Origin: Streptomyces sp. AM 4-1-1
GTDB taxonomy: Bacteria > Actinomycetota > Actinomycetes > Streptomycetales > Streptomycetaceae
Length of the DNA: 64,000 nucleotides
Reading direction: 5' to 3'
Assembly: GCF_029167625.1 (NCBI RefSeq)
Contig: NZ_CP119145.1
Span: 5,952,001 to 6,016,000 of the forward strand
A program made the translations under genes and the position numbers. Below, one piece after another: positions 1-64,000 of this stretch (positions within the stretch are counted from its first letter, which is position 1; each line of letters opens with the position of its first letter). The notes under the pieces are model-generated. The model was not told where the DNA came from. It did no database searches and worked only from the letters and a program-made list of their open reading frames with translations.

Positions 1-15
1 GCAAGACGAAGTGGG

Positions 16-1200
16 TTGATACACATGTTCCGCGTTCACGATCCATTCCTGCGCGCGCAGTTGGCGATCGCCGCCCTGTTCTGTTCGCTCGGCTTCCAGT
101 ACGCCACCTGGGCGGCACGGATTCCCGCGATCAAGGCGGACCTCGGCCTGACGGCGGCGGAGGTCGGCTTGTTGCTGATGGCCACCGGCGTGGGCGCGGC
201 AGTTTCGTTTCCGCTGGTGGCGGTGCTGATGAAGCGGCTGGGCTCGCAGCACCTCGCGCTGCTGTCGGCCCTCTTCCTCGCCGCACTGCTCTTCGCGCTG
301 GCCGAGGCGCCGAACTACCCGGTCGCCCTGCTGGTGATGTGCCTCGACGGGGTCGCGGTCGGTGGCCTGAACGTCGCCATGAACGCGCAGGGCGCCGCGC
401 TGGAGGTGAAGTACTCGCGGAACGCCATGGCCAGGCTGCACGCGACGTTCAGCGGTGGCTCCCTGCTGGCCGCGCTCCTGGCCTCCGGGGTGAACGCGCT
501 CACCTCGACCGTGGTCGTGCACTTCGGTGTCGCCGCCGTCCTGCTGCTCCTGCTGCTCGCGTACGCCAGGACCGGGCTGCTCACGGACGATCGGCCCGCC
601 GAGCGCAAGGAGAAGGAGGAGAAGGAGGGGAAGGAGAAGAGCGGCAGCCGGTGGACCGTACCGTCCCGTCTGACGTTGTGGATGTGCGCGGCGATGGCGT
701 TCGGCACGGTGGTCGAGGGCTCCATGAACGACTGGTCGGCCCTCTACATGAAGGACGTCGTCGAGGCTTCCGCGGAGCTGGCGCCCATGGGCATCGCCGT
801 GGTCTCCGGGATGATGGTGCTGGCCCGTCTCTTCGCCGACGGCTGGCGCAGCCGCTGGGGTGACGGACGGATCGTCCGCGTCGGCAGTCTGCTGGCCGGT
901 CTCGGCCTGGCGCTCGCGCTGCTGGCCGGTGGAGTGGTGCCCGCCCTGATCGGGTTCGCCTGCGTCGGGCTGGGCATCGCGGCCGTGACCCCGTGCGTGT
1001 ACGTGGCGGCGGCGGGACAGGGTTCGGACTCACTGACCCTGGTCGCCGCCATGGGCACCACGGGCCTGCTGGCCGGGCCGCCGGTCATCGGGTTCATAGC
1101 GAGCGGCAGCAGTCTGGTGTGGGGGCTGGGCGCGGTCGCGCTGTCGGCGGTCGTCGTCTCGCTGTGCAGCACACAGATCCGCTGGACGGCGACCGCCTGA
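16..1200 (+). CDS. MFS transporter (YbjJ-like)
   Basis: Predicted 394-residue, 12-helix major facilitator protein of the inner membrane, probably a drug or small-molecule exporter. It opens with a helix around residues 13-30 and a short loop carrying a WAARIPAIK segment typical of the YbjJ-type branch. A charged Lys/Glu-rich central loop (about residues 195-215) separates the two six-helix halves. Two starts are possible, ATG at 16 and ATG at 25. Too little upstream sequence is available to see the promoter. The stop codon abuts a 161-bp repeat element. Substrate is unknown; family assignment is firm, function is inferred only from the family. Confidence 0.85.
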   Translation: MIHMFRVHDPFLRAQLAIAALFCSLGFQYATWAARIPAIKADLGLTAAEVGLLLMATGVGAAVSFPLVAVLMKRLGSQHLALLSALFLAALLFALAEAPNYPVALLVMCLDGVAVGGLNVAMNAQGAALEVKYSRNAMARLHATFSGGSLLAALLASGVNALTSTVVVHFGVAAVLLLLLLAYARTGLLTDDRPAERKEKEEKEGKEKSGSRWTVPSRLTLWMCAAMAFGTVVEGSMNDWSALYMKDVVEASAELAPMGIAVVSGMMVLARLFADGWRSRWGDGRIVRVGSLLAGLGLALALLAGGVVPALIGFACVGLGIAAVTPCVYVAAAGQGSDSLTLVAAMGTTGLLAGPPVIGFIASGSSLVWGLGAVALSAVVVSLCSTQIRWTATA

Positions 1201-1361
1201 GGGCTGTCCCGCTAATTCCTGGTGGGCGCGCGACGACAGCTACGGCACCTCGCGGCGTTGTCGGAACGTCCCCATGCATCCAGTACGAGGACGCCCCTCC
1301 GCCTCGCGACGCACCACATCTGACGCCGCACGCTGATCCACCACGGATCGCGGGACAGCCC
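1201..1361. mobile_element. MITE-like element 1 (161 bp)
   Basis: Starts directly after the MFS stop codon. It is bounded by a perfect 12-bp inverted repeat, GGGCTGTCCCGC (1201-1212) and GCGGGACAGCCC (1350-1361). No ORF of its own is convincing. An internal core, GCACCTCGCGGCGTTGTCG (1245-1263) followed about 30 bp later by CCCTCCGCCTCGCG, recurs at nearly the same offset in the element at 25751-25916. The TIR sequence resembles ends of Streptomyces IS elements as I recall them, so non-autonomous mobilisation is inferred. Confidence 0.6.
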
Positions 1362-1426
1362 TTCGGGCCGTCGGGAAGAGTGCGGTGTCACTCCGGCGGT
1401 ACGGTGAGCGGTTCCGCCATCGGTGT

Positions 1427-1460
1427 CCGGGGCGTCGGCGTGATCACGCCGACGCCCCGG
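1427..1460. terminator. 34-bp perfect palindrome, bidirectional terminator
   Basis: CCGGGGCGTCGGCGTGA followed by its exact reverse complement gives a 15-bp GC-rich stem with a 4-nt loop. It lies 29 bp past the ferredoxin stop (minus strand) and also downstream of the convergent MFS gene, so it can end both transcripts. There is no U-tract, as is usual in this genus. Confidence 0.7.
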
Positions 1461-1488
1461 CGGCATGTCCGCCGGGACGTCCGCCCGG

Positions 1489-1677
1489 TCACTCCAGTGT
1501 GATCGCCCCCACGGGACAGGCACGCGCCGCCTCCCCGGTCATCGGGCCCTCGACGGCGTCCTCGTGCCCCGGCAACAGAGCGCTGAGGCCGTCGTCGTCC
1601 TGGGTGAAGACCTTCGGAGCGGTCAGGGCGCACTGGCCGGCGCCGATGCACACGTCCGTGTCGATACTGATCTGCAT
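1489..1677 (-). CDS. [3Fe-4S] ferredoxin, P450 partner
   Basis: 62-residue ferredoxin. The cluster ligands are visible as C10-(x5)-C16 and C54-P55. The second Cys of a 4Fe motif is absent, so a [3Fe-4S] cluster is expected. It should carry electrons from an NAD(P)H-ferredoxin reductase to the P450 encoded just upstream on the same strand (P450 stop 1731, ferredoxin start 1677). This matches the soyC-soyB arrangement of CYP105 loci. The ATG at 1677 is preceded by AGGAAAGGAA at good spacing; the longer upstream extension only reads back into the P450 gene and is rejected. No reductase gene is present in the window. Confidence 0.92.
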   Translation of the reverse strand: MQISIDTDVCIGAGQCALTAPKVFTQDDDGLSALLPGHEDAVEGPMTGEAARACPVGAITLE

Positions 1678-1694
1678 CGCGAGTGGTTCCTTTC

Positions 1695-1710
1695 CTGAGG
1701 GCTGTCCCGT
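1695..1710. repeat. Solo copy of MITE 1 terminal sequence
   Basis: CCTGAGGGCTGTCCCG here is identical to the 16 bp at 1196-1211, which spans the MFS stop and the left end of the 161-bp element. It lies in the 53-bp gap between the P450 stop and the ferredoxin start. It may be a footprint or a solo terminal repeat; chance is possible because it is short. Confidence 0.4.
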
Positions 1711-1730
1711 GGTCCCCGGCCGGTGCGCGG

Positions 1731-2930
1731 TCACCACGACACGGGCAGTTCGAGCATGCCCTGGAGCGTGTCGCCCGGCTTGAAGGGGATGTCGTCGGCG
1801 GGCGCCGCCAGTCGCAGCCCCGGCAGCCGGGTGAAGAGGGAGCGCAGCGCGATCTCGATCTCGGCCCGCGCCAGGTTCTGGCCGAGGCACTGGTGGACGC
1901 CGAAGCCGAAGGCGACGTGATGGCGCGCCTCCCGGCCCAGGTCCAGTCGGTCCGGTGACGGGTAGGTGGCCTCGTCGCGGTTGATCACCGACGCGGCCAG
2001 CGCGATGCCGTCACCGGCCCGGATCGTCACTCCACCGATCTCGATGTCCTCCATGGCCAGCCGGGCCATGCTGTCCGCGATGGACAGGTACCGCAGCAAC
2101 TCCTCGACGGCGGACGGCATCAGGTCCTCCGACTCGCGCAACCTGGCCAGCTCCGCCGGATGCTGGAGGAGCGTGAAGGTGCCCAGCGAGATCATGTTCG
2201 CGGTCGTCTCATGGCCCGCGACCAGCAGGATCTGGGACAACTGGACGAGTTCTTCCCGGTCGATGTCCCCGTCGGCGAGCTGACGGGCGATCAGTTCGTC
2301 CAGCAGTCCCTCACCGGTGTTCTTCTGTTTGCTGTCGATCAGTACCCGGAAGTAGTCGTCGAGCGCGTCGCGCGCCGAGTCGATGTCGGCGGCCGACGGC
2401 CCCCGCAGCAGCTTGCGCGACTGCTCCTCGAAGAACTCGTGGTCGGCGTACGGGACACCGAGCAGCGTACAGATCACCATCGAGGGGACGGGCAGTGCGA
2501 AGTCGGTGACCAGGTCGGTGGGCGGCCCCTGCTCGATCATCGCGTCCAGCAGCCGGTCCACGGTCTCCTGGATGCGTGGCCGCAGCGCCGCGGTCCGCTT
2601 GAGGGTGAAGCTCGGGATCAGCATGCGGCGTTGGACGTTGTGCTCGGGATCGTCGAGCCCGACCAGTGCGACACGTCGTCTGGTCGCGGCGACCCGTTCG
2701 TTGAAGAGGGGGAAGTCCGGGTTCTCCCGGGCGGACGACAGCCGCTTGTCCACCAGCAGCGCGCGGGCCTCGGCGTGCCCGGTGACGAGCCACACCCTGC
2801 GGCCGTCGAAGAGCGTCGCGAGCGAGAGCGGTCGCCGGGGCCCGTCCTCGGGCCGTGGGCGGTACCCCGTGGGCGGGTGATAGGGACAGGTGCGGTCCTG
2901 CGGGAAGGAGACGGTCTCGGTCTCTGACAT
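1731..2930 (-). CDS. Cytochrome P450, CYP105-like
   Basis: 399-residue soluble class I P450. Visible landmarks are the I-helix AGHETT (oxygen activation), the K-helix EELLRY (ExxR), and the heme loop FGFGVHQCLGQNLAR with the proximal Cys. The N-terminal TCPYHPP segment and overall sequence resemble CYP105 (broad xenobiotic and macrolide hydroxylation), but the subfamily needs a database comparison. ATG at 2930 is chosen because GAGG lies 6 nt upstream; a GTG at 2942 has no ribosome site. Co-transcribed with the ferredoxin. An imperfect palindrome about 50 bp upstream is a candidate operator. Confidence 0.93.
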   Translation of the reverse strand: MSETETVSFPQDRTCPYHPPTGYRPRPEDGPRRPLSLATLFDGRRVWLVTGHAEARALLVDKRLSSARENPDFPLFNERVAATRRRVALVGLDDPEHNVQRRMLIPSFTLKRTAALRPRIQETVDRLLDAMIEQGPPTDLVTDFALPVPSMVICTLLGVPYADHEFFEEQSRKLLRGPSAADIDSARDALDDYFRVLIDSKQKNTGEGLLDELIARQLADGDIDREELVQLSQILLVAGHETTANMISLGTFTLLQHPAELARLRESEDLMPSAVEELLRYLSIADSMARLAMEDIEIGGVTIRAGDGIALAASVINRDEATYPSPDRLDLGREARHHVAFGFGVHQCLGQNLARAEIEIALRSLFTRLPGLRLAAPADDIPFKPGDTLQGMLELPVSW

Positions 2931-2979
2931 GGCGGGCCTCACAGACGGGAGGGGAGGATTCCTACCGGTCCCTGCCCAC

Positions 2980-2998
2980 TAGATGCCTCAGACACCTA
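2980..2998. promoter_or_regulatory. Imperfect palindrome upstream of the P450
   Basis: TAGATGCC-TCA-GACACCTA: 8-bp arms match at 6 of 8 positions around a 3-nt centre, in a locally AT-richer stretch. It sits 50 bp upstream of the P450 start, a position suited to a TetR- or MarR-type repressor site. No regulator gene is adjacent. Confidence 0.35.
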
Positions 2999-3079
2999 AT
3001 TGGTCTACGCGATGTTCGGCCAACTGTGGTGCCGTCCCGTGGGGTTGTTCCGCGGGGTTGCTCCGCGACCCCCGCGCCC

Positions 3080-3113
3080 GGCGCGGCCGGAACGCGCACC
3101 GTCCGGCCGCGCC
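3080..3113 (-). terminator. Terminator after the LPMO gene
   Basis: GGCGCGGCCGGA and TCCGGCCGCGCC form a perfect 12-bp stem around a 10-nt loop, about 70 bp past the LPMO stop. It insulates the P450 promoter from the LPMO transcript. Confidence 0.7.
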
Positions 3114-3182
3114 TGAGGGCGCGACCGGACGGAGGCGGCGGCTGTGTGCGTGGGGCAGCGTGCGGCGGGAGCGGACCGCCCG

Positions 3183-3773
3183 TCAGAACTTCACGTCGGA
3201 GCAGGCGTAGAAGGCGTTACCGGTGTCCGCGACCGTCCACACGCCGAGGATCAGGTGCTTGCCGGACTTCTGGGGCAGCGTGCCGGTGTGGGTCACCGTG
3301 TTGCCCGGCAGGCGGCCGCCGAACGGCACGGTCAGGAACGGCTGCGGGTCCAGGTCGGCCCTGGTCAGCGGCTTGGCGGGGTTGTACCCGTCCTTGGTGA
3401 TGTAGTAGCGGAAGTCGGTCGTGGCGTGCCGGGCGGAGATCCGCCAGCTGAAGGTGTAGTTCTGGCCGGCGCTGACGTTGGTGGCGGGCCAGTTCCCGCT
3501 GCGCGGGTCGTCCAGCTCGGAGAAGCGGCCGTTGCCGCCCGCGCAGATGAGGCCGTCGGCGGGGCCCTTGCTGGGGAAGCCCTTGGGGCCCTCGACGCTC
3601 GGGGGCTCCCACTGGATCTGGCCGCAGCCGCGTACGGTGCCGTTGCCGCACAGCTGCTGCCTGCTGATGGGGGAGTCGGTGTAGCCGTGGCCCTGCGCAC
3701 TGCCGGATACGGCCAATACGGAGGCGCCGACCATTCCGAGGCCGAGAAGTGTCGAGGTGATCTTCCTGCGCAT
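3183..3773 (-). CDS. Secreted AA10 lytic polysaccharide monooxygenase
   Basis: 196 residues. A classic signal peptide (MRRK, hydrophobic helix, SAQG) precedes HGYTDSP, so the mature protein begins with the His that forms the copper histidine brace. The rest shows AA10 features: paired cysteines (LCGNGTVRGC), PADGLICAGG, the second brace His in SARHATTDF, and the C-terminal YACSDVKF. It oxidatively cleaves crystalline polysaccharide, most likely chitin, outside the cell. It is single-domain with no carbohydrate-binding module. A DasR-like site lies 68 bp upstream, supporting control by GlcNAc metabolism. Chitin versus cellulose specificity is inferred from the regulatory site, not from sequence alone. 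Confidence 0.95.
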   Translation of the reverse strand: MRRKITSTLLGLGMVGASVLAVSGSAQGHGYTDSPISRQQLCGNGTVRGCGQIQWEPPSVEGPKGFPSKGPADGLICAGGNGRFSELDDPRSGNWPATNVSAGQNYTFSWRISARHATTDFRYYITKDGYNPAKPLTRADLDPQPFLTVPFGGRLPGNTVTHTGTLPQKSGKHLILGVWTVADTGNAFYACSDVKF

Positions 3774-3840
3774 GCTTCGCTCCTGGGGGGTGGGAGTGGG
3801 GGTCGCTGCGGGATGGACGGGGCGTACGCGCTCACCTTGC

Positions 3841-3856
3841 TGCGGTCTAGACCAAC
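3841..3856 (-). promoter_or_regulatory. dre-like DasR operator
   Basis: Reads GTTGGTCTAGACCGCA on the minus strand and contains the palindromic core GGTCTAGACC. DasR sites in chitin and GlcNAc genes have the established consensus ACTGGTCTAGACCACT. It lies 68 bp before the LPMO start codon, where the GntR-family repressor DasR is known to act in chitinase promoters. Confidence 0.8.
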
Positions 3857-4074
3857 TCCGAGATTAGCGGCGCCACTTGGTCATGTCCATACCAGGAATG
3901 GGCTCGGATGTGACCTGGGCCACTGTGTGCGTGTGCGCCCGGGAATGGGGGTTTTCGAACGTCATGCGCACGGTGACGGCCGTCCGGGCGCAGGGACCCC
4001 GCACGGTCCGGGGCGGGACACTGGTTGCGCGGTCCGCGGCGTACTCGCAGGCTGGGGGAGAACAGGGCCGGGGG

Positions 4075-4114
4075 TGACGGCCTCCCCCACGGCAGGGAGT
4101 GGAGGAGGCCGTCA
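4075..4114. terminator. 11-bp stem-loop in the leader of the F420 reductase gene
   Basis: TGACGGCCTCC (4075-4085) pairs exactly with GGAGGCCGTCA (4104-4114) across an 18-nt loop, 43 bp before the next start codon. It could be a leader hairpin or a terminator of an unseen transcript; nothing distinguishes these. Confidence 0.4.
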
Positions 4115-4156
4115 GCGCGTCCATGCCTCACCACGACACCCAGCAGGAGCAGGCGT

Positions 4157-4852
4157 ATGAAGATCGGCATCATCGGCGCCGGAAACATCGGCGGCACCCT
4201 CGCCCGACGGCTGACGGAACTCGGCCATGAGGTCGTGGTCGCCAATTCCAGGGGCCCGCAGACCCTCACCGACCTGGCCGCGGAGACCGGGGCACGGGCG
4301 GTGGCGGCCGAGGACGCTCCGAAGGGGGCGGACCTGGTCGTGGTGACGATTCCCGAGATCAGGGTCCCCGACCTGCCCGCCGGGCTCTTCGACGACGTGT
4401 CCGAGCACCTGATCGTCGTCGACACCGGCAACTACTACCCCCGGCAGCGCGACGGCCGGATCGACGAGATCGAGGAGGGGCTGCCGGAGAGCCGCTGGGC
4501 CGAGAAGCGGTTGCGTCACCCGGTGATCAAGGCGTTCAACAACATCTACGCCCAGCATCTCGGCGACGAAGCCCGTGAGCCCGGAACCCCCGGCCGGATC
4601 GCACTGCCGGTGGCCGGGGACGACGAGCGGGCCAAGGCCGTCGTCATGGAACTGGTGGACGCGCTCGGCTTCGATCCGGTCGACGCGGGGGGCCTCGACG
4701 AGTCGTGGCGGCAGCAGCCGGGGACACCGGTCTACACCACCGATCTGGACGCCGAAGGAGTGCGGCGCGGACTCGCCGAGGCCGGCCGGGACCGTACGGC
4801 GCAGTGGCGGGCCACCCCCGCCAGCCCCGGCACGTTCGACGCGCCCGCCTGA
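4157..4852 (+). CDS. F420-dependent NADP+ oxidoreductase-like protein
   Basis: 231 residues. The N-terminal Rossmann motif GIIGAGNIGGTLARRL and the NSRGP nucleotide-phosphate loop are typical of the NADPH-dependent F420 reductase (Fno-like) family. That family swaps hydride between F420 and NADP. The central FNNIYA segment also fits. Start ATG at 4157 has GGAG about 8 nt upstream; the longer in-frame extension lacks support. It stands alone between the LPMO and the dihydroxyacetone kinase genes. In this genus such proteins may reduce other substrates, so the exact reaction is uncertain. Confidence 0.85.
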   Translation: MKIGIIGAGNIGGTLARRLTELGHEVVVANSRGPQTLTDLAAETGARAVAAEDAPKGADLVVVTIPEIRVPDLPAGLFDDVSEHLIVVDTGNYYPRQRDGRIDEIEEGLPESRWAEKRLRHPVIKAFNNIYAQHLGDEAREPGTPGRIALPVAGDDERAKAVVMELVDALGFDPVDAGGLDESWRQQPGTPVYTTDLDAEGVRRGLAEAGRDRTAQWRATPASPGTFDAPA

Positions 4853-5420
4853 TCCGCGCCGCGCGTCCGCGCCCGGACGGGGGCGGGGACGAGAAGCGGC
4901 CGCACGCGCCGTCGCGGTGCCCGTGCCCGGTGTCCGTACGCGTACCCATGCCCGCGCCGTGTCCGTACGCGTACCCATGCCCGCGCCGTCGTGTGCCCGT
5001 GCCTGTACGCGTGTCCACGGCCGTACGCGTATCCACGCCCGTGCCGTGGCGGGCCCGGGCGGGTGCCACGGCACGGGCGCGTGCCCGTACGTCGTACCCG
5101 TGCGTCCGGCCGTACCGGTGGCCGCTCCGCACCCGTGCCCGTGGCTGTCCTCGTACCGCTCCCGTGCCCGGCCCGCTCGCGCACGGGCCCCGGCACCGCC
5201 CCGGTTCGCGCCTCTTGACCGTCGTCCGCTTCCTCGCCCGGTCGGCCGTCGGCCGAACGGGCGTGTCCCGTGCCGCGTCCCGGTGGCACGGCCGGAAAAC
5301 GCGCGTGGCGCCGGGGTTGAGTTGCCGCCCGTGCCGCTCGCCCCCAGCATGGAGTGACCCGCGCCGCCGGGAAGTCGGTTCGCTCAGCCGCTCGCGGCCT
5401 TGGAGGACGGAGGACCCCGA
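4853..5420. other. 568-bp intergenic region, low-complexity repeats
   Basis: No supportable gene. Long ORFs exist on both strands because the sequence is stop-free, repetitive and extremely GC-rich, but their products are Arg/Pro/Gly- or Thr/Gly/Arg-rich and resemble nothing. Two perfect tandem copies of a 29-bp unit (4931-4959 and 4960-4988), containing CCGTACGCGTACCCATGC, are followed by decaying copies to about 5050. A GGAGGA site at the right end belongs to dhaK. Confidence 0.6.
4931..5050. repeat. 29-bp tandem repeat with degenerate copies
   Basis: Two adjacent identical 29-bp units, then degenerate versions that keep the GTACGCGT core at roughly 30-bp spacing. The TACGCGTA palindromes recur at each unit. 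Function unknown; a variable-number repeat between operons is the simplest reading. Confidence 0.6.
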
Positions 5421-6419
5421 ATGGTCTCGTACTTCGAGAACAGCACCGATGCACTGGTGCCGGACGCCCTGGCCGGTTTCGCCCGTGCCCATGCCGATCT
5501 CGTCACCTACGACACCGGTCACGGCTACTTCACCGCACGGCACACGGCGAAGGCCCGGCGGGTGGCTCTGCTCTCCGGGGGCGGCTCGGGCCACGAACCG
5601 CTGCACGTCGGATTCGTCGGCGCGGGGATGCTCGACGCCGCGTGTCCGGGCCGGGTCTTCGCCTCACCGCACAACCGGCAGGTGTACCAGGCGTCCCTGG
5701 CGGTCGCCCGGTCCGAGGGCGTCCTGCACATCGTGAAGAACTACACCGGCGACCGGATCAACTTCGGCATCGCCGCCGAACGCCTGGCCCACCACGACAT
5801 CCCCTGTGAACGCGTCCTCGTCGACGACGACCTGGCCTCCGACTCGGCGGACATCGCCTCGGGCCGTCGGGGCACGGGCGGCACGGTGCTCATCGAGAAG
5901 ATCCTCGGCGCCGCCGCGGACACCGGCATGGGACTGCGGGAACTGGCCGACCTCGGCGCCGCCCTGGCGGAACGCTGCCGCACCCTGGCCGTCGCATCCG
6001 CCGCCCACACCGCGCCGACCACCGGGAGACCGGCGTTCGAGCTGCCGGCGCACGAGCTGGAGTACGGCGTCGGCATACACGGCGAGCGCGCCGATCACAC
6101 CCGGCGGCACGGGTCCGTCGGGTCGCTGGTCGAGGAGATGACGGACGCGCTGCTGGCGGCGCTCGGCCCCGGGCCGGACGACTCGGTGATCGCGCTGGTC
6201 AACGGACTGGGTTCGGTCACCCCGCTGGAGCTGTACGGGATCTTCGGGGAGCTGGGCCGGGTGCTCGACGCCCGGGGGACCGGACTCGCCCGTTCCCTCA
6301 TCGGCGACTACGTCACGGCCCTGGACATGCGGGGCTTCTCCCTCACCCTGCTCGTGGCCGACGCCCGGGTGCTGGACTTCTACGAGGCGCCCGTCCGCAC
6401 GGCGGCGCTGTGCTGGTGA
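5421..6419 (+). CDS. dhaK: Dihydroxyacetone kinase subunit DhaK
   Basis: 332 residues, close to the usual 330-356. The substrate-binding loop GGGSGHEP is at about 53-60. The His that binds dihydroxyacetone covalently as a hemiaminal is in YGVGIHGE (about H220). DhaK holds the ketose while DhaL delivers phosphate, forming dihydroxyacetone phosphate for glycolysis. ATG at 5421 follows GGAGGA at good spacing. dhaL lies 61 bp downstream on the same strand. Start choice and identity are firm. Confidence 0.95.
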   Translation: MVSYFENSTDALVPDALAGFARAHADLVTYDTGHGYFTARHTAKARRVALLSGGGSGHEPLHVGFVGAGMLDAACPGRVFASPHNRQVYQASLAVARSEGVLHIVKNYTGDRINFGIAAERLAHHDIPCERVLVDDDLASDSADIASGRRGTGGTVLIEKILGAAADTGMGLRELADLGAALAERCRTLAVASAAHTAPTTGRPAFELPAHELEYGVGIHGERADHTRRHGSVGSLVEEMTDALLAALGPGPDDSVIALVNGLGSVTPLELYGIFGELGRVLDARGTGLARSLIGDYVTALDMRGFSLTLLVADARVLDFYEAPVRTAALCW

Positions 6420-6480
6420 CCGGGCGAACGGCGAAGCCCGGGGACCGGGGAACCGGAAAACCGGGGAACAGGAGTAGGAC

Positions 6481-7155
6481 GTGACGACGAACGAGACCTT
6501 CGACGGGGCGTACACGAGTGGCTGGATGCACCGCTTCGCCGACTCGGCGTACGCCACCGAGACCGAACTCACCGCCCTCGACCAACGGGTCGGCGACGGC
6601 GACTTCGGCATCAACCTGAGCGCCGGTGTGCGGGCCGCACTGCGCCTCTTCGACCGGGGCGGCAGTCACGAGAAGGCGTCGGAGCCGCTGGAGACGGTGG
6701 CCACCGCCTTCCTCGACGAGATAGGCGGGACCAGCGGTCCTCTCTTCGGGCTGCTGTTCCAGGCGCTGGGAGCGGCCGTCGCCGCCTCCGGCACCACACT
6801 GACCACCGCCGGCCTCGCCGAGGGTACGGAGGAGGGGCTGGCCGCCATCCGCCGGGTGGGCGAGGCGGCGCCCGGGGACAAGACACTGGTGGACGCGCTG
6901 ACCCCGGCGGCCCGGTCGCTGCGCGCCGAACCGGCGGACAGTCCGCCCGACCGCGCGCTGGCCGCGGCGGCGGACGCGGCGTGGCAGGGAGTGCGGGACA
7001 CGGCCCGGCTGCGGGCGCGGATGGGGCGGGCGAGCTATCTGGGCGACCGGGTGACGGGTGTGCCGGACCCGGGAGCGGTCGGTATCGCCCTGCTCTTCGC
7101 CTCGGCCGGAGGCACCGTCCACAGCCTTGAACCGTATCTGCGCGGCGACGGATGA
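6481..7155 (+). CDS. dhaL: Dihydroxyacetone kinase subunit DhaL
   Basis: 224 residues starting at GTG 6481, preceded by AGGAG. The nucleotide/metal site LDQRVGDGDFGINL (D34, D39, D41) is intact, and the GTSGPLFG loop is present. In PTS-type kinases DhaL carries a bound ADP that is rephosphorylated by DhaM; in ATP-type enzymes DhaK and DhaL are fused. Here K and L are separate, the PTS-type arrangement, yet no dhaM follows: the next gene is convergent. The phosphoryl donor must be encoded elsewhere. Confidence 0.93.
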   Translation: MTTNETFDGAYTSGWMHRFADSAYATETELTALDQRVGDGDFGINLSAGVRAALRLFDRGGSHEKASEPLETVATAFLDEIGGTSGPLFGLLFQALGAAVAASGTTLTTAGLAEGTEEGLAAIRRVGEAAPGDKTLVDALTPAARSLRAEPADSPPDRALAAAADAAWQGVRDTARLRARMGRASYLGDRVTGVPDPGAVGIALLFASAGGTVHSLEPYLRGDG

Positions 7156-7295
7156 CACGTCGACAGGTGACGTGACGAGGTGTCGTGACGCCAGGTGAGG
7201 CGGCGACGGACGGCGTGGCGACGGATCACGTGGCGCCGGGTGGCGCCGGGCCGTCGTCGAGAGCGCCGAACCGGAGCCCGGTGCGTGACCCGGGA

Positions 7296-7342
7296 CCCGG
7301 TGCGCGCCGCTCCCGGCCACCACGGGAGCGGCACGCACCGGG
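7296..7342. terminator. 20-bp stem terminator between dhaL and the HAD gene
   Basis: CCCGGTGCGCGCCGCTCCCG (7296-7315) pairs with 7323-7342 at 19 of 20 positions around a 7-nt loop. It lies between convergent genes and just past the HAD stop, so it probably serves both directions. Confidence 0.75.
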
Positions 7343-7346
7343 CGTC

Positions 7347-8048
7347 TCATCGGCCGGCGGGCCGTGCCTCCGCGGTGACCCGGGAGCGGGCCCAGGCCAG
7401 CAGCTCCGGATCACCCAGGGTGCTGACCCAGAGGTCGGCCTGGTCGGCGCCCTGCCCGGCCGGGCGCGGGCCCACGCCCAGCACCCGTAGTCCGGCCCGG
7501 CGGGCCGAGTCGATGCCGGTCAGGGAGTCCTCGACCGCCATCGCCGTCTCGGGAGCCACCCCGCAGAGACGGGCCGCGGTCGCGTAGACGTCCGGTTCGG
7601 GCTTCGGCCGCACTCCGTCGCCCGGGACGACGACATGGGCGAAGTGGCTGAGCAGCCCGGCCCGCGAGAGGCTGGACTCCACCACCTCCAGCGGGCAGTT
7701 GCTGGCGACGGCGAGTGGCAGATGGCCGGCCGCGATCCGCACCAGGGCCGCCGCGCCCGGCATGGTGGCGGGGAATTCGGCGACGAGCGCCGTGAAGTGC
7801 TTGAGGAGCGAGTGGATCATGTCGTCGGCGAGTTCCGGTTTCCCGGTCTCCTCGGCCATGAGCGTTCCGCATTCGGTGTAGTGCACGCCCTTCGCGCGCT
7901 CGGCGAATCCGGGTGCGGGCTTGAGCCCGAATTCGTGGAAGACCCTGTTGCGGGCGTCCTGCCAGTGCCGTTCGGTGTCCATCAGAGTGCCGTCGCAGTC
8001 GAAGACGATGGCTGCCGGGGACCAGGAAAGAATGCGATGAGCTGTCAT
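7347..8048 (-). CDS. HAD-superfamily phosphatase
   Basis: About 233 residues. HAD motif I is FDCDGTLMDTE (nucleophile Asp and general acid Asp), motif II is in AVASNC, and motif III/IV is KPEPD with VEDSLTGIDSARRAG. The alpha-helical cap between motifs I and II marks the beta-PGM/phosphoglycolate phosphatase class. It likely dephosphorylates a sugar phosphate or small phosphoester; which one is not evident. ATG at 8048 is preceded by GGCAGGGA, a weak and close ribosome site. An in-frame start at 8129 would add 27 unconserved residues. Faces dhaL. Confidence 0.85.
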   Translation of the reverse strand: MTAHRILSWSPAAIVFDCDGTLMDTERHWQDARNRVFHEFGLKPAPGFAERAKGVHYTECGTLMAEETGKPELADDMIHSLLKHFTALVAEFPATMPGAAALVRIAAGHLPLAVASNCPLEVVESSLSRAGLLSHFAHVVVPGDGVRPKPEPDVYATAARLCGVAPETAMAVEDSLTGIDSARRAGLRVLGVGPRPAGQGADQADLWVSTLGDPELLAWARSRVTAEARPAGR

Positions 8049-8630
8049 TTCCCTGCCGTTCTCGGAGAGTGCGCCGGCCCCGCGCAATCGGCGGGCGCCG
8101 TGAGGAGTCGGACCGCGGAGTGGGCTCACCCGGCAGACGCGGGTGGGGGTTCCGAGCGGTCGTCGGTGACCGGGCGCGGAGGCGGACGTATCGGCCTCCA
8201 GGGGCCCTCCATGACGGAAACGCTCAGGCTTCCTTCGGTTGGCCCCGAAACATCGTGTTGACTACGTTAATTTCGCGCCGGAGAGTGACGCAATCACTAC
8301 TTCGAGTGTTTGACGGGCGGCCCGTGGCGCAGTACGCGCGAGACGAGGCGGGCGGTCCCGGCCGGTCGGCCGAGTGAGCGGCGCCCGGCAACTTCGTTGC
8401 GAAGCAGCCGAATTGGCGCGGGCCGGGCCATGATCGCCGTAGGGGAACGCCGTGTTCGAAAACGGCCAGAAGTGAAGCGGGAACGTCCTCGATGTCACCC
8501 CCGCGTGTGCACGGGCGAAGAATAATAATAATCTCCACGCACAATCAGCGATGTGCCGCGTCGGTGGTACGCGGGCGCACTAGATTTCTGCACCGGAATA
8601 ATGGAGCTGTTGAGCGGAGGCGGAACGGGC
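8049..8630. other. 582-bp divergent intergenic region
   Basis: Lies between the minus-strand HAD gene and the plus-strand TetR gene, so it should hold both promoters. It is less GC-rich than its surroundings, with a TTGACTACGTTAATTTCG patch near 8255 and an (AAT)-type run near 8520. No convincing gene: the ORFs seen are short and cysteine/proline-rich. I see no perfect autoregulatory element for the regulator. Confidence 0.5.
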
Positions 8631-9278
8631 GTGCAGGACAGGGCGCGGGTGACCCGAAGGTCGTTATTGGAAGCCGCAGCACATCTCTTCGCCGAACAGG
8701 GGTACGCAGGAACGAGCATCAATGACATAAGCGCGCTGTCGGGACGGACCAGCGGGGCGATCTACTTCCACTACTCCAGCAAGGAGAAGCTCGCACTCGC
8801 CGTCGTGCGGGAGCAGTTCGCCGCCTGGCCGCAGCTGGCCGCGCGGTACCGGGCCGCCGACGTGCCACCGCTGGAGCGGCTGGTCGCGCTGAGCTTCGAG
8901 ATCGCCAGGGCCCTGCGGGAGGAGCCCATCGCACGCGCGGGGGCGCGGCTGTGGACGGAGCGCCGCACCATCGACGCGGTGGTGCCCGCGCCGTTCGCGG
9001 TCTGGACCGGGGCCGCCACCCGGCTCCTCGCGCAGGCCCGTACCGAGGGGGAACTGGCGGCGGGGGTCGAGCCGTCGGCCACGGCCGGGACCCTGGTCTG
9101 CGCCTTCTTCGGGCTGTACACCCTCACGGAGGAACTCGTCGGACAGCAAGGGCTGCTGGACCGGCTGCACGAGTGGTGGCTGCTGGTCCTCAACGCGTTG
9201 CAGGCCCGGCCGGACGCGGCCGCGCTGCTGGCGCGCGCCCGCAAGCACGAGTGCGAGCCCGTGGGCGCCCTGCCCTGA
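8631..9278 (+). CDS. TetR regulator, gamma-butyrolactone receptor-like
   Basis: 215 residues from GTG 8631, with GGAGG 10 nt upstream. The N-terminal HTH (TRRSLLEAAAHLFAEQGYAG, then TSGAIYFHYSSKEKLALAVV) and the ligand domain (ARAGARL, FAVW with the conserved Trp, ALTEELVGQQ-like helix) resemble ScbR/ArpA receptors. Those are repressors that leave DNA on binding gamma-butyrolactones. Codon 12 (8664-8666) is TTA, so translation should depend on the bldA tRNA, linking it to late growth. No AfsA-type synthase is adjacent. It could be a pseudo-receptor binding another signal. Confidence 0.85.
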   Translation: MQDRARVTRRSLLEAAAHLFAEQGYAGTSINDISALSGRTSGAIYFHYSSKEKLALAVVREQFAAWPQLAARYRAADVPPLERLVALSFEIARALREEPIARAGARLWTERRTIDAVVPAPFAVWTGAATRLLAQARTEGELAAGVEPSATAGTLVCAFFGLYTLTEELVGQQGLLDRLHEWWLLVLNALQARPDAAALLARARKHECEPVGALP

Positions 9279-9297
9279 GCGCCCGCGGGCCCCTGTC

Positions 9298-10146
9298 TCA
9301 GCCGACGCAGCCCGGTACCGAAGGAGTGCTGCCGACACAGTTGGTGGGAGCGTTGCCGCTGATCGGTGACGAGGTGAGGGTCATGACGCCGTTCGAGCGG
9401 TGGACACCACCGGCCAGGACGGCGCGGTTGGCGCTGACCGGGGTGCTGGTGAGGGTGGTCGCGGTCGAGTCGACCGCGGCGATGCCGCCGCCCTGGGCTC
9501 CCGAGGTGTTTCCCCGGACGGCGCTGCTGGTGGTGGTCAGGGAGCCCCGCGAGCCGTTGCGGATGCCGCCGCCCTGGCCGGTGGCGGTGTTGTCGGAGAC
9601 GGTGCTGTTCGTGAACGTCGCCACCGCGCCCTTGGCCGGAGCCGCGATGTCCGCGTTGGCGAGGGCGCCGCCCCTGCCGAGCGCGGTGTTGCCGGTCAGT
9701 GTGCCGGCCGTGAGCGTGACGGCCCCGTGGTTGAGGATGCCCCCGCCGTCCGTGGCGGCCCTGCCGTTGCGCAGGGTGACGTTCCCTTTGAGGGTGAGGT
9801 CGCCGCCGGGGGCGACCTTGGCGATGCGGAAGGCCGGCGTGCCGGGCGCGGTCGAACGGATGATGGTATCCGTGTCCCCGGTCAGGGTGATCGCGGTGGT
9901 GATGATCGGGAGCGCGTTCGGGCCGTCCGCGTCGCTGCTGTGGGGCACGCTCATGGTGTACGTGCAGTCGGCCGCCAGGACGACATTGCCCCCGCCCGCC
10001 GCGTTGGCGGCGTCGACCGCGGTGATGAGCGCCGTTTCGTCGCACGCCACGGCCGCTTGCGCGGAGACCGGGTTCAGGGCGGACAGGGCGGTCGCGATCA
10101 GTACGGTGGCCCCCGCCGCGGCCGGGAGCGTGCGGAATCCGCGCAT
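9298..10146 (-). CDS. Secreted right-handed beta-helix repeat protein
   Basis: 282 residues with a signal peptide ending near AQAAVA. Repeating segments GGGILNHG, GGALANAD, GGGIRNGS, GGGIAAVD, each followed by Thr/Ser/Asn-rich stretches (LTGNTALG, VSDNTATG, VRGNTSG), mark a pectate-lyase-like parallel beta-helix (PbH1/polymorphic outer-membrane-type repeat). Two Cys near the C-terminus could form a disulfide. No catalytic residues are recognisable, so a surface or adhesive role is as likely as an enzyme. The start is 1 bp from the stop of an upstream 52-codon ORF, implying translational coupling. It converges on the TetR gene with a 19-bp gap. Confidence 0.75.
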   Translation of the reverse strand: MRGFRTLPAAAGATVLIATALSALNPVSAQAAVACDETALITAVDAANAAGGGNVVLAADCTYTMSVPHSSDADGPNALPIITTAITLTGDTDTIIRSTAPGTPAFRIAKVAPGGDLTLKGNVTLRNGRAATDGGGILNHGAVTLTAGTLTGNTALGRGGALANADIAAPAKGAVATFTNSTVSDNTATGQGGGIRNGSRGSLTTTSSAVRGNTSGAQGGGIAAVDSTATTLTSTPVSANRAVLAGGVHRSNGVMTLTSSPISGNAPTNCVGSTPSVPGCVG

Positions 10147-10147
10147 C

Positions 10148-10306
10148 TCAGGCCCCCGCGCAGGGGGTGACGGAGGTTCGGGTGCCGGTCGCGGCCGCGC
10201 CGGTCGCCGCCGTTCTCGCGTCGGCGTCGGCCCGCGCCGAGGCGGTCGCGCCGACCGGATGGGCGCCGGCGGTGGGGGAGGTGGTCGTGACGCTGTGACG
10301 TTTCAT
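10148..10306 (-). CDS. Candidate small ORF (52 aa) upstream of the beta-helix gene
   Basis: ATG at 10306 has AGGGG 6 nt upstream. The stop (10148-10150) is separated by 1 bp from the beta-helix start, so the pair looks like a coupled dicistron. The peptide (MKRHSVTTTS... SVTPCAGA) is Ala/Thr-rich with a single Cys four residues from the end and no membrane helix. I do not recognise it. It may be a leader peptide that sets translation of the secreted protein, or a small product; it may also be fortuitous. Confidence 0.4.
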   Translation of the reverse strand: MKRHSVTTTSPTAGAHPVGATASARADADARTAATGAAATGTRTSVTPCAGA

Positions 10307-10999
10307 GAGGACCCCTGTGAGGTGGTGAGGGAGGCGAACCCACGGGATCGATCCGGCGCGGCCGGCCGCACCATGGGCAGCGCATCGGATGTGCACGGGT
10401 GTGACCCGGAACGGCTCACACCCGGAGCGAAACACGCCGTGTTCGCCGTGTCCTCCCGGCGGTCGGCCCCGGCGGGGACCGTAACCACCGCTCGGTCGGG
10501 TGAAGAGCCTGCTCAGAGGCCCCGGAACGGACGGGTGACGTGTCGTTCGGCCGTCCCCCGTCCGGCCGTGCCCGCTGCCCGCCGGATGCCCGGACGCACC
10601 GCGTGCGGCGCTCCTCCGGGGCCCTGCCGATCCGCCTGCCCCGGGCCGGCCGGGCGGCACCCCAGGGAGCCCGGACGGCGGGCCGGGAGTGGCGACTCGG
10701 GGCGTTCCGCCTGCTTCGTACCCCTGACGAGCGAGCAGAAGATGACCGGAAAGTGCCCTGGTCATACGCAACGCGACTATACGATTTCAATGCGTCATCA
10801 GATGCGTCGGCGGCCTGCACAAAACGCGAGGTGAAAGCTTGTCAGGGGACCAACGGGCCGGGGCGGCGCGGCCTCGAACCCCTGGCGACCGCACTCACTC
10901 CTCAGCGCCGCCGCGCCCCCCGGTGAGTCGCCGCTCGGCTCGCCCCGGCGGCGTCTTTCAGCCAATCCGAAGCCTATACAGCCGATACAAAGGTTCTTC
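10307..10999. other. 693-bp intergenic region before conservon 1
   Basis: Holds the divergent promoters for the minus-strand beta-helix dicistron and plus-strand conservon 1. An AT-richer patch at about 10735-10830 (CGACTATACGATTTCAATGCG) is the likeliest promoter zone. The short ORFs here have no recognisable products. AAAGG at about 10988 is the ribosome site of cvnA. Confidence 0.5.
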
Positions 11000-12667
11000 A
11001 TGGCCCGTTCTTCCGCGTCCGTCTCCCCCTCTCGCCGGACGCAGTACCTCTGGCCGGCGGTACTGACCCTCGCGTTCCTCACCTTCGCGGCGCCGGTGGT
11101 GCTCCTCGCGGCCGACCGTCCCCTCGTCGCCTCGGTGTACGCCGTGGTCGCCCTGGCGGTGCTCGCCCTCCTGACCGCACTGCGCCGGCGGCACAGACGC
11201 GCCGACTCCGAGGCCGCCCGTCTGCTGACGGACGTCCGGGAACGCGGCGAGGAGCTGATGCGCCGGGACGCCGACTGGCGTCGCCACACGCAACAGGGCG
11301 CCGCCCTCATGAGGGCGGAGGTCGGGCACGTCGTCCAGGAGCGGCTGCCCGCCGCGCTCGCCGGGCGGCAGGACCCGGGCGCCCGGCACGGCGCGGACCG
11401 GCTGGACGAGGCCACGGCCGGACTCCTCGACCGGCTGCTGACCGAGGTGCGCGACGCGGTCGAGCACCGCGAGGAGTCCCAGCGGCTGGCGCTGGTGGAA
11501 CTGGCCAGCCGGGTGCAGACATCGGCCCACCGCATCCAGGCCAGCGTCACGGGGATCTCGGACCGGTATCCGGGAGACGCCGAACTGCTGGAGTCCACCA
11601 TGCGGGTGGACCACGCGGCCACCCAGCAGGCACGGCACGCGCAGAGCCTCAAGGTGCTCTGCGGCGAATGGCCCGGACAGCAGTGGCAGAAGCCGCTGGC
11701 GCTGGTCGACGCGGTACGGGCCGCGTCGGGACGGATCGTCGCGTTCACCCGTGTCGAGGTCTCGGGCGACCCGGACATCGGGATCGCCGCGCCGGTCGTC
11801 GAGCCGCTGATCCACCTGATGGCGGAACTCCTCGCCAACGCGACCGAGTACTCCCCGCCGAGCACCGCCGTCCCGGTCACCGTGCGGACCGTGCAGCGCG
11901 GCGCCGTCATCGAGGTGGACGACGGCGGCCTGGGGCTCGACGAGTACCGGCTCGCCGAGGCCCGCGAGGTGGTCTCGGGCCGCCGTCTCCTGGGCGTCGG
12001 TGACGTCGGTGAGATCCCGCAGACCGGGTTCGCGGTCGTGGGCCGCTTCGCCGACCGGCACGGCTTCCACGTCGACCTCGGCCCGTCCCCGTACGGCGGC
12101 GTACGCGCGGTGGTGCTCATCCCGACGGACGTGCTGGAGGCCATCGCCCCGGCGGGCACGCCCGCCGCGCACACCGCCGAGCCGCCGCTCGCCCGGCGTG
12201 CGACGGCGACGGGTCCGTCCGTACCCGAACAGTCCACCGGCAGCCGGGCGCCCGAGCCCGCTCCGGCCCACCCGAACCCCTCCGCCACGAGCGGCAGTGA
12301 CGTTACGTCAGGGGTGGGCGCCGGTGCTCCACCGTCCGACGGGGCCGCGCCCACCGGCGTCACCGGCCCCACGGACCCCTCCGGGGCCGGGACGGCACCC
12401 GCTCCCGGCCAGGCCCGTCACGCCGCCCGGAACCCGGCGCCGACCGGCCGCCTCCCGCAGCGGCGTTCACGGCGCGACGCGTACCTGCCGACCGCCGAAC
12501 CGGCCCCCGCCGCCTCGGCGCCCCCGGTGACACCCGAGGAGGCCGGCGACTGGATGGAGCAGTTCTTCGAGGGCGGCCGTTCCGTGCCCGACCCCCGTCC
12601 CGGCCCGCACCAGGGCCAGGGCGGATCAACCCCCCCAACCCCCGATTCCGCAGAAGGACAGGCGTGA
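11000..12667 (+). CDS. Conservon 1 CvnA: kinase-like membrane sensor
   Basis: 555 residues. Two membrane helices (about 18-38 and 43-61) with a very short exterior loop are followed by a coiled-coil region and a DH-type box (VDHAATQQAR, H205). The HATPase domain has N-box AELLANATEYSPP (about 275-287), G1 VDDGGLGLDE and G2 PQTGFAVVGRF. The C-terminal 170 residues are Pro/Ala-rich and probably disordered. CvnA proteins resemble histidine kinases and work with CvnB, C and D as a membrane-associated complex. There is no large sensor domain, so input probably comes through the membrane or partners. First gene of a six-gene operon; its TGA overlaps the cvnB start (GTGA). Confidence 0.93.
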   Translation: MARSSASVSPSRRTQYLWPAVLTLAFLTFAAPVVLLAADRPLVASVYAVVALAVLALLTALRRRHRRADSEAARLLTDVRERGEELMRRDADWRRHTQQGAALMRAEVGHVVQERLPAALAGRQDPGARHGADRLDEATAGLLDRLLTEVRDAVEHREESQRLALVELASRVQTSAHRIQASVTGISDRYPGDAELLESTMRVDHAATQQARHAQSLKVLCGEWPGQQWQKPLALVDAVRAASGRIVAFTRVEVSGDPDIGIAAPVVEPLIHLMAELLANATEYSPPSTAVPVTVRTVQRGAVIEVDDGGLGLDEYRLAEAREVVSGRRLLGVGDVGEIPQTGFAVVGRFADRHGFHVDLGPSPYGGVRAVVLIPTDVLEAIAPAGTPAAHTAEPPLARRATATGPSVPEQSTGSRAPEPAPAHPNPSATSGSDVTSGVGAGAPPSDGAAPTGVTGPTDPSGAGTAPAPGQARHAARNPAPTGRLPQRRSRRDAYLPTAEPAPAASAPPVTPEEAGDWMEQFFEGGRSVPDPRPGPHQGQGGSTPPTPDSAEGQA

Positions 12668-13080
12668 GCATGAGTTACGTGGAGAACCCCGAGCAGCGAG
12701 GCTGGATGATCTCGGAGGTCGCCGCGGTACCCGGTGTGCGGCAGGCGATCGTCTTCAGCGCCGACGGTCTGCTGCTGGTCAGTTCGGAGGGCATGGACCG
12801 GGACTCCGCCGACCGGCTGTCGGCGAACTGCTCGGGCCTCCAGTCCCTGGGACGCAGCCTGGGCCGGGAGTTCGGCGAGGACGGCGGCGCGGTCAACCAG
12901 CAGATGGTCGAGTTCAACGGCGGCTTCCTCTTCATGCGCAGCGCCGACAACGTCCATCTGGCGGTGGTGACAGGACCGGTGGTGGACCCGAAGCTGGTGG
13001 CCCGGCAGATGCAGGCACAGGTGATGAAGATCGGGGCGGCCAACCTCAGCAGCCCGCCGAGGCCCGGGTCCGTTCGTTGA
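12664..13080 (+). CDS. Conservon 1 CvnB: roadblock/LC7 protein
   Basis: 138 residues with the roadblock/LC7 fold: VPGVRQAIVFSADGLLLVSSEG, the SANCSGLQSLG helix, and the GGFLFMRSADNVHLAVVT strand. This family binds Ras-like GTPases and may regulate CvnD nucleotide exchange or hydrolysis. GTG 12664 overlaps the cvnA stop and has AAGGA 5-6 nt upstream; ATG 12670 is an alternative. Overlaps cvnC by a TTGA junction, so tight coupling is expected. Confidence 0.93.
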   Translation: MSMSYVENPEQRGWMISEVAAVPGVRQAIVFSADGLLLVSSEGMDRDSADRLSANCSGLQSLGRSLGREFGEDGGAVNQQMVEFNGGFLFMRSADNVHLAVVTGPVVDPKLVARQMQAQVMKIGAANLSSPPRPGSVR

Positions 13081-13442
13081 GCACCCCGGAGGGAGCGTAC
13101 GAGGACCGGGCGTTACGCCCGTACGTGATCAGCAAGGGGCGCTCCCGTCCCTCTCGTAACACCATCGGTGTCGAGACACTCCTCATCGCCGTCGACCCTC
13201 CGCGTGACCTGCCCGTCTCCGCCACCAGGGAGGAGATCGCCCTGATGCGGATGTGCCGGCGGCTGCTCTCCCTGGTGGAGGCGGCCGCCCACCTCGGGCT
13301 CCCGGTGAGTCTGGTGAAGGTCCTGGTGTCCGACCTCGTCGACAGCGGTCATCTGTCGGCGCGGTCGGGCGTACCGCAGGCCGTCCTGCCCGACCGACAA
13401 CTGCTTCAGGAGGTACTGGATGGTCTCCGCAGACTCCGCTGA
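13077..13442 (+). CDS. Conservon 1 CvnC: DUF742 protein
   Basis: 121 residues. The conserved RPYVISKGR opening, the ETLLIAVDPP strand and a winged-helix-like segment (RRLLSLVEAAAHLGLPVSLVKVLVSDL) identify DUF742. Start TTG 13077 overlaps the cvnB stop; no other start precedes the conserved RPY segment. Codon 13 (13113-13115) is TTA, making this one gene of the operon dependent on the bldA leucyl-tRNA. Because translation is coupled, polarity on cvnD and the P450s is possible. Confidence 0.92.
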   Translation: MSTPEGAYEDRALRPYVISKGRSRPSRNTIGVETLLIAVDPPRDLPVSATREEIALMRMCRRLLSLVEAAAHLGLPVSLVKVLVSDLVDSGHLSARSGVPQAVLPDRQLLQEVLDGLRRLR

Positions 13443-14028
13443 CCGTTACTTGGCCAACACGGTGCAGCAGGCGGTCAAGATCCTCGTCGTGGGCGCGTTC
13501 GGCGTCGGCAAGACGACGCTGGTCGGTTCCGTCAGCGAGATCGAGCCGTTGCGGACCGAGGAGGTGATGACCCAGGCGAGCGTCGGAGTGGACGACCTGG
13601 CCGGCATGAGCACCAAGTCCACCACCACCGTGGCGATGGACTTCGGACGGATCACCGTCAACTCCCGGATGGTCCTCTACCTCTTCGGCACCCCGGGACA
13701 GCGCCGCTTCTGGGATCTGTGGGAGGGCCTGGCCGAAGGCGCGATAGGCGTGCTCGTCCTCGTGGACACCCGGCGTCTGGAGGACAGCTTCGACGTCCTG
13801 GAACAACTGGAGATCCGCGGGCTCCCGTTCGCCATCGCGGTCAACCAGTTCCCCGACAGCGAGTACTACGGCATCGAGGAGCTGCGCGGGGCCCTCGACC
13901 TGCTGCCGGAGACCCCCGTGGTGATGTGCGACGCCCGGGAGCGCACGTCGTCGCTGGACGCCCTGATCAGCCTCGTCCAATACGTGATGAGCTCCCGCGC
14001 ATCGCGCGTACCGGAGAACGCCTCATGA
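13420..14028 (+). CDS. Conservon 1 CvnD: Ras-like GTPase
   Basis: 202 residues. P-loop GAFGVGKTTLV, switch I region with TQASVGVDD and STTTVAMDFGRI, G3 GTPGQRRFWDLW, and G4-like AVNQFPDS (N-Q in place of NKxD). The GTPase is thought to be the output switch of the conservon. It starts 23 bp inside cvnC and ends in an ATGA overlap with the P450 gene, so the P450 is translated in step with it. Confidence 0.93.
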   Translation: MVSADSADRYLANTVQQAVKILVVGAFGVGKTTLVGSVSEIEPLRTEEVMTQASVGVDDLAGMSTKSTTTVAMDFGRITVNSRMVLYLFGTPGQRRFWDLWEGLAEGAIGVLVLVDTRRLEDSFDVLEQLEIRGLPFAIAVNQFPDSEYYGIEELRGALDLLPETPVVMCDARERTSSLDALISLVQYVMSSRASRVPENAS

Positions 14029-15302
14029 GCCACCCCCTTCCGCCGCCCGCCTGCCCCGCGCACGCCCGCACCACCGGCCTCCTCCCGCTCGCCGAGGCGG
14101 TCGGCTCCGCCGACCCTCGCGGCACGTACCGCCGGCTGCGCGAGCAGTGGGGGAGCGTCGCCAAGATCGAGCTGGAACCGGGCGTGCCCGCCTGGCTCGT
14201 CATGGGCTACCGCGAACTGCTGACCATCACCCGCCAGGAACAGGTCTACTCGCGGGACGCCCGCAACTGGCGCGACCTCAACGACGGAGTGGTCTCCCCC
14301 CGGTCGGGGCTCCTGCCGATGATGGCCTGGCGGGCCAACGTCATCGGCGCCGACGGCCCCGAGCACCGCAGACTGCGGCAGCCCCTCGACGACGGCGTCG
14401 CCCGGATCGACCAGCGCAGGACCCGACGCCAGGTCGAGACGATGTGCGCCAAGCTGATCGAGGAGTTCTCCGCCCGGGGCAGCGCCGATCTGGTCAACGA
14501 GTACGCCACGATCGTCCCGATGCTCTCCATCGCCTCGCTGTTCGGTCTGGACAGCGGCGAGGGGCACGAACTGCTCCAGGCGCTCATCGCGCTCTTCGGC
14601 AGCGCCGACGACTCCCAGCTCGGCAACCGCAACTTCGAGGAGATCCTGGCCGACACCCTGCGGGCCCGGCGCGCCGAACCACGGGACGACCTGACGACCG
14701 CCCTGCTCGGGCACCCCAATCTGCGCGACGAGGCCGAGCACCTCCAGTCGATGGTGGTGATGATCTCCGCAGGCAACGAGACCGTCACCGCCTGGATCTC
14801 CCACACCCTGCGGCTGATGCTCACGGACCCCCGCTTCGCGGCCCGGATGCACGGTGGCCGGCTCGGCGTCGACGACGCGCTCGACGAGGCGTTGTGGCGC
14901 GATCCCCCGATGAACAACATGCCGGCCCGGTACGCGCTGCGCGACACCGAGCTGGGCGGCCAGCACATCCGGCGCGGTGACGTCCTCATCCTGGGCATCG
15001 CGGCGGCCAACGACGATCCCGCCGTCCGCTCGGAGACCGGCGAGGTGGAACCGGGCAACCGGGCCCATCTGGCCTTCTCGTCCGGCGCCCACGTCTGCCC
15101 CGCCCAGGTGCCCGCCCGGCTGATCACCCGTACGGCGGTCAACACCGTCCTGAACCTGCTCCCCGACATGCGGCTCGCCGTCCCGGCGGAGAACGTGACC
15201 TGGCGCCCCTCACCCTGGACCCGGGTGCCCGTCTCGCTGCCCGTGGAGTTCTCCGCCAGGTACACGACAGCCATCGGTCCCGACCGGAAGACTCCCCACT
15301 GA
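14025..15302 (+). CDS. Conservon 1 P450, CYP157-like, lacking ExxR
   Basis: 425 residues. Heme loop FSSGAHVCPAQVPAR has the proximal Cys (C358). The I-helix is ISAGNETVTAWIS. In the K-helix the normal ExxR is EALW (E288 to W291), so the Arg otherwise near-invariant in P450s is Trp. The CYP157 family, found in Streptomyces conservons, is known to lack EXXR, so this is probably a family member and not a sequencing error. Start ATG 14025 overlaps the cvnD stop. Whether it is a monooxygenase or a redox/heme sensor for the GTPase complex is open. A normal P450 follows 34 bp later. Confidence 0.9.
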   Translation: MSHPLPPPACPAHARTTGLLPLAEAVGSADPRGTYRRLREQWGSVAKIELEPGVPAWLVMGYRELLTITRQEQVYSRDARNWRDLNDGVVSPRSGLLPMMAWRANVIGADGPEHRRLRQPLDDGVARIDQRRTRRQVETMCAKLIEEFSARGSADLVNEYATIVPMLSIASLFGLDSGEGHELLQALIALFGSADDSQLGNRNFEEILADTLRARRAEPRDDLTTALLGHPNLRDEAEHLQSMVVMISAGNETVTAWISHTLRLMLTDPRFAARMHGGRLGVDDALDEALWRDPPMNNMPARYALRDTELGGQHIRRGDVLILGIAAANDDPAVRSETGEVEPGNRAHLAFSSGAHVCPAQVPARLITRTAVNTVLNLLPDMRLAVPAENVTWRPSPWTRVPVSLPVEFSARYTTAIGPDRKTPH

Positions 15303-15336
15303 GCCGACCACCCCCCGCCCCACCCTGGAGGAACAC

Positions 15337-16593
15337 ATGACCGCCCATGCGATACCCCCGCCCATGGACGTCCCGGTCGTCACCCTGGACCCCTACGGCA
15401 CCGACCACCACGCGGAGGCGGCCCGGCTGCGCGAGCTGGGACCCGTCGTACGGGTCCTGCTCCCCGGAGACGTACTGGCCTGGTCGGTCACCGACCACGC
15501 CCTGCTGAACGACATGGTCGCCGATCCCCGCTTCAGCAAGGACTGGCACAACTGGAGCGCCGTCCGCCGCGGCGAGATACCCGACGACTGGCCCCTCATA
15601 GGCATGGTGAAGGTCACCAACATGGTCACCGCGGACGGCCAGGAGCACCGCAGACTCCGCAGACTGGTGACCGAGACCTTCACCCCACGCCGGGTCCAGG
15701 AGCTCCGCCCCCGCATCGAGGGCATCGTGAACGACCTGCTGGACGCACTGCCCTCGCACGCGGCGGCCGACGGGACCGTCGATCTGCGGCTGCACTTCGC
15801 GCACCCGGTCCCCATGCGGGTGATCTGTGAACTCTTCGGCGTCCCGGAGCACGAGCGGCCCCGGCTGCGCGAGCTGATGGACAACATCTTCCGTTCCGAC
15901 CTCGCACCCGAGGAGGTCGGGGCCAGCCAGACCGAGCAGTACCAGCTGCTCGCCCGGGTCGTCGAGACCCGGCGGAAGCACCCGGGTGACGATCTGACCA
16001 GCGCGCTCGTCGCCGCCCGGGAGGCCGACCCGGACGCGCTGAGCGAGGACGAACTCGTCGGCACCCTGCTGGTCATGCTCTCCGCGGGCCAGGAGACCAC
16101 GCTCAGCCTGATCACCAACGCGGTACGCGCCCTGCTCACCCACCCCGACCAGCGCGCCCTCGCCGAGAACGGCGACGCTTCGGTCTGGGCCGCCGTGGTG
16201 GAGGAGACCCTGCGCTGGGACGCCCCGATCGGGAACTTCCCGTTCCGGTACCCGCTGGAGGACGTCGAGATCGCCGGGGTCCGCATCCCCGAGGGCGAGG
16301 CGATCATGGCCCCGTACAGCGCGGTCGGCCGCGACGAGCACCAGCACGGCGAGGACGCCGGGCGTTTCGACATCACCCGTGAACAGCGCAAGCACCTGGC
16401 GTTCGGCCACGGCCCGCACTTCTGCCTCGGCGCCCCGCTGGCCAGGCTGGAGGCCGCGCTCGCGCTGCCCGCCGTCTTCGCGCGCTACCCGGGTCTGACC
16501 CTCGCGGCGGACCCGGACCGGCTGCCTCCCGTGCCGTCGCTGTTCTCCAACAGCACGGCCACCCTGCCGGTCCGGCTGACCGCCCCGGCCTGA
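15337..16593 (+). CDS. Conservon 1 P450, CYP154-like
   Basis: 418 residues with all P450 landmarks: I-helix SAGQETTLSL, K-helix EETLRW, heme loop FGHGPHFCLGAPLAR. The overall sequence and the position after cvnD and a CYP157-type gene resemble CYP154 members. AGGAGG lies just before ATG 15337. Redox partners are not encoded nearby; the ferredoxin at 1489 could serve. Last gene of the operon, followed by a terminator. Confidence 0.93.
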   Translation: MTAHAIPPPMDVPVVTLDPYGTDHHAEAARLRELGPVVRVLLPGDVLAWSVTDHALLNDMVADPRFSKDWHNWSAVRRGEIPDDWPLIGMVKVTNMVTADGQEHRRLRRLVTETFTPRRVQELRPRIEGIVNDLLDALPSHAAADGTVDLRLHFAHPVPMRVICELFGVPEHERPRLRELMDNIFRSDLAPEEVGASQTEQYQLLARVVETRRKHPGDDLTSALVAAREADPDALSEDELVGTLLVMLSAGQETTLSLITNAVRALLTHPDQRALAENGDASVWAAVVEETLRWDAPIGNFPFRYPLEDVEIAGVRIPEGEAIMAPYSAVGRDEHQHGEDAGRFDITREQRKHLAFGHGPHFCLGAPLARLEAALALPAVFARYPGLTLAADPDRLPPVPSLFSNSTATLPVRLTAPA

Positions 16594-16635
16594 ACGGCCA
16601 CGCCCCGGTGAGAGCCGGGCGCGCCCGCACGACGA

Positions 16636-16674
16636 CACCCCGCAGGCCGGACGCCGAGTCCGGCAGGCGGGGTG
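16636..16674 (+). terminator. Terminator of conservon 1
   Basis: CACCCCGC (16636-16643) pairs with GCGGGGTG (16667-16674), and inside it GCCGGAC pairs with GTCCGGC around a 5-nt loop. It lies 43 bp past the last P450. Confidence 0.7.
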
Positions 16675-16844
16675 CGGTCGTCCCCGGCCCGTCCCGGATT
16701 GTCGGCCGTTGGTGTGAGAGTCGCCCGCTTCGTGCGGCGTACCGCGTGTCACGAGGGATGTATGGCTGCCGGGTGCCGTATTGGCGGCGCCTCGGTCAGT
16801 CCCGCCCCGGCCGACGGTCCGGGCAGGCATGGAAGGAGCACTCC

Positions 16845-17534
16845 GTGATGCGAACAAGACTGGTGTCCGCCGCCGTGATGGGCATAGCGATGGCGGGCGT
16901 CCCGGCGCCCCAGGCATTCGCCGAGTCCGTGAGCGACCTGGACACGTCCTTCGTGAAATCCGTCCACCAGGGCAACCTCGCGGAGATCGCCGCCGGGCAG
17001 GACGCCCGGAAGAACGGCCGCAGCCTCTGCGTGAAGACGATCGGCGAGGTGCTGGTACGTGATCACGGCATGCTCGACGCGGACCTCAAGACGCTGGCGG
17101 CCAAGCTCGACATCCCGCTGTCCACGACACCGACCGCGGACCAGCGGCGGACACTCGACGACGTGCGCGCCAAGGCGGGCACCGATGCCTACGACAGTGC
17201 CTGGCTGACGGCCCAGGAGGCCGCGCACACCAAGACCCTGGCACTGCTCGACGACGAGCTGAGGAACGGGAAGAACGTCGAGGTCAAGGCCGCCGCCGGG
17301 ACCGCGCGGCCGGTGGTCGCCGAGCATCTGGCGATGGTGCGCGGCGGCACCTGCCACGTGGCCAAGGACATCGGGGTGGTCCACGCGGGCAGCGGCGGCC
17401 AGTTCGCCGCCGCGGCCGAAGGCCGGGACTCGGGTGCGGCGGGGACGGCCACCCTCGCCGGGGGCGGGCTCCTCGCGGCGGGCGGGGCCGCCGCACTGCT
17501 GCGCGGCCGGCGCCGGCCGGCCGGGCGCCGCTGA
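16845..17534 (+). CDS. Secreted DUF4142 protein, possible sortase substrate
   Basis: About 229 residues. Signal peptide with cleavage near QAFAES. The DUF4142 region (about 27-170) has FVKSVHQGNLAEIAAGQDA, a four-helix ferritin-like bundle by family. The C-terminus has a Gly/Ala hydrophobic helix (TLAGGGLLAAGGAAALL) ending in RGRRRPAGRR, the layout of a cell-wall sorting tail though no LPxTG is present. GGAAGGAG precedes GTG 16845 by 6 nt; ATG 16848 is equally plausible. A class F sortase starts 9 bp downstream, which supports surface anchoring. Biological role unknown. Confidence 0.8.
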   Translation: MMRTRLVSAAVMGIAMAGVPAPQAFAESVSDLDTSFVKSVHQGNLAEIAAGQDARKNGRSLCVKTIGEVLVRDHGMLDADLKTLAAKLDIPLSTTPTADQRRTLDDVRAKAGTDAYDSAWLTAQEAAHTKTLALLDDELRNGKNVEVKAAAGTARPVVAEHLAMVRGGTCHVAKDIGVVHAGSGGQFAAAAEGRDSGAAGTATLAGGGLLAAGGAAALLRGRRRPAGRR

Positions 17535-17543
17535 CCCGACGCC

Positions 17544-18191
17544 ATGACGCGCCGCACCGTGACCGCCGCGCTGGCGGTCTGCTGCGGGCTGAGCGCGATG
17601 CTGGCCGGATGGTTCTCGGCCGGCGGCCCGCGGCAGGCCCCGGAGGACGCCGGGGCGCTGCCCTCGGCCGCGTCGGCGCGCTCGGCGAGCGGCGCCGACG
17701 CGCCGACCCCGCCGATGGCCGTCCGCGGCCCCGGCGGCTTCCGGGCCCCGCTGGTCCCGGTCGCGGCCGGTGCCGACGGGGCCCTGGCCCTGCGGCCCGA
17801 CGGACGGACCGGCGGCTGGTGGGCCCTGGGCGCCCCTGCCGGGGCGGCCCGGGGGACGCTCCTGATCGCCGGGCACGTCGACGTGCGGGGAAAGGGGCTC
17901 GGGGCGTTCGCCGCGCTGTACCGGCTCGGCCCGGGGGACCGGGTCGAGGTGACGGGCGCGGACGGCCGCGTCCGTCCGTACCGCCTCACCGCCCGTCGCA
18001 CCTACGCCCGGCAGGCGCTGCCCGCCGACCTGTTCAGCCGGTCAGGGCCGCACCGGCTGGCCCTGGTGACGTGCGCCGGGCGGTACGACCGCGCGACGGG
18101 CGGCTACGCGGACAACCTCGTGCTGTACGGGACACCGGTGAAGGGGACGGGGACGCGGGAGCCGCCGGGCAGAGCGGGCGCGGCGGGCTGA
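17544..18191 (+). CDS. Class F sortase
   Basis: 215 residues. An N-terminal hydrophobic helix acts as a signal anchor. The catalytic His is in LIAGHVD, the Cys in LALVTC, and a downstream Arg in GRYDRATGGYADNLVLYG completes the triad. Class F sortases are short actinobacterial transpeptidases; preferred motifs are poorly defined. It follows the DUF4142 gene by 9 bp, so the two probably form a dedicated enzyme-substrate pair. Confidence 0.92.
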   Translation: MTRRTVTAALAVCCGLSAMLAGWFSAGGPRQAPEDAGALPSAASARSASGADAPTPPMAVRGPGGFRAPLVPVAAGADGALALRPDGRTGGWWALGAPAGAARGTLLIAGHVDVRGKGLGAFAALYRLGPGDRVEVTGADGRVRPYRLTARRTYARQALPADLFSRSGPHRLALVTCAGRYDRATGGYADNLVLYGTPVKGTGTREPPGRAGAAG

Positions 18192-18480
18192 CCGGACGGG
18201 CCGGCCCGGCGTCCCCGTCCCCGCCTCTCCCGCCGCGCCGGTTCGGTGAAGGGGAGACCTTCCGCCCCGGCGGTCTGCCCCGCCGACCCGGCGGGAAACA
18301 CCCGGACCTCCGGCGTGTGACCGGAATTCCTCGGGGCAACAGACTGTCCAGAGGTCGATAACCGCTGGTGGAACACGCGTCAGCGCCGTCGCGGGGCCCG
18401 GACGCCCGTCGTCCGGGCCCCGCCGCGCACAGGCGGGCGTCAGCGCAGATGAAGGTCCGGGGCGAGGAAAGGCGGTTGTC
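18192..18480. other. 289-bp intergenic region
   Basis: Contains a strong hairpin at 18391-18423 and the ribosome site (AAAGG) of the next gene. No small gene is evident. Confidence 0.6.
18391..18423 (+). terminator. 14-bp stem-loop after the sortase gene
   Basis: GCGGGGCCCGGACG (18391-18404) pairs perfectly with CGTCCGGGCCCCGC around CCCGT. It lies 200 bp past the sortase stop and 57 bp before the next start. It probably terminates sortase read-through, which implies a separate promoter for the ligase gene. Confidence 0.6.
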
Positions 18481-19569
18481 GTGCGCAGTGTGGGTGTCGA
18501 GGAAGAACTTCTCCTGGTGAATCCGGAGAACGGGGAAGCGCAGGCGGTGTCCACGGCGGTGCTGGCCGCGGCGTCCCGGAACGGGACGGGGGACGATGTC
18601 TTTGAACCCGAACTCCACCGGCAGCAACTGGAGTTCGCGACCCGCCCGCAGACCGACATGGGCGAGCTGTCCGACGAGATCAGGCGCTGGCGGTCCGAGG
18701 CGGCGCGGCACGCGGAGCACGTGGGCGCGGCCGTGGTCGCCCTGGCCACGTCCCCCGTACCGGTCAGCCCGGCGATCAACACCGGGGAGCGCTACCAGTG
18801 GCTCCAGGAGCAGTTCGGGCTGACCGTCCAGGAACAGCTCACCGGCGGATGCCATGTCCATGTGTCCGTCGAATCCGACGAGGAGGGCGTCGCGGTCCTG
18901 GACCGGATCAGGCCCTGGCTGTCCGTGCTGCTCGCGCTCAGCGCCAACTCCCCCTTCTGGCAGGGCAAGGACACCCGGTACAGCAGCTACCGCAGCCGGG
19001 TGTGGGGGCGCTGGCCCTCGGCCGGGCCGACGGAGGTGTTCGGCTCCGCCGACCGGTACCACGAGACGGTGGACGCCATGGTCGGCTCCGAGGTGCTCAG
19101 GGACAAGGGGATGATCTACTTCGACGCGCGCCTCTCGCACCGCTATCCCACCGTGGAGATCCGGGTCGCGGACGTCTGCCTGGAGTCCGCCACGACGGCG
19201 CTCCTCGCCACGCTCGCCCGAGGGCTGGTGGAGACCGCGGCGCGCGAGTGGCGTGCCGGGGAACCGCCCGTCGGCCATGGGACGGGACTGCTGCGGCTGG
19301 CCGCCTGGCGGGCCGCGAGGTCGGGTCTTGAGGAGCGGCTGCTGCATCCCGTCACGCTGGCCCCGGAGCCCGCCGAGACGGTGGTGCGCGCGCTCTTCGA
19401 CCACGTACGGGACGCGCTGGAGGACAGCGACGACGTACTGCCCGCCCAGGAGGCACTGGGGGCGGTGCTCAAGACCGGCAGCGGCGCCCGGATTCAGCGC
19501 GAGCTGTTGCAGCGGACCGGAAGCCTGCGTGACGTCGTCACCGAGTGCGTGCGCAGGACTCGCGCGTAA
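18481..19569 (+). CDS. Glutamate-cysteine ligase family 2 (YbdK-type)
   Basis: 362 residues from GTG 18481. GVEEELLLVNP is the N-terminal ATP/Glu-binding segment; TGGCHVHVSV, RVWGRWPSAGPTEVF and HRYPTVEIRVADVC are GCS2 signatures. YbdK-type enzymes make gamma-glutamyl-amino acid bonds; many are named putative carboxylate-amine ligases because the amine is unknown. This genus uses mycothiol, so glutathione synthesis is unlikely. No ergothioneine genes adjoin. The reaction class is firm, the substrate is open. Confidence 0.9.
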   Translation: MRSVGVEEELLLVNPENGEAQAVSTAVLAAASRNGTGDDVFEPELHRQQLEFATRPQTDMGELSDEIRRWRSEAARHAEHVGAAVVALATSPVPVSPAINTGERYQWLQEQFGLTVQEQLTGGCHVHVSVESDEEGVAVLDRIRPWLSVLLALSANSPFWQGKDTRYSSYRSRVWGRWPSAGPTEVFGSADRYHETVDAMVGSEVLRDKGMIYFDARLSHRYPTVEIRVADVCLESATTALLATLARGLVETAAREWRAGEPPVGHGTGLLRLAAWRAARSGLEERLLHPVTLAPEPAETVVRALFDHVRDALEDSDDVLPAQEALGAVLKTGSGARIQRELLQRTGSLRDVVTECVRRTRA

Positions 19570-19717
19570 CGCTCCCGGGGAAGCGGGGTCCGGGCCGCGT
19601 CCCGGGCCCGCCGCGGCCGGCATCCGACTGGAACGCGTCCTGGCGGGTACGCGTGGCGCGTACGCGGACCACCGTGCGTCCGACGGAGGACGCACCGGAG
19701 AGAGGAGTGGTTTCACC

Positions 19718-19906
19718 GTGAGCACCCGAACAGACCGAACGAACCGGATGGACCTGACGGGCCGCGCGGCGGCGGTCGACGGCCCTCCGTCACGGCGCTC
19801 CGTGGAGTCCGAGCGGGCCGTACGGACCTGCCGCTCGGCCCTGGAGAGGGGCGCGGGCGCGGCCGAGCGCGGTCCGGAGTCGAACATCTTCCGGGGCGAG
19901 GACTGA
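19718..19906 (+). CDS. Small hypothetical protein (62 aa)
   Basis: GTG at 19718 has a strong purine-rich site (GAGAGGAG) about 10 nt upstream. The product is hydrophilic, Arg/Ser/Glu-rich, with VRTCRSALERGAGAAERG as its most helical part. It has no signal peptide or membrane segment. I do not recognise it. It lies in a 450-bp gap between the YbdK gene and the convergent catalase gene. The ribosome site and codon bias favour a real gene. Confidence 0.45.
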   Translation: MSTRTDRTNRMDLTGRAAAVDGPPSRRSVESERAVRTCRSALERGAGAAERGPESNIFRGED

Positions 19907-20021
19907 CCGCCCCGGGCACACACCGGTCCGCGCCCCGCGCACACGAGGGCGAGGGCCGCGCCCCGGCCGCCCGGGGGAGCGCCCCGGGCCCGGCCGAGCC
20001 CGGTGGAAGCGGCCGGACCGG

Positions 20022-21683
20022 TCAGCCGCGTGTCACGCGATGCCGTTCGTTCGGCACGCAGTGGGTCATCGTCAGACCGGAGACGTCCCGGGGCGGGTTG
20101 TCCCCGAGCCGGGCGAGGCGGGCCCGGTCCTCGTCGGTGAGCGTCTGCCCGACCAGCGGCTCCAGCGCGGCGACGTCCCGGGCACTGATGCCCAGCCCCT
20201 CGCCCACCCGCTTCCCCAGCTCGTTCTCGACGAGCAGGAAGTGCCAGACCATGCGCTCCCGCACGGGCCGGTCGCACTGCGAGAGCAGATCCACGAAGTT
20301 GCGCACCAGGTCGTCCCGCTCCCACTGCTCCATGAGCAGATAGCGCTGACCGGCCTGCTGGTAGTCGTTGGCCCGGGGGATGCGCCGACGGGTCAGCCGG
20401 CCGCGCAGCTCCGGACCCTGCTCGTCGTGCGTCGGGTACTCGCCCTCACGCAGACCGCCGCTGATCGACGGCTCGTAGTTGACCTGCGGGCTGTCGGCCG
20501 CCCCGTCCACGTGATAAGTCATCTGGCCGTCGCGCTGGTTGGTGTGCACCCGCGCGTTCTTCGGCTGGTTGACCGGCAGCTGGAGGTAGTTCGCGCCGAC
20601 CCGGTGGCGCTGGGTGTCGCTGTACGAGAAGGTGCGGCCGACCAGCATCTTGTCGTCGGAGAAGTCCAGACCGTCGACCAGCACCCCGGTGCCGAAGGAG
20701 ATCTGCTCGTTCTCGGCGAAGTAGTTCTCCGGCATCCGGTCGAGCACCATCCTGCCGACCGGCCGCGGCGGGAAGTCCTGCTCGGGCCAGGTCTTGGTGT
20801 CGTCCAGCGGGTCGAAGTCCAGCTCCGGGTGCTCGTCGTCGTCCATCATCTGCACCAGCAGTTCCCACTCGGGGTGGTCGCCCCGGGCCACCGCCTCGTA
20901 CAGGTCCTTGGTGGCGTGTCCCAGGCCGTCGGCCTGGACCTGGGCGGCGTCCTCCTCGGTCATGCTGCGCACGCCCTGCTTGGGCATCCAGTGGTACTTG
21001 ACCAGGACGGTCCGGCCCTCGGCGTTGACCCACTTGTAGGTGTTGACCCCGAACCCCTGCATATGACGGTAGTCGGCGGGAATCCCGCGCGGGCCGAACA
21101 GATTGACGAGCATGTGCAGGGTCTCCGGGGTCTGCGACATGAAGTCGAAGATCCGGCGGGGCTGCTGCTCGAAGGTGACGGGGTCGGGCTTGAGCGCGTG
21201 GATCACGTCGGGGAACTTGATCGCGTCCCGGATGAAGAACACCGCCAGGTTGTTGCCGACCAGGTCCCAGTTGCCGTCCTCGGTGTAGAACTTCACCGCG
21301 AACCCCCGCGGGTCCCGGGCCGCCTCCGACGAGTCCCGGCCGCCGATCACCGTCGAGAAGCGGACGGCGACGTCGGTGCGGGCACCGGCCGTCCGGAACA
21401 GCTTGGCCCGGGTGTACCGCTCGACGGGTTCGTCGCCCCACCGGCCGTACGCCTCGAAGTAGCCGTACGCCGTTACGCCGCGCGCGTGAACGACGCGCTC
21501 GGGGACGCGTTCCCGGTCGAAATGGCTGATCTTCTCCAGGAACTGGTAGTTCTCCAGCGTCGCGGGACCGCGCGCCCCGACCGTGCGCTGATTCTGGTTG
21601 TCGTAGACCTGGTGGCCCTGCCGGTTGGTGAGCACAGGACGGTCGTCGCCCGGTGCGGGGCCCTGGCTCGCTACATCCGTCAC
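20022..21683 (-). CDS. Monofunctional heme catalase
   Basis: 553 residues, clade-typical small/medium subunit. Distal His in VVHARG, distal Asn in [13 protein letters not shown], proximal heme Tyr in [14 protein letters not shown], and the NADPH-binding-type C-domain are all present. It converts hydrogen peroxide to water and oxygen in the cytosol. The GTG start at 21683 has GAGG close upstream. It is transcribed away from the beta-PGM gene, sharing a 216-bp promoter region that contains a 13-bp inverted repeat. Confidence 0.96.
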
Positions 21684-21738
21684 GCTTCCTCAGCTCCTCG
21701 AATCCGGATTCCCTGGGGCGCATCGGCGGGTGCGCCTG

Positions 21739-21778
21739 CCCATATCGCACCAAACAACCCCCGAAGGTGCGACATGGG
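21739..21778. promoter_or_regulatory. Inverted repeat between catalase and beta-PGM genes
   Basis: CCCATATCGCACC (21739-21751) and GGTGCGACATGGG (21766-21778) are complementary at 12 of 13 positions across 14 nt. It lies 56 bp upstream of the catalase start in a shared divergent promoter region, the sort of position used by a peroxide-responsive or sugar-responsive repressor. The regulator cannot be named from sequence. Confidence 0.5.
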
Positions 21779-21899
21779 CCGCGCGCGACCCTTTCGGTGG
21801 CCGAGCGGGCGCATCCCGGGCCGGAGATGCCCAGACTGGACGCATCGGAATTCGGTGTCCGCCGACATGCGGTCGGCACGGTCCGGGAAGGCGCGTGTC

Positions 21900-22637
21900 A
21901 TGAAGAAACTTGGTCTGCCGGACGGAATCAGAGCTTGCCTGTTCGACCTCGACGGAGTCATCACGAAAACGGCCGTCGTCCACGCGGCGGCCTGGAAGGA
22001 CATGTTCGACGCGTTCCTGCGCGACCGTGACGGCGAGGGCTTCCGCCCGTTCGACTCCTCGGACTACGACGAGTACGTGGACGGACGGCCCCGCGCCGAC
22101 GGGGTACGCGCCTTCCTGGCGTCCCGGAACATCGCGCTCCCCGACGGGAGCCCCGACGACGACCCCACCGAGAACACGGTGAGCGGCCTCGGCAACCGCA
22201 AGAACGTGCTCCTGCTGGAGAAGATCCGCACCCAGGGCGTCGAGGCGTACCCCGGTTCGCTGCGGTACATCGCGGCCGTGCGCGAACACGGTCTGCGGAC
22301 GGCCGTCGTCTCCTCCAGCACCAACTGCCAGGACATCCTGAAGGCGGTCGACGCGGAGTCCCTGTTCGAGGTGCGCATCGACGGGGTGGTGGCCGCCGAA
22401 CGCGGACTCCCCGGCAAGCCCCACCCCGACACCTTCCTCGCGGCGGCCCGCGAACTCGGCGTGGAGGCCTCGGCCGCCGCCGTCTTCGAGGACGCGCTGG
22501 CCGGGATGGACGCGGGCCGGGCCGGGAACTTCGGATACGTCGTCGGGGTCGACCGGGTCGGCCAGGCCGCCGCGCTGAGCGCCCATGGCGCCGACACCGT
22601 TGTGACCGACCTCGCCGACCTGGAGTCCGACCTGTGA
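21900..22637 (+). CDS. pgmB: Beta-phosphoglucomutase, HAD family
   Basis: 245 residues. Motif I FDLDGVITKTA carries the phosphorylated Asp and the acid/base Asp; SSSTNC is motif II, GLPGKPHPD motif III and FEDALAGMDAGRAG motif IV. It interconverts beta-glucose 1-phosphate and glucose 6-phosphate. ATG 21900 has GGAAGG 8 nt upstream. Its stop overlaps the GH65 start (GTGA), and the two enzymes act in sequence: phosphorolysis by GH65, then isomerisation. Confidence 0.92.
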   Translation: MKKLGLPDGIRACLFDLDGVITKTAVVHAAAWKDMFDAFLRDRDGEGFRPFDSSDYDEYVDGRPRADGVRAFLASRNIALPDGSPDDDPTENTVSGLGNRKNVLLLEKIRTQGVEAYPGSLRYIAAVREHGLRTAVVSSSTNCQDILKAVDAESLFEVRIDGVVAAERGLPGKPHPDTFLAAARELGVEASAAAVFEDALAGMDAGRAGNFGYVVGVDRVGQAAALSAHGADTVVTDLADLESDL

Positions 22638-24979
22638 TCACCCATTCCTCGTACACCGTCGAGCCGTGGGCGCTCGGCGAGAGCGAACTCCGGCTCGACG
22701 TGCTGCCGCAGAGCGAGTCCGTCTTCGCCCTGTCCAACGGCCACATCGGCTGGCGCGGCAACCTGGACGAGGGCGAGCCGCACGGACTGCCCGGCAGCTA
22801 CCTCAACGGCGTCCACGAACTGCACCCCCTGCCCTACGCCGAGGCCGGGTACGGCTATCCGGAGTCCGGCCAGACGGCCATCAACGTCACCAACGGGAAG
22901 ATCATCCGGTTGCTCGTCAACGACGAGCCGTTCGATCTGCGCTACGGGCGGCTCGTGTCGCACAAGCGGGTCCTCGACCTGCGGACCGGGCTGCTGCACC
23001 GCACCTGCGAGTGGACCTCGCCGGCCGGATGCACGGTCAGGGTGCGCTCCACCCGGCTCGTCTCGTTCACCCAGCGGTCCATCGCGGCCGTCTCGTACGA
23101 GGTCGAGGCGGTGGACGCGGAGGTGCGCGTCGTCGTGCAGTCCGAGCTGGTGGCCAACGAGCAGCTGCCCTCGGTGACCGGCGATCCGCGCGTCGCCGCC
23201 ACCCTGGAGTCACCGCTGGTCCCGGAGGAGGACTTCGCCACCGGGACGCGGATGCGGCTGGTGCACCGCACCGACCGCAGCGGGCTGCGGGTCGCGGTCG
23301 CCGCCGATCACGTTGTGGAGGGGCCCGACGGGACCGGGTCCAGCAGCGAGAGCGGCCCGGACGTGGCCCGGCTCACCGTCACCTCCGTGCTGGCGCCCGG
23401 TGAGCGGCTGCGGATGGAGAAGACGGTGTCCTACGGCTGGTCGGGGGTCAGATCGCTGCCCGGGGTGCGCGACCAGGTGGAGGCCGCGCTCGCCGGAGCC
23501 CGCAGCACCGGCTGGCAGGGACTGGTCGACGACCAGCGGGAGTACCTGGACGCGTTCTGGGCGCGCGCCGACGTCGAGGTCGAGGGCGACGGCGAGACCC
23601 AGCAGGCCGTCCGCTTCGCCCTCTTCCACGTCCTCCAGGCGGGCGCCCGCGCGGAACAGCGCGCCATTCCCGCCAAGGGCATGACGGGGTCCGGGTACGA
23701 CGGCCACTCCTTCTGGGACACCGAGGCGTTCGTGCTCCCGCTGCTGACCTACACGGCGCCGCAGGCGGTCTCCGAGGCGCTGCGCTGGCGGCAGGACACC
23801 CTGCCAGCCGCCCGCGAGCGGGCGCACCAGCTCGGGCTGCGGGGCGCGGCCTTCCCCTGGCGGACCATCGACGGCTCGGAGTGCTCGGCGTACTGGCCCG
23901 CCGGGACCGCCGCCTTCCATGTGAACGCCGATATCGCGGACGCCGTCGTGCGGTACGTCTCCGCCACCGGGGACGAGACGTTCGAGCGGGAGACCGCGGT
24001 GGAGATCCTGGTGGAGACGGCCCGGCTGTGGAGTTCGCTCGGCCACCACGACCACCACGGCCGCTTCCACATCGACGGTGTCACCGGGCCGGACGAGTAC
24101 AGCGCCGTCATGGACGACAACACGTACACCAACCTCATGGCCCAGTCGAACCTGCGGGCCGCCGTCGACGTCGTGGAGCGGCACCCCCGGCAGGCGGCGG
24201 CGTTCGGCGTCGACGACGAGGAGAGCGCCGCCTGGCGGGACGCGGCGGACGCCATGTCCGTCCCGTACAACAAGGAGCTGGAGGTGCACGAGCAGCACCA
24301 CGGTTCCACCGGGCACCAGGTGTGGGACTTCGCGGGTACGTCCCCCGACCAGTACCCGCTGATGCTGCACTTCCCGTACTTCGACCTGTACCGCAAACAG
24401 GTGGTCAAACAGGCCGATCTGGTGCTGGCGATGTATCTGCGCGGTGACTACTTCGACGCGGAGCAGAAGGCGCGCAACTTCGCCTACTACGAGGCGCTGA
24501 CCGTCCGGGACTCCTCGCTCTCGGCGTGCGTGCAGGCGGTCATGGCCGCCGAGGTCGGCCATCTGCGGCTCGCCCACGACTACTTGGTCGAGGCCGCCCG
24601 GATGGACCTGGAGGACCTGGAGAACAACACCCGCGACGGACTGCACATCGCGTCGCTCGCGGGTACCTGGATGGCGCTGGTCGCCGGATTCGGGGGGATG
24701 CGGCACCGGGGCGGGACACTGGCGTTCACCCCGAGGCTGCCGGAGAAGTTCAGCCGGCTCGCCTTCATGCTCCAGATCCGGGGCCGTTGTCTGCGGGTGG
24801 AGATCAGTGCCGCCGAGACGGCCTACCGACTGCTGGAGGGGGAGCCGCTGGAGATCCGCCATCACGGTGAACAGGTGACCGTCACGCGGGACGCCACCGA
24901 GCGGCGCGGGATTCCGCCGCTCGCTTCCCGCCCGGCGCCCCAGCAGCCACCGGGGCGCAGCCCGGTACGCCACGAATGA
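22634..24979 (+). CDS. GH65 disaccharide phosphorylase (trehalose/maltose/kojibiose type)
   Basis: 781 residues, normal for the family. An N-terminal beta-sandwich leads to an (alpha/alpha)6 barrel with the general acid Glu in VTGPDEYSAVMDDNTYTN, and the phosphate-binding region lies near HIASLAGTWMALVAGFGG. By inverting phosphorolysis it releases beta-glucose 1-phosphate from an alpha-glucoside, which fits the coupled beta-PGM. Trehalose, maltose and kojibiose phosphorylases are hard to separate by eye. No regulator or transporter adjoins. Confidence 0.92.
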   Translation: MITHSSYTVEPWALGESELRLDVLPQSESVFALSNGHIGWRGNLDEGEPHGLPGSYLNGVHELHPLPYAEAGYGYPESGQTAINVTNGKIIRLLVNDEPFDLRYGRLVSHKRVLDLRTGLLHRTCEWTSPAGCTVRVRSTRLVSFTQRSIAAVSYEVEAVDAEVRVVVQSELVANEQLPSVTGDPRVAATLESPLVPEEDFATGTRMRLVHRTDRSGLRVAVAADHVVEGPDGTGSSSESGPDVARLTVTSVLAPGERLRMEKTVSYGWSGVRSLPGVRDQVEAALAGARSTGWQGLVDDQREYLDAFWARADVEVEGDGETQQAVRFALFHVLQAGARAEQRAIPAKGMTGSGYDGHSFWDTEAFVLPLLTYTAPQAVSEALRWRQDTLPAARERAHQLGLRGAAFPWRTIDGSECSAYWPAGTAAFHVNADIADAVVRYVSATGDETFERETAVEILVETARLWSSLGHHDHHGRFHIDGVTGPDEYSAVMDDNTYTNLMAQSNLRAAVDVVERHPRQAAAFGVDDEESAAWRDAADAMSVPYNKELEVHEQHHGSTGHQVWDFAGTSPDQYPLMLHFPYFDLYRKQVVKQADLVLAMYLRGDYFDAEQKARNFAYYEALTVRDSSLSACVQAVMAAEVGHLRLAHDYLVEAARMDLEDLENNTRDGLHIASLAGTWMALVAGFGGMRHRGGTLAFTPRLPEKFSRLAFMLQIRGRCLRVEISAAETAYRLLEGEPLEIRHHGEQVTVTRDATERRGIPPLASRPAPQQPPGRSPVRHE

Positions 24980-25023
24980 GACGGTGAGAGGCGCCTTTAC
25001 TGGCCTCGTACAGGTTCGTCGTC

Positions 25024-25029
25024 CATACT
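25024..25029 (+). promoter_or_regulatory. -10 hexamer of a leaderless promoter
   Basis: CATACT, 7 nt before the GTG at 25037. No good -35 is seen. The spacing places transcription start at or next to the start codon. Confidence 0.4.
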
Positions 25030-25036
25030 GCCCGCC

Positions 25037-25618
25037 GTGGAGCAGCGCATAGATCCGACCATCCGAACCGAGTACGCCGCCGGCACCGATCCGGCGTACA
25101 TCCCCGGCCTCACGGCCCCGACGCCCCCCAGGACGGAGGAGACCGACCCGGCTCCCGGGCGGGCGGCGGAGCCGCGGCCCGGCGTGTCCGTGACGGACGA
25201 CTCGGCGTCCGACGGCGATACCGGTGTCGACACCGCCACCGACGCCGTCCCCGCGAGCGGGGAGGCGCCGGGGACCGAGGAGAGGACCGGAGCCGAGGAG
25301 AAGGAGGAGAAGGAGACGGAGTCCGAGGAGCGGGCGGACGGGGCCGTCTTCGAGGTCTCCGACCGACGCGGCTCGATCACCGCGGACCGGGCGGGCATCC
25401 GGTTCCGGCTCGACGACCAGGAGGCCGACTTCCACTGGGACGAGGTCGGCGCGGTGGAGGTGAGGACCGGCCGGTTCGGGCGCAGGTTCACCGTCACTGT
25501 CCACATGTCGACCCGCCGTTGGTTCAACGCCGAGGTGGAGGCGCCGAACAGGAGCCACCTCAAGGAGTGGACCGCCGACCTCGACAAGGTGCTGGACGCC
25601 TACTTCGAGGAGAGCTGA
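25037..25618 (+). CDS. Hypothetical protein with acidic N-region
   Basis: 193 residues. Residues 30-115 are Glu/Asp/Thr/Pro-rich and likely disordered. The C-terminal 90 residues (VFEVSDRRGSITADRAGIRFRL... DKVLDAYFEES) look like a compact beta-rich domain with a terminal helix, reminiscent of PH-like folds. I do not recognise a named family. GTG 25037 lies 7 nt after CATACT, so the message may be leaderless. Its 3' side meets a repeat element. Confidence 0.7.
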   Translation: MEQRIDPTIRTEYAAGTDPAYIPGLTAPTPPRTEETDPAPGRAAEPRPGVSVTDDSASDGDTGVDTATDAVPASGEAPGTEERTGAEEKEEKETESEERADGAVFEVSDRRGSITADRAGIRFRLDDQEADFHWDEVGAVEVRTGRFGRRFTVTVHMSTRRWFNAEVEAPNRSHLKEWTADLDKVLDAYFEES

Positions 25619-25750
25619 CCCGCCCGCCCGGCGGCGAGAGCTGCCCCGGCCTTCCGGCGGCGCGGGCCACGGACCGTCGGGGACCGCGCCGGGTGGGCGC
25701 CGCGCCTGCCCGGCCCGGCCGCCCGCCGGGGGTACGGGGCAGTCCTCAGG

Positions 25751-25916
25751 TCCTTTCGTCTGGATCAGGCCGGGCTCGCGGACTCCGGCACCGCACCTCG
25801 CGGCGTTGTCGCCGGTCGGCACGGCTCCGTCATGACTCCCCCCTCCGCCTCGCGGTACAGGCACCGGAGCCCGCTCCCTGATCCGGCATGATCCGGCCTG
25901 ATCCGGACGAAGGGCC
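25751..25916. mobile_element. MITE-like element 2 (166 bp)
   Basis: The 24-bp ends (25751-25774 and 25893-25916) are inverted repeats matching at 21 of 24 positions, containing TTCGTCTGGATCAGGCCGG. The interior carries GCACCTCGCGGCGTTGTCG at 25794-25812 and CCCTCCGCCTCGCG about 30 bp later, as in element 1, at the same offset (43-44 bp from the left end) and with similar total length. The two therefore share a core but have different termini. It ends exactly at the stop codon of the AftB-like gene. Confidence 0.65.
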
Positions 25917-27767
25917 TCATCCCCGGCCGCACAGCTCCCGCTCCGCGTCGAGCGGGTCGGCCGGGAAGCGGAAGGCGGTGCGCCGCCAGGAGCCGGTGAG
26001 GTTGTGCCAGAACCGGCCCGGGGTGAGCGGATCACGGGTGGCGGCCCGCAGTTCCGCGAGCGGCCCGCAGGTCAGGGCGCGACGGGCGGCGGCGACCCGG
26101 CGGGCGTCGATTCCGGGCGGCAGCCGTACCCCCGGATCGGTGAAGTCGGCGACGATCCACGCCCGGTCGACGGGTTTGTCGTGGCCCGCCTTGGTGAAGG
26201 ACGTCCGCCGGAGGTGGGCACCCAGCGGATGCGCGAGGCCGAGGGTGTCGATCGCCCGGTCGTCCAGCGGGATCACCGCACCGCTGTGGCCGAGCCGCGC
26301 CTCCGCGCCGACCAGCCGTTCCGGAATCCGGGAGGTCAGCGGCAGCGTCACGAACCGGCGGTCGTAACGCAGTTCCACCACCAGACTCCGCCGCCCGGAG
26401 GCGAGCGCCTTCGCGGTCTCGCGGGCGAACGGCAGCCGCCGCCCGCTGTGCGCGGACTGCCGTACGGGATGCGCCTCGCCCGTGGCCCGTACATAGCCGG
26501 CGTGCTCGTCGATGACCGTGGCGCCGTCCCCGCCCGACTGCGGCGGGAACCACAGCAGCGCACAGCATCCCGCCCACACCCCGACCGCCGCCACCAGTGC
26601 CCCGGTCAGGCGGGACAGCGGTACCAGGAAGACCGGCAGGAGCAGCAGGAAGAGCGGCGGCAGCAGCATCCGCCCGTGCATGAAGTCGCCGCCCACCCGG
26701 GTCACGTACAGCGCGCAGAGCAGCCCGGACAGCACGGGCGCGGCGACCACCACCGGCACCCGGGGGGCGACCCGCCCGGGAACGGTCCGCAGCCGGTCCC
26801 CGACGGCCACCACCGTCAGACAGACGACCAGCAACAGCGGCACCCACAGCCGGTACGGGCCGGTGAAGTTCAGCAGATACGCCCAGCCCCGCCCCCAGAG
26901 CGAGGTCGACGCCTCCTTCGTGATCCCGGGCAGCGGGACCAGCACCCCGTAGAACCCCGCCCGGAACACCTCGTAGCAGCAGGGCAGCGCGGCGGCCCCC
27001 GCGCACCAGCCGACGACCGTGCGCCGGCCGGGCCGGACGATCAGCCACAGTGAGAACAGGAACACCACGCTCACCGGCGTCAGGTCGGGCCGCACCAGCG
27101 GGCCGAGGCCGAACACCACCGCGCCCACGCGGTGAACGCGCGGTGAGCCGTCGTCGTACGCCCGCACGAGCAGCCACCAGGACAGCCCCAGCCAGCCGAA
27201 CGTCAGACCGGTCTCCAGCCCCGACGTGCCGTAGTCCCACATGGCCCGCACCGGCAGCAGCACCAGCACCCCGGCGGGCAGCAGAAGCCGGCCGTGGCCC
27301 GACCCGCCGTATCCCGTCGCGCCGAGTCCCGCGCCCCCGTGGCCCGCCCCGCCGTGGAAGCGGCGCGCCCCGTCCAGCGCCCACAGGAATCCGGCCGTCG
27401 TGCACACCGCTCCGAGCACCACCGCCACCAGCACCGGATCGGCGCCGGTGAGCAGTCCGCCGGCCGCCACCGCCCACTGCCACAGCGTCCCGGTCGAACT
27501 CTCCACCCGCTCGCCGGTGTTCAGCACCGGACCGTTGCCCGCCAGGATCTGCCGCACGGTCCGGGTGTAGATCAGCGCGTCGTCGCCCGCCCAGCTGTGC
27601 AGCGCGCTCAGTACGGCGATCACGGCGGCAGGGACGACGACGGCGCAGGCGTTCCACACCGAGCGTCCTGCCCCGTCCGGGCGTCCTCCTCGGCGCGGCG
27701 ACGGGAACGAGCGGGCGGGACGGGGCGGCGCGGGGGAGTTCCGGAGCCGGGTCAGCGGAGTGGTCAT
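25917..27767 (-). CDS. AftB-like membrane arabinofuranosyl/glycosyltransferase (GT-C)
   Basis: 616 residues with about 10-11 membrane helices. The N-terminal loop GDDALIYTRTVRQILAGNGPVLNTGERVESSTGTLWQW, with its Asp pair, matches GT-C enzymes of the AftB/ZomB class. These use decaprenyl-phospho-arabinose to cap arabinan in mycobacteria. A second landmark is RVGGDFMHGRMLLPPLF. The soluble C-terminal domain (about 420-616) faces outside. Streptomyces has no mycolyl-arabinogalactan, so another cell-wall glycan acceptor is inferred. No clear ribosome site precedes ATG 27767. Divergent from the exporter gene. Confidence 0.8.
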   Translation of the reverse strand: MTTPLTRLRNSPAPPRPARSFPSPRRGGRPDGAGRSVWNACAVVVPAAVIAVLSALHSWAGDDALIYTRTVRQILAGNGPVLNTGERVESSTGTLWQWAVAAGGLLTGADPVLVAVVLGAVCTTAGFLWALDGARRFHGGAGHGGAGLGATGYGGSGHGRLLLPAGVLVLLPVRAMWDYGTSGLETGLTFGWLGLSWWLLVRAYDDGSPRVHRVGAVVFGLGPLVRPDLTPVSVVFLFSLWLIVRPGRRTVVGWCAGAAALPCCYEVFRAGFYGVLVPLPGITKEASTSLWGRGWAYLLNFTGPYRLWVPLLLVVCLTVVAVGDRLRTVPGRVAPRVPVVVAAPVLSGLLCALYVTRVGGDFMHGRMLLPPLFLLLLPVFLVPLSRLTGALVAAVGVWAGCCALLWFPPQSGGDGATVIDEHAGYVRATGEAHPVRQSAHSGRRLPFARETAKALASGRRSLVVELRYDRRFVTLPLTSRIPERLVGAEARLGHSGAVIPLDDRAIDTLGLAHPLGAHLRRTSFTKAGHDKPVDRAWIVADFTDPGVRLPPGIDARRVAAARRALTCGPLAELRAATRDPLTPGRFWHNLTGSWRRTAFRFPADPLDAERELCGRG

Positions 27768-27772
27768 GACGA

Positions 27773-27787
27773 CAGCACTACGTGCTG
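27773..27787. promoter_or_regulatory. Small palindrome upstream of the AftB-like gene
   Basis: CAGCAC-TAC-GTGCTG, 6-bp arms around 3 nt, directly before the AftB-like start codon. It may be a repressor site or a leader hairpin affecting translation. Short enough to occur by chance. Confidence 0.3.
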
Positions 27788-27990
27788 CCCGGTCGGGGCA
27801 GGAGTGTCAGCGGCGCGGTGAGGGCCACTCGGAGCGCCGCTGTCACCCGAACGGCCGGGCGCGCGACCCGCCATCGGGTGCGTGGCGGCTCCGGGTCGTC
27901 CGCTCCTCGCGCCGTCCGGCCGGGGTGGCCCGTCGCCGTCCCGGGCCGGTCGGGATGAAGAATCGGGATACGCGAACTAAGGTGCGAAAT

Positions 27991-29481
27991 ATGGCAGAGA
28001 CCGCACCGGCCTCGGGCGCGGCAGGACGCGGCGCCGAGTCCGGCGACAGCCCTGACCCGCGTCGCTGGCGGGCCCTTGCCGTCTGCCTGGTGGCAGGCTT
28101 CATGACGCTCCTGGACGTGTCGATCGTCAATGTGGCGCTGCCGTCCATCCAGGAGGGTCTGCACACCCCCGAGTCCGATCTCCAGTGGGTGCTGTCCGGT
28201 TACGCCCTCTCCTTCGGCCTGTTCCTGATCCCGGCCGGGCGGCTGGGGGACGCACGGGGGCGGCGGCTGGTGTTCATGGTGGGGCTCAGCCTCTTCACGC
28301 TGTCGTCGGCGGCGTGCGGGGCCGCCCAGTCGAGTCTCTGGCTGGTCGTCGCCCGACTGGTCCAGGGGGCCGCGGGCGGCCTGATCTCGCCCCAGATCTC
28401 CGCCCTGATCCAGCAGCTGTTCTCCGGCCGTGAGCGCGGCCGCGCCTTCGGCATGTTCGGCACGGTGGTCGGCATCTCGACCGCCGTCGGACCGCTGCTG
28501 GGCGGGCTGCTCATCCAGGCGGCCGGGGCCGAGGAGGGCTGGCGCTGGGTCTTCTACGTCAATCTGCCGCTCGGCGCCGTCTGCCTGCTGCTGGCCAGGA
28601 AGCTGCTCCCGGACACCCCGTCGGCGGGCCATGTGCGGCTGCGCGATCTCGACCCCGTCGGCGTGCTGCTGCTCGGTACCGGCGTGCTGGCGCTGCTGCT
28701 GCCGTTCGTGCAGGCACAGCAGTGGAAGGGCAACGGCAAGTGGCTGCTGGTGCTGCTCGCCGCGGCCCTGCTGACCGCCTTCGTCGCCTGGGAGACGAGG
28801 TGCGGCGGACGCGGCACCCAGCCGGTCCTGAACATGTCGCTGTTCCGGGTCCGTTCGTACTGGCTGGGCTGTCTGCTGATCCTGCTGTACTTCGCCGGGT
28901 TCACCTCCATCTTCTTCATCACCACCCTCTACCTGCAGAGCGGGCTGCACTACACCGCGCTCCAGGCCGGTCTCGCCATCACCCCCTTCGCCGTGGGGTC
29001 AGGCGCCGCCGCGGGCGTCGGCGGCCGGCTGGTCGGCCGGTTCGGCAGGCCGCTGGTCGCCATCGGCCTGGTCATGGTCGCCGTGGGGCTCGCCGGGACG
29101 GCGCTCGCCGTCCATCTGGTGGCCGGCCGGGGCGTCGGCTGGGCGATGGCGGCGCCGCTGCTCGTGGCGGGTCTGGGCAGTGGTCTGGTCATCGCCCCGA
29201 ACCAGACGCTGACGCTGTCGGAGGTGCCGGTGCCCTCGGCGGGCTCGGCCGGGGGCACGCTCCAGACCGGCCAGCGGGTCGGCTCCGCGATCGGTATCGC
29301 GGCGGTCGGCTCGGTGTTCTTCGCCCAGCTCGGCCGGGGCGGCTGGTCCACCGCCTACGACCACGGGCTCATCGTCTCGGTCGGCTTCGTGATCGCCGGA
29401 CTGATCGTCGCGCTGGCCGATGTGGTGGCGGACCGGCGGGGCAGGAGCCGTGGGAGCCGTGAAGAGAAGGCCGACGCCTGA
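27991..29481 (+). CDS. DHA2-family MFS multidrug exporter
   Basis: 496 residues, 14-helix EmrB/QacA type. Motif C-like and family landmarks: LDVSIVNVALPSIQEGL with the helix-1 Asp, GYALSFGLFLIPAGRLGDARGRR (motif A), and GWRWVFYVNLPLG. It exports hydrophobic drugs or metabolites by proton antiport. ATG 27991 is preceded by AAGG at 7 nt; ATG 27955 is a weaker alternative. No TetR gene adjoins, so regulation is unclear. Substrate unknown. Confidence 0.92.
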   Translation: MAETAPASGAAGRGAESGDSPDPRRWRALAVCLVAGFMTLLDVSIVNVALPSIQEGLHTPESDLQWVLSGYALSFGLFLIPAGRLGDARGRRLVFMVGLSLFTLSSAACGAAQSSLWLVVARLVQGAAGGLISPQISALIQQLFSGRERGRAFGMFGTVVGISTAVGPLLGGLLIQAAGAEEGWRWVFYVNLPLGAVCLLLARKLLPDTPSAGHVRLRDLDPVGVLLLGTGVLALLLPFVQAQQWKGNGKWLLVLLAAALLTAFVAWETRCGGRGTQPVLNMSLFRVRSYWLGCLLILLYFAGFTSIFFITTLYLQSGLHYTALQAGLAITPFAVGSGAAAGVGGRLVGRFGRPLVAIGLVMVAVGLAGTALAVHLVAGRGVGWAMAAPLLVAGLGSGLVIAPNQTLTLSEVPVPSAGSAGGTLQTGQRVGSAIGIAAVGSVFFAQLGRGGWSTAYDHGLIVSVGFVIAGLIVALADVVADRRGRSRGSREEKADA

Positions 29482-29629
29482 GGATGCCCGGCCGGCCCGC
29501 GGTGACCCGGGCGCCGGGAGGGCCGGCGCACCAGGGCGGACCGGCGGCCGGGACACGACGAGGAGGCGGGTGGGACGGCGGGCGACGGGACGACGACAGG
29601 ACGAGATGAGCCGAGACGAGGAGACCGCG

Positions 29630-30664
29630 ATGACACGTTCCACCGACAGCGGGCAGGGCGACGGCAACACCGAGTACGGCCGCAAGGCGTTCAAGCGCTC
29701 CCGGAGCCACTTCGCCGACCGCGTCACGGCCGACGGCCGGGACGGCTGGCCCGTCGAGGCGGGCCGCTACCGGCTGGTCGTCAGCCGGGCCTGCCCCTGG
29801 GCGAGCCGCGCCCTCGTCTCCCGGCGGCTGCTCGGCCTGGAGGACGCCCTCCCCCTCGCCGTCGCCGACCCGGTCCAGGACGACCGCAGCTGGCGTTTCA
29901 CCCTGGACGAGGGGGGCCGGGACCCGGTGCTGGGCATCGCGTTCCTGAGCGAGGCGTACGACGCCCGGGAGCGTGACTACCCCGGAGGTGTCAGCGTGCC
30001 CGCGATCGTCGACGTACCCAGCGGGAAGCTCGTCACCAACGACTACCAGCGGATCACCCTGGACCTGGCGACCGAGTGGACCGCCCTGCACAGGCCCGGG
30101 GCGCCCGACCTCTACCCGGAGCCGCTGCGCGACGAGATCGACGAGGTCATGGAGGGGATCTACCGGGACGTCAACAACGGCGTGTACCGGGCCGGGTTCG
30201 CGACGGACCAGGCGGCGTACGAAGCCGCGTACCACGATGTGTTCCGCCGCCTCGACCTGGTGTCCGAGCGCCTCACCGACCGGCGTTACCTGGTGGGGGA
30301 CACCCTCACCGAGGCCGACATCCGGCTCTTCACCACGCTGGTGCGCTTCGACGCCGTCTACCACGGCCACTTCAAGTGCAACCGCAACAAGCTCACCGAG
30401 GACCCGGTGCTGTGGGCCTACGTCCGCGATCTGTACCAGACCCCCGGGTTCGGCGACACGGTCGACTTCGACCACATCAAGCGGCACTACTACCAGGTGC
30501 ACACCGGTATCAACCCGACCGGGATCGTGCCGGCCGGACCCGACCTCTCCGGCTGGCTGACCCCGCATCACCGGGAGGACCTGGGCGGCCGTCCGTTCGG
30601 GGACGGCACTCCGCCGGGGCCCGTACCGCCCGCCGAGGAGATTCCGCCCCAGGGCCGTCCCTGA
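29630..30664 (+). CDS. Xi-class glutathione S-transferase-like (YqjG/ECM4 family)
   Basis: 344 residues. The xi-class catalytic motif SRACPWASR supplies the Cys that distinguishes these reductive enzymes, which strip glutathione from glutathionyl-hydroquinones. The helical C-domain ends with the family's HYYQVHTGINPTGIVPAGP. Because this group uses mycothiol, the physiological thiol adduct is probably mycothionyl-hydroquinone. ATG 29630 has GAGGAG 6 nt upstream; ATG 29606 would add eight residues without support. Same strand as the exporter 148 bp upstream. Confidence 0.9.
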   Translation: MTRSTDSGQGDGNTEYGRKAFKRSRSHFADRVTADGRDGWPVEAGRYRLVVSRACPWASRALVSRRLLGLEDALPLAVADPVQDDRSWRFTLDEGGRDPVLGIAFLSEAYDARERDYPGGVSVPAIVDVPSGKLVTNDYQRITLDLATEWTALHRPGAPDLYPEPLRDEIDEVMEGIYRDVNNGVYRAGFATDQAAYEAAYHDVFRRLDLVSERLTDRRYLVGDTLTEADIRLFTTLVRFDAVYHGHFKCNRNKLTEDPVLWAYVRDLYQTPGFGDTVDFDHIKRHYYQVHTGINPTGIVPAGPDLSGWLTPHHREDLGGRPFGDGTPPGPVPPAEEIPPQGRP

Positions 30665-31065
30665 CCGCTGCCGACCGGGGAACGGTCATTGGCCAGAGGG
30701 CTGCTCTGTGACCTCGGTCATGCGAGGAGGGAAGCTTTTCGGCCATGCTCGCTGTGTAGTCACGCCACCTCGTTTCGGTGATGATCATCCGGGGAAACCG
30801 TGCCATCGGCTGTCATCCGGGGAAATGGGGTGATCTTCCGGCCGTTACGGGAACATCCCAGGTCGGTGCCACGCTGATCTGCTGAGTTCCGTATCGGATG
30901 TGCTCCGGTCGCACCGGATGATGCGGATCGGGCGCGGGAGCGTTCTCCGTGGAGAGCGGGAGTCACTGAGTTCCGTTCGGGCGCAAGGGCGGTTTCACGC
31001 CACAGGTTGGCTTGCATGATGGACTTCGAACGCGTGGCCGGAACGCGGTCGGCATAATCGCGGTC
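30665..31065. other. 401-bp intergenic region with short direct repeats
   Basis: No gene seen. TCATCCGGGGAAA occurs at 30785-30797 and 30813-30825 (28-bp spacing), and CTGAGTTCCGT at 30892-30902 and 30966-30976. The region is less GC-rich than its neighbours and ends in a leaderless-type promoter for the MBL gene. It could bind a regulator. Confidence 0.5.
31053..31058 (+). promoter_or_regulatory. -10 hexamer of the MBL gene (leaderless)
   Basis: CATAAT, 7 nt before ATG 31066, with no ribosome site between. This is the common layout of leaderless Streptomyces genes. Confidence 0.5.
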
Positions 31066-32058
31066 ATGCCGATCACGGGTGGAGACGTCACTGACCTGGG
31101 CCGGGGCCTGTACGCATGGCTGCCGCCGCGACGGGGCTGGGGTCTCGCCAACTGCGGACTCCTCGTGTCGGACCGCGGGGCACTGTGGATCGACACCCCC
31201 TACGACCCGGCCCTGGCGGGACAGTTCCTCGCCGAGAGCGCCGAACGGCTGCCGGCCGGCGTCGGTATCGACCGGATCGTCGTCACCCACGCCAACGGCG
31301 ACCACTTCTGGGGCGCGGGCGTGCTCCCGGACGCGGAGATCATCGCCACCCGCGAGGCCCGGGAACACATCCACTACGAACCCACCCCGCGGCAGCAGCA
31401 CGCGCTGGTGACGGGCAGCGATCCCGCCACGCCGCTGGGGGACTACCTGCGCCGCCACTTCGGTACGTTCGACTGGTCGGACACCGAACCGGTGCGGCCG
31501 ACCACGTACTTCACCGGCGAACTCGAACTCACCCTGGGGGAGTACCCGGTCCAGGTGACCGCCCTGGCCCCGGCGCACACCACCGGCGATCTCATCGTCC
31601 ACCTGCCCGCGCAGCGCGCCGTGTTCAGCGGCGACATCATCTTCGGATCGACCGCGCGGATGCCGGGCGACCACCCGGTGCACTGGGCGGGCCCGCTGGA
31701 CAACGTGATCGCGGCCTGCCACCAGGTGCTGGCCACCGGCGCCGAGGTGATCGTCCCCGGCCACGGTCCGGTGCTCGGTCCGGCGGGGGTGCGCGAGCAC
31801 ATCGGCTACCTGGAGTACGTGCGCGAGCGCGCCCACGCCCTCCACGCGGCGGGCGTGCCCGCCCAGGAGGCGGCGCGCCGGGTGATCCGCGAGGGACGCC
31901 ACCCCGAACTCGGTCTGCCGGAGCGACTGGTGGTCACCATCGGCGCCGAGTACCGGGCCCTGGACGGTTCCGAACTGCCCGGAGTGCTCCAGGTGATGAC
32001 CGAGGTCGCCACGGTCGCGGGCGAACTGGAACGGCCCGCCGCGACGGACCCGGCGTAG
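31066..32058 (+). CDS. MBL-fold metallo-hydrolase
   Basis: 330 residues. The metal motif is THANGDHFWG (H-x-N-x-D-H, the second His of the usual HxHxDH being Asn), followed by APAHTTGD (third His), FSGDIIF (bridging Asp) and VPGHGPV (last His). Family members hydrolyse lactones, thioesters or phosphodiesters. The Asn variant is seen in a recognisable subset of MBL proteins, so it may be normal for this branch. ATG 31066 appears leaderless. Function beyond hydrolase is not assignable. It precedes conservon 2 by 135 bp. Confidence 0.88.
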   Translation: MPITGGDVTDLGRGLYAWLPPRRGWGLANCGLLVSDRGALWIDTPYDPALAGQFLAESAERLPAGVGIDRIVVTHANGDHFWGAGVLPDAEIIATREAREHIHYEPTPRQQHALVTGSDPATPLGDYLRRHFGTFDWSDTEPVRPTTYFTGELELTLGEYPVQVTALAPAHTTGDLIVHLPAQRAVFSGDIIFGSTARMPGDHPVHWAGPLDNVIAACHQVLATGAEVIVPGHGPVLGPAGVREHIGYLEYVRERAHALHAAGVPAQEAARRVIREGRHPELGLPERLVVTIGAEYRALDGSELPGVLQVMTEVATVAGELERPAATDPA

Positions 32059-32193
32059 CCCGTGCCGTCACCACGGACCGACGTGACGCGGCCGGCCCGG
32101 TGCGGTCCGGCGGGTCCCCGGTGGCGCGGCGGGGCCCGGCGAAGACCCGACAGGCCCCGACAGCCCCTGACAAGAGAGGTGCGGTGAGTCGGC

Positions 32194-33774
32194 ATGGCAT
32201 GGATCGTTGCGGTGGTCGTCGTGGCCGTGGGCGTGGCCGTCATGGCCCTGCTCCGGGCCCAGCGCGCCAAGCGTGACGCGTACGCCTCGTCGGCGCGCGC
32301 CGAACTGGCCGAACGGCAGGCCAGGACCGCCGAGGCCCGCACCGAATCGCTCGCCGACGAGATCCGGCAGCTCGCCCGCAAACGGATACCCGCCGCCGCG
32401 CTCGCCCTCTCCCACTCCTCGGCGCCCGTCCCCGGACTGCACGGAGCCGCGGATGTCGACGGCGGCCCCGCGCGGCTGCTGACCGAGGCGGTCGAGGCCG
32501 CGCGCACCGCCGTCATCGAGGAGCGCCAGCGCGTCGACGCGGCGGCCAGGGCCGCGATGCGCGGAACGGCCGCCAAGATCCAGTCCCTGCTCAACCAGTC
32601 CCAGCAGCTGCTGCACGAACTCCAGCACGAGTACGACGACCCGCGCATCCTCCAGCTCGACTTCCGCAACGAACTGGCGCTGCGCCGCACCCAGGCCACC
32701 GCCGTGCTCTGCGACGCCTGGCCCGGCCTGGCCCGGCAGAGCTCACCGCTGGTCGAGGTGGTGCTCGGCGCCCAGTCCCGGGTGGCCGGATACGAGCGGA
32801 TCAAGATCGCCAACCATCTGCGCGACGAACGGCTCGCCCTGGTCGCCCGCGCCGCCGAGCCGCTGGCCATCGCCCTCGCCGAACTCCTCGCCAACGCCAC
32901 CGCCTACTCGCACCCCGAGACCGACGTGCCGGTGACGGTGCAGCAGAGCGGCGGCAGGGGCGCCCTGATCGTCGTGGACGACGCGGGCATCGGCATGGAC
33001 GACGACGCCCTGGTACGGGCCCGTGCGCTGCTCGCGGGCCCCGAGGAGGTGCTGCTGACGGAGCTGGGTGACCCGCCGAGGACCGGTTTCGCCGTGGTCG
33101 GGCGGCTCGTCGCCCAGTACGGCTTCAGCTGTCACATCGAAGCCTCGCCGTACGGGGGGATGCGGACGATGCTGCGGATACCGGCCCATCTGCTCACCGT
33201 CGTGGACGACGACCGCGCCCTGTCCGCGCTCGCGCCGAAGCCGATGCACGCGTACACCGCCACCACGGTCGCACCGGTGTCCGGCCGGGTCGCGCCGACG
33301 CGGCCCGAGCCCACTTCCTCCGCTGCTCCCGCTCCCGCGCCGCCGACGCCCGAGCCTGCTCGCTCCTCCGCTTTGCCTCCCGCGCCGCCGACGCCTGAGC
33401 CTGCTCGCTCCTCCGCTCTCCCTCCCGCGCCGACGCCGCCCTCCGAACCCGCTTCCACGTCCGCGCCCGCGCCCCCGTCAGCCCGGACGGCGTCCACCGC
33501 CGTGCCCGGTCCGGACGCGGACCGCGGTCCCGCTCCGCTGCCCAGCAGACGGCGACGACAGCCCCGTACCGCATCCGCGCCGGCGGCCGAGCGGGGGGCC
33601 GCGCCATCGGCGGCGGCCCCGCAGGACCCGCCGGCCTCCCGCACCCCCGAACAGGCCGGAGCGTCCTGGACGGCGCTCCAGCAGGGCACCCTCGACGGCA
33701 GGAAAGCCGGAGGCCCGGCCACCACCCCCGGTTCCGCCGCGGAACCGGACGATCAAGGAGACGACGCGACGTGA
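32194..33774 (+). CDS. Conservon 2 CvnA: kinase-like protein with His-to-Phe
   Basis: 526 residues. One N-terminal membrane helix (3-20), a coiled coil, then a HATPase domain: N-box AELLANATAYSHP (about 229-241), VDDAGIGMDD, PPRTGFAVVGRL and SPYGGMRTMLRIP. At the DH-type box the other two CvnA proteins of this window have His; here the aligned residue is Phe (LDFRNELALRR, F157), with identical spacing to the following hydrophobic Val-Leu. If that His is a phosphoacceptor, this protein cannot autophosphorylate there. The C-tail is Pro/Ala/Ser-rich with two 15-residue repeats. Its stop overlaps cvnB (GTGA). Confidence 0.92.
   Translation: MAWIVAVVVVAVGVAVMALLRAQRAKRDAYASSARAELAERQARTAEARTESLADEIRQLARKRIPAAALALSHSSAPVPGLHGAADVDGGPARLLTEAVEAARTAVIEERQRVDAAARAAMRGTAAKIQSLLNQSQQLLHELQHEYDDPRILQLDFRNELALRRTQATAVLCDAWPGLARQSSPLVEVVLGAQSRVAGYERIKIANHLRDERLALVARAAEPLAIALAELLANATAYSHPETDVPVTVQQSGGRGALIVVDDAGIGMDDDALVRARALLAGPEEVLLTELGDPPRTGFAVVGRLVAQYGFSCHIEASPYGGMRTMLRIPAHLLTVVDDDRALSALAPKPMHAYTATTVAPVSGRVAPTRPEPTSSAAPAPAPPTPEPARSSALPPAPPTPEPARSSALPPAPTPPSEPASTSAPAPPSARTASTAVPGPDADRGPAPLPSRRRRQPRTASAPAAERGAAPSAAAPQDPPASRTPEQAGASWTALQQGTLDGRKAGGPATTPGSAAEPDDQGDDAT
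33334..33437 (+). repeat. 45-bp tandem repeat inside cvnA2
   Basis: Two near-identical 45-bp units (33334-33378 and 33379-33423) and a partial third. Each encodes a 15-residue unit reading PTPEPARSSALPPAP or close to it. The period is a multiple of three, so copy-number change keeps the frame. It extends a disordered Pro-rich linker. Confidence 0.8.
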
Positions 33775-34196
33775 GCACTCCCCCTCCCACCACCGCCGAC
33801 CTCGCATGGGTGCTCACCCCGCTGCTCGAACTGCCCGGTGTCCAGCACGCCGTGGTCGCCACGGGTGACGGACTCGTCGAGGGCGCCTCGCCCGGCCTGG
33901 AGCGGGCCTCCGCCGAGCGGGTCGCCGCCATGACGGCCACGGTGCACGCGGCGGCCCGCGCCTTCACCACGGCGTTCACCGACGTCGAGACGCCCCGGCT
34001 GGCCCAGACCGTGGTCGAGTCCGACCTCGGCTTCGCCGTCGTCGTACCGGCGGGCAAGAACACCACGCTCGCCCTCTTCGCCACCCCCGACGCCCAACTC
34101 GGGAACATCGCCTACCAGATGCAGGTCCAGGTCACCGCTCTGACCCGGGCGATGAACGCCCCCACCCGTCTGCCGGACGCTGCCGCCCGGCCATGA
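33771..34196 (+). CDS. Conservon 2 CvnB: roadblock/LC7 protein
   Basis: 141 residues. LPGVQHAVVATGDGLVEG and the DLGFAVVVPAGKNTTLALFA strand give the roadblock fold, with a helix ending in YQMQVQVTALTRAMN. GTGA overlap with cvnA2 and ATGA overlap with cvnC2 indicate coupled translation. Expected partner of the CvnD2 GTPase. Confidence 0.92.
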   Translation: MSTPPPTTADLAWVLTPLLELPGVQHAVVATGDGLVEGASPGLERASAERVAAMTATVHAAARAFTTAFTDVETPRLAQTVVESDLGFAVVVPAGKNTTLALFATPDAQLGNIAYQMQVQVTALTRAMNAPTRLPDAAARP

Positions 34197-34546
34197 CCCC
34201 CGGCCCAGGGCGCCGTCTGATTCCCGCCTACCTCGTCACCGGCGGCCGGACCCGGCCCGCCGGTCCCGCGCTCGACCGGCTCGCCGTTCTCGTCCGCACC
34301 GGATCGGAGCTGCCCCAGGACACCGGGTCCGACCAGCGCAGACTGTGCGAGCTGCTGGAACCGGGCGCCCTCACCGTCGTCGAGTGCGCCGCCCACCTGG
34401 AACTGCCGGTCAGCGCCACCGTCTTCCTGGCCACCGATCTCGCCGCCGCCGGACATCTGCACACCCGACCACCGATCCCCAGCGCCGGGGAGCTCGACCG
34501 GTCGATCGTCGAGAGGCTTCTCGTTGGACTCCGCTCCCTCCACTGA
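34193..34546 (+). CDS. Conservon 2 CvnC: DUF742 protein
   Basis: 117 residues. RRLIPAYLVTGGR corresponds to the conserved RPY opening, and RRLCELLEPGALTVVECAAHLELPVSATVFLATDL to the winged-helix-like part. The start is an ATGA overlap. Unlike cvnC of conservon 1, no TTA codon is present. Confidence 0.9.
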   Translation: MTPGPGRRLIPAYLVTGGRTRPAGPALDRLAVLVRTGSELPQDTGSDQRRLCELLEPGALTVVECAAHLELPVSATVFLATDLAAAGHLHTRPPIPSAGELDRSIVERLLVGLRSLH

Positions 34547-35138
34547 CCGGACGGGCATCGGCTACCTGCCGAGCACGGCCCAGACCCTGATGAAGCTCGT
34601 CGTCACGGGGCCGTTCGGCGTGGGCAAGACGACACTGATCCGTACGCTGTCCGAGATCGCCACGCTCCACACCGAGGAGGCGATGACCCAGTCCAGCACC
34701 CTGCTGGACGACACCGCCGGGCTCCCGGACAAGACCACCACCACGGTCGCCATCGACTTCGGTCGGCTGACCGTCCCCGAAGACCTCGTGCTCTACATGT
34801 TCGGCACCCCCGGGCAGGAACGGTTCTTCCCGCTCTGGGAGGACATCGCGCGCGGCGCCCTCGGCGCACTCGTGCTCGTCGACACCCGACGGCTCGGTGA
34901 TTCCTTCGCCGTCATGGACATGGTCGAGGAGCAGGGGCTGCCGTACGCCGTCGCCGTGAACCGCTTCCCGGACGCCCCGGCCCACACCGACGAGGTCCTG
35001 CGCCGGCACCTCGACCTGCACCCCTCGACGCCGCTGGTGCAGTGCGACGCCCGCGCCCGCGGGGACAGCGTCGACGCGCTCATCGCCCTCGCCGAGCACG
35101 TGCTGACCCGCCTGCCCCAGCCCGAGGACCCGTCATGA
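34524..35138 (+). CDS. Conservon 2 CvnD: Ras-like GTPase
   Basis: 204 residues from TTG 34524, which has GAGAGG 7 nt upstream inside cvnC. P-loop GPFGVGKTTLI, TTTTVAIDFGRL, G3 GTPGQERFFPLW, and AVNRFPD at the G4 position. The stop overlaps the P450 start (ATGA), repeating the architecture of conservon 1. Confidence 0.92.
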   Translation: MDSAPSTDRTGIGYLPSTAQTLMKLVVTGPFGVGKTTLIRTLSEIATLHTEEAMTQSSTLLDDTAGLPDKTTTTVAIDFGRLTVPEDLVLYMFGTPGQERFFPLWEDIARGALGALVLVDTRRLGDSFAVMDMVEEQGLPYAVAVNRFPDAPAHTDEVLRRHLDLHPSTPLVQCDARARGDSVDALIALAEHVLTRLPQPEDPS

Positions 35139-36385
35139 CACCGCACACCTTCCCGCTCCGGCCCCTCGCGCTGTACGGCCCCGACTTCGCGGCGGACCCG
35201 CAGGGGCACTACCGGCTGCTGCGCGAGCACGGTCCGCTCGCACCCGTCCGGATCGCCCCCGGCATCGAGGCGATGCTCGTCACCGACTACCAGGCGGCCG
35301 TCGACCTGCTGCGCGACCCCGACACCTTCACCAAGGACCCCCGTGCCTGGCAGGCCACCGTCCCCGCGGACTCGCCCGTCCTGCCCGTGCTGGGGTACCG
35401 GCCCACCGCGCTGTTCAGCGACGGCGGGACGCACGCCCGCTACCGGGGCGCCATCAACGACGGTCTCGCCCTCATCGAACCGCACATCCTGCGCGCCCAG
35501 GTCGCCCAGGTCGCCCAGCAACTCATCCGTGAGTTCGCCGCGACCGGAACCGGTGACCTGATCGGCCAGTACGCCCGGCGGCTGCCGCTGCACGTCTTCA
35601 ACACCTGGTTCGGCGTACCCCCCGAGGACAGCGACCGGCTCGTCGCGGGCATCGCCGGGATGATGGACTCCGTCGAGGGCGCCCCCACGGCGTACGCCGA
35701 CCTCGTCAGTGTCGTCACCGCGCTCGTCGCCGACCGGCGCGCGCACCCCCGCGACGACCTCACCTCGTACTTCCTCGCCCACCCGGCCGCCCTGGGCAAC
35801 GACGAGACGGTGTACCAGATCTCCCTCACCACGATCGCGGGCCATGAACCCACCACCAATCTGATCGGCAACGCCCTGCTGCGCATGCTCACCGACTCCC
35901 GTTACGCGGGCTCGGTGCACGGCGGCGCGATGACCGCGCGGGAGGCGATCGACGAAGTCCTCTGGCAGGACCCGCCCCTGGCCAACCTGTCGGCCCACTA
36001 CCCACGTCACGACACGGAACTCCACGGCGTCCCGCTGCGCGCGGGACAACTGGTCCTCGTCTCCTACGCGGCGGCCAACACACAGTCGGGGAGCGCCCCC
36101 ACGGACCCCGGGGTGCGCTCGGGAGCCGGTGCCCATCTGGCCTGGGCGGCCGGCCCGCACCGCTGCCCCGCCCAGCAGCCGGCCCTGCTGATCGCGATCA
36201 CCGCGATCGAACAGCTGACCAGTCACCTCTGTGACGCGCGCCTCGCCGTCGACCCCGACGACCTGCTGTGGCGCCCCGGCCCGTTCCACCGCGCGCTGGT
36301 CCATCTGCCCGTGGCCTTCACCCCGTTGGACCCCGACCTGACCATCGACGTGGAGAACGCGGACCGGGCCCCGCACCCCGACTGA
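35135..36385 (+). CDS. Conservon 2 P450, CYP157-like, lacking ExxR
   Basis: 416 residues. The heme loop is WAAGPHRCPAQQPA (C344), with Trp instead of the usual first Phe. The I-helix is IAGHEPTTN. The K-helix motif is EVLW (E274 to W277), again missing the Arg, as in the P450 of conservon 1. Both share a DPP sequence right after the Trp, so they belong to one family, CYP157-like. No normal P450 follows here, unlike conservon 1. ATGA overlap with cvnD2. Confidence 0.9.
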   Translation: MTPHTFPLRPLALYGPDFAADPQGHYRLLREHGPLAPVRIAPGIEAMLVTDYQAAVDLLRDPDTFTKDPRAWQATVPADSPVLPVLGYRPTALFSDGGTHARYRGAINDGLALIEPHILRAQVAQVAQQLIREFAATGTGDLIGQYARRLPLHVFNTWFGVPPEDSDRLVAGIAGMMDSVEGAPTAYADLVSVVTALVADRRAHPRDDLTSYFLAHPAALGNDETVYQISLTTIAGHEPTTNLIGNALLRMLTDSRYAGSVHGGAMTAREAIDEVLWQDPPLANLSAHYPRHDTELHGVPLRAGQLVLVSYAAANTQSGSAPTDPGVRSGAGAHLAWAAGPHRCPAQQPALLIAITAIEQLTSHLCDARLAVDPDDLLWRPGPFHRALVHLPVAFTPLDPDLTIDVENADRAPHPD

Positions 36386-36520
36386 CCGCGCCCACGGCAA
36401 CGCTCTTGCCCGTCCGACCGTGTCGCTGGTACGCCGAACGGGTGAGGAGCGAGAGAATTGCCCGATGAACAGTGAGAGCGGCCGGCGCACAGCCAACCGG
36501 CGGACGGACGGGGTGGCGCA

Positions 36521-36919
36521 GTGAGCAGGTACGACAGGTACGACGCCACCGACGAACAGTGGGAAGGGCTCGCCCAGGTCGTACCGCTGCGCGGCCGCAA
36601 CGAATGGCCGTCCAGGGTCGACCACCGGGCGGTCCCCGACGACCGCGACGCGGTGGACCAGCGGCGGCTCGTCGTGCTGCGGGTCCAGGTCTTCGCGGAC
36701 GCCCGGGAGGTGGCCGAGTACCTGGTCGCGCAGATCCCGGTCCTGCTCGACCTGACGAGCGCGGAGTCCGACGTCGCCAAGCGCATCCTGGACTTCAGCA
36801 GCGGTGTGGTCTTCGGACTAGGCAGCGGGATGCACCGGGTCGACCGGAACGTGTTCCTGCTCGCGCCGGTCGGCATGGAGGTCGAGGGAGCCGAGGCGAC
36901 GGCCGTACCCCGATCGTAG
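36521..36919 (+). CDS. SepF-like cell-division protein
   Basis: 132 residues from GTG 36521. The C-terminal SepF domain is visible: VVLRVQVFADAREVAEYLVAQIPVLLDLTSAESDVAKRILDFSSGVVFGLGSGMHRVDRNVFLLAP. SepF links FtsZ to the membrane; Streptomyces carries additional SepF-like paralogues, one near the arginine deiminase locus in S. coelicolor (sflB, as I recall). The N-terminal amphipathic helix of true SepF is not obvious, so a paralogue role is favoured. It lies 55 bp before the ATPase/MazG pair. Confidence 0.88.
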   Translation: MSRYDRYDATDEQWEGLAQVVPLRGRNEWPSRVDHRAVPDDRDAVDQRRLVVLRVQVFADAREVAEYLVAQIPVLLDLTSAESDVAKRILDFSSGVVFGLGSGMHRVDRNVFLLAPVGMEVEGAEATAVPRS

Positions 36920-36962
36920 GAAGGTCTCCCAGAGGGAACGGTTCGCCGGGCACGGGGGTGCG

Positions 36963-36968
36963 TACGGT
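36963..36968 (+). promoter_or_regulatory. -10-like hexamer of the ATPase gene
   Basis: TACGGT, 6 nt before ATG 36975, in a 55-bp gap with no ribosome site near the ATG. A leaderless start is suggested. Confidence 0.3.
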
Positions 36969-36974
36969 CCGCAC

Positions 36975-38156
36975 ATGACCGCACTCCCCAGCACGTCCAC
37001 GCCTTCCGGGGCGGCCCCCTCGCACCCCCGGACCGCGCCGCCCGCCGCCCGGCCCGTCGTGACCGAGCTGCGGCTCTCCGCGTTCGCCACGCACCGCGCA
37101 GCCGTCTTCCCGCTCGGCCCGCTGACCCTCTTCGCGGGGGCCAGCGGCAGCGGAAAGTCCACCGCGCTGGCGGCCTACGAGGCACTGGCCGCGCTCGGCG
37201 CGGGGGAACCGCTGGAGGAGGTGTTCCCCGACCCGCTGCGGTGTGTGCCGGAGCGGGCCGGGCTCGACGCGCAGGGGCGGCGCGGCTTCCGGATCGGCTG
37301 CACCGTGGACGGCCCGGCCGGACCGGTCAGGCTCGACGTCGCGGTGCAGACGACGCCCCGGCTCCGCATCGTCGGCGAACGGCTGACCGGGGGCGGCGAG
37401 ACGCTGCTGACCACCGCGCTGCGTGATCCGGCGCGCTCCACGGTCCAGGCCGCCTGGCACACGGCGGGCACGGTGCCGGTGACGCGTGCGCCGCTGCCGG
37501 ACGACCTGCTCGGCACGGCCCTGGTCCCGCTGCGGGTCGCGGGCCGGACGGAGGGGCAGTTACGGGTGCTGGCGGCGGCCGAACAGACCGTGGTGGCCCT
37601 GCGATCGGTCTTCGCCTGCGATCCCGTACCACGTCTGATGCGGGCACCCGTGCCGGCCGGGGAGGGACGGTTGCGCCGGGACTGCGAGAACCTGGCCGAC
37701 GTCCTGAACCGGACCCACGGCCAGTGCGCGCGACGGCACGCCCGGCTGGTGGCGACGGCCCGCGCGGGCTGCGCGGGACCGGTGTCCGCGCTGACCGTCG
37801 AACAACTGGTGGACGGCAGACTGCGGGCACTGGTCGGCCGTGACGACGGCCGGGCCACGCCCCTGGGACACCTCGGCGACGGCGAGCTGAGGTATCTGGC
37901 GCTCGCGCTGGTGCTGCTGACGGGGCCGAACGTGCTGGCCATGGACAACGCCGTGGAGGTCCCGGCGGCCTGGCAGACGCTCACCGTGCTGGCCGACGGG
38001 CTCGACCGCGACCTGGACGGACGGCAGGTCCGGGAGCTGCTGGCGCTCGCCGCCACCATCTGCGGGGACGGTCACATCCGACTGGTCGGAACGGTCGGCG
38101 GGACGACGGCCGGGTGGGCCCGTGAGACCGCCGGAGTGACGGTGGTAGACCTATGA
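36975..38156 (+). CDS. AAA/ABC-type ATPase, unknown function
   Basis: 393 residues. Walker A GASGSGKST (about 55-63), a signature-like LGDGELRYLALALVLL (about 296-313), and a Walker B-like strand NVLAMDNAVE in which the catalytic Glu position reads Asn. The layout (P-loop after a beta-hairpin, long insertion, signature, Walker B) is that of SMC/RecF/OLD-like ATPases. One TTA codon (37560-37562, residue about 196) predicts bldA dependence. ATGA overlap with a MazG-like pyrophosphatase gene implies joint function. Defence, chromosome or nucleotide-pool roles are all possible. Confidence 0.75.
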   Translation: MTALPSTSTPSGAAPSHPRTAPPAARPVVTELRLSAFATHRAAVFPLGPLTLFAGASGSGKSTALAAYEALAALGAGEPLEEVFPDPLRCVPERAGLDAQGRRGFRIGCTVDGPAGPVRLDVAVQTTPRLRIVGERLTGGGETLLTTALRDPARSTVQAAWHTAGTVPVTRAPLPDDLLGTALVPLRVAGRTEGQLRVLAAAEQTVVALRSVFACDPVPRLMRAPVPAGEGRLRRDCENLADVLNRTHGQCARRHARLVATARAGCAGPVSALTVEQLVDGRLRALVGRDDGRATPLGHLGDGELRYLALALVLLTGPNVLAMDNAVEVPAAWQTLTVLADGLDRDLDGRQVRELLALAATICGDGHIRLVGTVGGTTAGWARETAGVTVVDL

Positions 38157-38518
38157 GCGTGACAGAACTTGATGTGAGAACACTCCAGCGGCGGCTGGCC
38201 GCCTTCGCGGCGGCCCGGGACTGGGAACCCTTCCACACCCCGAAGAACCTGGCCGTGGCGCTGAGCGTCGAGGCATCCGAACTCCTTGAGATCTTCCAGT
38301 GGCTGACGCCCGATGAGTCGGTGCGGGTGATGGAGGACGGGGAATCGGCGCACCGGGTGGAGGACGAGGTCGCGGACGTACTCGCGTATCTGCTCCAGTT
38401 CTGCGAGGTGCTGGGCATCGATGCGCTGGCCGCGCTGGCGGCGAAGATCGAGCGGAATGAGGGGCGTTTCCCGATCCCGGCCCGCTCTGAACCCCAGATC
38501 GGTCACTCTTCGGAGTGA
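38153..38518 (+). CDS. MazG-like nucleotide pyrophosphohydrolase
   Basis: 121 residues. All-alpha NTP-PPase pattern: the EASELLEIFQWL helix (E-x3-E metal ligands) and EDEVADVLAYLLQF (E-x2-x-D). It should hydrolyse (d)NTPs, most likely dCTP or a modified nucleotide, to the monophosphate. Start ATG 38153 overlaps the ATPase stop, so the two are translationally coupled. Standard housekeeping MazG is longer; this is the compact type. Confidence 0.87.
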   Translation: MSVTELDVRTLQRRLAAFAAARDWEPFHTPKNLAVALSVEASELLEIFQWLTPDESVRVMEDGESAHRVEDEVADVLAYLLQFCEVLGIDALAALAAKIERNEGRFPIPARSEPQIGHSSE

Positions 38519-38642
38519 CCGGCTTGTTCACAACTCTTCGGGTGTCCACAGATTCCCGAATTCCCCTGGTCTTTCGGTACCGGCTACCTCACTGTGGGTA
38601 ATGGATGAGGTGAACGGTTTGTCGTACGGACGGGGGTGACGT

Positions 38643-39284
38643 ATGGAAGCGGAGCGGCTTGTCGGGGTGAGCCGACGCGCTCTGGCGGATTGCCGGGGAG
38701 CCCTGGAGACCCTGACGGAGGCATGGCAGGCGCAGGCGCTCGCCCAGGCGATCGGCGGCCGGCTGGCGTTGTGCGGGCCGCCGGAGCTGCGGGGCGAGGC
38801 GTTCGGCCTCGACGAGACCGGTGGACGGGGCGGCGGCGGGTCCTTGGACCACCCGGTGGTCGGGCCGGGTGGAGCGAGGGCCGCCCAGCTCTCGGAGGTC
38901 GCCGACCCCCGGGCGACGCTCACGGCGCTCGGGGAACTGCTGGGGGAGGTCGGGACCGCGCTGGTCGCAGTGGCCTGCGCCACGGACGAGGAGGGGTACT
39001 ACTGGCAGTCGATCGAGGCGATCGACGCCGCCGACGAATCGATGGACCGGGTGCACGGAATGCTCCGGCGCCTGGCCGAACGGGACCGGGGGCGCGACCG
39101 GGACCGGGAGAGGAACCGCGTACGGGACCGGGATCAGGCGCGTGGCGGAGGGCTGCCGCGAGCCGGACCTGACCCTGGCGGCGGGGAGGAGGCCGGTCGG
39201 CCCGGCGGCGCGGGAAGCTCAGGTGCCGGGCCGGGTGCGGTGCGCGGTGGGTCGGACTCCGCTCCTGGGACGGGGGCGTCATGA
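38643..39284 (+). CDS. Hypothetical protein (possible DUF6099)
   Basis: 213 residues. The first 140 (MEAERLVGVSRRALADCRGA... EAIDAADESMDRVHGMLRRLAER) look helical and resemble, from memory, an actinobacterial DUF6099 group; this needs checking. The remaining 70 residues are Arg/Asp/Gly-rich low complexity. No motif suggests catalysis. Start ATG 38643 has no clear ribosome site. Confidence 0.65.
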   Translation: MEAERLVGVSRRALADCRGALETLTEAWQAQALAQAIGGRLALCGPPELRGEAFGLDETGGRGGGGSLDHPVVGPGGARAAQLSEVADPRATLTALGELLGEVGTALVAVACATDEEGYYWQSIEAIDAADESMDRVHGMLRRLAERDRGRDRDRERNRVRDRDQARGGGLPRAGPDPGGGEEAGRPGGAGSSGAGPGAVRGGSDSAPGTGAS

Positions 39285-39569
39285 CGGTCATGAGCGTCGT
39301 GGCCGCCGTGCCGACCGTGGCCGCCATCGCAGCCGCGGCCGGCATGGCCGCTGAGGCCGCAGTGGGCGTGGTGAGCGCGGTGAGCTCGGCGGACATGGCG
39401 ATTGTCGTGATCACCATGACTGCTGTGATCACCGGGCGCGCCGCTCTCATGCCGAGCCGTGTGTCCGGTGTGTCCGGCGCGGTCGGCGCGGTCGGCGCGA
39501 CCGACGTCATCCGTCTCCGGCGGTCATGGCCGGATGGGCGTCCGGCCACGGAAGGTGCAGGATGGACGC
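39285..39569. other. 285-bp intergenic region
   Basis: Stop-free and hydrophobic in one frame, but that frame runs on through the LLM gene and is rejected. No other gene is seen. A CAGGAT hexamer at 39558-39563 lies 6 nt before the next start codon. Confidence 0.5.
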
Positions 39570-40493
39570 ATGGATCTTCGAATCTTCACCGAGCCCCAGC
39601 AAGGGGCGAGCTACGACACCCTGCTCACCGTCGCCAAGGCCACCGAGGACCTGGGGTTCGACGCCTTCTACCGTTCGGACCACTATCTCCGGATGGGCGC
39701 GGGAGACGGCCTGCCGGGCCCGACCGACGCCTGGATCACCCTGGCGGGGCTGGCGCGCGAGACCAAGCGGATCAGGCTCGGGACGCTCATGACGGCAGGC
39801 ACCTTCCGGCTTCCGGGCGTGCTCGCCATCCAGGTCGCGCAGGTCGACCAGATGTCGGGTGGCCGCGTCGAACTGGGCCTCGGAGCGGGCTGGTTCGAGG
39901 AGGAGCACAAGGCGTACGGCATTCCGTTCCCGAAGGAGAAGTTCGGCCGGCTGGAGGAGCAGCTGGCCATCGTGACCGGTCTGTGGGCGACCGAGGTCGG
40001 CGAGACCTTCAGCTACGACGGTACGTACTACCAGCTCACCGACTGCCCGGCGCTCCCCAAGCCCGCCCAGACGAAGGTTCCGGTGCTGATCGGCGGCCAC
40101 GGCGCGGTCCGTACCCCGAGGCTGGCCGCGCGGTACGCGGACGAGTTCAACATCCCGTTCGCGTCGTTGGAGGACAGCGAGAAGCAGTTCGGCCGGGTGC
40201 GCGAGGCGGCGAAGAAGGCCGGACGGGCCGAGGACGACCTGGTGTACTCCAGCGCCCTGGTGGTCTGTGTCGGCAAGGACGACGCCGAGGTGGCACGCAG
40301 GGCCGCGGCCATCGGGAGGGACGTGGCCGAGCTGAAGGCGAACGGGCTGGCCGGATCACCGGCCGAAGTGGTGGACCGGATCGGGCAGTTCGGCGCCATC
40401 GGGGCGTCCCGGATCTACCTCCAGGTCCTCGACCTCCACGATCTCGACCATCTGGAGCTGATCTCGTCGCAGGTCCAGTCCCAGCTGAGCTGA
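39570..40493 (+). CDS. LLM-class F420-dependent oxidoreductase
   Basis: 307 residues with the luciferase-like TIM barrel: MDLRIFTEPQQGASYDTLL, FDAFYRSDHYL, AGTFRLPGVLAIQVAQVDQMSGGRVELGLGAGWFEEEHKAYGIPFP and PVLIGGHGAVRTPRLAARYADEFN. F420 is the expected cofactor in this subgroup. The fold is certain but the substrate is unknown. ATG 39570 sits 6 nt after CAGGAT, suggesting a leaderless message. Homocysteine methyltransferase follows 15 bp later on the same strand. Confidence 0.9.
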   Translation: MDLRIFTEPQQGASYDTLLTVAKATEDLGFDAFYRSDHYLRMGAGDGLPGPTDAWITLAGLARETKRIRLGTLMTAGTFRLPGVLAIQVAQVDQMSGGRVELGLGAGWFEEEHKAYGIPFPKEKFGRLEEQLAIVTGLWATEVGETFSYDGTYYQLTDCPALPKPAQTKVPVLIGGHGAVRTPRLAARYADEFNIPFASLEDSEKQFGRVREAAKKAGRAEDDLVYSSALVVCVGKDDAEVARRAAAIGRDVAELKANGLAGSPAEVVDRIGQFGAIGASRIYLQVLDLHDLDHLELISSQVQSQLS

Positions 40494-40508
40494 CGGACCG
40501 GAGCAGCG

Positions 40509-41471
40509 GTGCGTCCGGACCGGCCGCTGGCGGCGGCGCTCGCGGCGGGGCCCGTGCTGCTCGACGGCGGGCTCTCCAACCAACTGGAGGACCAGGGCTG
40601 CGAGCTGACCGACGCCCTCTGGTCGGCGCGTCTGCTGGCCGACGATCCCCGGCAGATCGAGGCGGCCCACGCGGCCTATGCGCGGGCGGGTGCGCGGGTG
40701 CTCATCACGGCGAGCTACCAGGCGACGTTCGAGGGCTTCGCGCGTCGTGGGACCGGTCCGGCGGAGGCGGCGCGGCTGTTCGGCCGCAGCGTGCGGCTGG
40801 CGCGGCGGGCCGGTGCGGCGACGGACCACGAGGTATGGGTCGCGGCTTCGGTCGGGCCGTACGGGGCGCTGCTCGCGGACGGCAGCGAATACCGGGGCCG
40901 GTACGGGCTCTCGGTGCGGGAGCTGGAGCGCTTCCACCGGCCCCGGATCGAGGCGCTGGTCGCGGCCGGCCCGGATGTGCTGGCGCTGGAGACGGTGCCT
41001 GACGTCGACGAGGCGGAGGCGTTGCTGCGGGTGGCCGAGGAGTACGGGCTGCCGGTCTGGCTCTCGTACACCGTGGCGGACGGCCGGACCCGGGCGGGCC
41101 AGCGGCTCGACACCGCGTTCGGCCTGGTCACGGGGCACGACCTGGTGATCGCGGCCGGTGTGAACTGCTGCGCCCCGGCGGAGGCGGACCGTGCCGTGGA
41201 GGTCGCGGCGGAGGTGACGGGCGGGCCCGTCGTCGTCTACCCGAACAGCGGGGAGCGCTGGGAGGCGGGCGGCCGGGGCTGGGTGGGGGAGAGCACCTTC
41301 GAGCCGGGACGGGTGCGGGCCTGGCGAGCGGCCGGCGCCCGGCTGGTCGGCGGCTGCTGCCGGGTCGGCCCCGACCGCGTCGCGGAGCTGGCCGCACTGC
41401 TCGACGCCCCGGGCGGCCCGGCGGGCGCGACGCGTCCTCCGGAGCGGGGCGTCGTGACGCGGAGCCAGTGA
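40509..41471 (+). CDS. mmuM: Homocysteine S-methyltransferase
   Basis: 320 residues from GTG 40509, with GGAG 6 nt upstream. The N-terminal LLDGGLSNQLEDQG and zinc ligands in GVNCCAP and GGCCRVGP match MmuM-type enzymes. These move a methyl group from S-methylmethionine or SAM to homocysteine, forming methionine. No S-methylmethionine permease is adjacent. Probably co-transcribed with the LLM gene. Confidence 0.92.
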   Translation: MRPDRPLAAALAAGPVLLDGGLSNQLEDQGCELTDALWSARLLADDPRQIEAAHAAYARAGARVLITASYQATFEGFARRGTGPAEAARLFGRSVRLARRAGAATDHEVWVAASVGPYGALLADGSEYRGRYGLSVRELERFHRPRIEALVAAGPDVLALETVPDVDEAEALLRVAEEYGLPVWLSYTVADGRTRAGQRLDTAFGLVTGHDLVIAAGVNCCAPAEADRAVEVAAEVTGGPVVVYPNSGERWEAGGRGWVGESTFEPGRVRAWRAAGARLVGGCCRVGPDRVAELAALLDAPGGPAGATRPPERGVVTRSQ

Positions 41472-41721
41472 CGCGGAGCCAGCGACGCCGAGAACCATGG
41501 CGCGCGTGGACCGGCGGCACGAAGGGCCGGAGCACGAAGGGCCGGAGCACGAAGGGCCGGGGCACGAAAGGACCGGGGCACGAAAGGACCGGGGCATGCG
41601 AGGACCGGGCAGGCGGCGCGAAGCGGTGAACCCCGGGCAGGGACCCTGTCGCCGGGGCCTGTCTCCCGGAGATGGTGAAAATGCCTGGTGAGAAGGGAGT
41701 TGTTCGGACGATACTCGGCGG
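41472..41721. other. 250-bp intergenic region with minisatellite
   Basis: Contains the 15/16-bp tandem repeat (41517-41609) and, at its right end, GATACT (41710-41715) six nt before the Hen1 start, a possible leaderless -10. No gene is supported; the stop-free frames only reflect the repeat. Confidence 0.5.
41517..41609. repeat. 15/16-bp tandem repeat, six copies
   Basis: Three units GCACGAAGGGCCGGA/G (15 bp), then three of GCACGAAAGGACCGGG type (16 bp, the last being GCATGCGAGGACCGGG). Mixed unit length means no reading frame is kept, which argues against coding. Likely variable between strains. Confidence 0.85.
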
Positions 41722-42531
41722 GTGTTCCTGACGATCAGTACGACCGGCACCCCGGAGCGTCCCGCCACCGATCTCGGCCGTCTGCTGCACAAGCACCCCG
41801 AGAAGGCGCAGAGGTTCTCCACGTCCCACGGCACCGCGCACGTCTTCTATCCCGAGGCGTCGGCCGAGCACTGCACGGCGGCGCTGCTGCTGGAGGTGGA
41901 CCCCGAGGCGCTGGTGCGGCGCGGCAAGGGCAAGGGGCGGGGCGGCGCACCCGACGCGGTGCTCGCGCGGTACGTCAACGACCGCCCGTACGCTTCCTCC
42001 TCGTTGCTGTCCGGCGCGGTGTCCACGGTCTTCAGGTCCGCGCTGAACGGCGTCTGCCACGCGTTGCCCGAGCGGGCGCGCTCGCCCATCCCGCTGCGCA
42101 TCGAGGTGCCCGCCCTGTCGGCACGCGGCGGCGCCGAGCTGGTGCGGAAGCTGTTCGGGCCGCTCGGCTGGACGAGGGTGGACGCCGAGCGCGTACGGCT
42201 CGACGAGCGGTTCCCCGAGTGGGGCGACTCGCGTTGCGTACGGCTCGTGCTGGAGGGCGAGGTGCGGCTCGCGGACGCGGTGCGGCAGCTGTACGTCCTT
42301 CTGCCGGTGCTCGACGACGCCAAGCACTACTGGGTGGCGCCCGACGAGGTGGACAAACTCCTCCGGGCCGGTGAGGACCGGCTGGCCGAGCACCCCGAGC
42401 TGAAGCTGATCACCAGCCGCTGTGGGTCCCGGGCGCCGGGGGCCGACCCGGGAGGCGGTGCGGCGGCTCGAACTGGCGCGGCTCGCATGACCCCGGAGAA
42501 CGACCGGAAGAAGGAGGCGAGGGCCGCGTGA
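41722..42531 (+). CDS. Hen1-like protein, N-terminal domain only
   Basis: 269 residues. Residues 1-232 match the N-terminal ligase-activating domain of bacterial Hen1 (VFLTISTTG, PATDLGRLLHKHPEKAQ, ARYVNDRPYASSSLLSGAVSTVF, LARSPIPLRIEVPALSARGG, VLDDAKHYWV, LAEHPELKLI). Full Hen1 continues with a Mn-dependent 2'-O-methyltransferase of about 230 residues. Here the similarity stops at the domain boundary and a 37-residue Gly/Ala/Arg tail follows. No methyltransferase remnant exists downstream: the next gene begins in a GTGA overlap. In known systems this domain alone activates the Pnkp ligase, yet the Pnkp here has no ligase. The truncation is clean, without a frameshift. Confidence 0.88.
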   Translation: MFLTISTTGTPERPATDLGRLLHKHPEKAQRFSTSHGTAHVFYPEASAEHCTAALLLEVDPEALVRRGKGKGRGGAPDAVLARYVNDRPYASSSLLSGAVSTVFRSALNGVCHALPERARSPIPLRIEVPALSARGGAELVRKLFGPLGWTRVDAERVRLDERFPEWGDSRCVRLVLEGEVRLADAVRQLYVLLPVLDDAKHYWVAPDEVDKLLRAGEDRLAEHPELKLITSRCGSRAPGADPGGGAAARTGAARMTPENDRKKEARAA

Positions 42532-43973
42532 GCAGCACCGACAACGACACGAACACCCAGCACGGCGACACCGGCGTCGGTGCCGACAACGCCGGTGCCG
42601 ACGGCGTCCGTGAAGACGGCATCGGCGACGACCGCGTCGGTGACGGTGCGGACGGCCGCCGCGCGCGCACGCTCCCGGTGACCGACCTCTCCCTCGTCGT
42701 CCTGATCGGGGCCAGCGGTTCCGGCAAGTCCACCTTCGCCCGGCGCCACTTCAAGCCCACCGAGATCATCTCCTCGGACTTCTGCCGGGGCCTGGTCGCC
42801 GACGACGAGAACGACCGGAGCGCCGACCGCGACGCCTTCGACGTCCTTCACCACATCGCGGGCAAGCGGCTCGCCGCCGGACGGCTGACCGTCGTCGACG
42901 CCACCAACGTCCAGACCGAGAGCCGCAAGCAGCTGGTGCGGCTGGCCCGTGAGCACGACGTGCTGCCCATCGCCATCGTCCTCGACCTGCCCGAAGAGGT
43001 CTGCGCGGCGCGCAACGCGGCCCGCCCCGACCGGGCCGACATACCGCGCCACGTCATCCAGCGCCACCGCGGGGAACTGCGCCGCTCGCTGCGCGGGCTG
43101 GAACGCGAGGGCTTCGGCAAGGTGCACGTTCTCCGCGGCGAGGAGGAGGCGGACACGGCCGAAGTGGTGCTGGAACGCCGCTACAACGATCTGCGGCACC
43201 TCACCGGCCCCTTCGACATCATCGGCGACATCCATGGGTGCGCCTCCGAGCTGGAGACCCTGCTCGGCGCGCTCGGATATGCGGACGGGGCACACCCCGA
43301 GGGGCGTACGGCCGTCTTCGTCGGCGACCTCGTCGACCGCGGCCCCGACAGCCCCGCCGTGCTGCGCCGCGTGATGGGCATGGTCTCGGCGGGGAACGCA
43401 CTGTGCGTCGCCGGCAACCACGAGCACAAGCTCGGCAGGTACCTCAAGGGCCGCAAGGTCCAGCCCACTCACGGACTCGCCGAGACCATCGAGCAGCTGG
43501 AGCGCGTGGACGCCGAGGACCCGACGTTCCGGGAGCGGGTGCGGGAGTTCATCGATGGGCTCGTCAGCCACTACGTCCTGGACGGCGGCAGGCTGGTCGT
43601 CTGCCACGCCGGACTGCCCGAGAAGTACCACGGACGCACCTCGGGGCGGGTCCGTGCGCACGCGCTGTACGGGAAGACGACCGGCGAGACCGACGAGTTC
43701 GGGCTGCCCGTCCGCCACCCGTGGGCCGAGGAGTACCGGGGCCGGGCCACCGTCGTCCACGGCCACACCCCCGTGCCCAGCACCTCCTGGGTCAACAACA
43801 CCATCTGTCTGGACACCGGAGCGGTCTTCGGCGGCCGGATGACCGCGCTGCGCTGGCCGGAACGCGAACTGGTCGACGTACCGGCCGAGCGGGTCTGGTG
43901 CGAGCCGGTCCGGCCCCTGCGGACGGAGGCGCCCGGCGGCCGGGAGGACCGCCCGCTCGACCCCCGCCTCTGA
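42528..43973 (+). CDS. Pnkp-like polynucleotide kinase-phosphatase lacking the ligase domain
   Basis: 481 residues against about 850 in full bacterial Pnkp. A 50-residue acidic N-extension precedes the kinase (P-loop GASGSGKST 61-69, SSDFCRGLV, VVDATNV) and the metallophosphatase (DIHG 234-237, GDLVDRG 266-272, GNHEH 296-300, H360, HGH 411-413). The usual C-terminal adenylyltransferase/ligase (a further 370 residues) is absent; the protein ends soon after ALRWPERELV, followed by a terminator. It should heal RNA ends (5'-phosphorylation, removal of 3' or 2',3'-cyclic phosphate) without sealing. GTG 42528 overlaps the hen1 stop and has AAGGAGG upstream. Confidence 0.9.
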   Translation: MSSTDNDTNTQHGDTGVGADNAGADGVREDGIGDDRVGDGADGRRARTLPVTDLSLVVLIGASGSGKSTFARRHFKPTEIISSDFCRGLVADDENDRSADRDAFDVLHHIAGKRLAAGRLTVVDATNVQTESRKQLVRLAREHDVLPIAIVLDLPEEVCAARNAARPDRADIPRHVIQRHRGELRRSLRGLEREGFGKVHVLRGEEEADTAEVVLERRYNDLRHLTGPFDIIGDIHGCASELETLLGALGYADGAHPEGRTAVFVGDLVDRGPDSPAVLRRVMGMVSAGNALCVAGNHEHKLGRYLKGRKVQPTHGLAETIEQLERVDAEDPTFRERVREFIDGLVSHYVLDGGRLVVCHAGLPEKYHGRTSGRVRAHALYGKTTGETDEFGLPVRHPWAEEYRGRATVVHGHTPVPSTSWVNNTICLDTGAVFGGRMTALRWPERELVDVPAERVWCEPVRPLRTEAPGGREDRPLDPRL

Positions 43974-44032
43974 GATTCCCGCCGCTGACGGCCCCCACCT
44001 CTGATCGGCTCTCGCCTTCGATCGGCTCTCAC

Positions 44033-44075
44033 CGCGTACGGCCGTCGCGCACCCTGTCCGCGACGGCCGTACGCG
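44033..44075 (+). terminator. 17-bp perfect hairpin after the pnkp gene
   Basis: CGCGTACGGCCGTCGCG and its reverse complement flank a 9-nt loop (44050-44058), 60 bp past the pnkp stop and 55 bp before arcA. It separates the RNA-repair cassette from arginine catabolism. Confidence 0.75.
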
Positions 44076-44130
44076 GAATCCGAGGGTGTCCCGCCGGGTG
44101 AAGGGCGCTTCCCGAGGTGAGGATGGGGGC

Positions 44131-45363
44131 ATGGGATTCCATGTCGACTCCGAGACCGGGCGGCTGCGCCGCGTCATCCTGCACCGCCCCGATCTTGAGC
44201 TGAAGCGGCTCACCCCCAGCAACAAGCACACGCTCCTCTTCGACGACGTGCTGTGGGTGCGCCGCGCCCAGGAGGAGCACGACGGCTTCGCCGAGGTGCT
44301 GCGCGGGCGTGGCGTGCGGGTGCACCTCTTCGGCGACCTGCTGCGCGAGTCGCTGGAGATCCCGGTGGCCAGACGGCTGGTCCTCGACCGGGTCTTCGAG
44401 GAGAAGGAGTACGGTCCGCTCGCCACCGAGCACCTGCGGGCCGTCTTCGAGGAGCTGCCGGCCGCCGAGCTGACCGAGGCGCTGGTCGGCGGGATGACCA
44501 AGCGGGAGTTCCTGGACCGGCACGCGGAGCCGACCTCCGTCCGCTTCCATGTGATGAACCCGGACGACTTCCTGCTCGACCCGTTGCCGAACCACCTCTT
44601 CACCCGGGACACCTCGGCCTGGATCTACGACGGGGTGTCCATCAACGCCATGCGCTGGCCGGCCCGGCAGCGCGAGACCGTCCACTTCGAGGCGATCTAC
44701 CGGCACCACCCGCTGTTCACCGGTTCCGACGCGGGCGTCTTCCACCACTGGTCGGAGGGGCAGGACGACTACCCGTCCACCATCGAGGGCGGTGACGTGC
44801 TGGTCATCGGCGAGGGCGCGGTCCTGATCGGGATGAGCGAGCGCACCACCCCGCAGGCGGTGGAGATGCTGGCCAGGGGGCTGTTCGACGCGGGGTCGGC
44901 CCGGACCATCGTGGCGCTGGACATGCCGAAGCGCCGGGCCTTCATGCATCTGGACACCGTGATGACGATGGTCGACCGCGGCACCTTCACGCAGTACGCG
45001 GGCCTCGGGATGCTGCGCTCGTACACCATCGAACCGGGCACCGGCCCCCGCGAGCTGAAGGTCACCGACCATCCGCCCGAGCACATGCACCGGGCCATCG
45101 CCGCCGCCCTCGGCAGGGACTCGATCCGGGTCCTCACCGCCACCCAGGACGTCCACGCGGCCGAGCGGGAGCAGTGGGACGACGGCTGCAACGTCCTCGC
45201 CGTCGAACCGGGCGTCGTCATCGCGTACGAACGCAACGCCACCACCAACACCCATCTGCGCAAGCAGGGCATCGAGGTCATCGAGATCCGGGGCAGCGAA
45301 CTCGGCCGGGGCCGGGGCGGCCCGCGCTGCATGAGCTGCCCGGTGGAGCGCGATCCGGTGTGA
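44131..45363 (+). CDS. arcA: Arginine deiminase
   Basis: 410 residues. Guanidine-binding and catalytic motifs are present: [32 protein letters not shown] (catalytic His), and the C-terminal [12 protein letters not shown] with the nucleophilic Cys. It hydrolyses arginine to citrulline and ammonia. GAGGAT 6 nt before ATG 44131 could be a ribosome site or a leaderless -10. Ornithine carbamoyltransferase follows after 213 bp; carbamate kinase, needed to make ATP in the full ADI pathway, is not in the window. Confidence 0.95.
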
Positions 45364-45397
45364 CGCGACCTGGTGTGACGCGACTCGGTGTGACACC
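45358..45397. repeat. 15-bp direct repeat at the arcA 3' end
   Basis: GGTGTGACGCGACCT and GGTGTGACGCGACTC are adjacent, with a third partial GGTGTGACAC. The first unit overlaps the arcA stop codon. Confidence 0.6.
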
Positions 45398-45435
45398 CCC
45401 CACCCGTCGGCCCCGCTCACCAAGCTCACCCCGTT

Positions 45436-45463
45436 CCCTGATCCCGCCTGATCCGGACGGAGA
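45436..45463. repeat. Remnant of MITE element 2 right end
   Basis: TCCCTGATCC followed by CCTGATCCGGACG matches the right end of the element at 25751-25916 except for a 10-bp deletion. It is a solo terminus in the arcA-argF gap. Confidence 0.4.
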
Positions 45464-45500
45464 CCCCGGGCGGCGGCGGACGGCGGAACCCGGGAACCCC

Positions 45501-45530
45501 TGTATAGCGATGCAGTGACTCGTATAGACT
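45501..45530 (+). promoter_or_regulatory. Possible ARG box overlapping the OTC promoter
   Basis: TGTAT-AGCG-ATGCA (45501-45514) has the TGnAT-N4-ATnCA plan of ArgR half-sites. It is followed by GTATAGA (45522-45528), a -10-like hexamer region. The arrangement would let ArgR block the OTC promoter. Not a perfect match. Confidence 0.45.
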
Positions 45531-45576
45531 TCCAGGATCTACGTATCCGCCACCTGTCGACCCAGGAGCAGCCACC

Positions 45577-46611
45577 ATGGCCATAGACCTCGCAGGCCGC
45601 CACTTCCTCAAGGAGCTGGACTTCACGGCCGAGGAGTTCCGCGGCCTGATCGAGCTGGCCGCCCGGCTCAAGGCCGCCAAGAAGGCGGGCACCGAAGTCC
45701 AGCGGCTGCGCGGCAGGAACATCGCCCTGATCTTCGAGAAGACGTCCACCCGCACGCGCTGCGCCTTCGAGGTCGCCGCCGCGGACCAGGGCGCGTCCAC
45801 CACGTACCTCGACCCCTCCGGCTCCCAGATGGGGCACAAGGAGTCGGTCAAGGACACCGCACGCGTCCTCGGCCGCATGTTCGACGGGATCGAGTACCGC
45901 GGGGACAGCCAGGCGGCCGTCGAGGAGCTGGCCGCGTACGGCGGCGTGCCCGTCTTCAACGGACTGACCGACGACTGGCACCCCACTCAGATGCTCGCCG
46001 ACGTCCTCACCATGACCGAGCACTGCGACAAGCACCTCGGCAGGGGGAACGGCGGTGGGGGTGGCGAGGCGATCGCCTTCGCCTACCTCGGCGACGCCCG
46101 GTTCAACATGGGCAACTCCTACCTCGTCACCGGAGCGCTGCTGGGCATGGACGTCCGGATCGTCGCGCCGAAGACCTACTGGCCGTCGGCCGACGTCGTC
46201 GCGCGGGCCCGTGAACTGGCCGAGAAGAGCGGCGCGGTCGTCACGCTCACCGAGGACATCGCCGAAGGGGTCAGGGGAGCCGATTTCGTCGCCACCGACG
46301 TCTGGGTCTCGATGGGCGAACCGAAGGAGGTCTGGGGCGAGCGGATCAAGGCCCTCGGGCCGTACGCCGTGACGATGGACGTCCTGCGCGCCACCGGCAA
46401 CCCCGAGGTGAAGTTCCTGCACTGCCTGCCGGCCTTCCACGACCTCGGCACGAAGGTCGCCCGGGAGATCCACGCCGAGCACGGTCTGACCGAGCTGGAA
46501 GTGACCGACGAGGTCTTCGAGTCCGCGCACTCGATCGTCTTCGACGAGGCCGAGAACCGGATGCACACGATCAAGGCCGTCCTCGTGGCGACGCTCGCCG
46601 GGAGCGAATGA
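45577..46611 (+). CDS. argF: Ornithine carbamoyltransferase
   Basis: 344 residues. Carbamoyl-phosphate loop [18 protein letters not shown], and the ornithine/Cys motif HCLPAFHD are intact. It makes citrulline from ornithine and carbamoyl phosphate, or runs in reverse in the ADI pathway. Next to arcA a catabolic role is possible, but a putative ARG box suggests biosynthetic control. The symbol argF/arcB cannot be decided by sequence. The ribosome site is AGGAG before ATG 45577. Confidence 0.94.
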
Positions 46612-46671
46612 CGAGCGGAGGGCGGCGAGCGTGGGCGGCGAGCGGTGGGCAGCGGTGCGTGACCCCGCCCG

Positions 46672-47370
46672 TCAGTTCTCGTCGTCCGGGGTCCCGGAAC
46701 CGGCCGGGCCCGGGGCGGAGTGCGGTGCGGGCAGGGTGAACCACACGGCCTTGCCGTGCTCCGTGGTGCGGTGACCACAGGCGGAGCTGAGCGTCCGGAT
46801 CAGCAGCAGCCCGCGGCCGTGCTCCTGCCAGGGGTCCGGCTCGCTGCCCGGCCCGGGACGCGAGAGGTCGCCCGGCGGCGCCGGGTCGCGGTCGTGGACC
46901 TCCACCTGGCAGCCGGTGGGCAGCAGCTCCACCACCAGCTCGATGGGCTGGTCGCTCTCGGTGTGCTCGACGGCGTTGGCGACCAGTTCCGCGGTGAGGA
47001 GTTCGGCGGTGTCGCAGTCGGCAGGGGCGTCGATGTCCGCCAGCGCGGTACGGATGAGGGCACGGGCGACGGGCACGGCCGCCGTGGAGTGCGGCAGTGC
47101 GATACGCCAGGAGGAGGGAATGGGGACGTCGGGCGGCAAGGCGGGTTCCGTTCCGGAGTGCAGGACTTCCTGGTTCTCAACCTTACGAAGCGCGACGACC
47201 CGGGCAAGAGGCGGTCGACCGGTACGAATGGGACCTTCGCCACTACGGCCCCACGTCCCGCCTACCCGGGATGCGCGGGTCGAGACACGTACGAGTGACG
47301 GAGCCGGGCCGCGGAGAGCGGCCACGGAAGGGACCGCCCCCGTCGGGGTACGCGGTACGCGTCCCAGCAC
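46672..47370 (-). CDS. Anti-sigma-type ATP-binding protein (start uncertain)
   Basis: A HATPase_c domain of the RsbW/SpoIIAB-like regulator class: TAELLTAELVANAVEHT (N-box), VEVHDRDP (G1) and EHGRGLLLIRTLSSACGHR (G2). Such proteins bind anti-anti-sigma factors or sigma factors. Conserved sequence starts near KVENQEVLHSGTEPALPPDVP. No ATG, GTG or TTG occurs in frame just upstream of that point, so the start is either GTG 47370 (no ribosome site) or an in-frame TTG inside PALPPDV. It is convergent with argF. Confidence 0.75.
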   Translation of the reverse strand: MLGRVPRTPTGAVPSVAALRGPAPSLVRVSTRASRVGGTWGRSGEGPIRTGRPPLARVVALRKVENQEVLHSGTEPALPPDVPIPSSWRIALPHSTAAVPVARALIRTALADIDAPADCDTAELLTAELVANAVEHTESDQPIELVVELLPTGCQVEVHDRDPAPPGDLSRPGPGSEPDPWQEHGRGLLLIRTLSSACGHRTTEHGKAVWFTLPAPHSAPGPAGSGTPDDEN

Positions 47371-47406
47371 ACAGGCCCGGCCGCCGGTGAGGGCGACCGG
47401 GCCTGT
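47371..47406 (-). terminator. Terminator of the FAD monooxygenase/conservon 3 transcript
   Basis: ACAGGCCCGG (47371-47380) pairs with CCGGGCCTGT (47397-47406) over a 16-nt GC-rich loop, 72 bp past the monooxygenase stop. Confidence 0.6.
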
Positions 47407-47478
47407 CGGGGGACGGGGTCCGGCGGTGACGCGGCCGGCGTGGTCCGGCGGCGGGCGGCGGCGCCGGACCGGCCGGGT

Positions 47479-48612
47479 TCAGTACGCCTTGACCAGCACG
47501 TGGGCCGAGCCCGGGATGCCGATCTTCAGCAGCTCGTCCTCCTCGGGCGTGGTGGGCGTACCGGTCTCCTGCTTGAGCACGGCGCGCGACATCCGCTGCA
47601 CCCACATCGCCCGCGGGCGGCGGCGGGCCTCCCAGGCGGCCAGCGCGGCGGGCACCTGGTCCTCGGAGTCCAGCGACTCGGCGAGCACCAGCGCGTCCTC
47701 GACCGCCATGGCCGCGCCCTGCGCGATGTGCGGGGTGCTGGCGTGCGCGGCGTCACCGGCCAGTACGACCCGGCCGACGTGCCACGGCTCCTCGACCGTC
47801 ACCTGGGAGATCCGCGAGTACACCACGGCCTCCGGTCCCGGGATGGCGCCCAGGGCCTCGGCGACCGGTCCGGAGAACGCGGAGAGGCGCTCGGTGAGCT
47901 GTTCGTGGGCGCGCTCCGGGTCGGGCCGGAAGTCCTCGCGCTCCGCGAACACGGCGCCCAGGTACATCAGGTCCCGCGTGATCGGGGTGAGCAGTGCCTT
48001 CGCGGTCGGGCCCGCGGTGCTCATCACCACGCCCTGGACGCGGGGCTGACGCGGTACGGTCACCCGCCAGTTGGCGAAGCCCGTGTACTCGGGGGCGAAC
48101 CGGTCCCCGTACAGCCGGCCGCGCAGCGGCGAACCGATGCCGTCGAAGCCGACCACCAGGTCCCAGCGGCCGGTGGAGCCGTCGGAGAGCGTCACGTCCA
48201 CGCCGGAGCCGTCGTCGGTCAGCTCGCTGATGGTGGAGCCGAACCGGATCGTCACCCCGGCCGCCGTGGCGGCGGCGCCGAGCACCTTGGCGAGCGCGGG
48301 GCGCGGGATGCCGTTGTTGGAGGGGGCGTCGCCCATCCGGGGCTGCGGGATCTCGGCGATCGTGGCGCCCGTCGGGTCGGCGATCGTCAGGACCTCCCAC
48401 TCGAAGCCCGCCTTGAGGCAGTCGTCGAGCAGGCCGATCTCCCGCATCACGTGCAGGGCGTTGGACGGCTGGATGATGCCGACGCCGAGGGCGTCCAGCT
48501 CGTCGCGGAGCTCGGCGACCTCGACGGTGTGGCCGCGCCGGGCCAGGGCGACGGCGAGGGTGAGTCCGCCGATGCCACCGCCGTGTACGAGGACGCGCAG
48601 GGGTGTTGCCAT
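47479..48612 (-). CDS. FAD-dependent aromatic-type monooxygenase
   Basis: 377 residues. Rossmann FAD motif VHGGGIGGLTLAVALARRGH, the DG motif VVGFDGIGSPLRGRLYG, and the GD motif VLAGDAAHASTPHIAQGAAMAVEDALVLAE define a group A flavin hydroxylase. It would use NAD(P)H and oxygen on an aromatic or polyketide substrate. GGAG lies 9 nt before ATG 48612. It follows cvnD3 by 76 bp on the same strand, so it takes the place held by P450 genes in conservons 1 and 2. Confidence 0.9.
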   Translation of the reverse strand: MATPLRVLVHGGGIGGLTLAVALARRGHTVEVAELRDELDALGVGIIQPSNALHVMREIGLLDDCLKAGFEWEVLTIADPTGATIAEIPQPRMGDAPSNNGIPRPALAKVLGAAATAAGVTIRFGSTISELTDDGSGVDVTLSDGSTGRWDLVVGFDGIGSPLRGRLYGDRFAPEYTGFANWRVTVPRQPRVQGVVMSTAGPTAKALLTPITRDLMYLGAVFAEREDFRPDPERAHEQLTERLSAFSGPVAEALGAIPGPEAVVYSRISQVTVEEPWHVGRVVLAGDAAHASTPHIAQGAAMAVEDALVLAESLDSEDQVPAALAAWEARRRPRAMWVQRMSRAVLKQETGTPTTPEEDELLKIGIPGSAHVLVKAY

Positions 48613-48688
48613 CTCAGATATCTCCAGGGCGAACGGTCAGGGATGAGCAGTGGTGAGGGAGGTGTACGGGAGTGCGCGGCCGGAGCCG

Positions 48689-49258
48689 TCAGCCGGCCGC
48701 CACCGGCAGGCTCATCAGGTGGTCCACCAGGGCGAGCAGTACGTCACGGCCGAACGGCCGGTCGCGGACGTCGCCGATCAGCAGCGGGACGTGCGGATCG
48801 AGATCGAGGGCGGCCCTGATCTCGTCGGTGGAGCGGGTGTTGTGGCCGTGGAAGCAGTTGATCGCGACCACGAAGGGGATGTCCCGGCTCTCGAAGAAGT
48901 CGATCGAGGCGAAACTCGTGTCCAGTCGGCGGGTGTCGGCGATCACCACACCCCCCAGCGCCCCGTTGACCAGGTCGTTCCACATGAACCAGAAGCGTTC
49001 CTGGCCGGGGGTGCCGAAGAGGTAGACCACCAGCTCACTGCTGACCGAGATGCGCCCGAAGTCGAGTGCGACGGTGGTGGTGTCCTTCTGGCCCACGCCG
49101 GCCAGATCGTCCACGCCGATGCTGGCCTTGGTCAGGTACTCCTCGGTGCGCAGGGGCGCGACCTCGCTGACGGCTCCCACCAGGGTGGTCTTTCCCACGC
49201 CGAAACCTCCGGCGATGAGGATCTTGACGGCGGCAGGCGCCGCCTGACTGCTTGTCAT
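48689..49258 (-). CDS. Conservon 3 CvnD: Ras-like GTPase
   Basis: 189 residues. P-loop GGFGVGKTTLV, TTTVALDFGRI, G3 GTPGQERFWFMW, and AINCFHG at the G4 position. It begins 5 bp after the cvnC3 stop. Effector unknown; the nearby FAD monooxygenase is a candidate operon partner. Confidence 0.93.
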   Translation of the reverse strand: MTSSQAAPAAVKILIAGGFGVGKTTLVGAVSEVAPLRTEEYLTKASIGVDDLAGVGQKDTTTVALDFGRISVSSELVVYLFGTPGQERFWFMWNDLVNGALGGVVIADTRRLDTSFASIDFFESRDIPFVVAINCFHGHNTRSTDEIRAALDLDPHVPLLIGDVRDRPFGRDVLLALVDHLMSLPVAAG

Positions 49259-49263
49259 CTTGC

Positions 49264-49671
49264 TCAGAGTCTCCGGAGTCCGTCACGAACGGCGGTCAGC
49301 AGGCCCATGTCGGCCCCGCCCGATGCCCGTGCCACCGACAGCGGGGCACGGGCCAGCAGCAGTCCCTGGGAGACCAGATCCGCCAGCAGGATCTTGGTCA
49401 CCGAGACCGGCAGGTCGAGGTCGGCCGAGACCTCGGCCACGGCGGCCGGGCGGCGGCAGCGTTCCAGGATGTGCCGGTGCTCCGGCTGGAGCCGGCCGGC
49501 CAGGAGCGGCATGCCGTGTTCGTCCCTGGGGTCCTGTGTGGTCGTCAGCACGGTGATGAGGGAGAAGTCGTCCCGCTCGGGAGCGGTCCGGCCCCGGGTG
49601 ATGGTGTACGGGCGGACCATGGTGCCCGCTCCGTCCTCCTCACCGTCCTCCTCGTCCCAGTAGGGGGTCAC
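49264..49671 (-). CDS. Conservon 3 CvnC: DUF742 protein
   Basis: 135 residues with MVRPYTITRGRT, FSLITVLTTT and the winged-helix-like RHILERCRRPAAVAEVSADLDLPVSVTKILLADLVSQGLL. GTGA overlap with cvnB3. The acidic N-terminus (YWDEEDGEEDG) is longer than in the other two. Confidence 0.92.
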   Translation of the reverse strand: MTPYWDEEDGEEDGAGTMVRPYTITRGRTAPERDDFSLITVLTTTQDPRDEHGMPLLAGRLQPEHRHILERCRRPAAVAEVSADLDLPVSVTKILLADLVSQGLLLARAPLSVARASGGADMGLLTAVRDGLRRL

Positions 49672-50105
49672 GCCCGCGGCCCGTCCCCGGTACCGAAGGC
49701 GTCGAATTCGCCACGCACCGGGGTGCTCAGCTTCTGGCCGACCTGCTGGACGAGGTTGTGCATGGCCAGCGACATGACCTCGGCGTCCACCTCCTGGGAG
49801 GCGACCACGGCCAGGTGGGTGCCCTGTCCCGCCGAGATGATGAACAGCCAGAGATCGGCCAGCTCGACGATCACCTGGTGGACGCCACCGCCGTTGAACA
49901 ACTGACCGACACCACGGGCGAGGGACTGCTGCCCGGTGCAGATGGCGGCCAGCCGCTCGGCGTTGGACCGGTCGACGGACCGCGAATGGCTCACCACCAG
50001 ACCGTCGTCGGACAGCAGGACGGCGTTCAGGGTCTCGGCCACCGAGTCCACCAGACCGTCGAGCAGCCAGTCGAGATCCTGGTGGGTGGCGGTTGTGCGT
50101 GTCAT
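49668..50105 (-). CDS. Conservon 3 CvnB: roadblock/LC7 protein
   Basis: 145 residues. DLDWLLDGLVDSVAETLNAVLLSDDGLVVSHSR, the AICTGQQSLARGVGQLF helix and the LWLFIISAGQGTHLAVVA strand give a typical roadblock domain. It overlaps the stop of cvnA3 (ATGA). Confidence 0.92.
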   Translation of the reverse strand: MTRTTATHQDLDWLLDGLVDSVAETLNAVLLSDDGLVVSHSRSVDRSNAERLAAICTGQQSLARGVGQLFNGGGVHQVIVELADLWLFIISAGQGTHLAVVASQEVDAEVMSLAMHNLVQQVGQKLSTPVRGEFDAFGTGDGPRA

Positions 50106-53100
50106 GACCGTTCTTCTCTCGTAGGGAGGGGGGATGCGGGCGGGTCGGACGGCGCGGTCGGCTCCTCGGACGCCCGTGCGGCGCGGGACCTGCGCTGGAA
50201 GGCCCCGATCGCGGCTCCGGCCCGGCGGGGGGCCGGTCGCAGCAGCGGGTTCTCCTCCCAGCTGGGCGGCCTGGGCGCGGCCGACCGGGTGGCGGCCGGG
50301 TCGAGCCGGAGCTCGTCCGCGAGGCTGGCCTGCCTGACCCGGCGCGGGAGCGGGGGCTCCCCGCCGGACCCGGGGACCGTGGACCGGTCCGCCGCGCTCT
50401 CCAGTTCGGCCCGGCCCGGGTGTCCGGCCACCTCCAGCGACGGCTGCGGGGCGTGCGCGTGGGCGGGCTCCTCGTAGCGCGGCGCGGAACCGAACGAGGC
50501 CGGAGGCCCGTAGGACGGCCGGTCGTCGTCGGCCGCCACCGGATAGGACCCGGTGTACGGCTCGTTGTACGGCTCCGACGACGTGTACGGACTGTCGGAG
50601 CCGGGGAACGTCTCCTCGGACCCGGGGTACTGGCCCTGGGACGTCAGGTACGGCCGCTCCGGTACCGGGTACTGGCCCTCAGCTGTCATGTACGGCTGCT
50701 CCTGGTCGGCGTACGGACCGTCGGCGGTCGCGTACGGGGTCTCGGAGGTGGCGTACGGGTCCTCCTGCCGGCCGTGGTACGAGGCCCCGGAGTCGGCGTA
50801 CGTGTCCTCGGAACGGCTGTACGCGTCCCCGGCCGCCGGGTACGGGCCGTCGTCGGAGGCGGGGTAGCGCTGGTCCGGCTCCTGCTGCTGGTACGGCCGG
50901 TCCGGCTCCCGGTATGCCTGGTCCGGTTCCTGGTACGACCGGTCGGACTCCTGGTACGGCTGGTCCGGCGCGGTGTACGTCGCCGTGGACCGCTGCGACG
51001 AGGACTGCTGCTGGGACGAACGGTCGGGCTGGATCAGCGTGGTGACGTCGGCCAGCGCCTGTCCCTGGACGCGGGTGGGCAGCTCGCCCGGCTCCGAGGG
51101 CGCGGAGCCGCCGGACGCCTTGCCGGACCTGGGCCCGGAGCGCGACGGCCCACCGGCCGACGACGTGTCCGCCGCGGCCATCGCCGGGACGGCCACCGGG
51201 CGCCCGTGCGGTTCGGGAACAGTCAGCTCGTCGGGGACGAGCACGACGACCCTGGTGCCGCCGAAGGCCGACTGCCGGAACTCGACGCGCAGACCGTACT
51301 GGTCCGCGAGGCGGGCGATCACGTACAGACCGAGACGGATGTCCTCGGAGTGCGCGAGCACGTCCATCCGGGGCGGGCGGCTCATCAGCTCGTTGGCCTC
51401 GGCCAGCTGGTCCTCCTCCATCCCGAGCCCGCGGTCCTCGACCTCGATGGCCAGACCGCGGCTCACCTTGGCGGCCCGCACCTCGACCGGGCTCGGCGGC
51501 CTGGAGAACGTGAGCGCGTTCTCGATCAGCTCGGCGAGCACGTGGGAGACGGGACCGACGGCCCGTTCCGACAGCCAGGGGGCGCCGTCCAGGTCGAGCA
51601 CCACCCGGCGGTAGTCCTGCACCTCGCCCTGGGCGGAGCGCATCACGTCGAGCAGCGGGACCGGCTTGCGCCACTTCCGGTGCGGTGAGCCACCGGACAG
51701 GATCACCAGGTTCTCCTCGTACCGCCGCAGACGGGCGGTGAGGTGGTCCAGGTCGAAGAGGCCGTCGAGGACCTCGGGGTCCTCGTGCTTGCGCTCCAGC
51801 TCGTCCAGCTTCTTCAGCTGCTGACCGATCAGCTGCTGGGTGCGGCGCGCGATGCGCTGGAGCAGCCGTTCGAAGCCGCGGTGCTGGTCGGCCTGCTTGA
51901 CCGCGGCCTGGAGGGCGCTGGTGCGCGCCAGGTTCAGCGCGTCGCCGAGCTGGGTCAGCTCGTCGGCCTTGCCGCCCCGCTTGTCGCTCTCGATCGCGCG
52001 GGCCTCGGCCGCGACGTCGATCCGTTCGCCCTGGCCGAGCCGTTCGACGACGTCGGGGAGGGTCTTCTCCAGCTCCTCGGCCCGCTCCTGGAGACGGCGG
52101 ATGCGCCGGCGGAGGTTACGGGTGAGGCGCCAGGTCGTCAGGATGACGGCGATGACCGCGACCAGGCCGACCACGGTGGTCAGCACCATCTTGAGCAGCA
52201 GGGAGATGACGCTTCCCTTGCCGTTCTCCACGACCAGGTCGGTGCGGTGCTCCAGCAGCTTCACGAGCTGGGGGGTGAGCTGGTCCATCGCCGTGCGCCA
52301 GGTCTCCTGCTTCACGCCGACCGGGACGAAGCCCGACGAGTCGGGCTCGACCGGGCGCAGGACCTTCTCCTCCGCCTTCGTCTTCGCCTTCCACGCCGGA
52401 CCGTTGACGATCTCCTCCCACATCGCCTTCTCGTCGGAAGGGAGGTAGGGGACGACCTTCGTGGAGTACTGGAACGACTGCCCCGAGACGGCCTGCCGGA
52501 TCTCCTGGAGGTCGTCGGTGCTCAGCTCGCCCTTGGACCAGCCACGGGCCATGAGCGCGTCCGTGCGGGAGATCATCTCCTTGGTCCAGAACAGGTCGAC
52601 GAGCGGCTGGGAGAGGGTCGTCACCTTGCCGTTGTCGACGTGGCTGAGCGCCGTGAACAGCTTGAGGTCGACGGCGATCAGGTCGGTGTAGTAGCGGTAC
52701 ACCGCTTGCTGCTGCTTGTTGTCACCCTCGTCCACCAGGGTGCGCTGCGCGGGGAGTTGGTTGATCGCGTCGCGGGCCTGACTGACCGCGTCCTTCACCT
52801 CCGACGGGGCGTCGTCCGCGGTGACGCCGGAGAGCGACTGGAAGGTCTTGATCGCCTCGTCCGTGAGCGCGCGCTGCTTGTCCAGCTCTTCGGTGGTGCC
52901 TCCGGGGCGGGCGAGAGCGTCCGCGCTGAGGCGGCGCTCCTCCTGCAGGTTGTAATACACGATGTTGGACGGTTGGCCGGCTTGCTGGGCCAACTGTCCC
53001 TGGGCTGCCTGGCGTTGGAAGTCGAGCAGAGTCTGACCACTGGTGACTGCCCAGAGGGCTGCCAGTGCGACACCGGGGACGATGGCCAGTACGAGCAGGG

Positions 53101-53116
53101 CTGTCCGCAGCGACAT
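50102..53116 (-). CDS. Conservon 3 CvnA: large kinase-like sensor with Tyr-heptad tail
   Basis: 1004 residues. TM1 (about 5-26), an extracellular helical nitrate/nitrite-type sensor region (about 30-300), TM2 (302-328), a HAMP-like linker, a DH box (FDLDHLTARLRRYEEN, H458), and HATPase with N-box AELIENALTFSRP (528-540), EDRGLGMEE and LGLYVIARL. Residues 714-881 hold about 23 Tyr, mostly every seven residues (Y788, 795, 802, 809, 816, 823, 830, F837, Y844) with Pro or Gln before the Tyr. The final 120 residues are Pro/Arg/Ala-rich. It should sense an external signal and pass it to CvnB-C-D. Confidence 0.93.
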   Translation of the reverse strand: MSLRTALLVLAIVPGVALAALWAVTSGQTLLDFQRQAAQGQLAQQAGQPSNIVYYNLQEERRLSADALARPGGTTEELDKQRALTDEAIKTFQSLSGVTADDAPSEVKDAVSQARDAINQLPAQRTLVDEGDNKQQQAVYRYYTDLIAVDLKLFTALSHVDNGKVTTLSQPLVDLFWTKEMISRTDALMARGWSKGELSTDDLQEIRQAVSGQSFQYSTKVVPYLPSDEKAMWEEIVNGPAWKAKTKAEEKVLRPVEPDSSGFVPVGVKQETWRTAMDQLTPQLVKLLEHRTDLVVENGKGSVISLLLKMVLTTVVGLVAVIAVILTTWRLTRNLRRRIRRLQERAEELEKTLPDVVERLGQGERIDVAAEARAIESDKRGGKADELTQLGDALNLARTSALQAAVKQADQHRGFERLLQRIARRTQQLIGQQLKKLDELERKHEDPEVLDGLFDLDHLTARLRRYEENLVILSGGSPHRKWRKPVPLLDVMRSAQGEVQDYRRVVLDLDGAPWLSERAVGPVSHVLAELIENALTFSRPPSPVEVRAAKVSRGLAIEVEDRGLGMEEDQLAEANELMSRPPRMDVLAHSEDIRLGLYVIARLADQYGLRVEFRQSAFGGTRVVVLVPDELTVPEPHGRPVAVPAMAAADTSSAGGPSRSGPRSGKASGGSAPSEPGELPTRVQGQALADVTTLIQPDRSSQQQSSSQRSTATYTAPDQPYQESDRSYQEPDQAYREPDRPYQQQEPDQRYPASDDGPYPAAGDAYSRSEDTYADSGASYHGRQEDPYATSETPYATADGPYADQEQPYMTAEGQYPVPERPYLTSQGQYPGSEETFPGSDSPYTSSEPYNEPYTGSYPVAADDDRPSYGPPASFGSAPRYEEPAHAHAPQPSLEVAGHPGRAELESAADRSTVPGSGGEPPLPRRVRQASLADELRLDPAATRSAAPRPPSWEENPLLRPAPRRAGAAIGAFQRRSRAARASEEPTAPSDPPASPLPTREERS
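50474..50977 (-). repeat. 21-bp degenerate coding repeat in cvnA3
   Basis: On the plus strand a GTACGG or GTACGx hexamer recurs about every 21 bp (clearest at 50690-50860). It encodes the heptads with Tyr in a fixed place. The sequence between hexamers varies freely while frame and spacing persist, which suggests selection for the aromatic spacing. Confidence 0.8.
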
Positions 53117-53937
53117 TTTGGTCGAGTCGGTCCGCCGTGACGCGCGCGTGCGCAGGGCATGCTCCTTGACGTGGTGCCAGTCTCACGACTGATCAAATCC
53201 GTTTAGAACTTCGACAGATAGATATTAGTCACACTGCAAATAGAGATCGAAAGCGGGCCCAGGCGCACAACACCGGTCACCCGCAAGGACTCCACACCTG
53301 TTCCTCCCCATAAGGGCACAACTCGCCCCGGCGAGCCGCCTTGCCGTACTCGCCCCGGTCGGGTATTCGACGTCCGGCGTGCGGTGAGGTGCCGTGACCG
53401 GGGCAGCGAACGGGTCGGCGGACGGGGTCGGTGCCGGAGACTCCACCGCCCGGTCGACCGGCCCGGGCGATCCGACCCGGATCGCTCCGTGTGACCGCCC
53501 CCCGGACGGGGCACGCGCCCCTCTGCGGTCGACCGGCCGACCGGTCGACCGACCGGCTGTGCCCGGTGACCGGTCCCGGGGGCGAACCCGGGACGGAACG
53601 ACGCGAGGAACGGTGCGAGGGGCGGGGCGATGCGGGTGAGCGGTACGACACGGGCGGAGCGAGCGGCACACCCCCGCGCGGCGCGCCGGACGGGTGAATC
53701 GGTTCGGGCGATATATCTGTATTCGGTGCCCATCATTCGCGCTGTCCTCGCCAGGCCGGGGGCGCCTGTTCCGGCCCCGGCCGGGACGACGGCCCGGGCC
53801 GGGACGACGACCCGGGCCCCGGCCGGCAGGTCCGGCAGGTCCGCTCCGGCCGGGAGTCCGGCCCCGGCCGGGGGATTCGCTCCGGCTCCGACCAGGACGC
53901 TCCGCCCGTTTCCCGCCGGGACAGGCGTCGGAGCCGT
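53117..53937. other. 821-bp divergent region between conservon 3 and the Mrp operon
   Basis: No supportable gene; overlapping stop-free frames are Arg/Pro/Gly-rich. An AT-rich patch at 53195-53250 (GACAGATAGATATTAGTCACAC) is the likely cvnA3 promoter. A second patch at 53708-53730 (GCGATATATCTGTATTCGG) may serve the Mrp operon. GTCGACCGGCCGACCGGTCG-type direct/inverted repeats lie near 53527-53560. Confidence 0.55.
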
Positions 53938-56829
53938 ATGACCGCGCTCGTCCTCTGCCACTTCGTCCTCGCCGCCTTCGCGGGCCCGCTCGTCCGGCGG
54001 CTCGGCAGGCGTGCCTTCGTCGTGCTCGCGCTGCCACCGGCCGCCACCACCGTCTGGGCGGTCACCCAGTGGGGCAGCGCGGCGTCCGGCTCGGCCCTCA
54101 CCTGGTCATGGCGGTGGATGCCGGCGTACGGCGTCTCCGTCGACCTGCGCCTGGACGCGCTCGCCGAGCTCATGGTGCTGCTCGCGGCGGGCGTCGGCAC
54201 CCTCGTCATGCTCTACTGCGCCTCGTACTTCACCGACGGGACCCCGCAGCTGGCCCGGTTCGCCGGGAACCTGCTCGCCTTCGCGGGCGCCATGCTCGCC
54301 CTCGTCCTGGCCGACGACCTGATCCTGCTCTACGTCTTCTGGGAACTGACCACCGTCTTCTCGTACCTGCTGATCGGGCACGGCAGCGAGCAGAAACAGA
54401 ACCGCAGATCCGCGCTCCAGGCGCTCGTCGTCACCACCCTCGGCGGCCTCGCCATGCTCGTCGGCTTCCTGATCATCGGTCAGGCCGCCGGGACCTACCG
54501 CGTCTCCGCGATCGTCAGCGATCCGCCCGAGGCGACCGCCGCCGTGTCGGTCGCCCTGGTGCTCGTGCTGTGCGGGGCCCTGTCGAAGTCGGCGATCTGG
54601 CCGTTCAGCCTCTGGCTCCCGAACGCGATGGCCGCGCCGACCCCCGTCAGCGCCTATCTGCACGCCGCGGCCATGGTCAAGGCGGGCGTCTATCTGCTGG
54701 CCAGGCTCGGCCCCGGCTTCGCCGACGTCCCCGTCTGGCGTCCCGTCGTCCTCGTGCTCGGCGCCGCGACCATGCTGCTCGGCGGCTGGCGGGCGCTGCG
54801 CCTAAACGACCTCAAGCTCGTCCTCGCCTACGGCACCGTCAGCCAGCTCGGCTTCATCACCGTCCTCGCGGGCGCGGGCAACCGGGACGCCGCCCTCGCC
54901 GCAGCCGTCATGATCCTGGGGCACGCCCTCTTCAAGGCCCCGCTGTTCCTCGTCACCGGCATCGTCGACCACGCCACCGGCACCCGGGACCTGCGCCGTC
55001 TCTCCGGCGTCGGCCGGGCACTGCCGTGGGTGTGCGCGGTCGCGGTGACCGCCGCCGCCTCCATGGCCGCACTGCCCCCGCTGCTCGGCTTCGTGGCGAA
55101 GGAGGCCGCCTTCGAGGCGCTGCTGCACGGGGATCTCGCCGACCGGTGGACGCTCGCCGCCACCGTGGTGGGTTCGGCCCTGACCGTCGCGTACACCGCC
55201 CGGTTCGTCTGGGGCGCCTTCGCCCGGAAACCCGGCGTCGAGAACACCCCGACGCACTGCGTCGGCCCGGCGTTCCTCGCACCCCCGGCCCTGCTGGCCG
55301 TCTGCGGGCTCGCGCTGGGCCCCGGCGTCGGACTGACCGACCGGCTGCTGAGCACGTACGCCGACTCCTTCCCGGCCTCGGAGCACCCGTACCACCTGGC
55401 GCTCTGGCACGGTCTCGGCCCCGCCCTGCTCCTTTCGGCCCTGGCGTGGGCGGGCGGCGCGGTCCTCTTCGCCGGGCGGGCCACCGTGATCCGGCTGTCG
55501 CGGCGGATCGCCTGGCCGACCGCAGACCGGGTCTTCGGTCATCTGCTGCTCGGTCTGGAGCGGGTCGCGCTCCAGATCACCGGTTTCGTCCAGCGCGGCT
55601 CGCTCTCCGTGTACCTCGCCACCAGCCTGCTGGTGATGCTGGGCGGGCAACTGGCGGTGCTCGGCAACGACCGGCCCTGGCACGGAGCGGCGGCGCCGCG
55701 CCTGTGGGACGCGCCGCTCCAGGGCGCGGTGGCCGCGCTCACCTGCGCCGCGGCGCTGTGCTGTCTGACCGTCAGCCGCCGGATGAAGGCCGTCGTGCTG
55801 GCCGGACTGACGGGTTACGGGGCCGCTCTGCTGTTCGTCGTGCAGGGCGCCCCGGACCTGGCGCTCACCCAGTTCTGCGTCGAGACGGTCTCGATGATCG
55901 TGTTCGTGCTGGTGCTGCGCCGGATGCCGGTGCACTTCCAGGAGTCCGTCAGCACCTGGCGGCGGGCCACGCGGGTGCCGGTGGCGCTGGCCGCTGCGAC
56001 CACCCTCGGCGTGGTCGTGTGGGTCTCCGCCGCCGCCCGCACGGCCGATCCGGCGGGTGCGGCCATGGTCGACGAGGTCCGGCACCACGGCCTCAAGGAC
56101 GTCGTCGCCACCATCCTGGTCGACCTGCGCGCCTGGGACACCATGGGGGAGTCCGCGGTGCTGGCCGCCGCGGCGATCGGGGTGACCAGCCTGATCTATC
56201 TGCACCGCCGCAGCGACGGAACCACCCTGCGGGAACAGCCCGGCGGCCGGACGGCCTGGTCGCTCACCGCCCCCGGGGCGAGCGGCGGGCCGCAGGGCGA
56301 CGAGGGAGCGCCCGAGCGCAGCTGGCTCGCGGCCGGCTCGACGCTCGCCCCCGAACACCGGTCGGTCGTCTTCGAGGTGGTCGCCCGGCTGATCTTCCAC
56401 CCGATCCTGGTGCTCTCGCTCTATCTGCTGTTCTGCGCGGAGAACCTGCCGGGCGGCGGTTTCGTGGCCGGGCTCGTCGCGGGCGTCGCCCTGATCACCC
56501 GGTATCTGGCGGGCGGCCGGTTCGAGCTCGCCGAGGCCGCACCGCTCCAGCCGGGGCTCTTCACCGGCCTCGGCCTGACCGTCTCGACCGGTGTCGCCCT
56601 GCTCGGCCTCGTCGACGGAACGGTCCTCCACGCCTGGACCTTCCACGGACATCTGCCGGTGATCGGCGACTACCACCTCGGCACCCCGGTCATCTTCGAC
56701 TTCGGTGTCTATCTGCTGGTCCTCGGCGTGGTCCTGGACATCGTCCGGGCGCTGGGCGCCAAGGTCGACCGGCAGATCGAACGGGCGGCGGCCGAACTCG
56801 CCTCCGCCCCGGGAGGCGGACGCTCATGA
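53938..56829 (+). CDS. mrpA: Mrp Na+/H+ antiporter subunit A (fused A/B)
   Basis: 963 residues, multi-spanning. The N-terminal two-thirds is a NuoL-like proton channel (ALSKSAIWPFSLWLPNAMAAPTPVSAYLHAAAMVKAGVYLLAR with conserved Lys; GHALFKAPLFLVTGIVDH). The C-terminal 170 residues carry the MnhB-type domain (FHPILVLSLYLLFCAENLPGGGFVAGLVAG), so no separate mrpB exists. It forms the ion-translocating core with MrpD. GGAG just precedes ATG 53938. ATGA overlap with mrpC; six genes C-G follow without gaps. Confidence 0.95.
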   Translation: MTALVLCHFVLAAFAGPLVRRLGRRAFVVLALPPAATTVWAVTQWGSAASGSALTWSWRWMPAYGVSVDLRLDALAELMVLLAAGVGTLVMLYCASYFTDGTPQLARFAGNLLAFAGAMLALVLADDLILLYVFWELTTVFSYLLIGHGSEQKQNRRSALQALVVTTLGGLAMLVGFLIIGQAAGTYRVSAIVSDPPEATAAVSVALVLVLCGALSKSAIWPFSLWLPNAMAAPTPVSAYLHAAAMVKAGVYLLARLGPGFADVPVWRPVVLVLGAATMLLGGWRALRLNDLKLVLAYGTVSQLGFITVLAGAGNRDAALAAAVMILGHALFKAPLFLVTGIVDHATGTRDLRRLSGVGRALPWVCAVAVTAAASMAALPPLLGFVAKEAAFEALLHGDLADRWTLAATVVGSALTVAYTARFVWGAFARKPGVENTPTHCVGPAFLAPPALLAVCGLALGPGVGLTDRLLSTYADSFPASEHPYHLALWHGLGPALLLSALAWAGGAVLFAGRATVIRLSRRIAWPTADRVFGHLLLGLERVALQITGFVQRGSLSVYLATSLLVMLGGQLAVLGNDRPWHGAAAPRLWDAPLQGAVAALTCAAALCCLTVSRRMKAVVLAGLTGYGAALLFVVQGAPDLALTQFCVETVSMIVFVLVLRRMPVHFQESVSTWRRATRVPVALAAATTLGVVVWVSAAARTADPAGAAMVDEVRHHGLKDVVATILVDLRAWDTMGESAVLAAAAIGVTSLIYLHRRSDGTTLREQPGGRTAWSLTAPGASGGPQGDEGAPERSWLAAGSTLAPEHRSVVFEVVARLIFHPILVLSLYLLFCAENLPGGGFVAGLVAGVALITRYLAGGRFELAEAAPLQPGLFTGLGLTVSTGVALLGLVDGTVLHAWTFHGHLPVIGDYHLGTPVIFDFGVYLLVLGVVLDIVRALGAKVDRQIERAAAELASAPGGGRS

Positions 56830-57905
56830 CGGTCAGCGCCTCGCTCCTCGCCACGGCCACCGTGCTCTGCGCGGTCGGCGGCATCCTGATGCTCACCCGG
56901 CCACTCACCCGCATCCTCCTCGGCGCGGTGATCGCGAGCAACGGCATCAACCTGCTCCTCCTCGCCGCCACGGGCGTCGCGGGGGAGGCGCCGCTGCTCT
57001 ACCCCGGCGTACCGCTCCGGAAGATCACCGACCCGCTGCCGCAGGCCATCACGCTCACGGCGATCGTCATCACCCTGGCCACCACGGCGTTCCTGCTCGC
57101 CATGGCCTATCGCAGCCACCAGCTGACCGGCACCGACGAGGTCCATGACGACCTGGAGGACCGGCGCATCGTGCTGCGTTCGGAGGTACGGGACGAGCGG
57201 GACGAACTGCGCGAGCAGTACCGCTCCGAGTCCGACGTCACGGAGAAGCAGCGTGCCCGCTACCGGCGCGAACGCCACCGCCTCCGCGCCAGGCTCCGCG
57301 CGGACCGCGCCTTCCAGGCACGCGGACGGGACGCCTCGGGGAACCTCTGGCACGACGTGCTCGGGGCGGACCCGGAGGACTACGAGCGGGCGGCGGCCGA
57401 AGCCGCGAGGAGCGGGAACGGGCGAACGGACACGGACACGGACAGGCACGGGGAGAGGGACGGGGACAGGGTTACGGATACGGATACGGATGTGTCCGGG
57501 GACACCGGGCGCGAGGCCGAGGCCGGGCCCGACCCCGACCAGGAACGGGAGCAGGAGACGGACCGGGACCTCACGGAGGGCGCACGCGAGGACGCGGGCC
57601 GAACGGAGGACGCCTCCCGGGACGACACCGGGAACGGCGCCGAGAACCGGTCGGGCGGTGCGCATCCGACGGACCCACCGGCCGCGCCCGATACCGACAC
57701 CGAAGCCGGCTCGGACACCGACACGGGCCCGGACACCGACACAGGGAGAGACACCGGCCCGGACACCAGTACCGACTCCGACGAGGACACCGATACCGGG
57801 ACGGACGAGGTCACGGGTACCGGGACCGAAGAGGACAGGGGTACCGAGACCAGTACCGACGAGGACACCGACACCGACAGCGACAACCGAGGAGACACCA
57901 GGTGA
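56826..57905 (+). CDS. mrpC: Mrp antiporter subunit C with long acidic tail
   Basis: 359 residues versus about 115-190 in most homologues. Residues 1-95 are the NuoK-like three-helix MrpC (ASNGINLLLLAATG, ITDPLPQAITLTAIVITLATTAFLLAMAYR). Residues 105-190 are a charged helical segment (DELREQYRSESDVTEKQRARYRRER). Residues 200-357 are a Thr/Asp/Glu low-complexity tail rich in DTDT and TDxDTD steps. The tail would lie in the cytoplasm and could be a cation-responsive or disordered regulatory arm. GTGA overlap with mrpD. Confidence 0.93.
   Translation: MTVSASLLATATVLCAVGGILMLTRPLTRILLGAVIASNGINLLLLAATGVAGEAPLLYPGVPLRKITDPLPQAITLTAIVITLATTAFLLAMAYRSHQLTGTDEVHDDLEDRRIVLRSEVRDERDELREQYRSESDVTEKQRARYRRERHRLRARLRADRAFQARGRDASGNLWHDVLGADPEDYERAAAEAARSGNGRTDTDTDRHGERDGDRVTDTDTDVSGDTGREAEAGPDPDQEREQETDRDLTEGAREDAGRTEDASRDDTGNGAENRSGGAHPTDPPAAPDTDTEAGSDTDTGPDTDTGRDTGPDTSTDSDEDTDTGTDEVTGTGTEEDRGTETSTDEDTDTDSDNRGDTR
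57426..57896 (+). repeat. Degenerate (GACACG)/(GACACCGA)-type coding repeat in mrpC
   Basis: GACACCGA, GACACGG and similar short steps recur through the tail-coding part, producing DT dipeptides. It is in-frame and imperfect. Length is likely variable between strains. Confidence 0.75.
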
Positions 57906-59557
57906 ACGCCCTCGTCCCGCTGCCGGTGCTGCTGCCACTCTGCGCCACCGGTCTCAGCCTGGCCTTCGGCACCCGCCTCAAGCGCTTCCAGCGCTTCATC
58001 AGCGTCGCCGTGCTCACAGCCGTGCTGGGACTCTCGGTCACCCTGATGATCGGGGCCGACCGGCACGGCCCGCTCACCGTCCACCTGGGCGACTTCGCCC
58101 CGCCGCTGGGCATCACCCTGGTCGCCGACCGGCTGTCCGGGCTGATGCTGACCATCTCCTCGGCCATCACCCTCTGCGTGCTGGTCTACTCCCTGGGCCA
58201 GGGCATGGCCGACCGGGACGAGGAGACCCCGGTGGCGATCTTCCACCCGGCGTACCTCATCCTGGTCGCCGGAGTCTCCTGCACCTTCCTCTCGGGCGAC
58301 CTGGTCAACCTGTTCGTCGGCTTCGAGATCATGCTCGTCGCGAGTTTCGTGCTGCTCACCCTCGGTGGCACCGGCCCACGTGTCCGCGCGGGCTCCACCT
58401 ACGTGATCATCTCGCTCTTCTCGTCGATGCTGTTCCTGACCGCCATCGCCATGACGTACGCGGCCACCGGCACCGCCAACTTCGCCCAGCTCGCCACCCG
58501 GTTGAACGAACTCCCGCTCGGCGTGCAGACGCTGATCCAGGCGATGCTGCTGACCGTCTTCGCCATCAAGGCCGCGGTGTTCCCGCTCGCGGCCTGGCTC
58601 CCCGACTCCTACCCGACCGCGCCCGCCCCGGTGACCGCGGTCTTCGCCGGGCTCCTCACCAAGGTCGGCGTCTACTGCATGCTCCGTACCGAGACACTGC
58701 TCTTCCCCGGCAACCGGCTCGGCGATCTGCTGATGGCCGCCGCGCTGGCCTCGATGCTGATCGGCATCCTCGGCGCGGTCGCCCAGACCGACCTGAAGCG
58801 CCTGCTGTCCTTCACCCTCATCAGCCACATCGGTTACATGATCTTCGGGATCGGCCTCGCCACCCGGGAGGCGTACGGGGGCGCGATCATCTACGTCGTC
58901 CACCACATCACCGTCCAGACGACCCTCTTCCTGGTGGCGGGCCTCCTCGAACGCCGGGACGGCACCACCGAGCTCACCCGGCTCGGCGGAGTCGCCAAGG
59001 CAGCCCCGCTGCTCGCCGTCCTCTTCTTCGTACCGGCCATGAACCTGGCCGGTATCCCACCGCTGTCCGGGTTCATCGGAAAGCTCGGTCTGATGCGGGC
59101 CGGTGTCGCCGACGGCGGTGTGTGGGCGTGGCTCCTGGTCACGGGCTCCGCGGTGGCGAGCCTGCTCACGCTGTACGTGATGGCCAAGGTCTGGAACCTG
59201 GCGTTCTGGCGGGCGGCACCGCCCGACCGGGCCGAGACCGGCACCGTGCTGGAGTCGGACGACGACAGCGACGACGGCGACGAGGAGCCGGGCGCGGACA
59301 GGATGCCCGGTACCGGCGACGAGGAGATCCCGCCCAGGCACCGCCCGGCGGGCCGCGCCGTGGCCGCCACCCTCACCGGCCGCTCCGTGACCACCACGAA
59401 CCGGCTGCCCCGGACCATGACGGCGGCCACCGGGGCGGCCGTCGCACTCGGTCTGGCCTTCACCGTGCTGGCGGGGCCGCTGACCGCGTTCACCGACCGT
59501 TCCGCGGGCGAACTCCTGGCCCGTACCCCCTACATCGAGGCGGTGCTCGGCCGATGA
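57902..59557 (+). CDS. mrpD: Mrp antiporter subunit D
   Basis: 551 residues, NuoN/M-like proton channel. FVGFEIMLVASFVLLTLGG, FAIKAAVFPLAAWLPDSYPTAPAPVTAVFAGLLTKVGVYCMLR (conserved Lys) and HHITVQTTLFLVAGLLERR are intact. An acidic insert (ESDDDSDDGDEEPG, about 455-470) interrupts the last loop, echoing the acidic MrpC tail. GTGA and ATGA overlaps on both sides. Confidence 0.94.
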   Translation: MNALVPLPVLLPLCATGLSLAFGTRLKRFQRFISVAVLTAVLGLSVTLMIGADRHGPLTVHLGDFAPPLGITLVADRLSGLMLTISSAITLCVLVYSLGQGMADRDEETPVAIFHPAYLILVAGVSCTFLSGDLVNLFVGFEIMLVASFVLLTLGGTGPRVRAGSTYVIISLFSSMLFLTAIAMTYAATGTANFAQLATRLNELPLGVQTLIQAMLLTVFAIKAAVFPLAAWLPDSYPTAPAPVTAVFAGLLTKVGVYCMLRTETLLFPGNRLGDLLMAAALASMLIGILGAVAQTDLKRLLSFTLISHIGYMIFGIGLATREAYGGAIIYVVHHITVQTTLFLVAGLLERRDGTTELTRLGGVAKAAPLLAVLFFVPAMNLAGIPPLSGFIGKLGLMRAGVADGGVWAWLLVTGSAVASLLTLYVMAKVWNLAFWRAAPPDRAETGTVLESDDDSDDGDEEPGADRMPGTGDEEIPPRHRPAGRAVAATLTGRSVTTTNRLPRTMTAATGAAVALGLAFTVLAGPLTAFTDRSAGELLARTPYIEAVLGR

Positions 59558-60216
59558 GGAGCCCCATCACCTTCTCCTACCGGAACCAGGGCATGCCCCC
59601 GTACAGCTGTCAGTTCGGCGGCGGGCGGCGGCGCCGGGTGCTCGACCTGCCCCTGATCGCCTGGCTCACCTTCATCTGGGTGCTGTTGTGGTCCACGCTG
59701 ACCTGGGCCAACGTACTCACCGGCATCGTCGTGTCGGTGGCCGTCTGCCTGGCCTTCCCGCTGCCCCAGGTGGACCTCGGGCTGCGGCTGCACCCCTGGG
59801 GCATCCTGCGGCTCACCGGATATCTGGCCTGGGACATGTACACCTCGGGGGTGCGGGTCACCCGGCAGGTCTTCGCCGGGTATCCCCACCAGGCGGCTGT
59901 CATGGCCGTGCCGCTGCGGTGCCGCTCCGACCTGATGCTCGCGGCCGTCGCCGTCGCCGTCTCGAACGTCCCCGGCGGATCGGTCATCGAGGTACGCCGT
60001 GCCACGGCCACCCTCTTCCTGCACGTCCTCGACGCCGACAGCGCCGCCGCCCTGGAAACCGCCCGCCGGTCGGTCCGGCGGCTGGAGGAGCTGACGGTAC
60101 GGGCCTTCGGCACCAGTGACGAGATCGCCCGTGTCGCCGCGCCGCCCCCGGACGGGCGGCGGGAGGACCACGGCGACCGTGGCCACCAGGACGGCGGGGG
60201 GGAGGACAGCACATGA
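59554..60216 (+). CDS. mrpE: Mrp antiporter subunit E
   Basis: 220 residues, MnhE family: LPLIAWLTFIWVLLWSTLTWANVLTGIVVSVAVCLAFPLP and YLAWDMYTSGVRVTRQVF, then VAVSNVPGGSVIEV. ATG 59554 overlaps the mrpD stop. The C-tail is His/Asp/Arg-rich. Confidence 0.92.
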   Translation: MRSPITFSYRNQGMPPYSCQFGGGRRRRVLDLPLIAWLTFIWVLLWSTLTWANVLTGIVVSVAVCLAFPLPQVDLGLRLHPWGILRLTGYLAWDMYTSGVRVTRQVFAGYPHQAAVMAVPLRCRSDLMLAAVAVAVSNVPGGSVIEVRRATATLFLHVLDADSAAALETARRSVRRLEELTVRAFGTSDEIARVAAPPPDGRREDHGDRGHQDGGGEDST

Positions 60217-60671
60217 GCGTTCCGGAGACCGTCGATCACGTACTGCTCACCGGGGCGGTCGTGCTGGTCGTCCTCGCGGGCGCGCTGCTGCTCGTCCGCA
60301 TCTGGAAGGGGCCGTCGATGCTGGACCGGGCGATCAGCCTGGACGTGTGCGCCGCCCTGATCATCGCGGGTCTCGGCGCCAAGTCCGCGCTGGCCCGGGA
60401 CCCGTACTACTTCCCGATCATGCTCGTGCTGGCGTTCCTCGGGTTCACCGGTTCGGTGGGCATCGCTCGGTTCATCGCCGTACGCGACCGGCCGCCGCCC
60501 CGGGGGTCCCGCAGGGCCGACCCGGAAGGGGCGCGCGAGGGCGGGCCGCGTGGGGACGGGCCGCGTGAGGGCGGGCCCGGGACCAGCGGGCCCGATGCCG
60601 ACCGTCCCGGCCCCGACCGTCCCGGCCCCGAACCCGAACCCGAACCCGAACCGAAGGAGGGTCCGGCATGA
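60213..60671 (+). CDS. mrpF: Mrp antiporter subunit F
   Basis: 152 residues. Three helices with the MnhF motif WKGPSMLDRAISLDVCAALIIAGLGAKSA and GSVGIARFIAVRD. A 60-residue Gly/Pro/Arg tail ending in PEPEPEPEPKEGP exceeds the usual 85-95 residues. ATGA overlaps on both ends. Confidence 0.93.
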   Translation: MSVPETVDHVLLTGAVVLVVLAGALLLVRIWKGPSMLDRAISLDVCAALIIAGLGAKSALARDPYYFPIMLVLAFLGFTGSVGIARFIAVRDRPPPRGSRRADPEGAREGGPRGDGPREGGPGTSGPDADRPGPDRPGPEPEPEPEPKEGPA

Positions 60672-61069
60672 GCGTCTGGCTCCAGATCATCGACACCGTG
60701 GGCGCGGTGCTGATCTTCATCGGCGCGGCCATCTGTCTGCTCGGTGTGATCGGCATGGTGCGGCTGCCCGATGTCCTCTCCCGCAGCCACGCCGCGACCA
60801 AACCGCAGACGCTCGGCATGCTGCTGGTGCTCGTCGGGGTGGCCATGCGGCTGCGCAGCGGCATGGACCTCGCGACCCTCGCCCTCATCGGCTTCTTCCA
60901 GCTGATGACCAGTCCGGTCGCCTCCCATCTCGTCGCCCGGTCCGCGTACCGCACCGGTCAGATCGATCACCACGATCTGCTCTTCGACGAACTGGACGAA
61001 CAGCTGACCGACGAGAACGGACCCCGACGAGAACGGACCCCGACGAGAGCCGGCACCGATGAGAAATGA
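60668..61069 (+). CDS. mrpG: Mrp antiporter subunit G
   Basis: 133 residues. MnhG pattern: IDTVGAVLIFIGAAICLLGVIGMVRLPDVLSRSHAATKPQTLGMLLVLVGVAM, then LMTSPVASHLVARSAYRTG. Last gene of the operon; its stop is followed by 233 bp before the next supported start. Confidence 0.93.
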   Translation: MSVWLQIIDTVGAVLIFIGAAICLLGVIGMVRLPDVLSRSHAATKPQTLGMLLVLVGVAMRLRSGMDLATLALIGFFQLMTSPVASHLVARSAYRTGQIDHHDLLFDELDEQLTDENGPRRERTPTRAGTDEK

Positions 61070-61302
61070 CGGAGCGCCGCCCGGGTGCGCGGGTCGGCGG
61101 AGGGCCGTCGGACGGGGCGGCCTCCTCACCCGTGCGGGGCCGCCCCGGAGGCGGCCGGTCCGCGACGACCGGAGACTCGGAGCCCGTGGGCGCCGGGCAT
61201 CAGCCGACCGGACGCGGGCCCCGGACCGGCGGCGCGGCGGATCACAGGACAGTTCTCGGGCATCGAGGAACAGCACCGGGAGACGGCGGAAGGGTCGAAT
61301 CG

Positions 61303-62910
61303 ATGGCGGGACCGACACGACAGCCTCGGGTGTCCCGGCGCAGGGGCGGCAGCGAGTCCGTCGACCGGATGACACGCACTCTGCTGCGGCGCCGGAAGAA
61401 GTCGTTGAGCGAGCAGGACGTCACCGTCACGGACCCGCCGAAGGTGCGGCGCGCGGTCACGGCGGCGGCGCTCGGCAACACCATGGAGTGGTTCGACTTC
61501 GGCGTCTACGCCTATCTCGCCGGAACGCTCGGGAAGGTGTTCTTCCCGTCGAGTTCGCCCGGCGCCCAGGTGGTGTCGACCTTCGCGACCTTCTCGGCCG
61601 CCTTCCTGGTGCGTCCGCTGGGCGGCCTGGTGTTCGGGCCGCTCGGCGACCGGGTGGGGCGCCAGAAGGTACTGGCGGTCACCATGATCATGATGGCGAT
61701 CAGCACCTTCGCGGTCGGCTTCCTGCCCTCGTACGCGACGATCGGGTTCGCCGCGCCGCTGCTGCTGCTCGTCTGCCGGCTGGTGCAGGGGTTCTCCACG
61801 GGCGGGGAGTACGCGGGCGCCACCACCTACATCGCCGAGTACGCCCCCGACAAGCGCCGGGGCTTCCTCGGCAGCTGGCTCGACTTCGGCACGTTCATCG
61901 GGTACTCGCTCGGCTCCGGGCTCGTGACCGTGCTCACCGCGGTGCTCGGCACCGACGGGCTGACGGACTGGGGCTGGCGCCTCCCCTTCTTCGTCGCGGG
62001 GCCGATGGGCCTGATCGGGCTGTACATGCGGCTGAAGCTGGAGGAGACCCCGGCCTTCCAGCGGGAGGAGGAGGCGCAGTCGGCCGCGGCGTCGGAGGGT
62101 GATCCGGTCGAGCAGGCCAGGCAGTCGGGCAAGGGGCGGCTCAGGGAGATCTTCACCCGGCACTGGGAGGCGGTGCTCGTCTGCATGGGCCTGGTGCTCC
62201 TGTACAACGTCACCAACTACATGGTGACGTCCTATCTGCCCACGTACATGTCCGAGACCCTGGGTGAACCCGAGACCACGGCGCAACTGCTGGTTCTCGG
62301 CACGATGCTGCTGGTCGTGCTCACGATCACGACGGTCGGCCGCTCGTCGGACCGCTGGGGCAGGCGGCCGCTGTTCATGGCGGGGAGCATCGCGCTCGTG
62401 GTGCTGTCCGTCCCGGCGTTCCTGCTGATCCGCGAGGGCGGCATCCTGCTCCCCGCGATCGGCTGCGCGATCCTGGGATCGTTGCTGGTCTGCTTCGCGG
62501 GGACCTCCGCGTCGACCCTGCCCGCGCTCTTCCCCACCCGGCTGAGGTACGGCGCCCTGTCGATCGCGTTCAACATCTCCGTGTCGCTGTTCGGCGGTAC
62601 GACCCCGCTGTTCGCCTCGGGGCTGGTGGAGGCCACCGGCAACGACATGGTCCCGGCGTACTACCTGATGGTGGCCGGGGTGGTGGGCTTCGTCGCGACG
62701 CTCTTCCTGCACGAGACCGCGGGCCGTCCGCTGCGCGGCTCGGGCCCGATGGTGGAGACCGCCCAGCAGGCCCGGCAGCTCGTCGCCCACAGCCGGACGG
62801 CGGCGGGCAGACAGGCACGGGACGTGTGGGTGCGGCTGCGTCATCCGTGGGCGCACCGGGCCGGCGACGACGCCGGGCGCGGGCAGGGGCGGGGCAAGGC
62901 GCAGGGGTGA
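61303..62910 (+). CDS. MHS-family MFS transporter, ProP-like
   Basis: 535 residues, 12 helices. GNTMEWFDFGVYAYLAG, RPLGGLVFGPLGDRVGRQKVL (motif A), GFSTGGEYAGATTYIAEYAPDKRRGFLGSWLDFGTFIGYSLGSG and RLPFFVAGPMGLIGLYMRLKLEETPAF are the metabolite/H+ symporter signatures of ProP, the proline/betaine osmoprotectant carrier. ATG 61303 has GGAAGGG 8 nt upstream; a longer reading to 61066 overlaps mrpG but adds an unconserved Arg/Gly-rich stretch. Location after the Mrp operon fits osmotic and sodium stress. Confidence 0.9.
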   Translation: MAGPTRQPRVSRRRGGSESVDRMTRTLLRRRKKSLSEQDVTVTDPPKVRRAVTAAALGNTMEWFDFGVYAYLAGTLGKVFFPSSSPGAQVVSTFATFSAAFLVRPLGGLVFGPLGDRVGRQKVLAVTMIMMAISTFAVGFLPSYATIGFAAPLLLLVCRLVQGFSTGGEYAGATTYIAEYAPDKRRGFLGSWLDFGTFIGYSLGSGLVTVLTAVLGTDGLTDWGWRLPFFVAGPMGLIGLYMRLKLEETPAFQREEEAQSAAASEGDPVEQARQSGKGRLREIFTRHWEAVLVCMGLVLLYNVTNYMVTSYLPTYMSETLGEPETTAQLLVLGTMLLVVLTITTVGRSSDRWGRRPLFMAGSIALVVLSVPAFLLIREGGILLPAIGCAILGSLLVCFAGTSASTLPALFPTRLRYGALSIAFNISVSLFGGTTPLFASGLVEATGNDMVPAYYLMVAGVVGFVATLFLHETAGRPLRGSGPMVETAQQARQLVAHSRTAAGRQARDVWVRLRHPWAHRAGDDAGRGQGRGKAQG

Positions 62911-62963
62911 GGCAAGGCGCAGGGGTGAGGGCCGAGGGTGACGCATGGGGGGCGGGCATGGGT

Positions 62964-62993
62964 GAGGGCGGCGAGCCGCCGCTCGCCGCCCTC
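62964..62993. terminator. First of two terminators between convergent genes
   Basis: GAGGGCGGCGAGC and GCTCGCCGCCCTC form a perfect 13-bp stem with a CGCC loop, 54 bp past the ProP-like stop. Confidence 0.8.
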
Positions 62994-62999
62994 GTCATA

Positions 63000-63037
63000 C
63001 GGTGATGTCCGGCAGGTGGCCCTGCCGGACATCACCG
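63000..63037. terminator. Second terminator, 17-bp stem
   Basis: CGGTGATGTCCGGCAGG pairs perfectly with its complement at 63021-63037 across TGGC. It lies 20 bp past the chitinase stop (minus strand), so each of the two convergent genes has its own strong hairpin. Confidence 0.85.
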
Positions 63038-63056
63038 GTGGAACCGGTCGGAAGGG

Positions 63057-64000
63057 TCAGCAGGCGCCGAGGTCCTGCCAGACGCCCCACTCACCGGTGG
63101 TGCCGGGCTCCTCGCCCGTCGTCCACCACTTGGCCTTCCAGTTGTGGCCCTTGTGCGAGACCTGCTGGCTGCCGGTGTAGACCGTGCCGCTGGCCCACGC
63201 GGCGGCCGTGCACTGGCTGCCGTTGCCGCCGGTGATGGTCAGCTTGTAGGTCGCGGTGTGGCTGGTGCCGCCGGTGACCGCACCGGTGACGTTGATGCTG
63301 TACGTACCCGAGACGGCCGAGGACGTCGTGGCGACGGTCAGCGTCGAGGAACCGCCCGCGGTCACCGAGGTGGGGCTGAGCGAGGCGGTGACGCCCGCGG
63401 GGGCGCCGCTGACGGTGAGGTTGACCGTCTTCGCCGTACCCGCCGTCACGGCGGTCTTCACGGTGGAGGTGGCCGAGCTGCCCGCGACGACCGAGCCGCT
63501 GGCGGGGGTGGCCGTCACCGAGAAGTCGTTGGCCGGGGGAGTCGTGCTGCCGCTGGTGAACGGCGCGAAGATGTGGGTGAAGTCCCAGGTGTTCTGCTGG
63601 ATGCCGGAGCAGTCGTCGCGGGCACCGCCACCGGCGCAGCCGCCGTTGTCACGCTGGAGGGCCCAGAACGAGAGGGTGTTGATGCCCTTGGAGACCGCCC
63701 AGTTGTAGACCTGGGTGGCGTTGGCCAGGGTGAAGGTCTCGGCCGGTCCGAAGTCGTCGACCCCGGGCATCTCGGTGACGCCGATCATGCCCCACAGCTG
63801 CGCCGACGTCTTGGACGGGTAGAGCTTCGCGAGCTGGTTGTACAGCCCCTGCGCCGCCGTCTCGGTGTCGTTGGCCATGTTGTGCGTGGCGTTGTCGTAG
63901 TAGTCGAACGTCATGAGGTTCGCGACGTCGACCCGGGCGCCGTTGGTCACCGCGTTCTTCAGCACGGCGAGTCCGCTGGGGGCGAGACCGGAGGTCGTCG
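63057..64000 (-). CDS. GH18 chitinase, C-terminal part (5' end outside window)
   Basis: At least 314 residues, continuing past the window edge, so the start and signal peptide are not visible. The seen part holds the end of a GH18 barrel (VDVANLMTFDYYD, WGMIGVTEMPGVDD, INTLSFWALQRDNGGC, DDCSGIQQNTWDFTHIF), a Ser/Thr-rich Ig-like domain (FSVTATPASGSVVAGSSATSTV to YKLTITGG), and a CBM5/12 chitin-binding module (AAWASGTVYTGSQQVSHKGHNWKAKWW to WQDLGAC). The catalytic DxxDxDxE motif lies outside. It hydrolyses chitin extracellularly and would pair with the LPMO at 3183. Any DasR site is off the window. Confidence 0.92.
   Translation of the reverse strand, partial: TTSGLAPSGLAVLKNAVTNGARVDVANLMTFDYYDNATHNMANDTETAAQGLYNQLAKLYPSKTSAQLWGMIGVTEMPGVDDFGPAETFTLANATQVYNWAVSKGINTLSFWALQRDNGGCAGGGARDDCSGIQQNTWDFTHIFAPFTSGSTTPPANDFSVTATPASGSVVAGSSATSTVKTAVTAGTAKTVNLTVSGAPAGVTASLSPTSVTAGGSSTLTVATTSSAVSGTYSINVTGAVTGGTSHTATYKLTITGGNGSQCTAAAWASGTVYTGSQQVSHKGHNWKAKWWTTGEEPGTTGEWGVWQDLGAC

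Follow-up and report, generated by a model that had tools for sequence, protein, structure and literature searches.

A Pnkp-Hen1 operon of Streptomyces sp. AM 4-1-1 without its ligase and methyltransferase domains, possibly reduced to RNA end-healing

In the window analysed here, a 64,000-nt stretch of Streptomyces sp. AM 4-1-1 (genome label: G000), both genes of the Pnkp-Hen1 operon have been shortened: Hen1 retains its N-terminal domain (Hen1-N) without the methyltransferase, and Pnkp retains its kinase and phosphatase without the ligase. Pnkp is usually read as a repair machine, in which healing is meaningful only in combination with sealing. The reading preferred for the window is a Pnkp that only heals RNA ends, located beside a vestigial Hen1-N, and it is given a probability of about 0.5. 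With one genome at hand, decay of the whole operon is almost as likely.

The operon has lost its sealing and marking modules through two separate internal deletions. In the proposed mechanism, the remaining Pnkp would act as an end-healing enzyme: the kinase would phosphorylate 5'-OH ends and the phosphatase would remove 2',3'-cyclic or 3'-phosphates. Lacking a ligase, the healed fragments with their 5'-phosphate and 3'-OH would not be rejoined and would become ordinary substrates of degradation and recycling. A system that once repaired RNA cut by ribotoxins may thereby have come to dispose of it. Hen1-N, as the activator of the missing ligase, would be a vestige that is losing constraint.

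Anatomy of the two remnants

The Hen1 gene (ORF 41722-42531, forward strand) encodes 269 amino acids. Residues 1-233 (41722-42420) form the ligase-activating domain Hen1_L (PF12623, E 8.1e-97), of which the homologue 4dqz has been solved; there is no other Pfam match. The TIGR04074 match covers model positions 2-223 of 462 and scores 310.8 bits (cut-off: 340), and neither the Pfam nor the TIGR04074 profile searches detect a methyltransferase domain in this ORF, as the preliminary description had reported. The domain is followed by a linker remnant (42421-42486). An alignment of the DNA with six relatives reveals one extra base in this linker at about 42430-42433, which takes residues ~237-255 off the ancestral frame. 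In the shifted frame the linker runs to RLELARLA and then straight to MTPENDRKKEARAA and the stop codon (42487-42531). Only these last 14 residues match the ancestral C-terminal tail. The methyltransferase was removed by an internal deletion of ~0.7 kb (deletion point: ~42486/42487), while the ancestral 3' end is retained.

The Pnkp gene (42528-43973, forward strand) has been cut down to 481 amino acids. Its TIGR04075 match starts at model position 3, ends at 429-430 of 851 and scores 719.8 bits (cut-off: 750). The 5'-OH polynucleotide kinase domain (42672-43178, PF13671) contains the P-loop GASGSGKST and aligns to the solved structure 4gp6, and the metallophosphoesterase 2',3'-phosphatase domain (43179-43931, PF00149) aligns to 4j6o; we take 4gp6, 4j6o and 4dqz to be Clostridium thermocellum structures. 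Judged by eye, the P-loop and the metallophosphoesterase motifs are intact. No ligase (nucleotidyltransferase) domain is matched in this ORF, and the frame stops where the ligase should begin. A Pnkp consisting of kinase and phosphatase, as described earlier, is thus confirmed. The ligase was removed by an in-frame deletion of ~1.25 kb (~417 codons in comparison to locus L063), whose junction lies at 43957-43963 and whose edges both carry TCGACC in three of the six aligned relatives. The ancestral end is retained here as well: the window protein ends in GGREDRPLD followed by PRL-stop, and the relatives read GGREGRPLDLADVQ up to a distant SEPVDPRL-stop. Both losses had been called clean and free of frameshifts. 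This is correct for Pnkp but wrong for the Hen1 tail, because of the one-base insertion in the linker.

Two other features of the preliminary description are real. The GTGA overlap between the genes corresponds to ATGA in all six aligned relatives, and the strong hairpin between Pnkp and the arginine deiminase gene (44032-44076, forward strand) consists of an 18-bp perfect inverted repeat (44032-44049/44059-44076). The 155-nt intergenic stretch that contains it has a folding z-score of -4.43, with 0 of 200 shuffles as stable; the hairpin is a possible terminator, though without a U run. Upstream of the operon (41677-41716, forward strand), conservation is confined to two promoter-like elements, GAAAATGCCTGGT (GAAAAT-N-CCTGGT, 41677-41689) and ATACTC (41711-41716), which the window has in common with most of the 18 relatives included in the comparison. 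We infer that they act as the operon promoter. Their position just 5' of the GTG start would be consistent with a leaderless transcript.

Possibly these two elements form a site at which a specific sigma factor, or else a regulator, acts on the RNA repair operon. Further upstream of Hen1, imperfect short direct repeats of ~18 bp can be spotted by eye at 41530-41610.

The operon is preceded by a gene for homocysteine S-methyltransferase and followed by those for arginine deiminase and ornithine carbamoyltransferase, and the same trio adjoins it in most of the fetched relatives. The relatives sample comprises 100 fetched loci, with some species represented twice. The Hen1 frame is long in all but two of them (98 of 100; exceptions: L159 and L160). 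A Pnkp match was obtained at 99 loci, and 96 of these have a long Pnkp (exceptions: L077, due to a frameshift, and L078 and L081, at contig ends). Given these full-length relatives, the short pair of the window is more than chance. The Hen1 of L160 (genome G153) is otherwise full-length and is interrupted by a single in-frame TAG.

A sequencing or assembly artefact could also explain a pattern seen in a single genome. A near-identical strain, whose protein P0241 differs from the neighbouring 320-aa methyltransferase by two residues, not counting the start residue, gave no short Hen1 or Pnkp among the matches listed; the length limits of these searches exclude full-length Hen1 and most full-length Pnkp, and the listing does not cover pseudogenes. 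Among the 120 matches listed per search, there was no short Hen1 above 84% and no short Pnkp above 89% identity, which counts against the healing reading. An artefact would, however, have to account for two separate deletions in an assembly of 2 contigs (7.47 Mb) that is 99.99% complete. The LLM, HMT, ADI and OTC stretches used have open frames, and at least 90% of their length can be aligned with relatives. It is the least probable of the explanations weighed here, although the one-base insertion in Hen1, taken alone, could be a sequencing error.

Missing parts and known systems

The pair in the window is a descendant of Pnkp-Hen1 (TIGR04075/TIGR04074) at the syntenic locus, with the same gene order, overlap and promoter-like elements. 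It likewise possesses the kinase, the phosphatase and the Hen1 ligase-activating domain, in which conserved residues are altered. It differs in the absence of the ligase and the methyltransferase, and it scores below both curated family cut-offs. With these two domains missing, the known route to sealing and 2'-O-methylation is closed to the pair.

Searches of the genome with the Pnkp and Hen1 models and with PF09414 yielded neither a second Pnkp ligase nor a PF09414 ligase. For the Hen1 methyltransferase only weak matches were found (best listed E: 2.3e-7), compared to 4e-85 to 2e-91 for the true Hen1 methyltransferase halves listed in the same search. On the basis of these searches, a stand-alone ligase or methyltransferase was rejected as a candidate.

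It had also been proposed that a ligase encoded elsewhere takes over. In this case another ligase would seal the healed ends, with Hen1-N retained as its activator. The genome does encode RtcB, which joins 2',3'-cyclic-phosphate to 5'-OH ends. However, RtcB is found in each of 32 genomes of the genus that were tested, with intact and with altered Pnkp alike, and was rejected as compensation for the lost sealing on this ground; moreover, the ends it acts on are destroyed by healing. No other Pnkp or PF09414 ligase is at hand, though a very divergent one could be missed, and Hen1-N, the presumed activator, is the most altered part of the operon. The proposal of a ligase elsewhere is therefore very unlikely and finds no backing in these searches.

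A second RtcB is present in genomes G278, G334 and G035, i.e. in three of six genomes with an eroded operon (G000, G124, G157, G278, G334 and G035; G000 itself is negative) vs none of 26 others (p 0.004, in a post hoc contrast on a small sample). The second RtcB is a candidate replacement for the lost sealing.

Healing without a built-in ligase occurs outside the Pnkp-Hen1 family as well. T4 Pnkp and stand-alone healing enzymes such as HD-Pnk work in this way, and their phosphatases are of types different from the metallophosphoesterase of Pnkp. The window Pnkp would work like these enzymes but does not belong to the same family. Another parallel in organization is the Pnkp1-Rnl-Hen1 complex, where the ligase is encoded by a separate gene and Hen1 methylates (PMC4411300); as in the window, the kinase-phosphatase protein is separate from the ligase. 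The same paper assigns the phosphatase domains of Pnkp-Hen1 and Pnkp1-Rnl-Hen1 to completely different superfamilies (PMC4411300): the phosphatase of Pnkp1-Rnl-Hen1 is of the T4 type, and that of the window protein is a PF00149 metallophosphoesterase instead. A separate Rnl ligase, of which the genome shows no sign in the form of a PF09414 or Pnkp-ligase match, could escape such searches, as Rnl is given there as ~20% identical to the Pnkp ligase (PMC4411300). In the literature covered (titles and abstract openings, with most subscription journals outside the coverage), no kinase-phosphatase-only Pnkp in Streptomyces is described.

Rates of change and erosion of the operon

A 34-taxon tree places the window on a long branch outside a clade of close relatives, and the protein change on this branch was scaled to the change at third codon positions. 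Hen1-N changed 2.66x and the phosphatase 2.41x as much as expected, compared to 1.06x for the kinase. The four flanking genes pooled give 0.90x (LLM: 0.76, HMT: 0.88, ADI: 1.69, OTC: 0.57). Private replacements at otherwise invariant columns number 9/134 in Hen1-N, 6/177 in the phosphatase and 2/92 in the kinase, vs 1/183, 1/102, 1/294 and 0/169 in the flanking genes. Altogether, 17 of 403 invariant positions are altered in the operon and 3 of 748 in the flanking genes (p 5e-6); the kinase does not differ significantly from the rest of the operon (2/92 v 15/311, p 0.38). Residues shared with the solved homologues are struck by six of the nine replacements in Hen1-N (4dqz; among them W220R, G219D, Y172C and V98G) and by four of the six in the phosphatase (4j6o: P295A, Y397H, Y411H and Y458C). 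The constraint on Hen1-N and, in part, on the phosphatase has dropped. In Hen1-N, acceleration at conserved sites is what an idle domain would be predicted to show, and the known job of Hen1-N is the activation of the Pnkp ligase.

For a Pnkp that only heals, these rates cut both ways. The ordinary rate of the kinase, the intact motifs and the retention of promoter elements and overlap favor it, as does the fact that most changes per site fall in Hen1-N. The acceleration of the phosphatase and the alteration of its 4j6o-shared residues weaken it.

The same figures lend themselves to another explanation, namely that both genes are pseudogenes of recent origin, in which nothing has been selected since the loss of ligase and methyltransferase and the frames are open for lack of time. 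Its chances are judged to be somewhat short of even. The excess of altered invariant positions, the ten of 15 Hen1-N and phosphatase replacements that hit residues shared with 4dqz and 4j6o, and the insertion already there in Hen1 all speak in its favor. The open frames are weak evidence of function, since simulations of neutral drift at 2-6% replacement leave no stop in 26-67% of the runs. Against a pseudogene pair stand the kinase, which is not accelerated (though its difference from the rest is not significant), the recognisable catalytic motifs, the promoter elements and a normal GC3.

Decay of this operon is not restricted to the window. Among 392 genus genomes, Hen1-N matches in 354 (E up to 1e-20) and the Pnkp model in 367 (E up to 1e-12), of which 351 are above the cut-off; a few of the 367 (G061, G102 and G368) contain kinase-like fragments only. 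The 41 genomes without a Pnkp match above the cut-off, G000 included, add to the case for decay, with some of them being contig ends. Operon architecture was established for listed or fetched loci, where erosion recurs in G124, G157, G278, G334, G353, G316 and G377, which likewise supports a pseudogene pair. In G157 (L184, 2033-3124), one large deletion has fused Hen1 1-126 in frame to Pnkp 618-857, so that the first 126 residues of Hen1 precede the last 240 of Pnkp, with the frame continuing beyond the ancestral end. G278 and G124 retain fragments only, G334 is without part of the kinase, G316 retains Pnkp 313-857, and G377 retains 83-524 with its end inverted. In G413 and G155 the operon is split by inserted DNA. 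Where a truncation coincided with a contig end or lay close to one (L078, L081, G074 and G336), it was not counted as real, and the tally leaves out G186, G288, G305, G126, G001 and G398.

Two candidates were rejected. L087 appeared as a sealing-dead case (18 private changes in the ligase and seven in the methyltransferase), which proved to be an artefact of an N run and a disturbed end. G247 appeared eroded, but its genome is 88% complete and its scattered frame changes are probably sequence errors. Two further loci stand apart: in L188 (G179, 3362-13572), ~10 kb of other DNA separates a full-length Hen1 from a full-length Pnkp, and in L187 the Pnkp is full-length although its genome, G109, is not listed among those matching Hen1-N, i.e. 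a ligase without its known activator.

Since the parts lost vary from one eroded copy to the next, the window can be explained without invoking a match between the losses of the two partners. The argument of the preliminary description that a matched truncation speaks against random decay is accordingly weak, given the recurrent non-matching deletions, the in-frame junction of G157 and the acceleration of Hen1-N. The pattern it had set against its own proposal, full-length genes in relatives and a deletion with decaying sequence, is borne out by half.

Kinase-phosphatase forms in other Streptomyces

Nearly all fetched loci are full length, but the survey of other Streptomyces suggested earlier did bring up two comparable reductions, in G242 and G035. 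As in the window, sealing has been lost or the nucleophile is gone, and the kinase-phosphatase is retained. G242 encodes a kinase-phosphatase of ~440 amino acids (432 from the aligned start), which ends at the phosphatase/ligase boundary, has the same neighbours on either side and displays motifs that are intact by eye. In contrast to the window, there is no Hen1 match in its 12-kb locus, and G242 is absent from the genomes listed with a Hen1-N match. G035 has a Hen1-N of 222 amino acids without methyltransferase and a full-length Pnkp with a degenerating ligase domain. Its ligase motif I reads CEAMHGGSR, vs CEEKHMGSR in the four relatives compared. The nucleophile lysine, which we take to be the lysine of CEEKHMGSR, is thus gone. 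Its short Hen1 is not common to its other listed matched relatives, since their open Hen1 frames are at least 508 codons long. G242 and G035 are sisters with 100% support in the kinase-phosphatase tree, are drawn as sisters in that of arginine deiminase and form a lineage separate from that of the window.

The count of changes in G035 was restricted to columns with a conservation of at least 98.5% across 94 references (L087 included; L159, L160, L077, L078, L081 and short entries excluded). They affect 11/175 columns in the phosphatase, 14/88 in the kinase and 62/202 in the ligase; in Hen1-N, 24/116 are changed, plus 11 gaps. The ligase differs from both the phosphatase (p 7e-10) and the kinase (p 0.009), and change is heavier in the kinase than in the phosphatase (p 0.024), opposite to the window. 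Between G242 and G035, dN/dS is 0.32 (0.21-0.48) for the kinase, where eight other pairs computed are all lower (0.12-0.26), and 0.25 (0.16-0.37) for the phosphatase, at the upper end of the 0.11-0.26 in these pairs. With values well under 1, the kinase-phosphatase of this clade is under purifying selection. It appears from these sequences that healing-only forms of Pnkp exist and can last. This parallel favors the healing reading of the window and counts against a pseudogene pair, but its weight is reduced as the evidence comes from another lineage, as the kinase/phosphatase pattern of G035 is reversed and as a third kinase-phosphatase-only locus, G353 (no Hen1 match), is broken at about residue 353. 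As the latter illustrates, a kinase-phosphatase-only locus can be an intermediate on the way to loss.

The phosphatase changes of the window also overlap with those of G242. Six positions at which 36 references show no variation are altered in the window, and three of them are also altered in G242 (12/168, p 0.005), with identical replacements at P295A and S377A. When one reference exception is allowed, four of eight are shared (18/184, p 0.0036), and Y411H is among them. In 77 further homologues, 295 is Pro and 411 is Tyr throughout, and 377 is Ser in 74. The overlap would fit, without proving, a relaxed ligase-facing surface rather than a general collapse, and it favors a Pnkp kept for healing. 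It was, however, tested post hoc as one of several comparisons; the overlap with G035 is 2/6 (p 0.051; 3/8, p 0.016, with one exception allowed), the kinase positions altered in the window overlap with those of G242 or G035 not above chance, and position 295 is a Thr in G038, whose Pnkp is full. These points weaken it again.

A positive new role for the pair would require a different relation between the proteins: Hen1-N and the kinase-phosphatase would form a new complex, for instance in defence or RNA 3'-end control. Both genes are indeed open and overlapping behind conserved promoter-like elements. Such a complex is nevertheless very unlikely, as replacements including W220R, G219D, Y172C and V98G fall at 4dqz-shared sites of Hen1-N, the kinase-phosphatase of G242 persists at a locus devoid of Hen1, and the neighbours identified by profile matches are metabolic genes.

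Healing without sealing, which had been raised earlier, hence stays the best-supported functional reading, with support mainly from G242 and G035 and not from the matched losses. More tentatively, and at a little under even odds, Streptomyces may have converted Pnkp-Hen1 into a healing-only module more than once. The window would then represent an early, G035 a middle and G242 an end stage of one route, on which sealing and methylation are given up, Hen1-N fades and the kinase-phosphatase is selected to clear 5'-OH and 2',3'-cyclic-phosphate ends for turnover. If a healing half is selected without ligase and methyltransferase, end-cleaning would be valuable on its own, e.g. in the recycling of ribotoxin-cut RNA. 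The window, G035 and G242 would offer a natural series for the role of the conserved phosphatase residues once the ligase is gone. Should the window simply be decaying, it would document how readily the genus dismantles its Pnkp-Hen1 operon.
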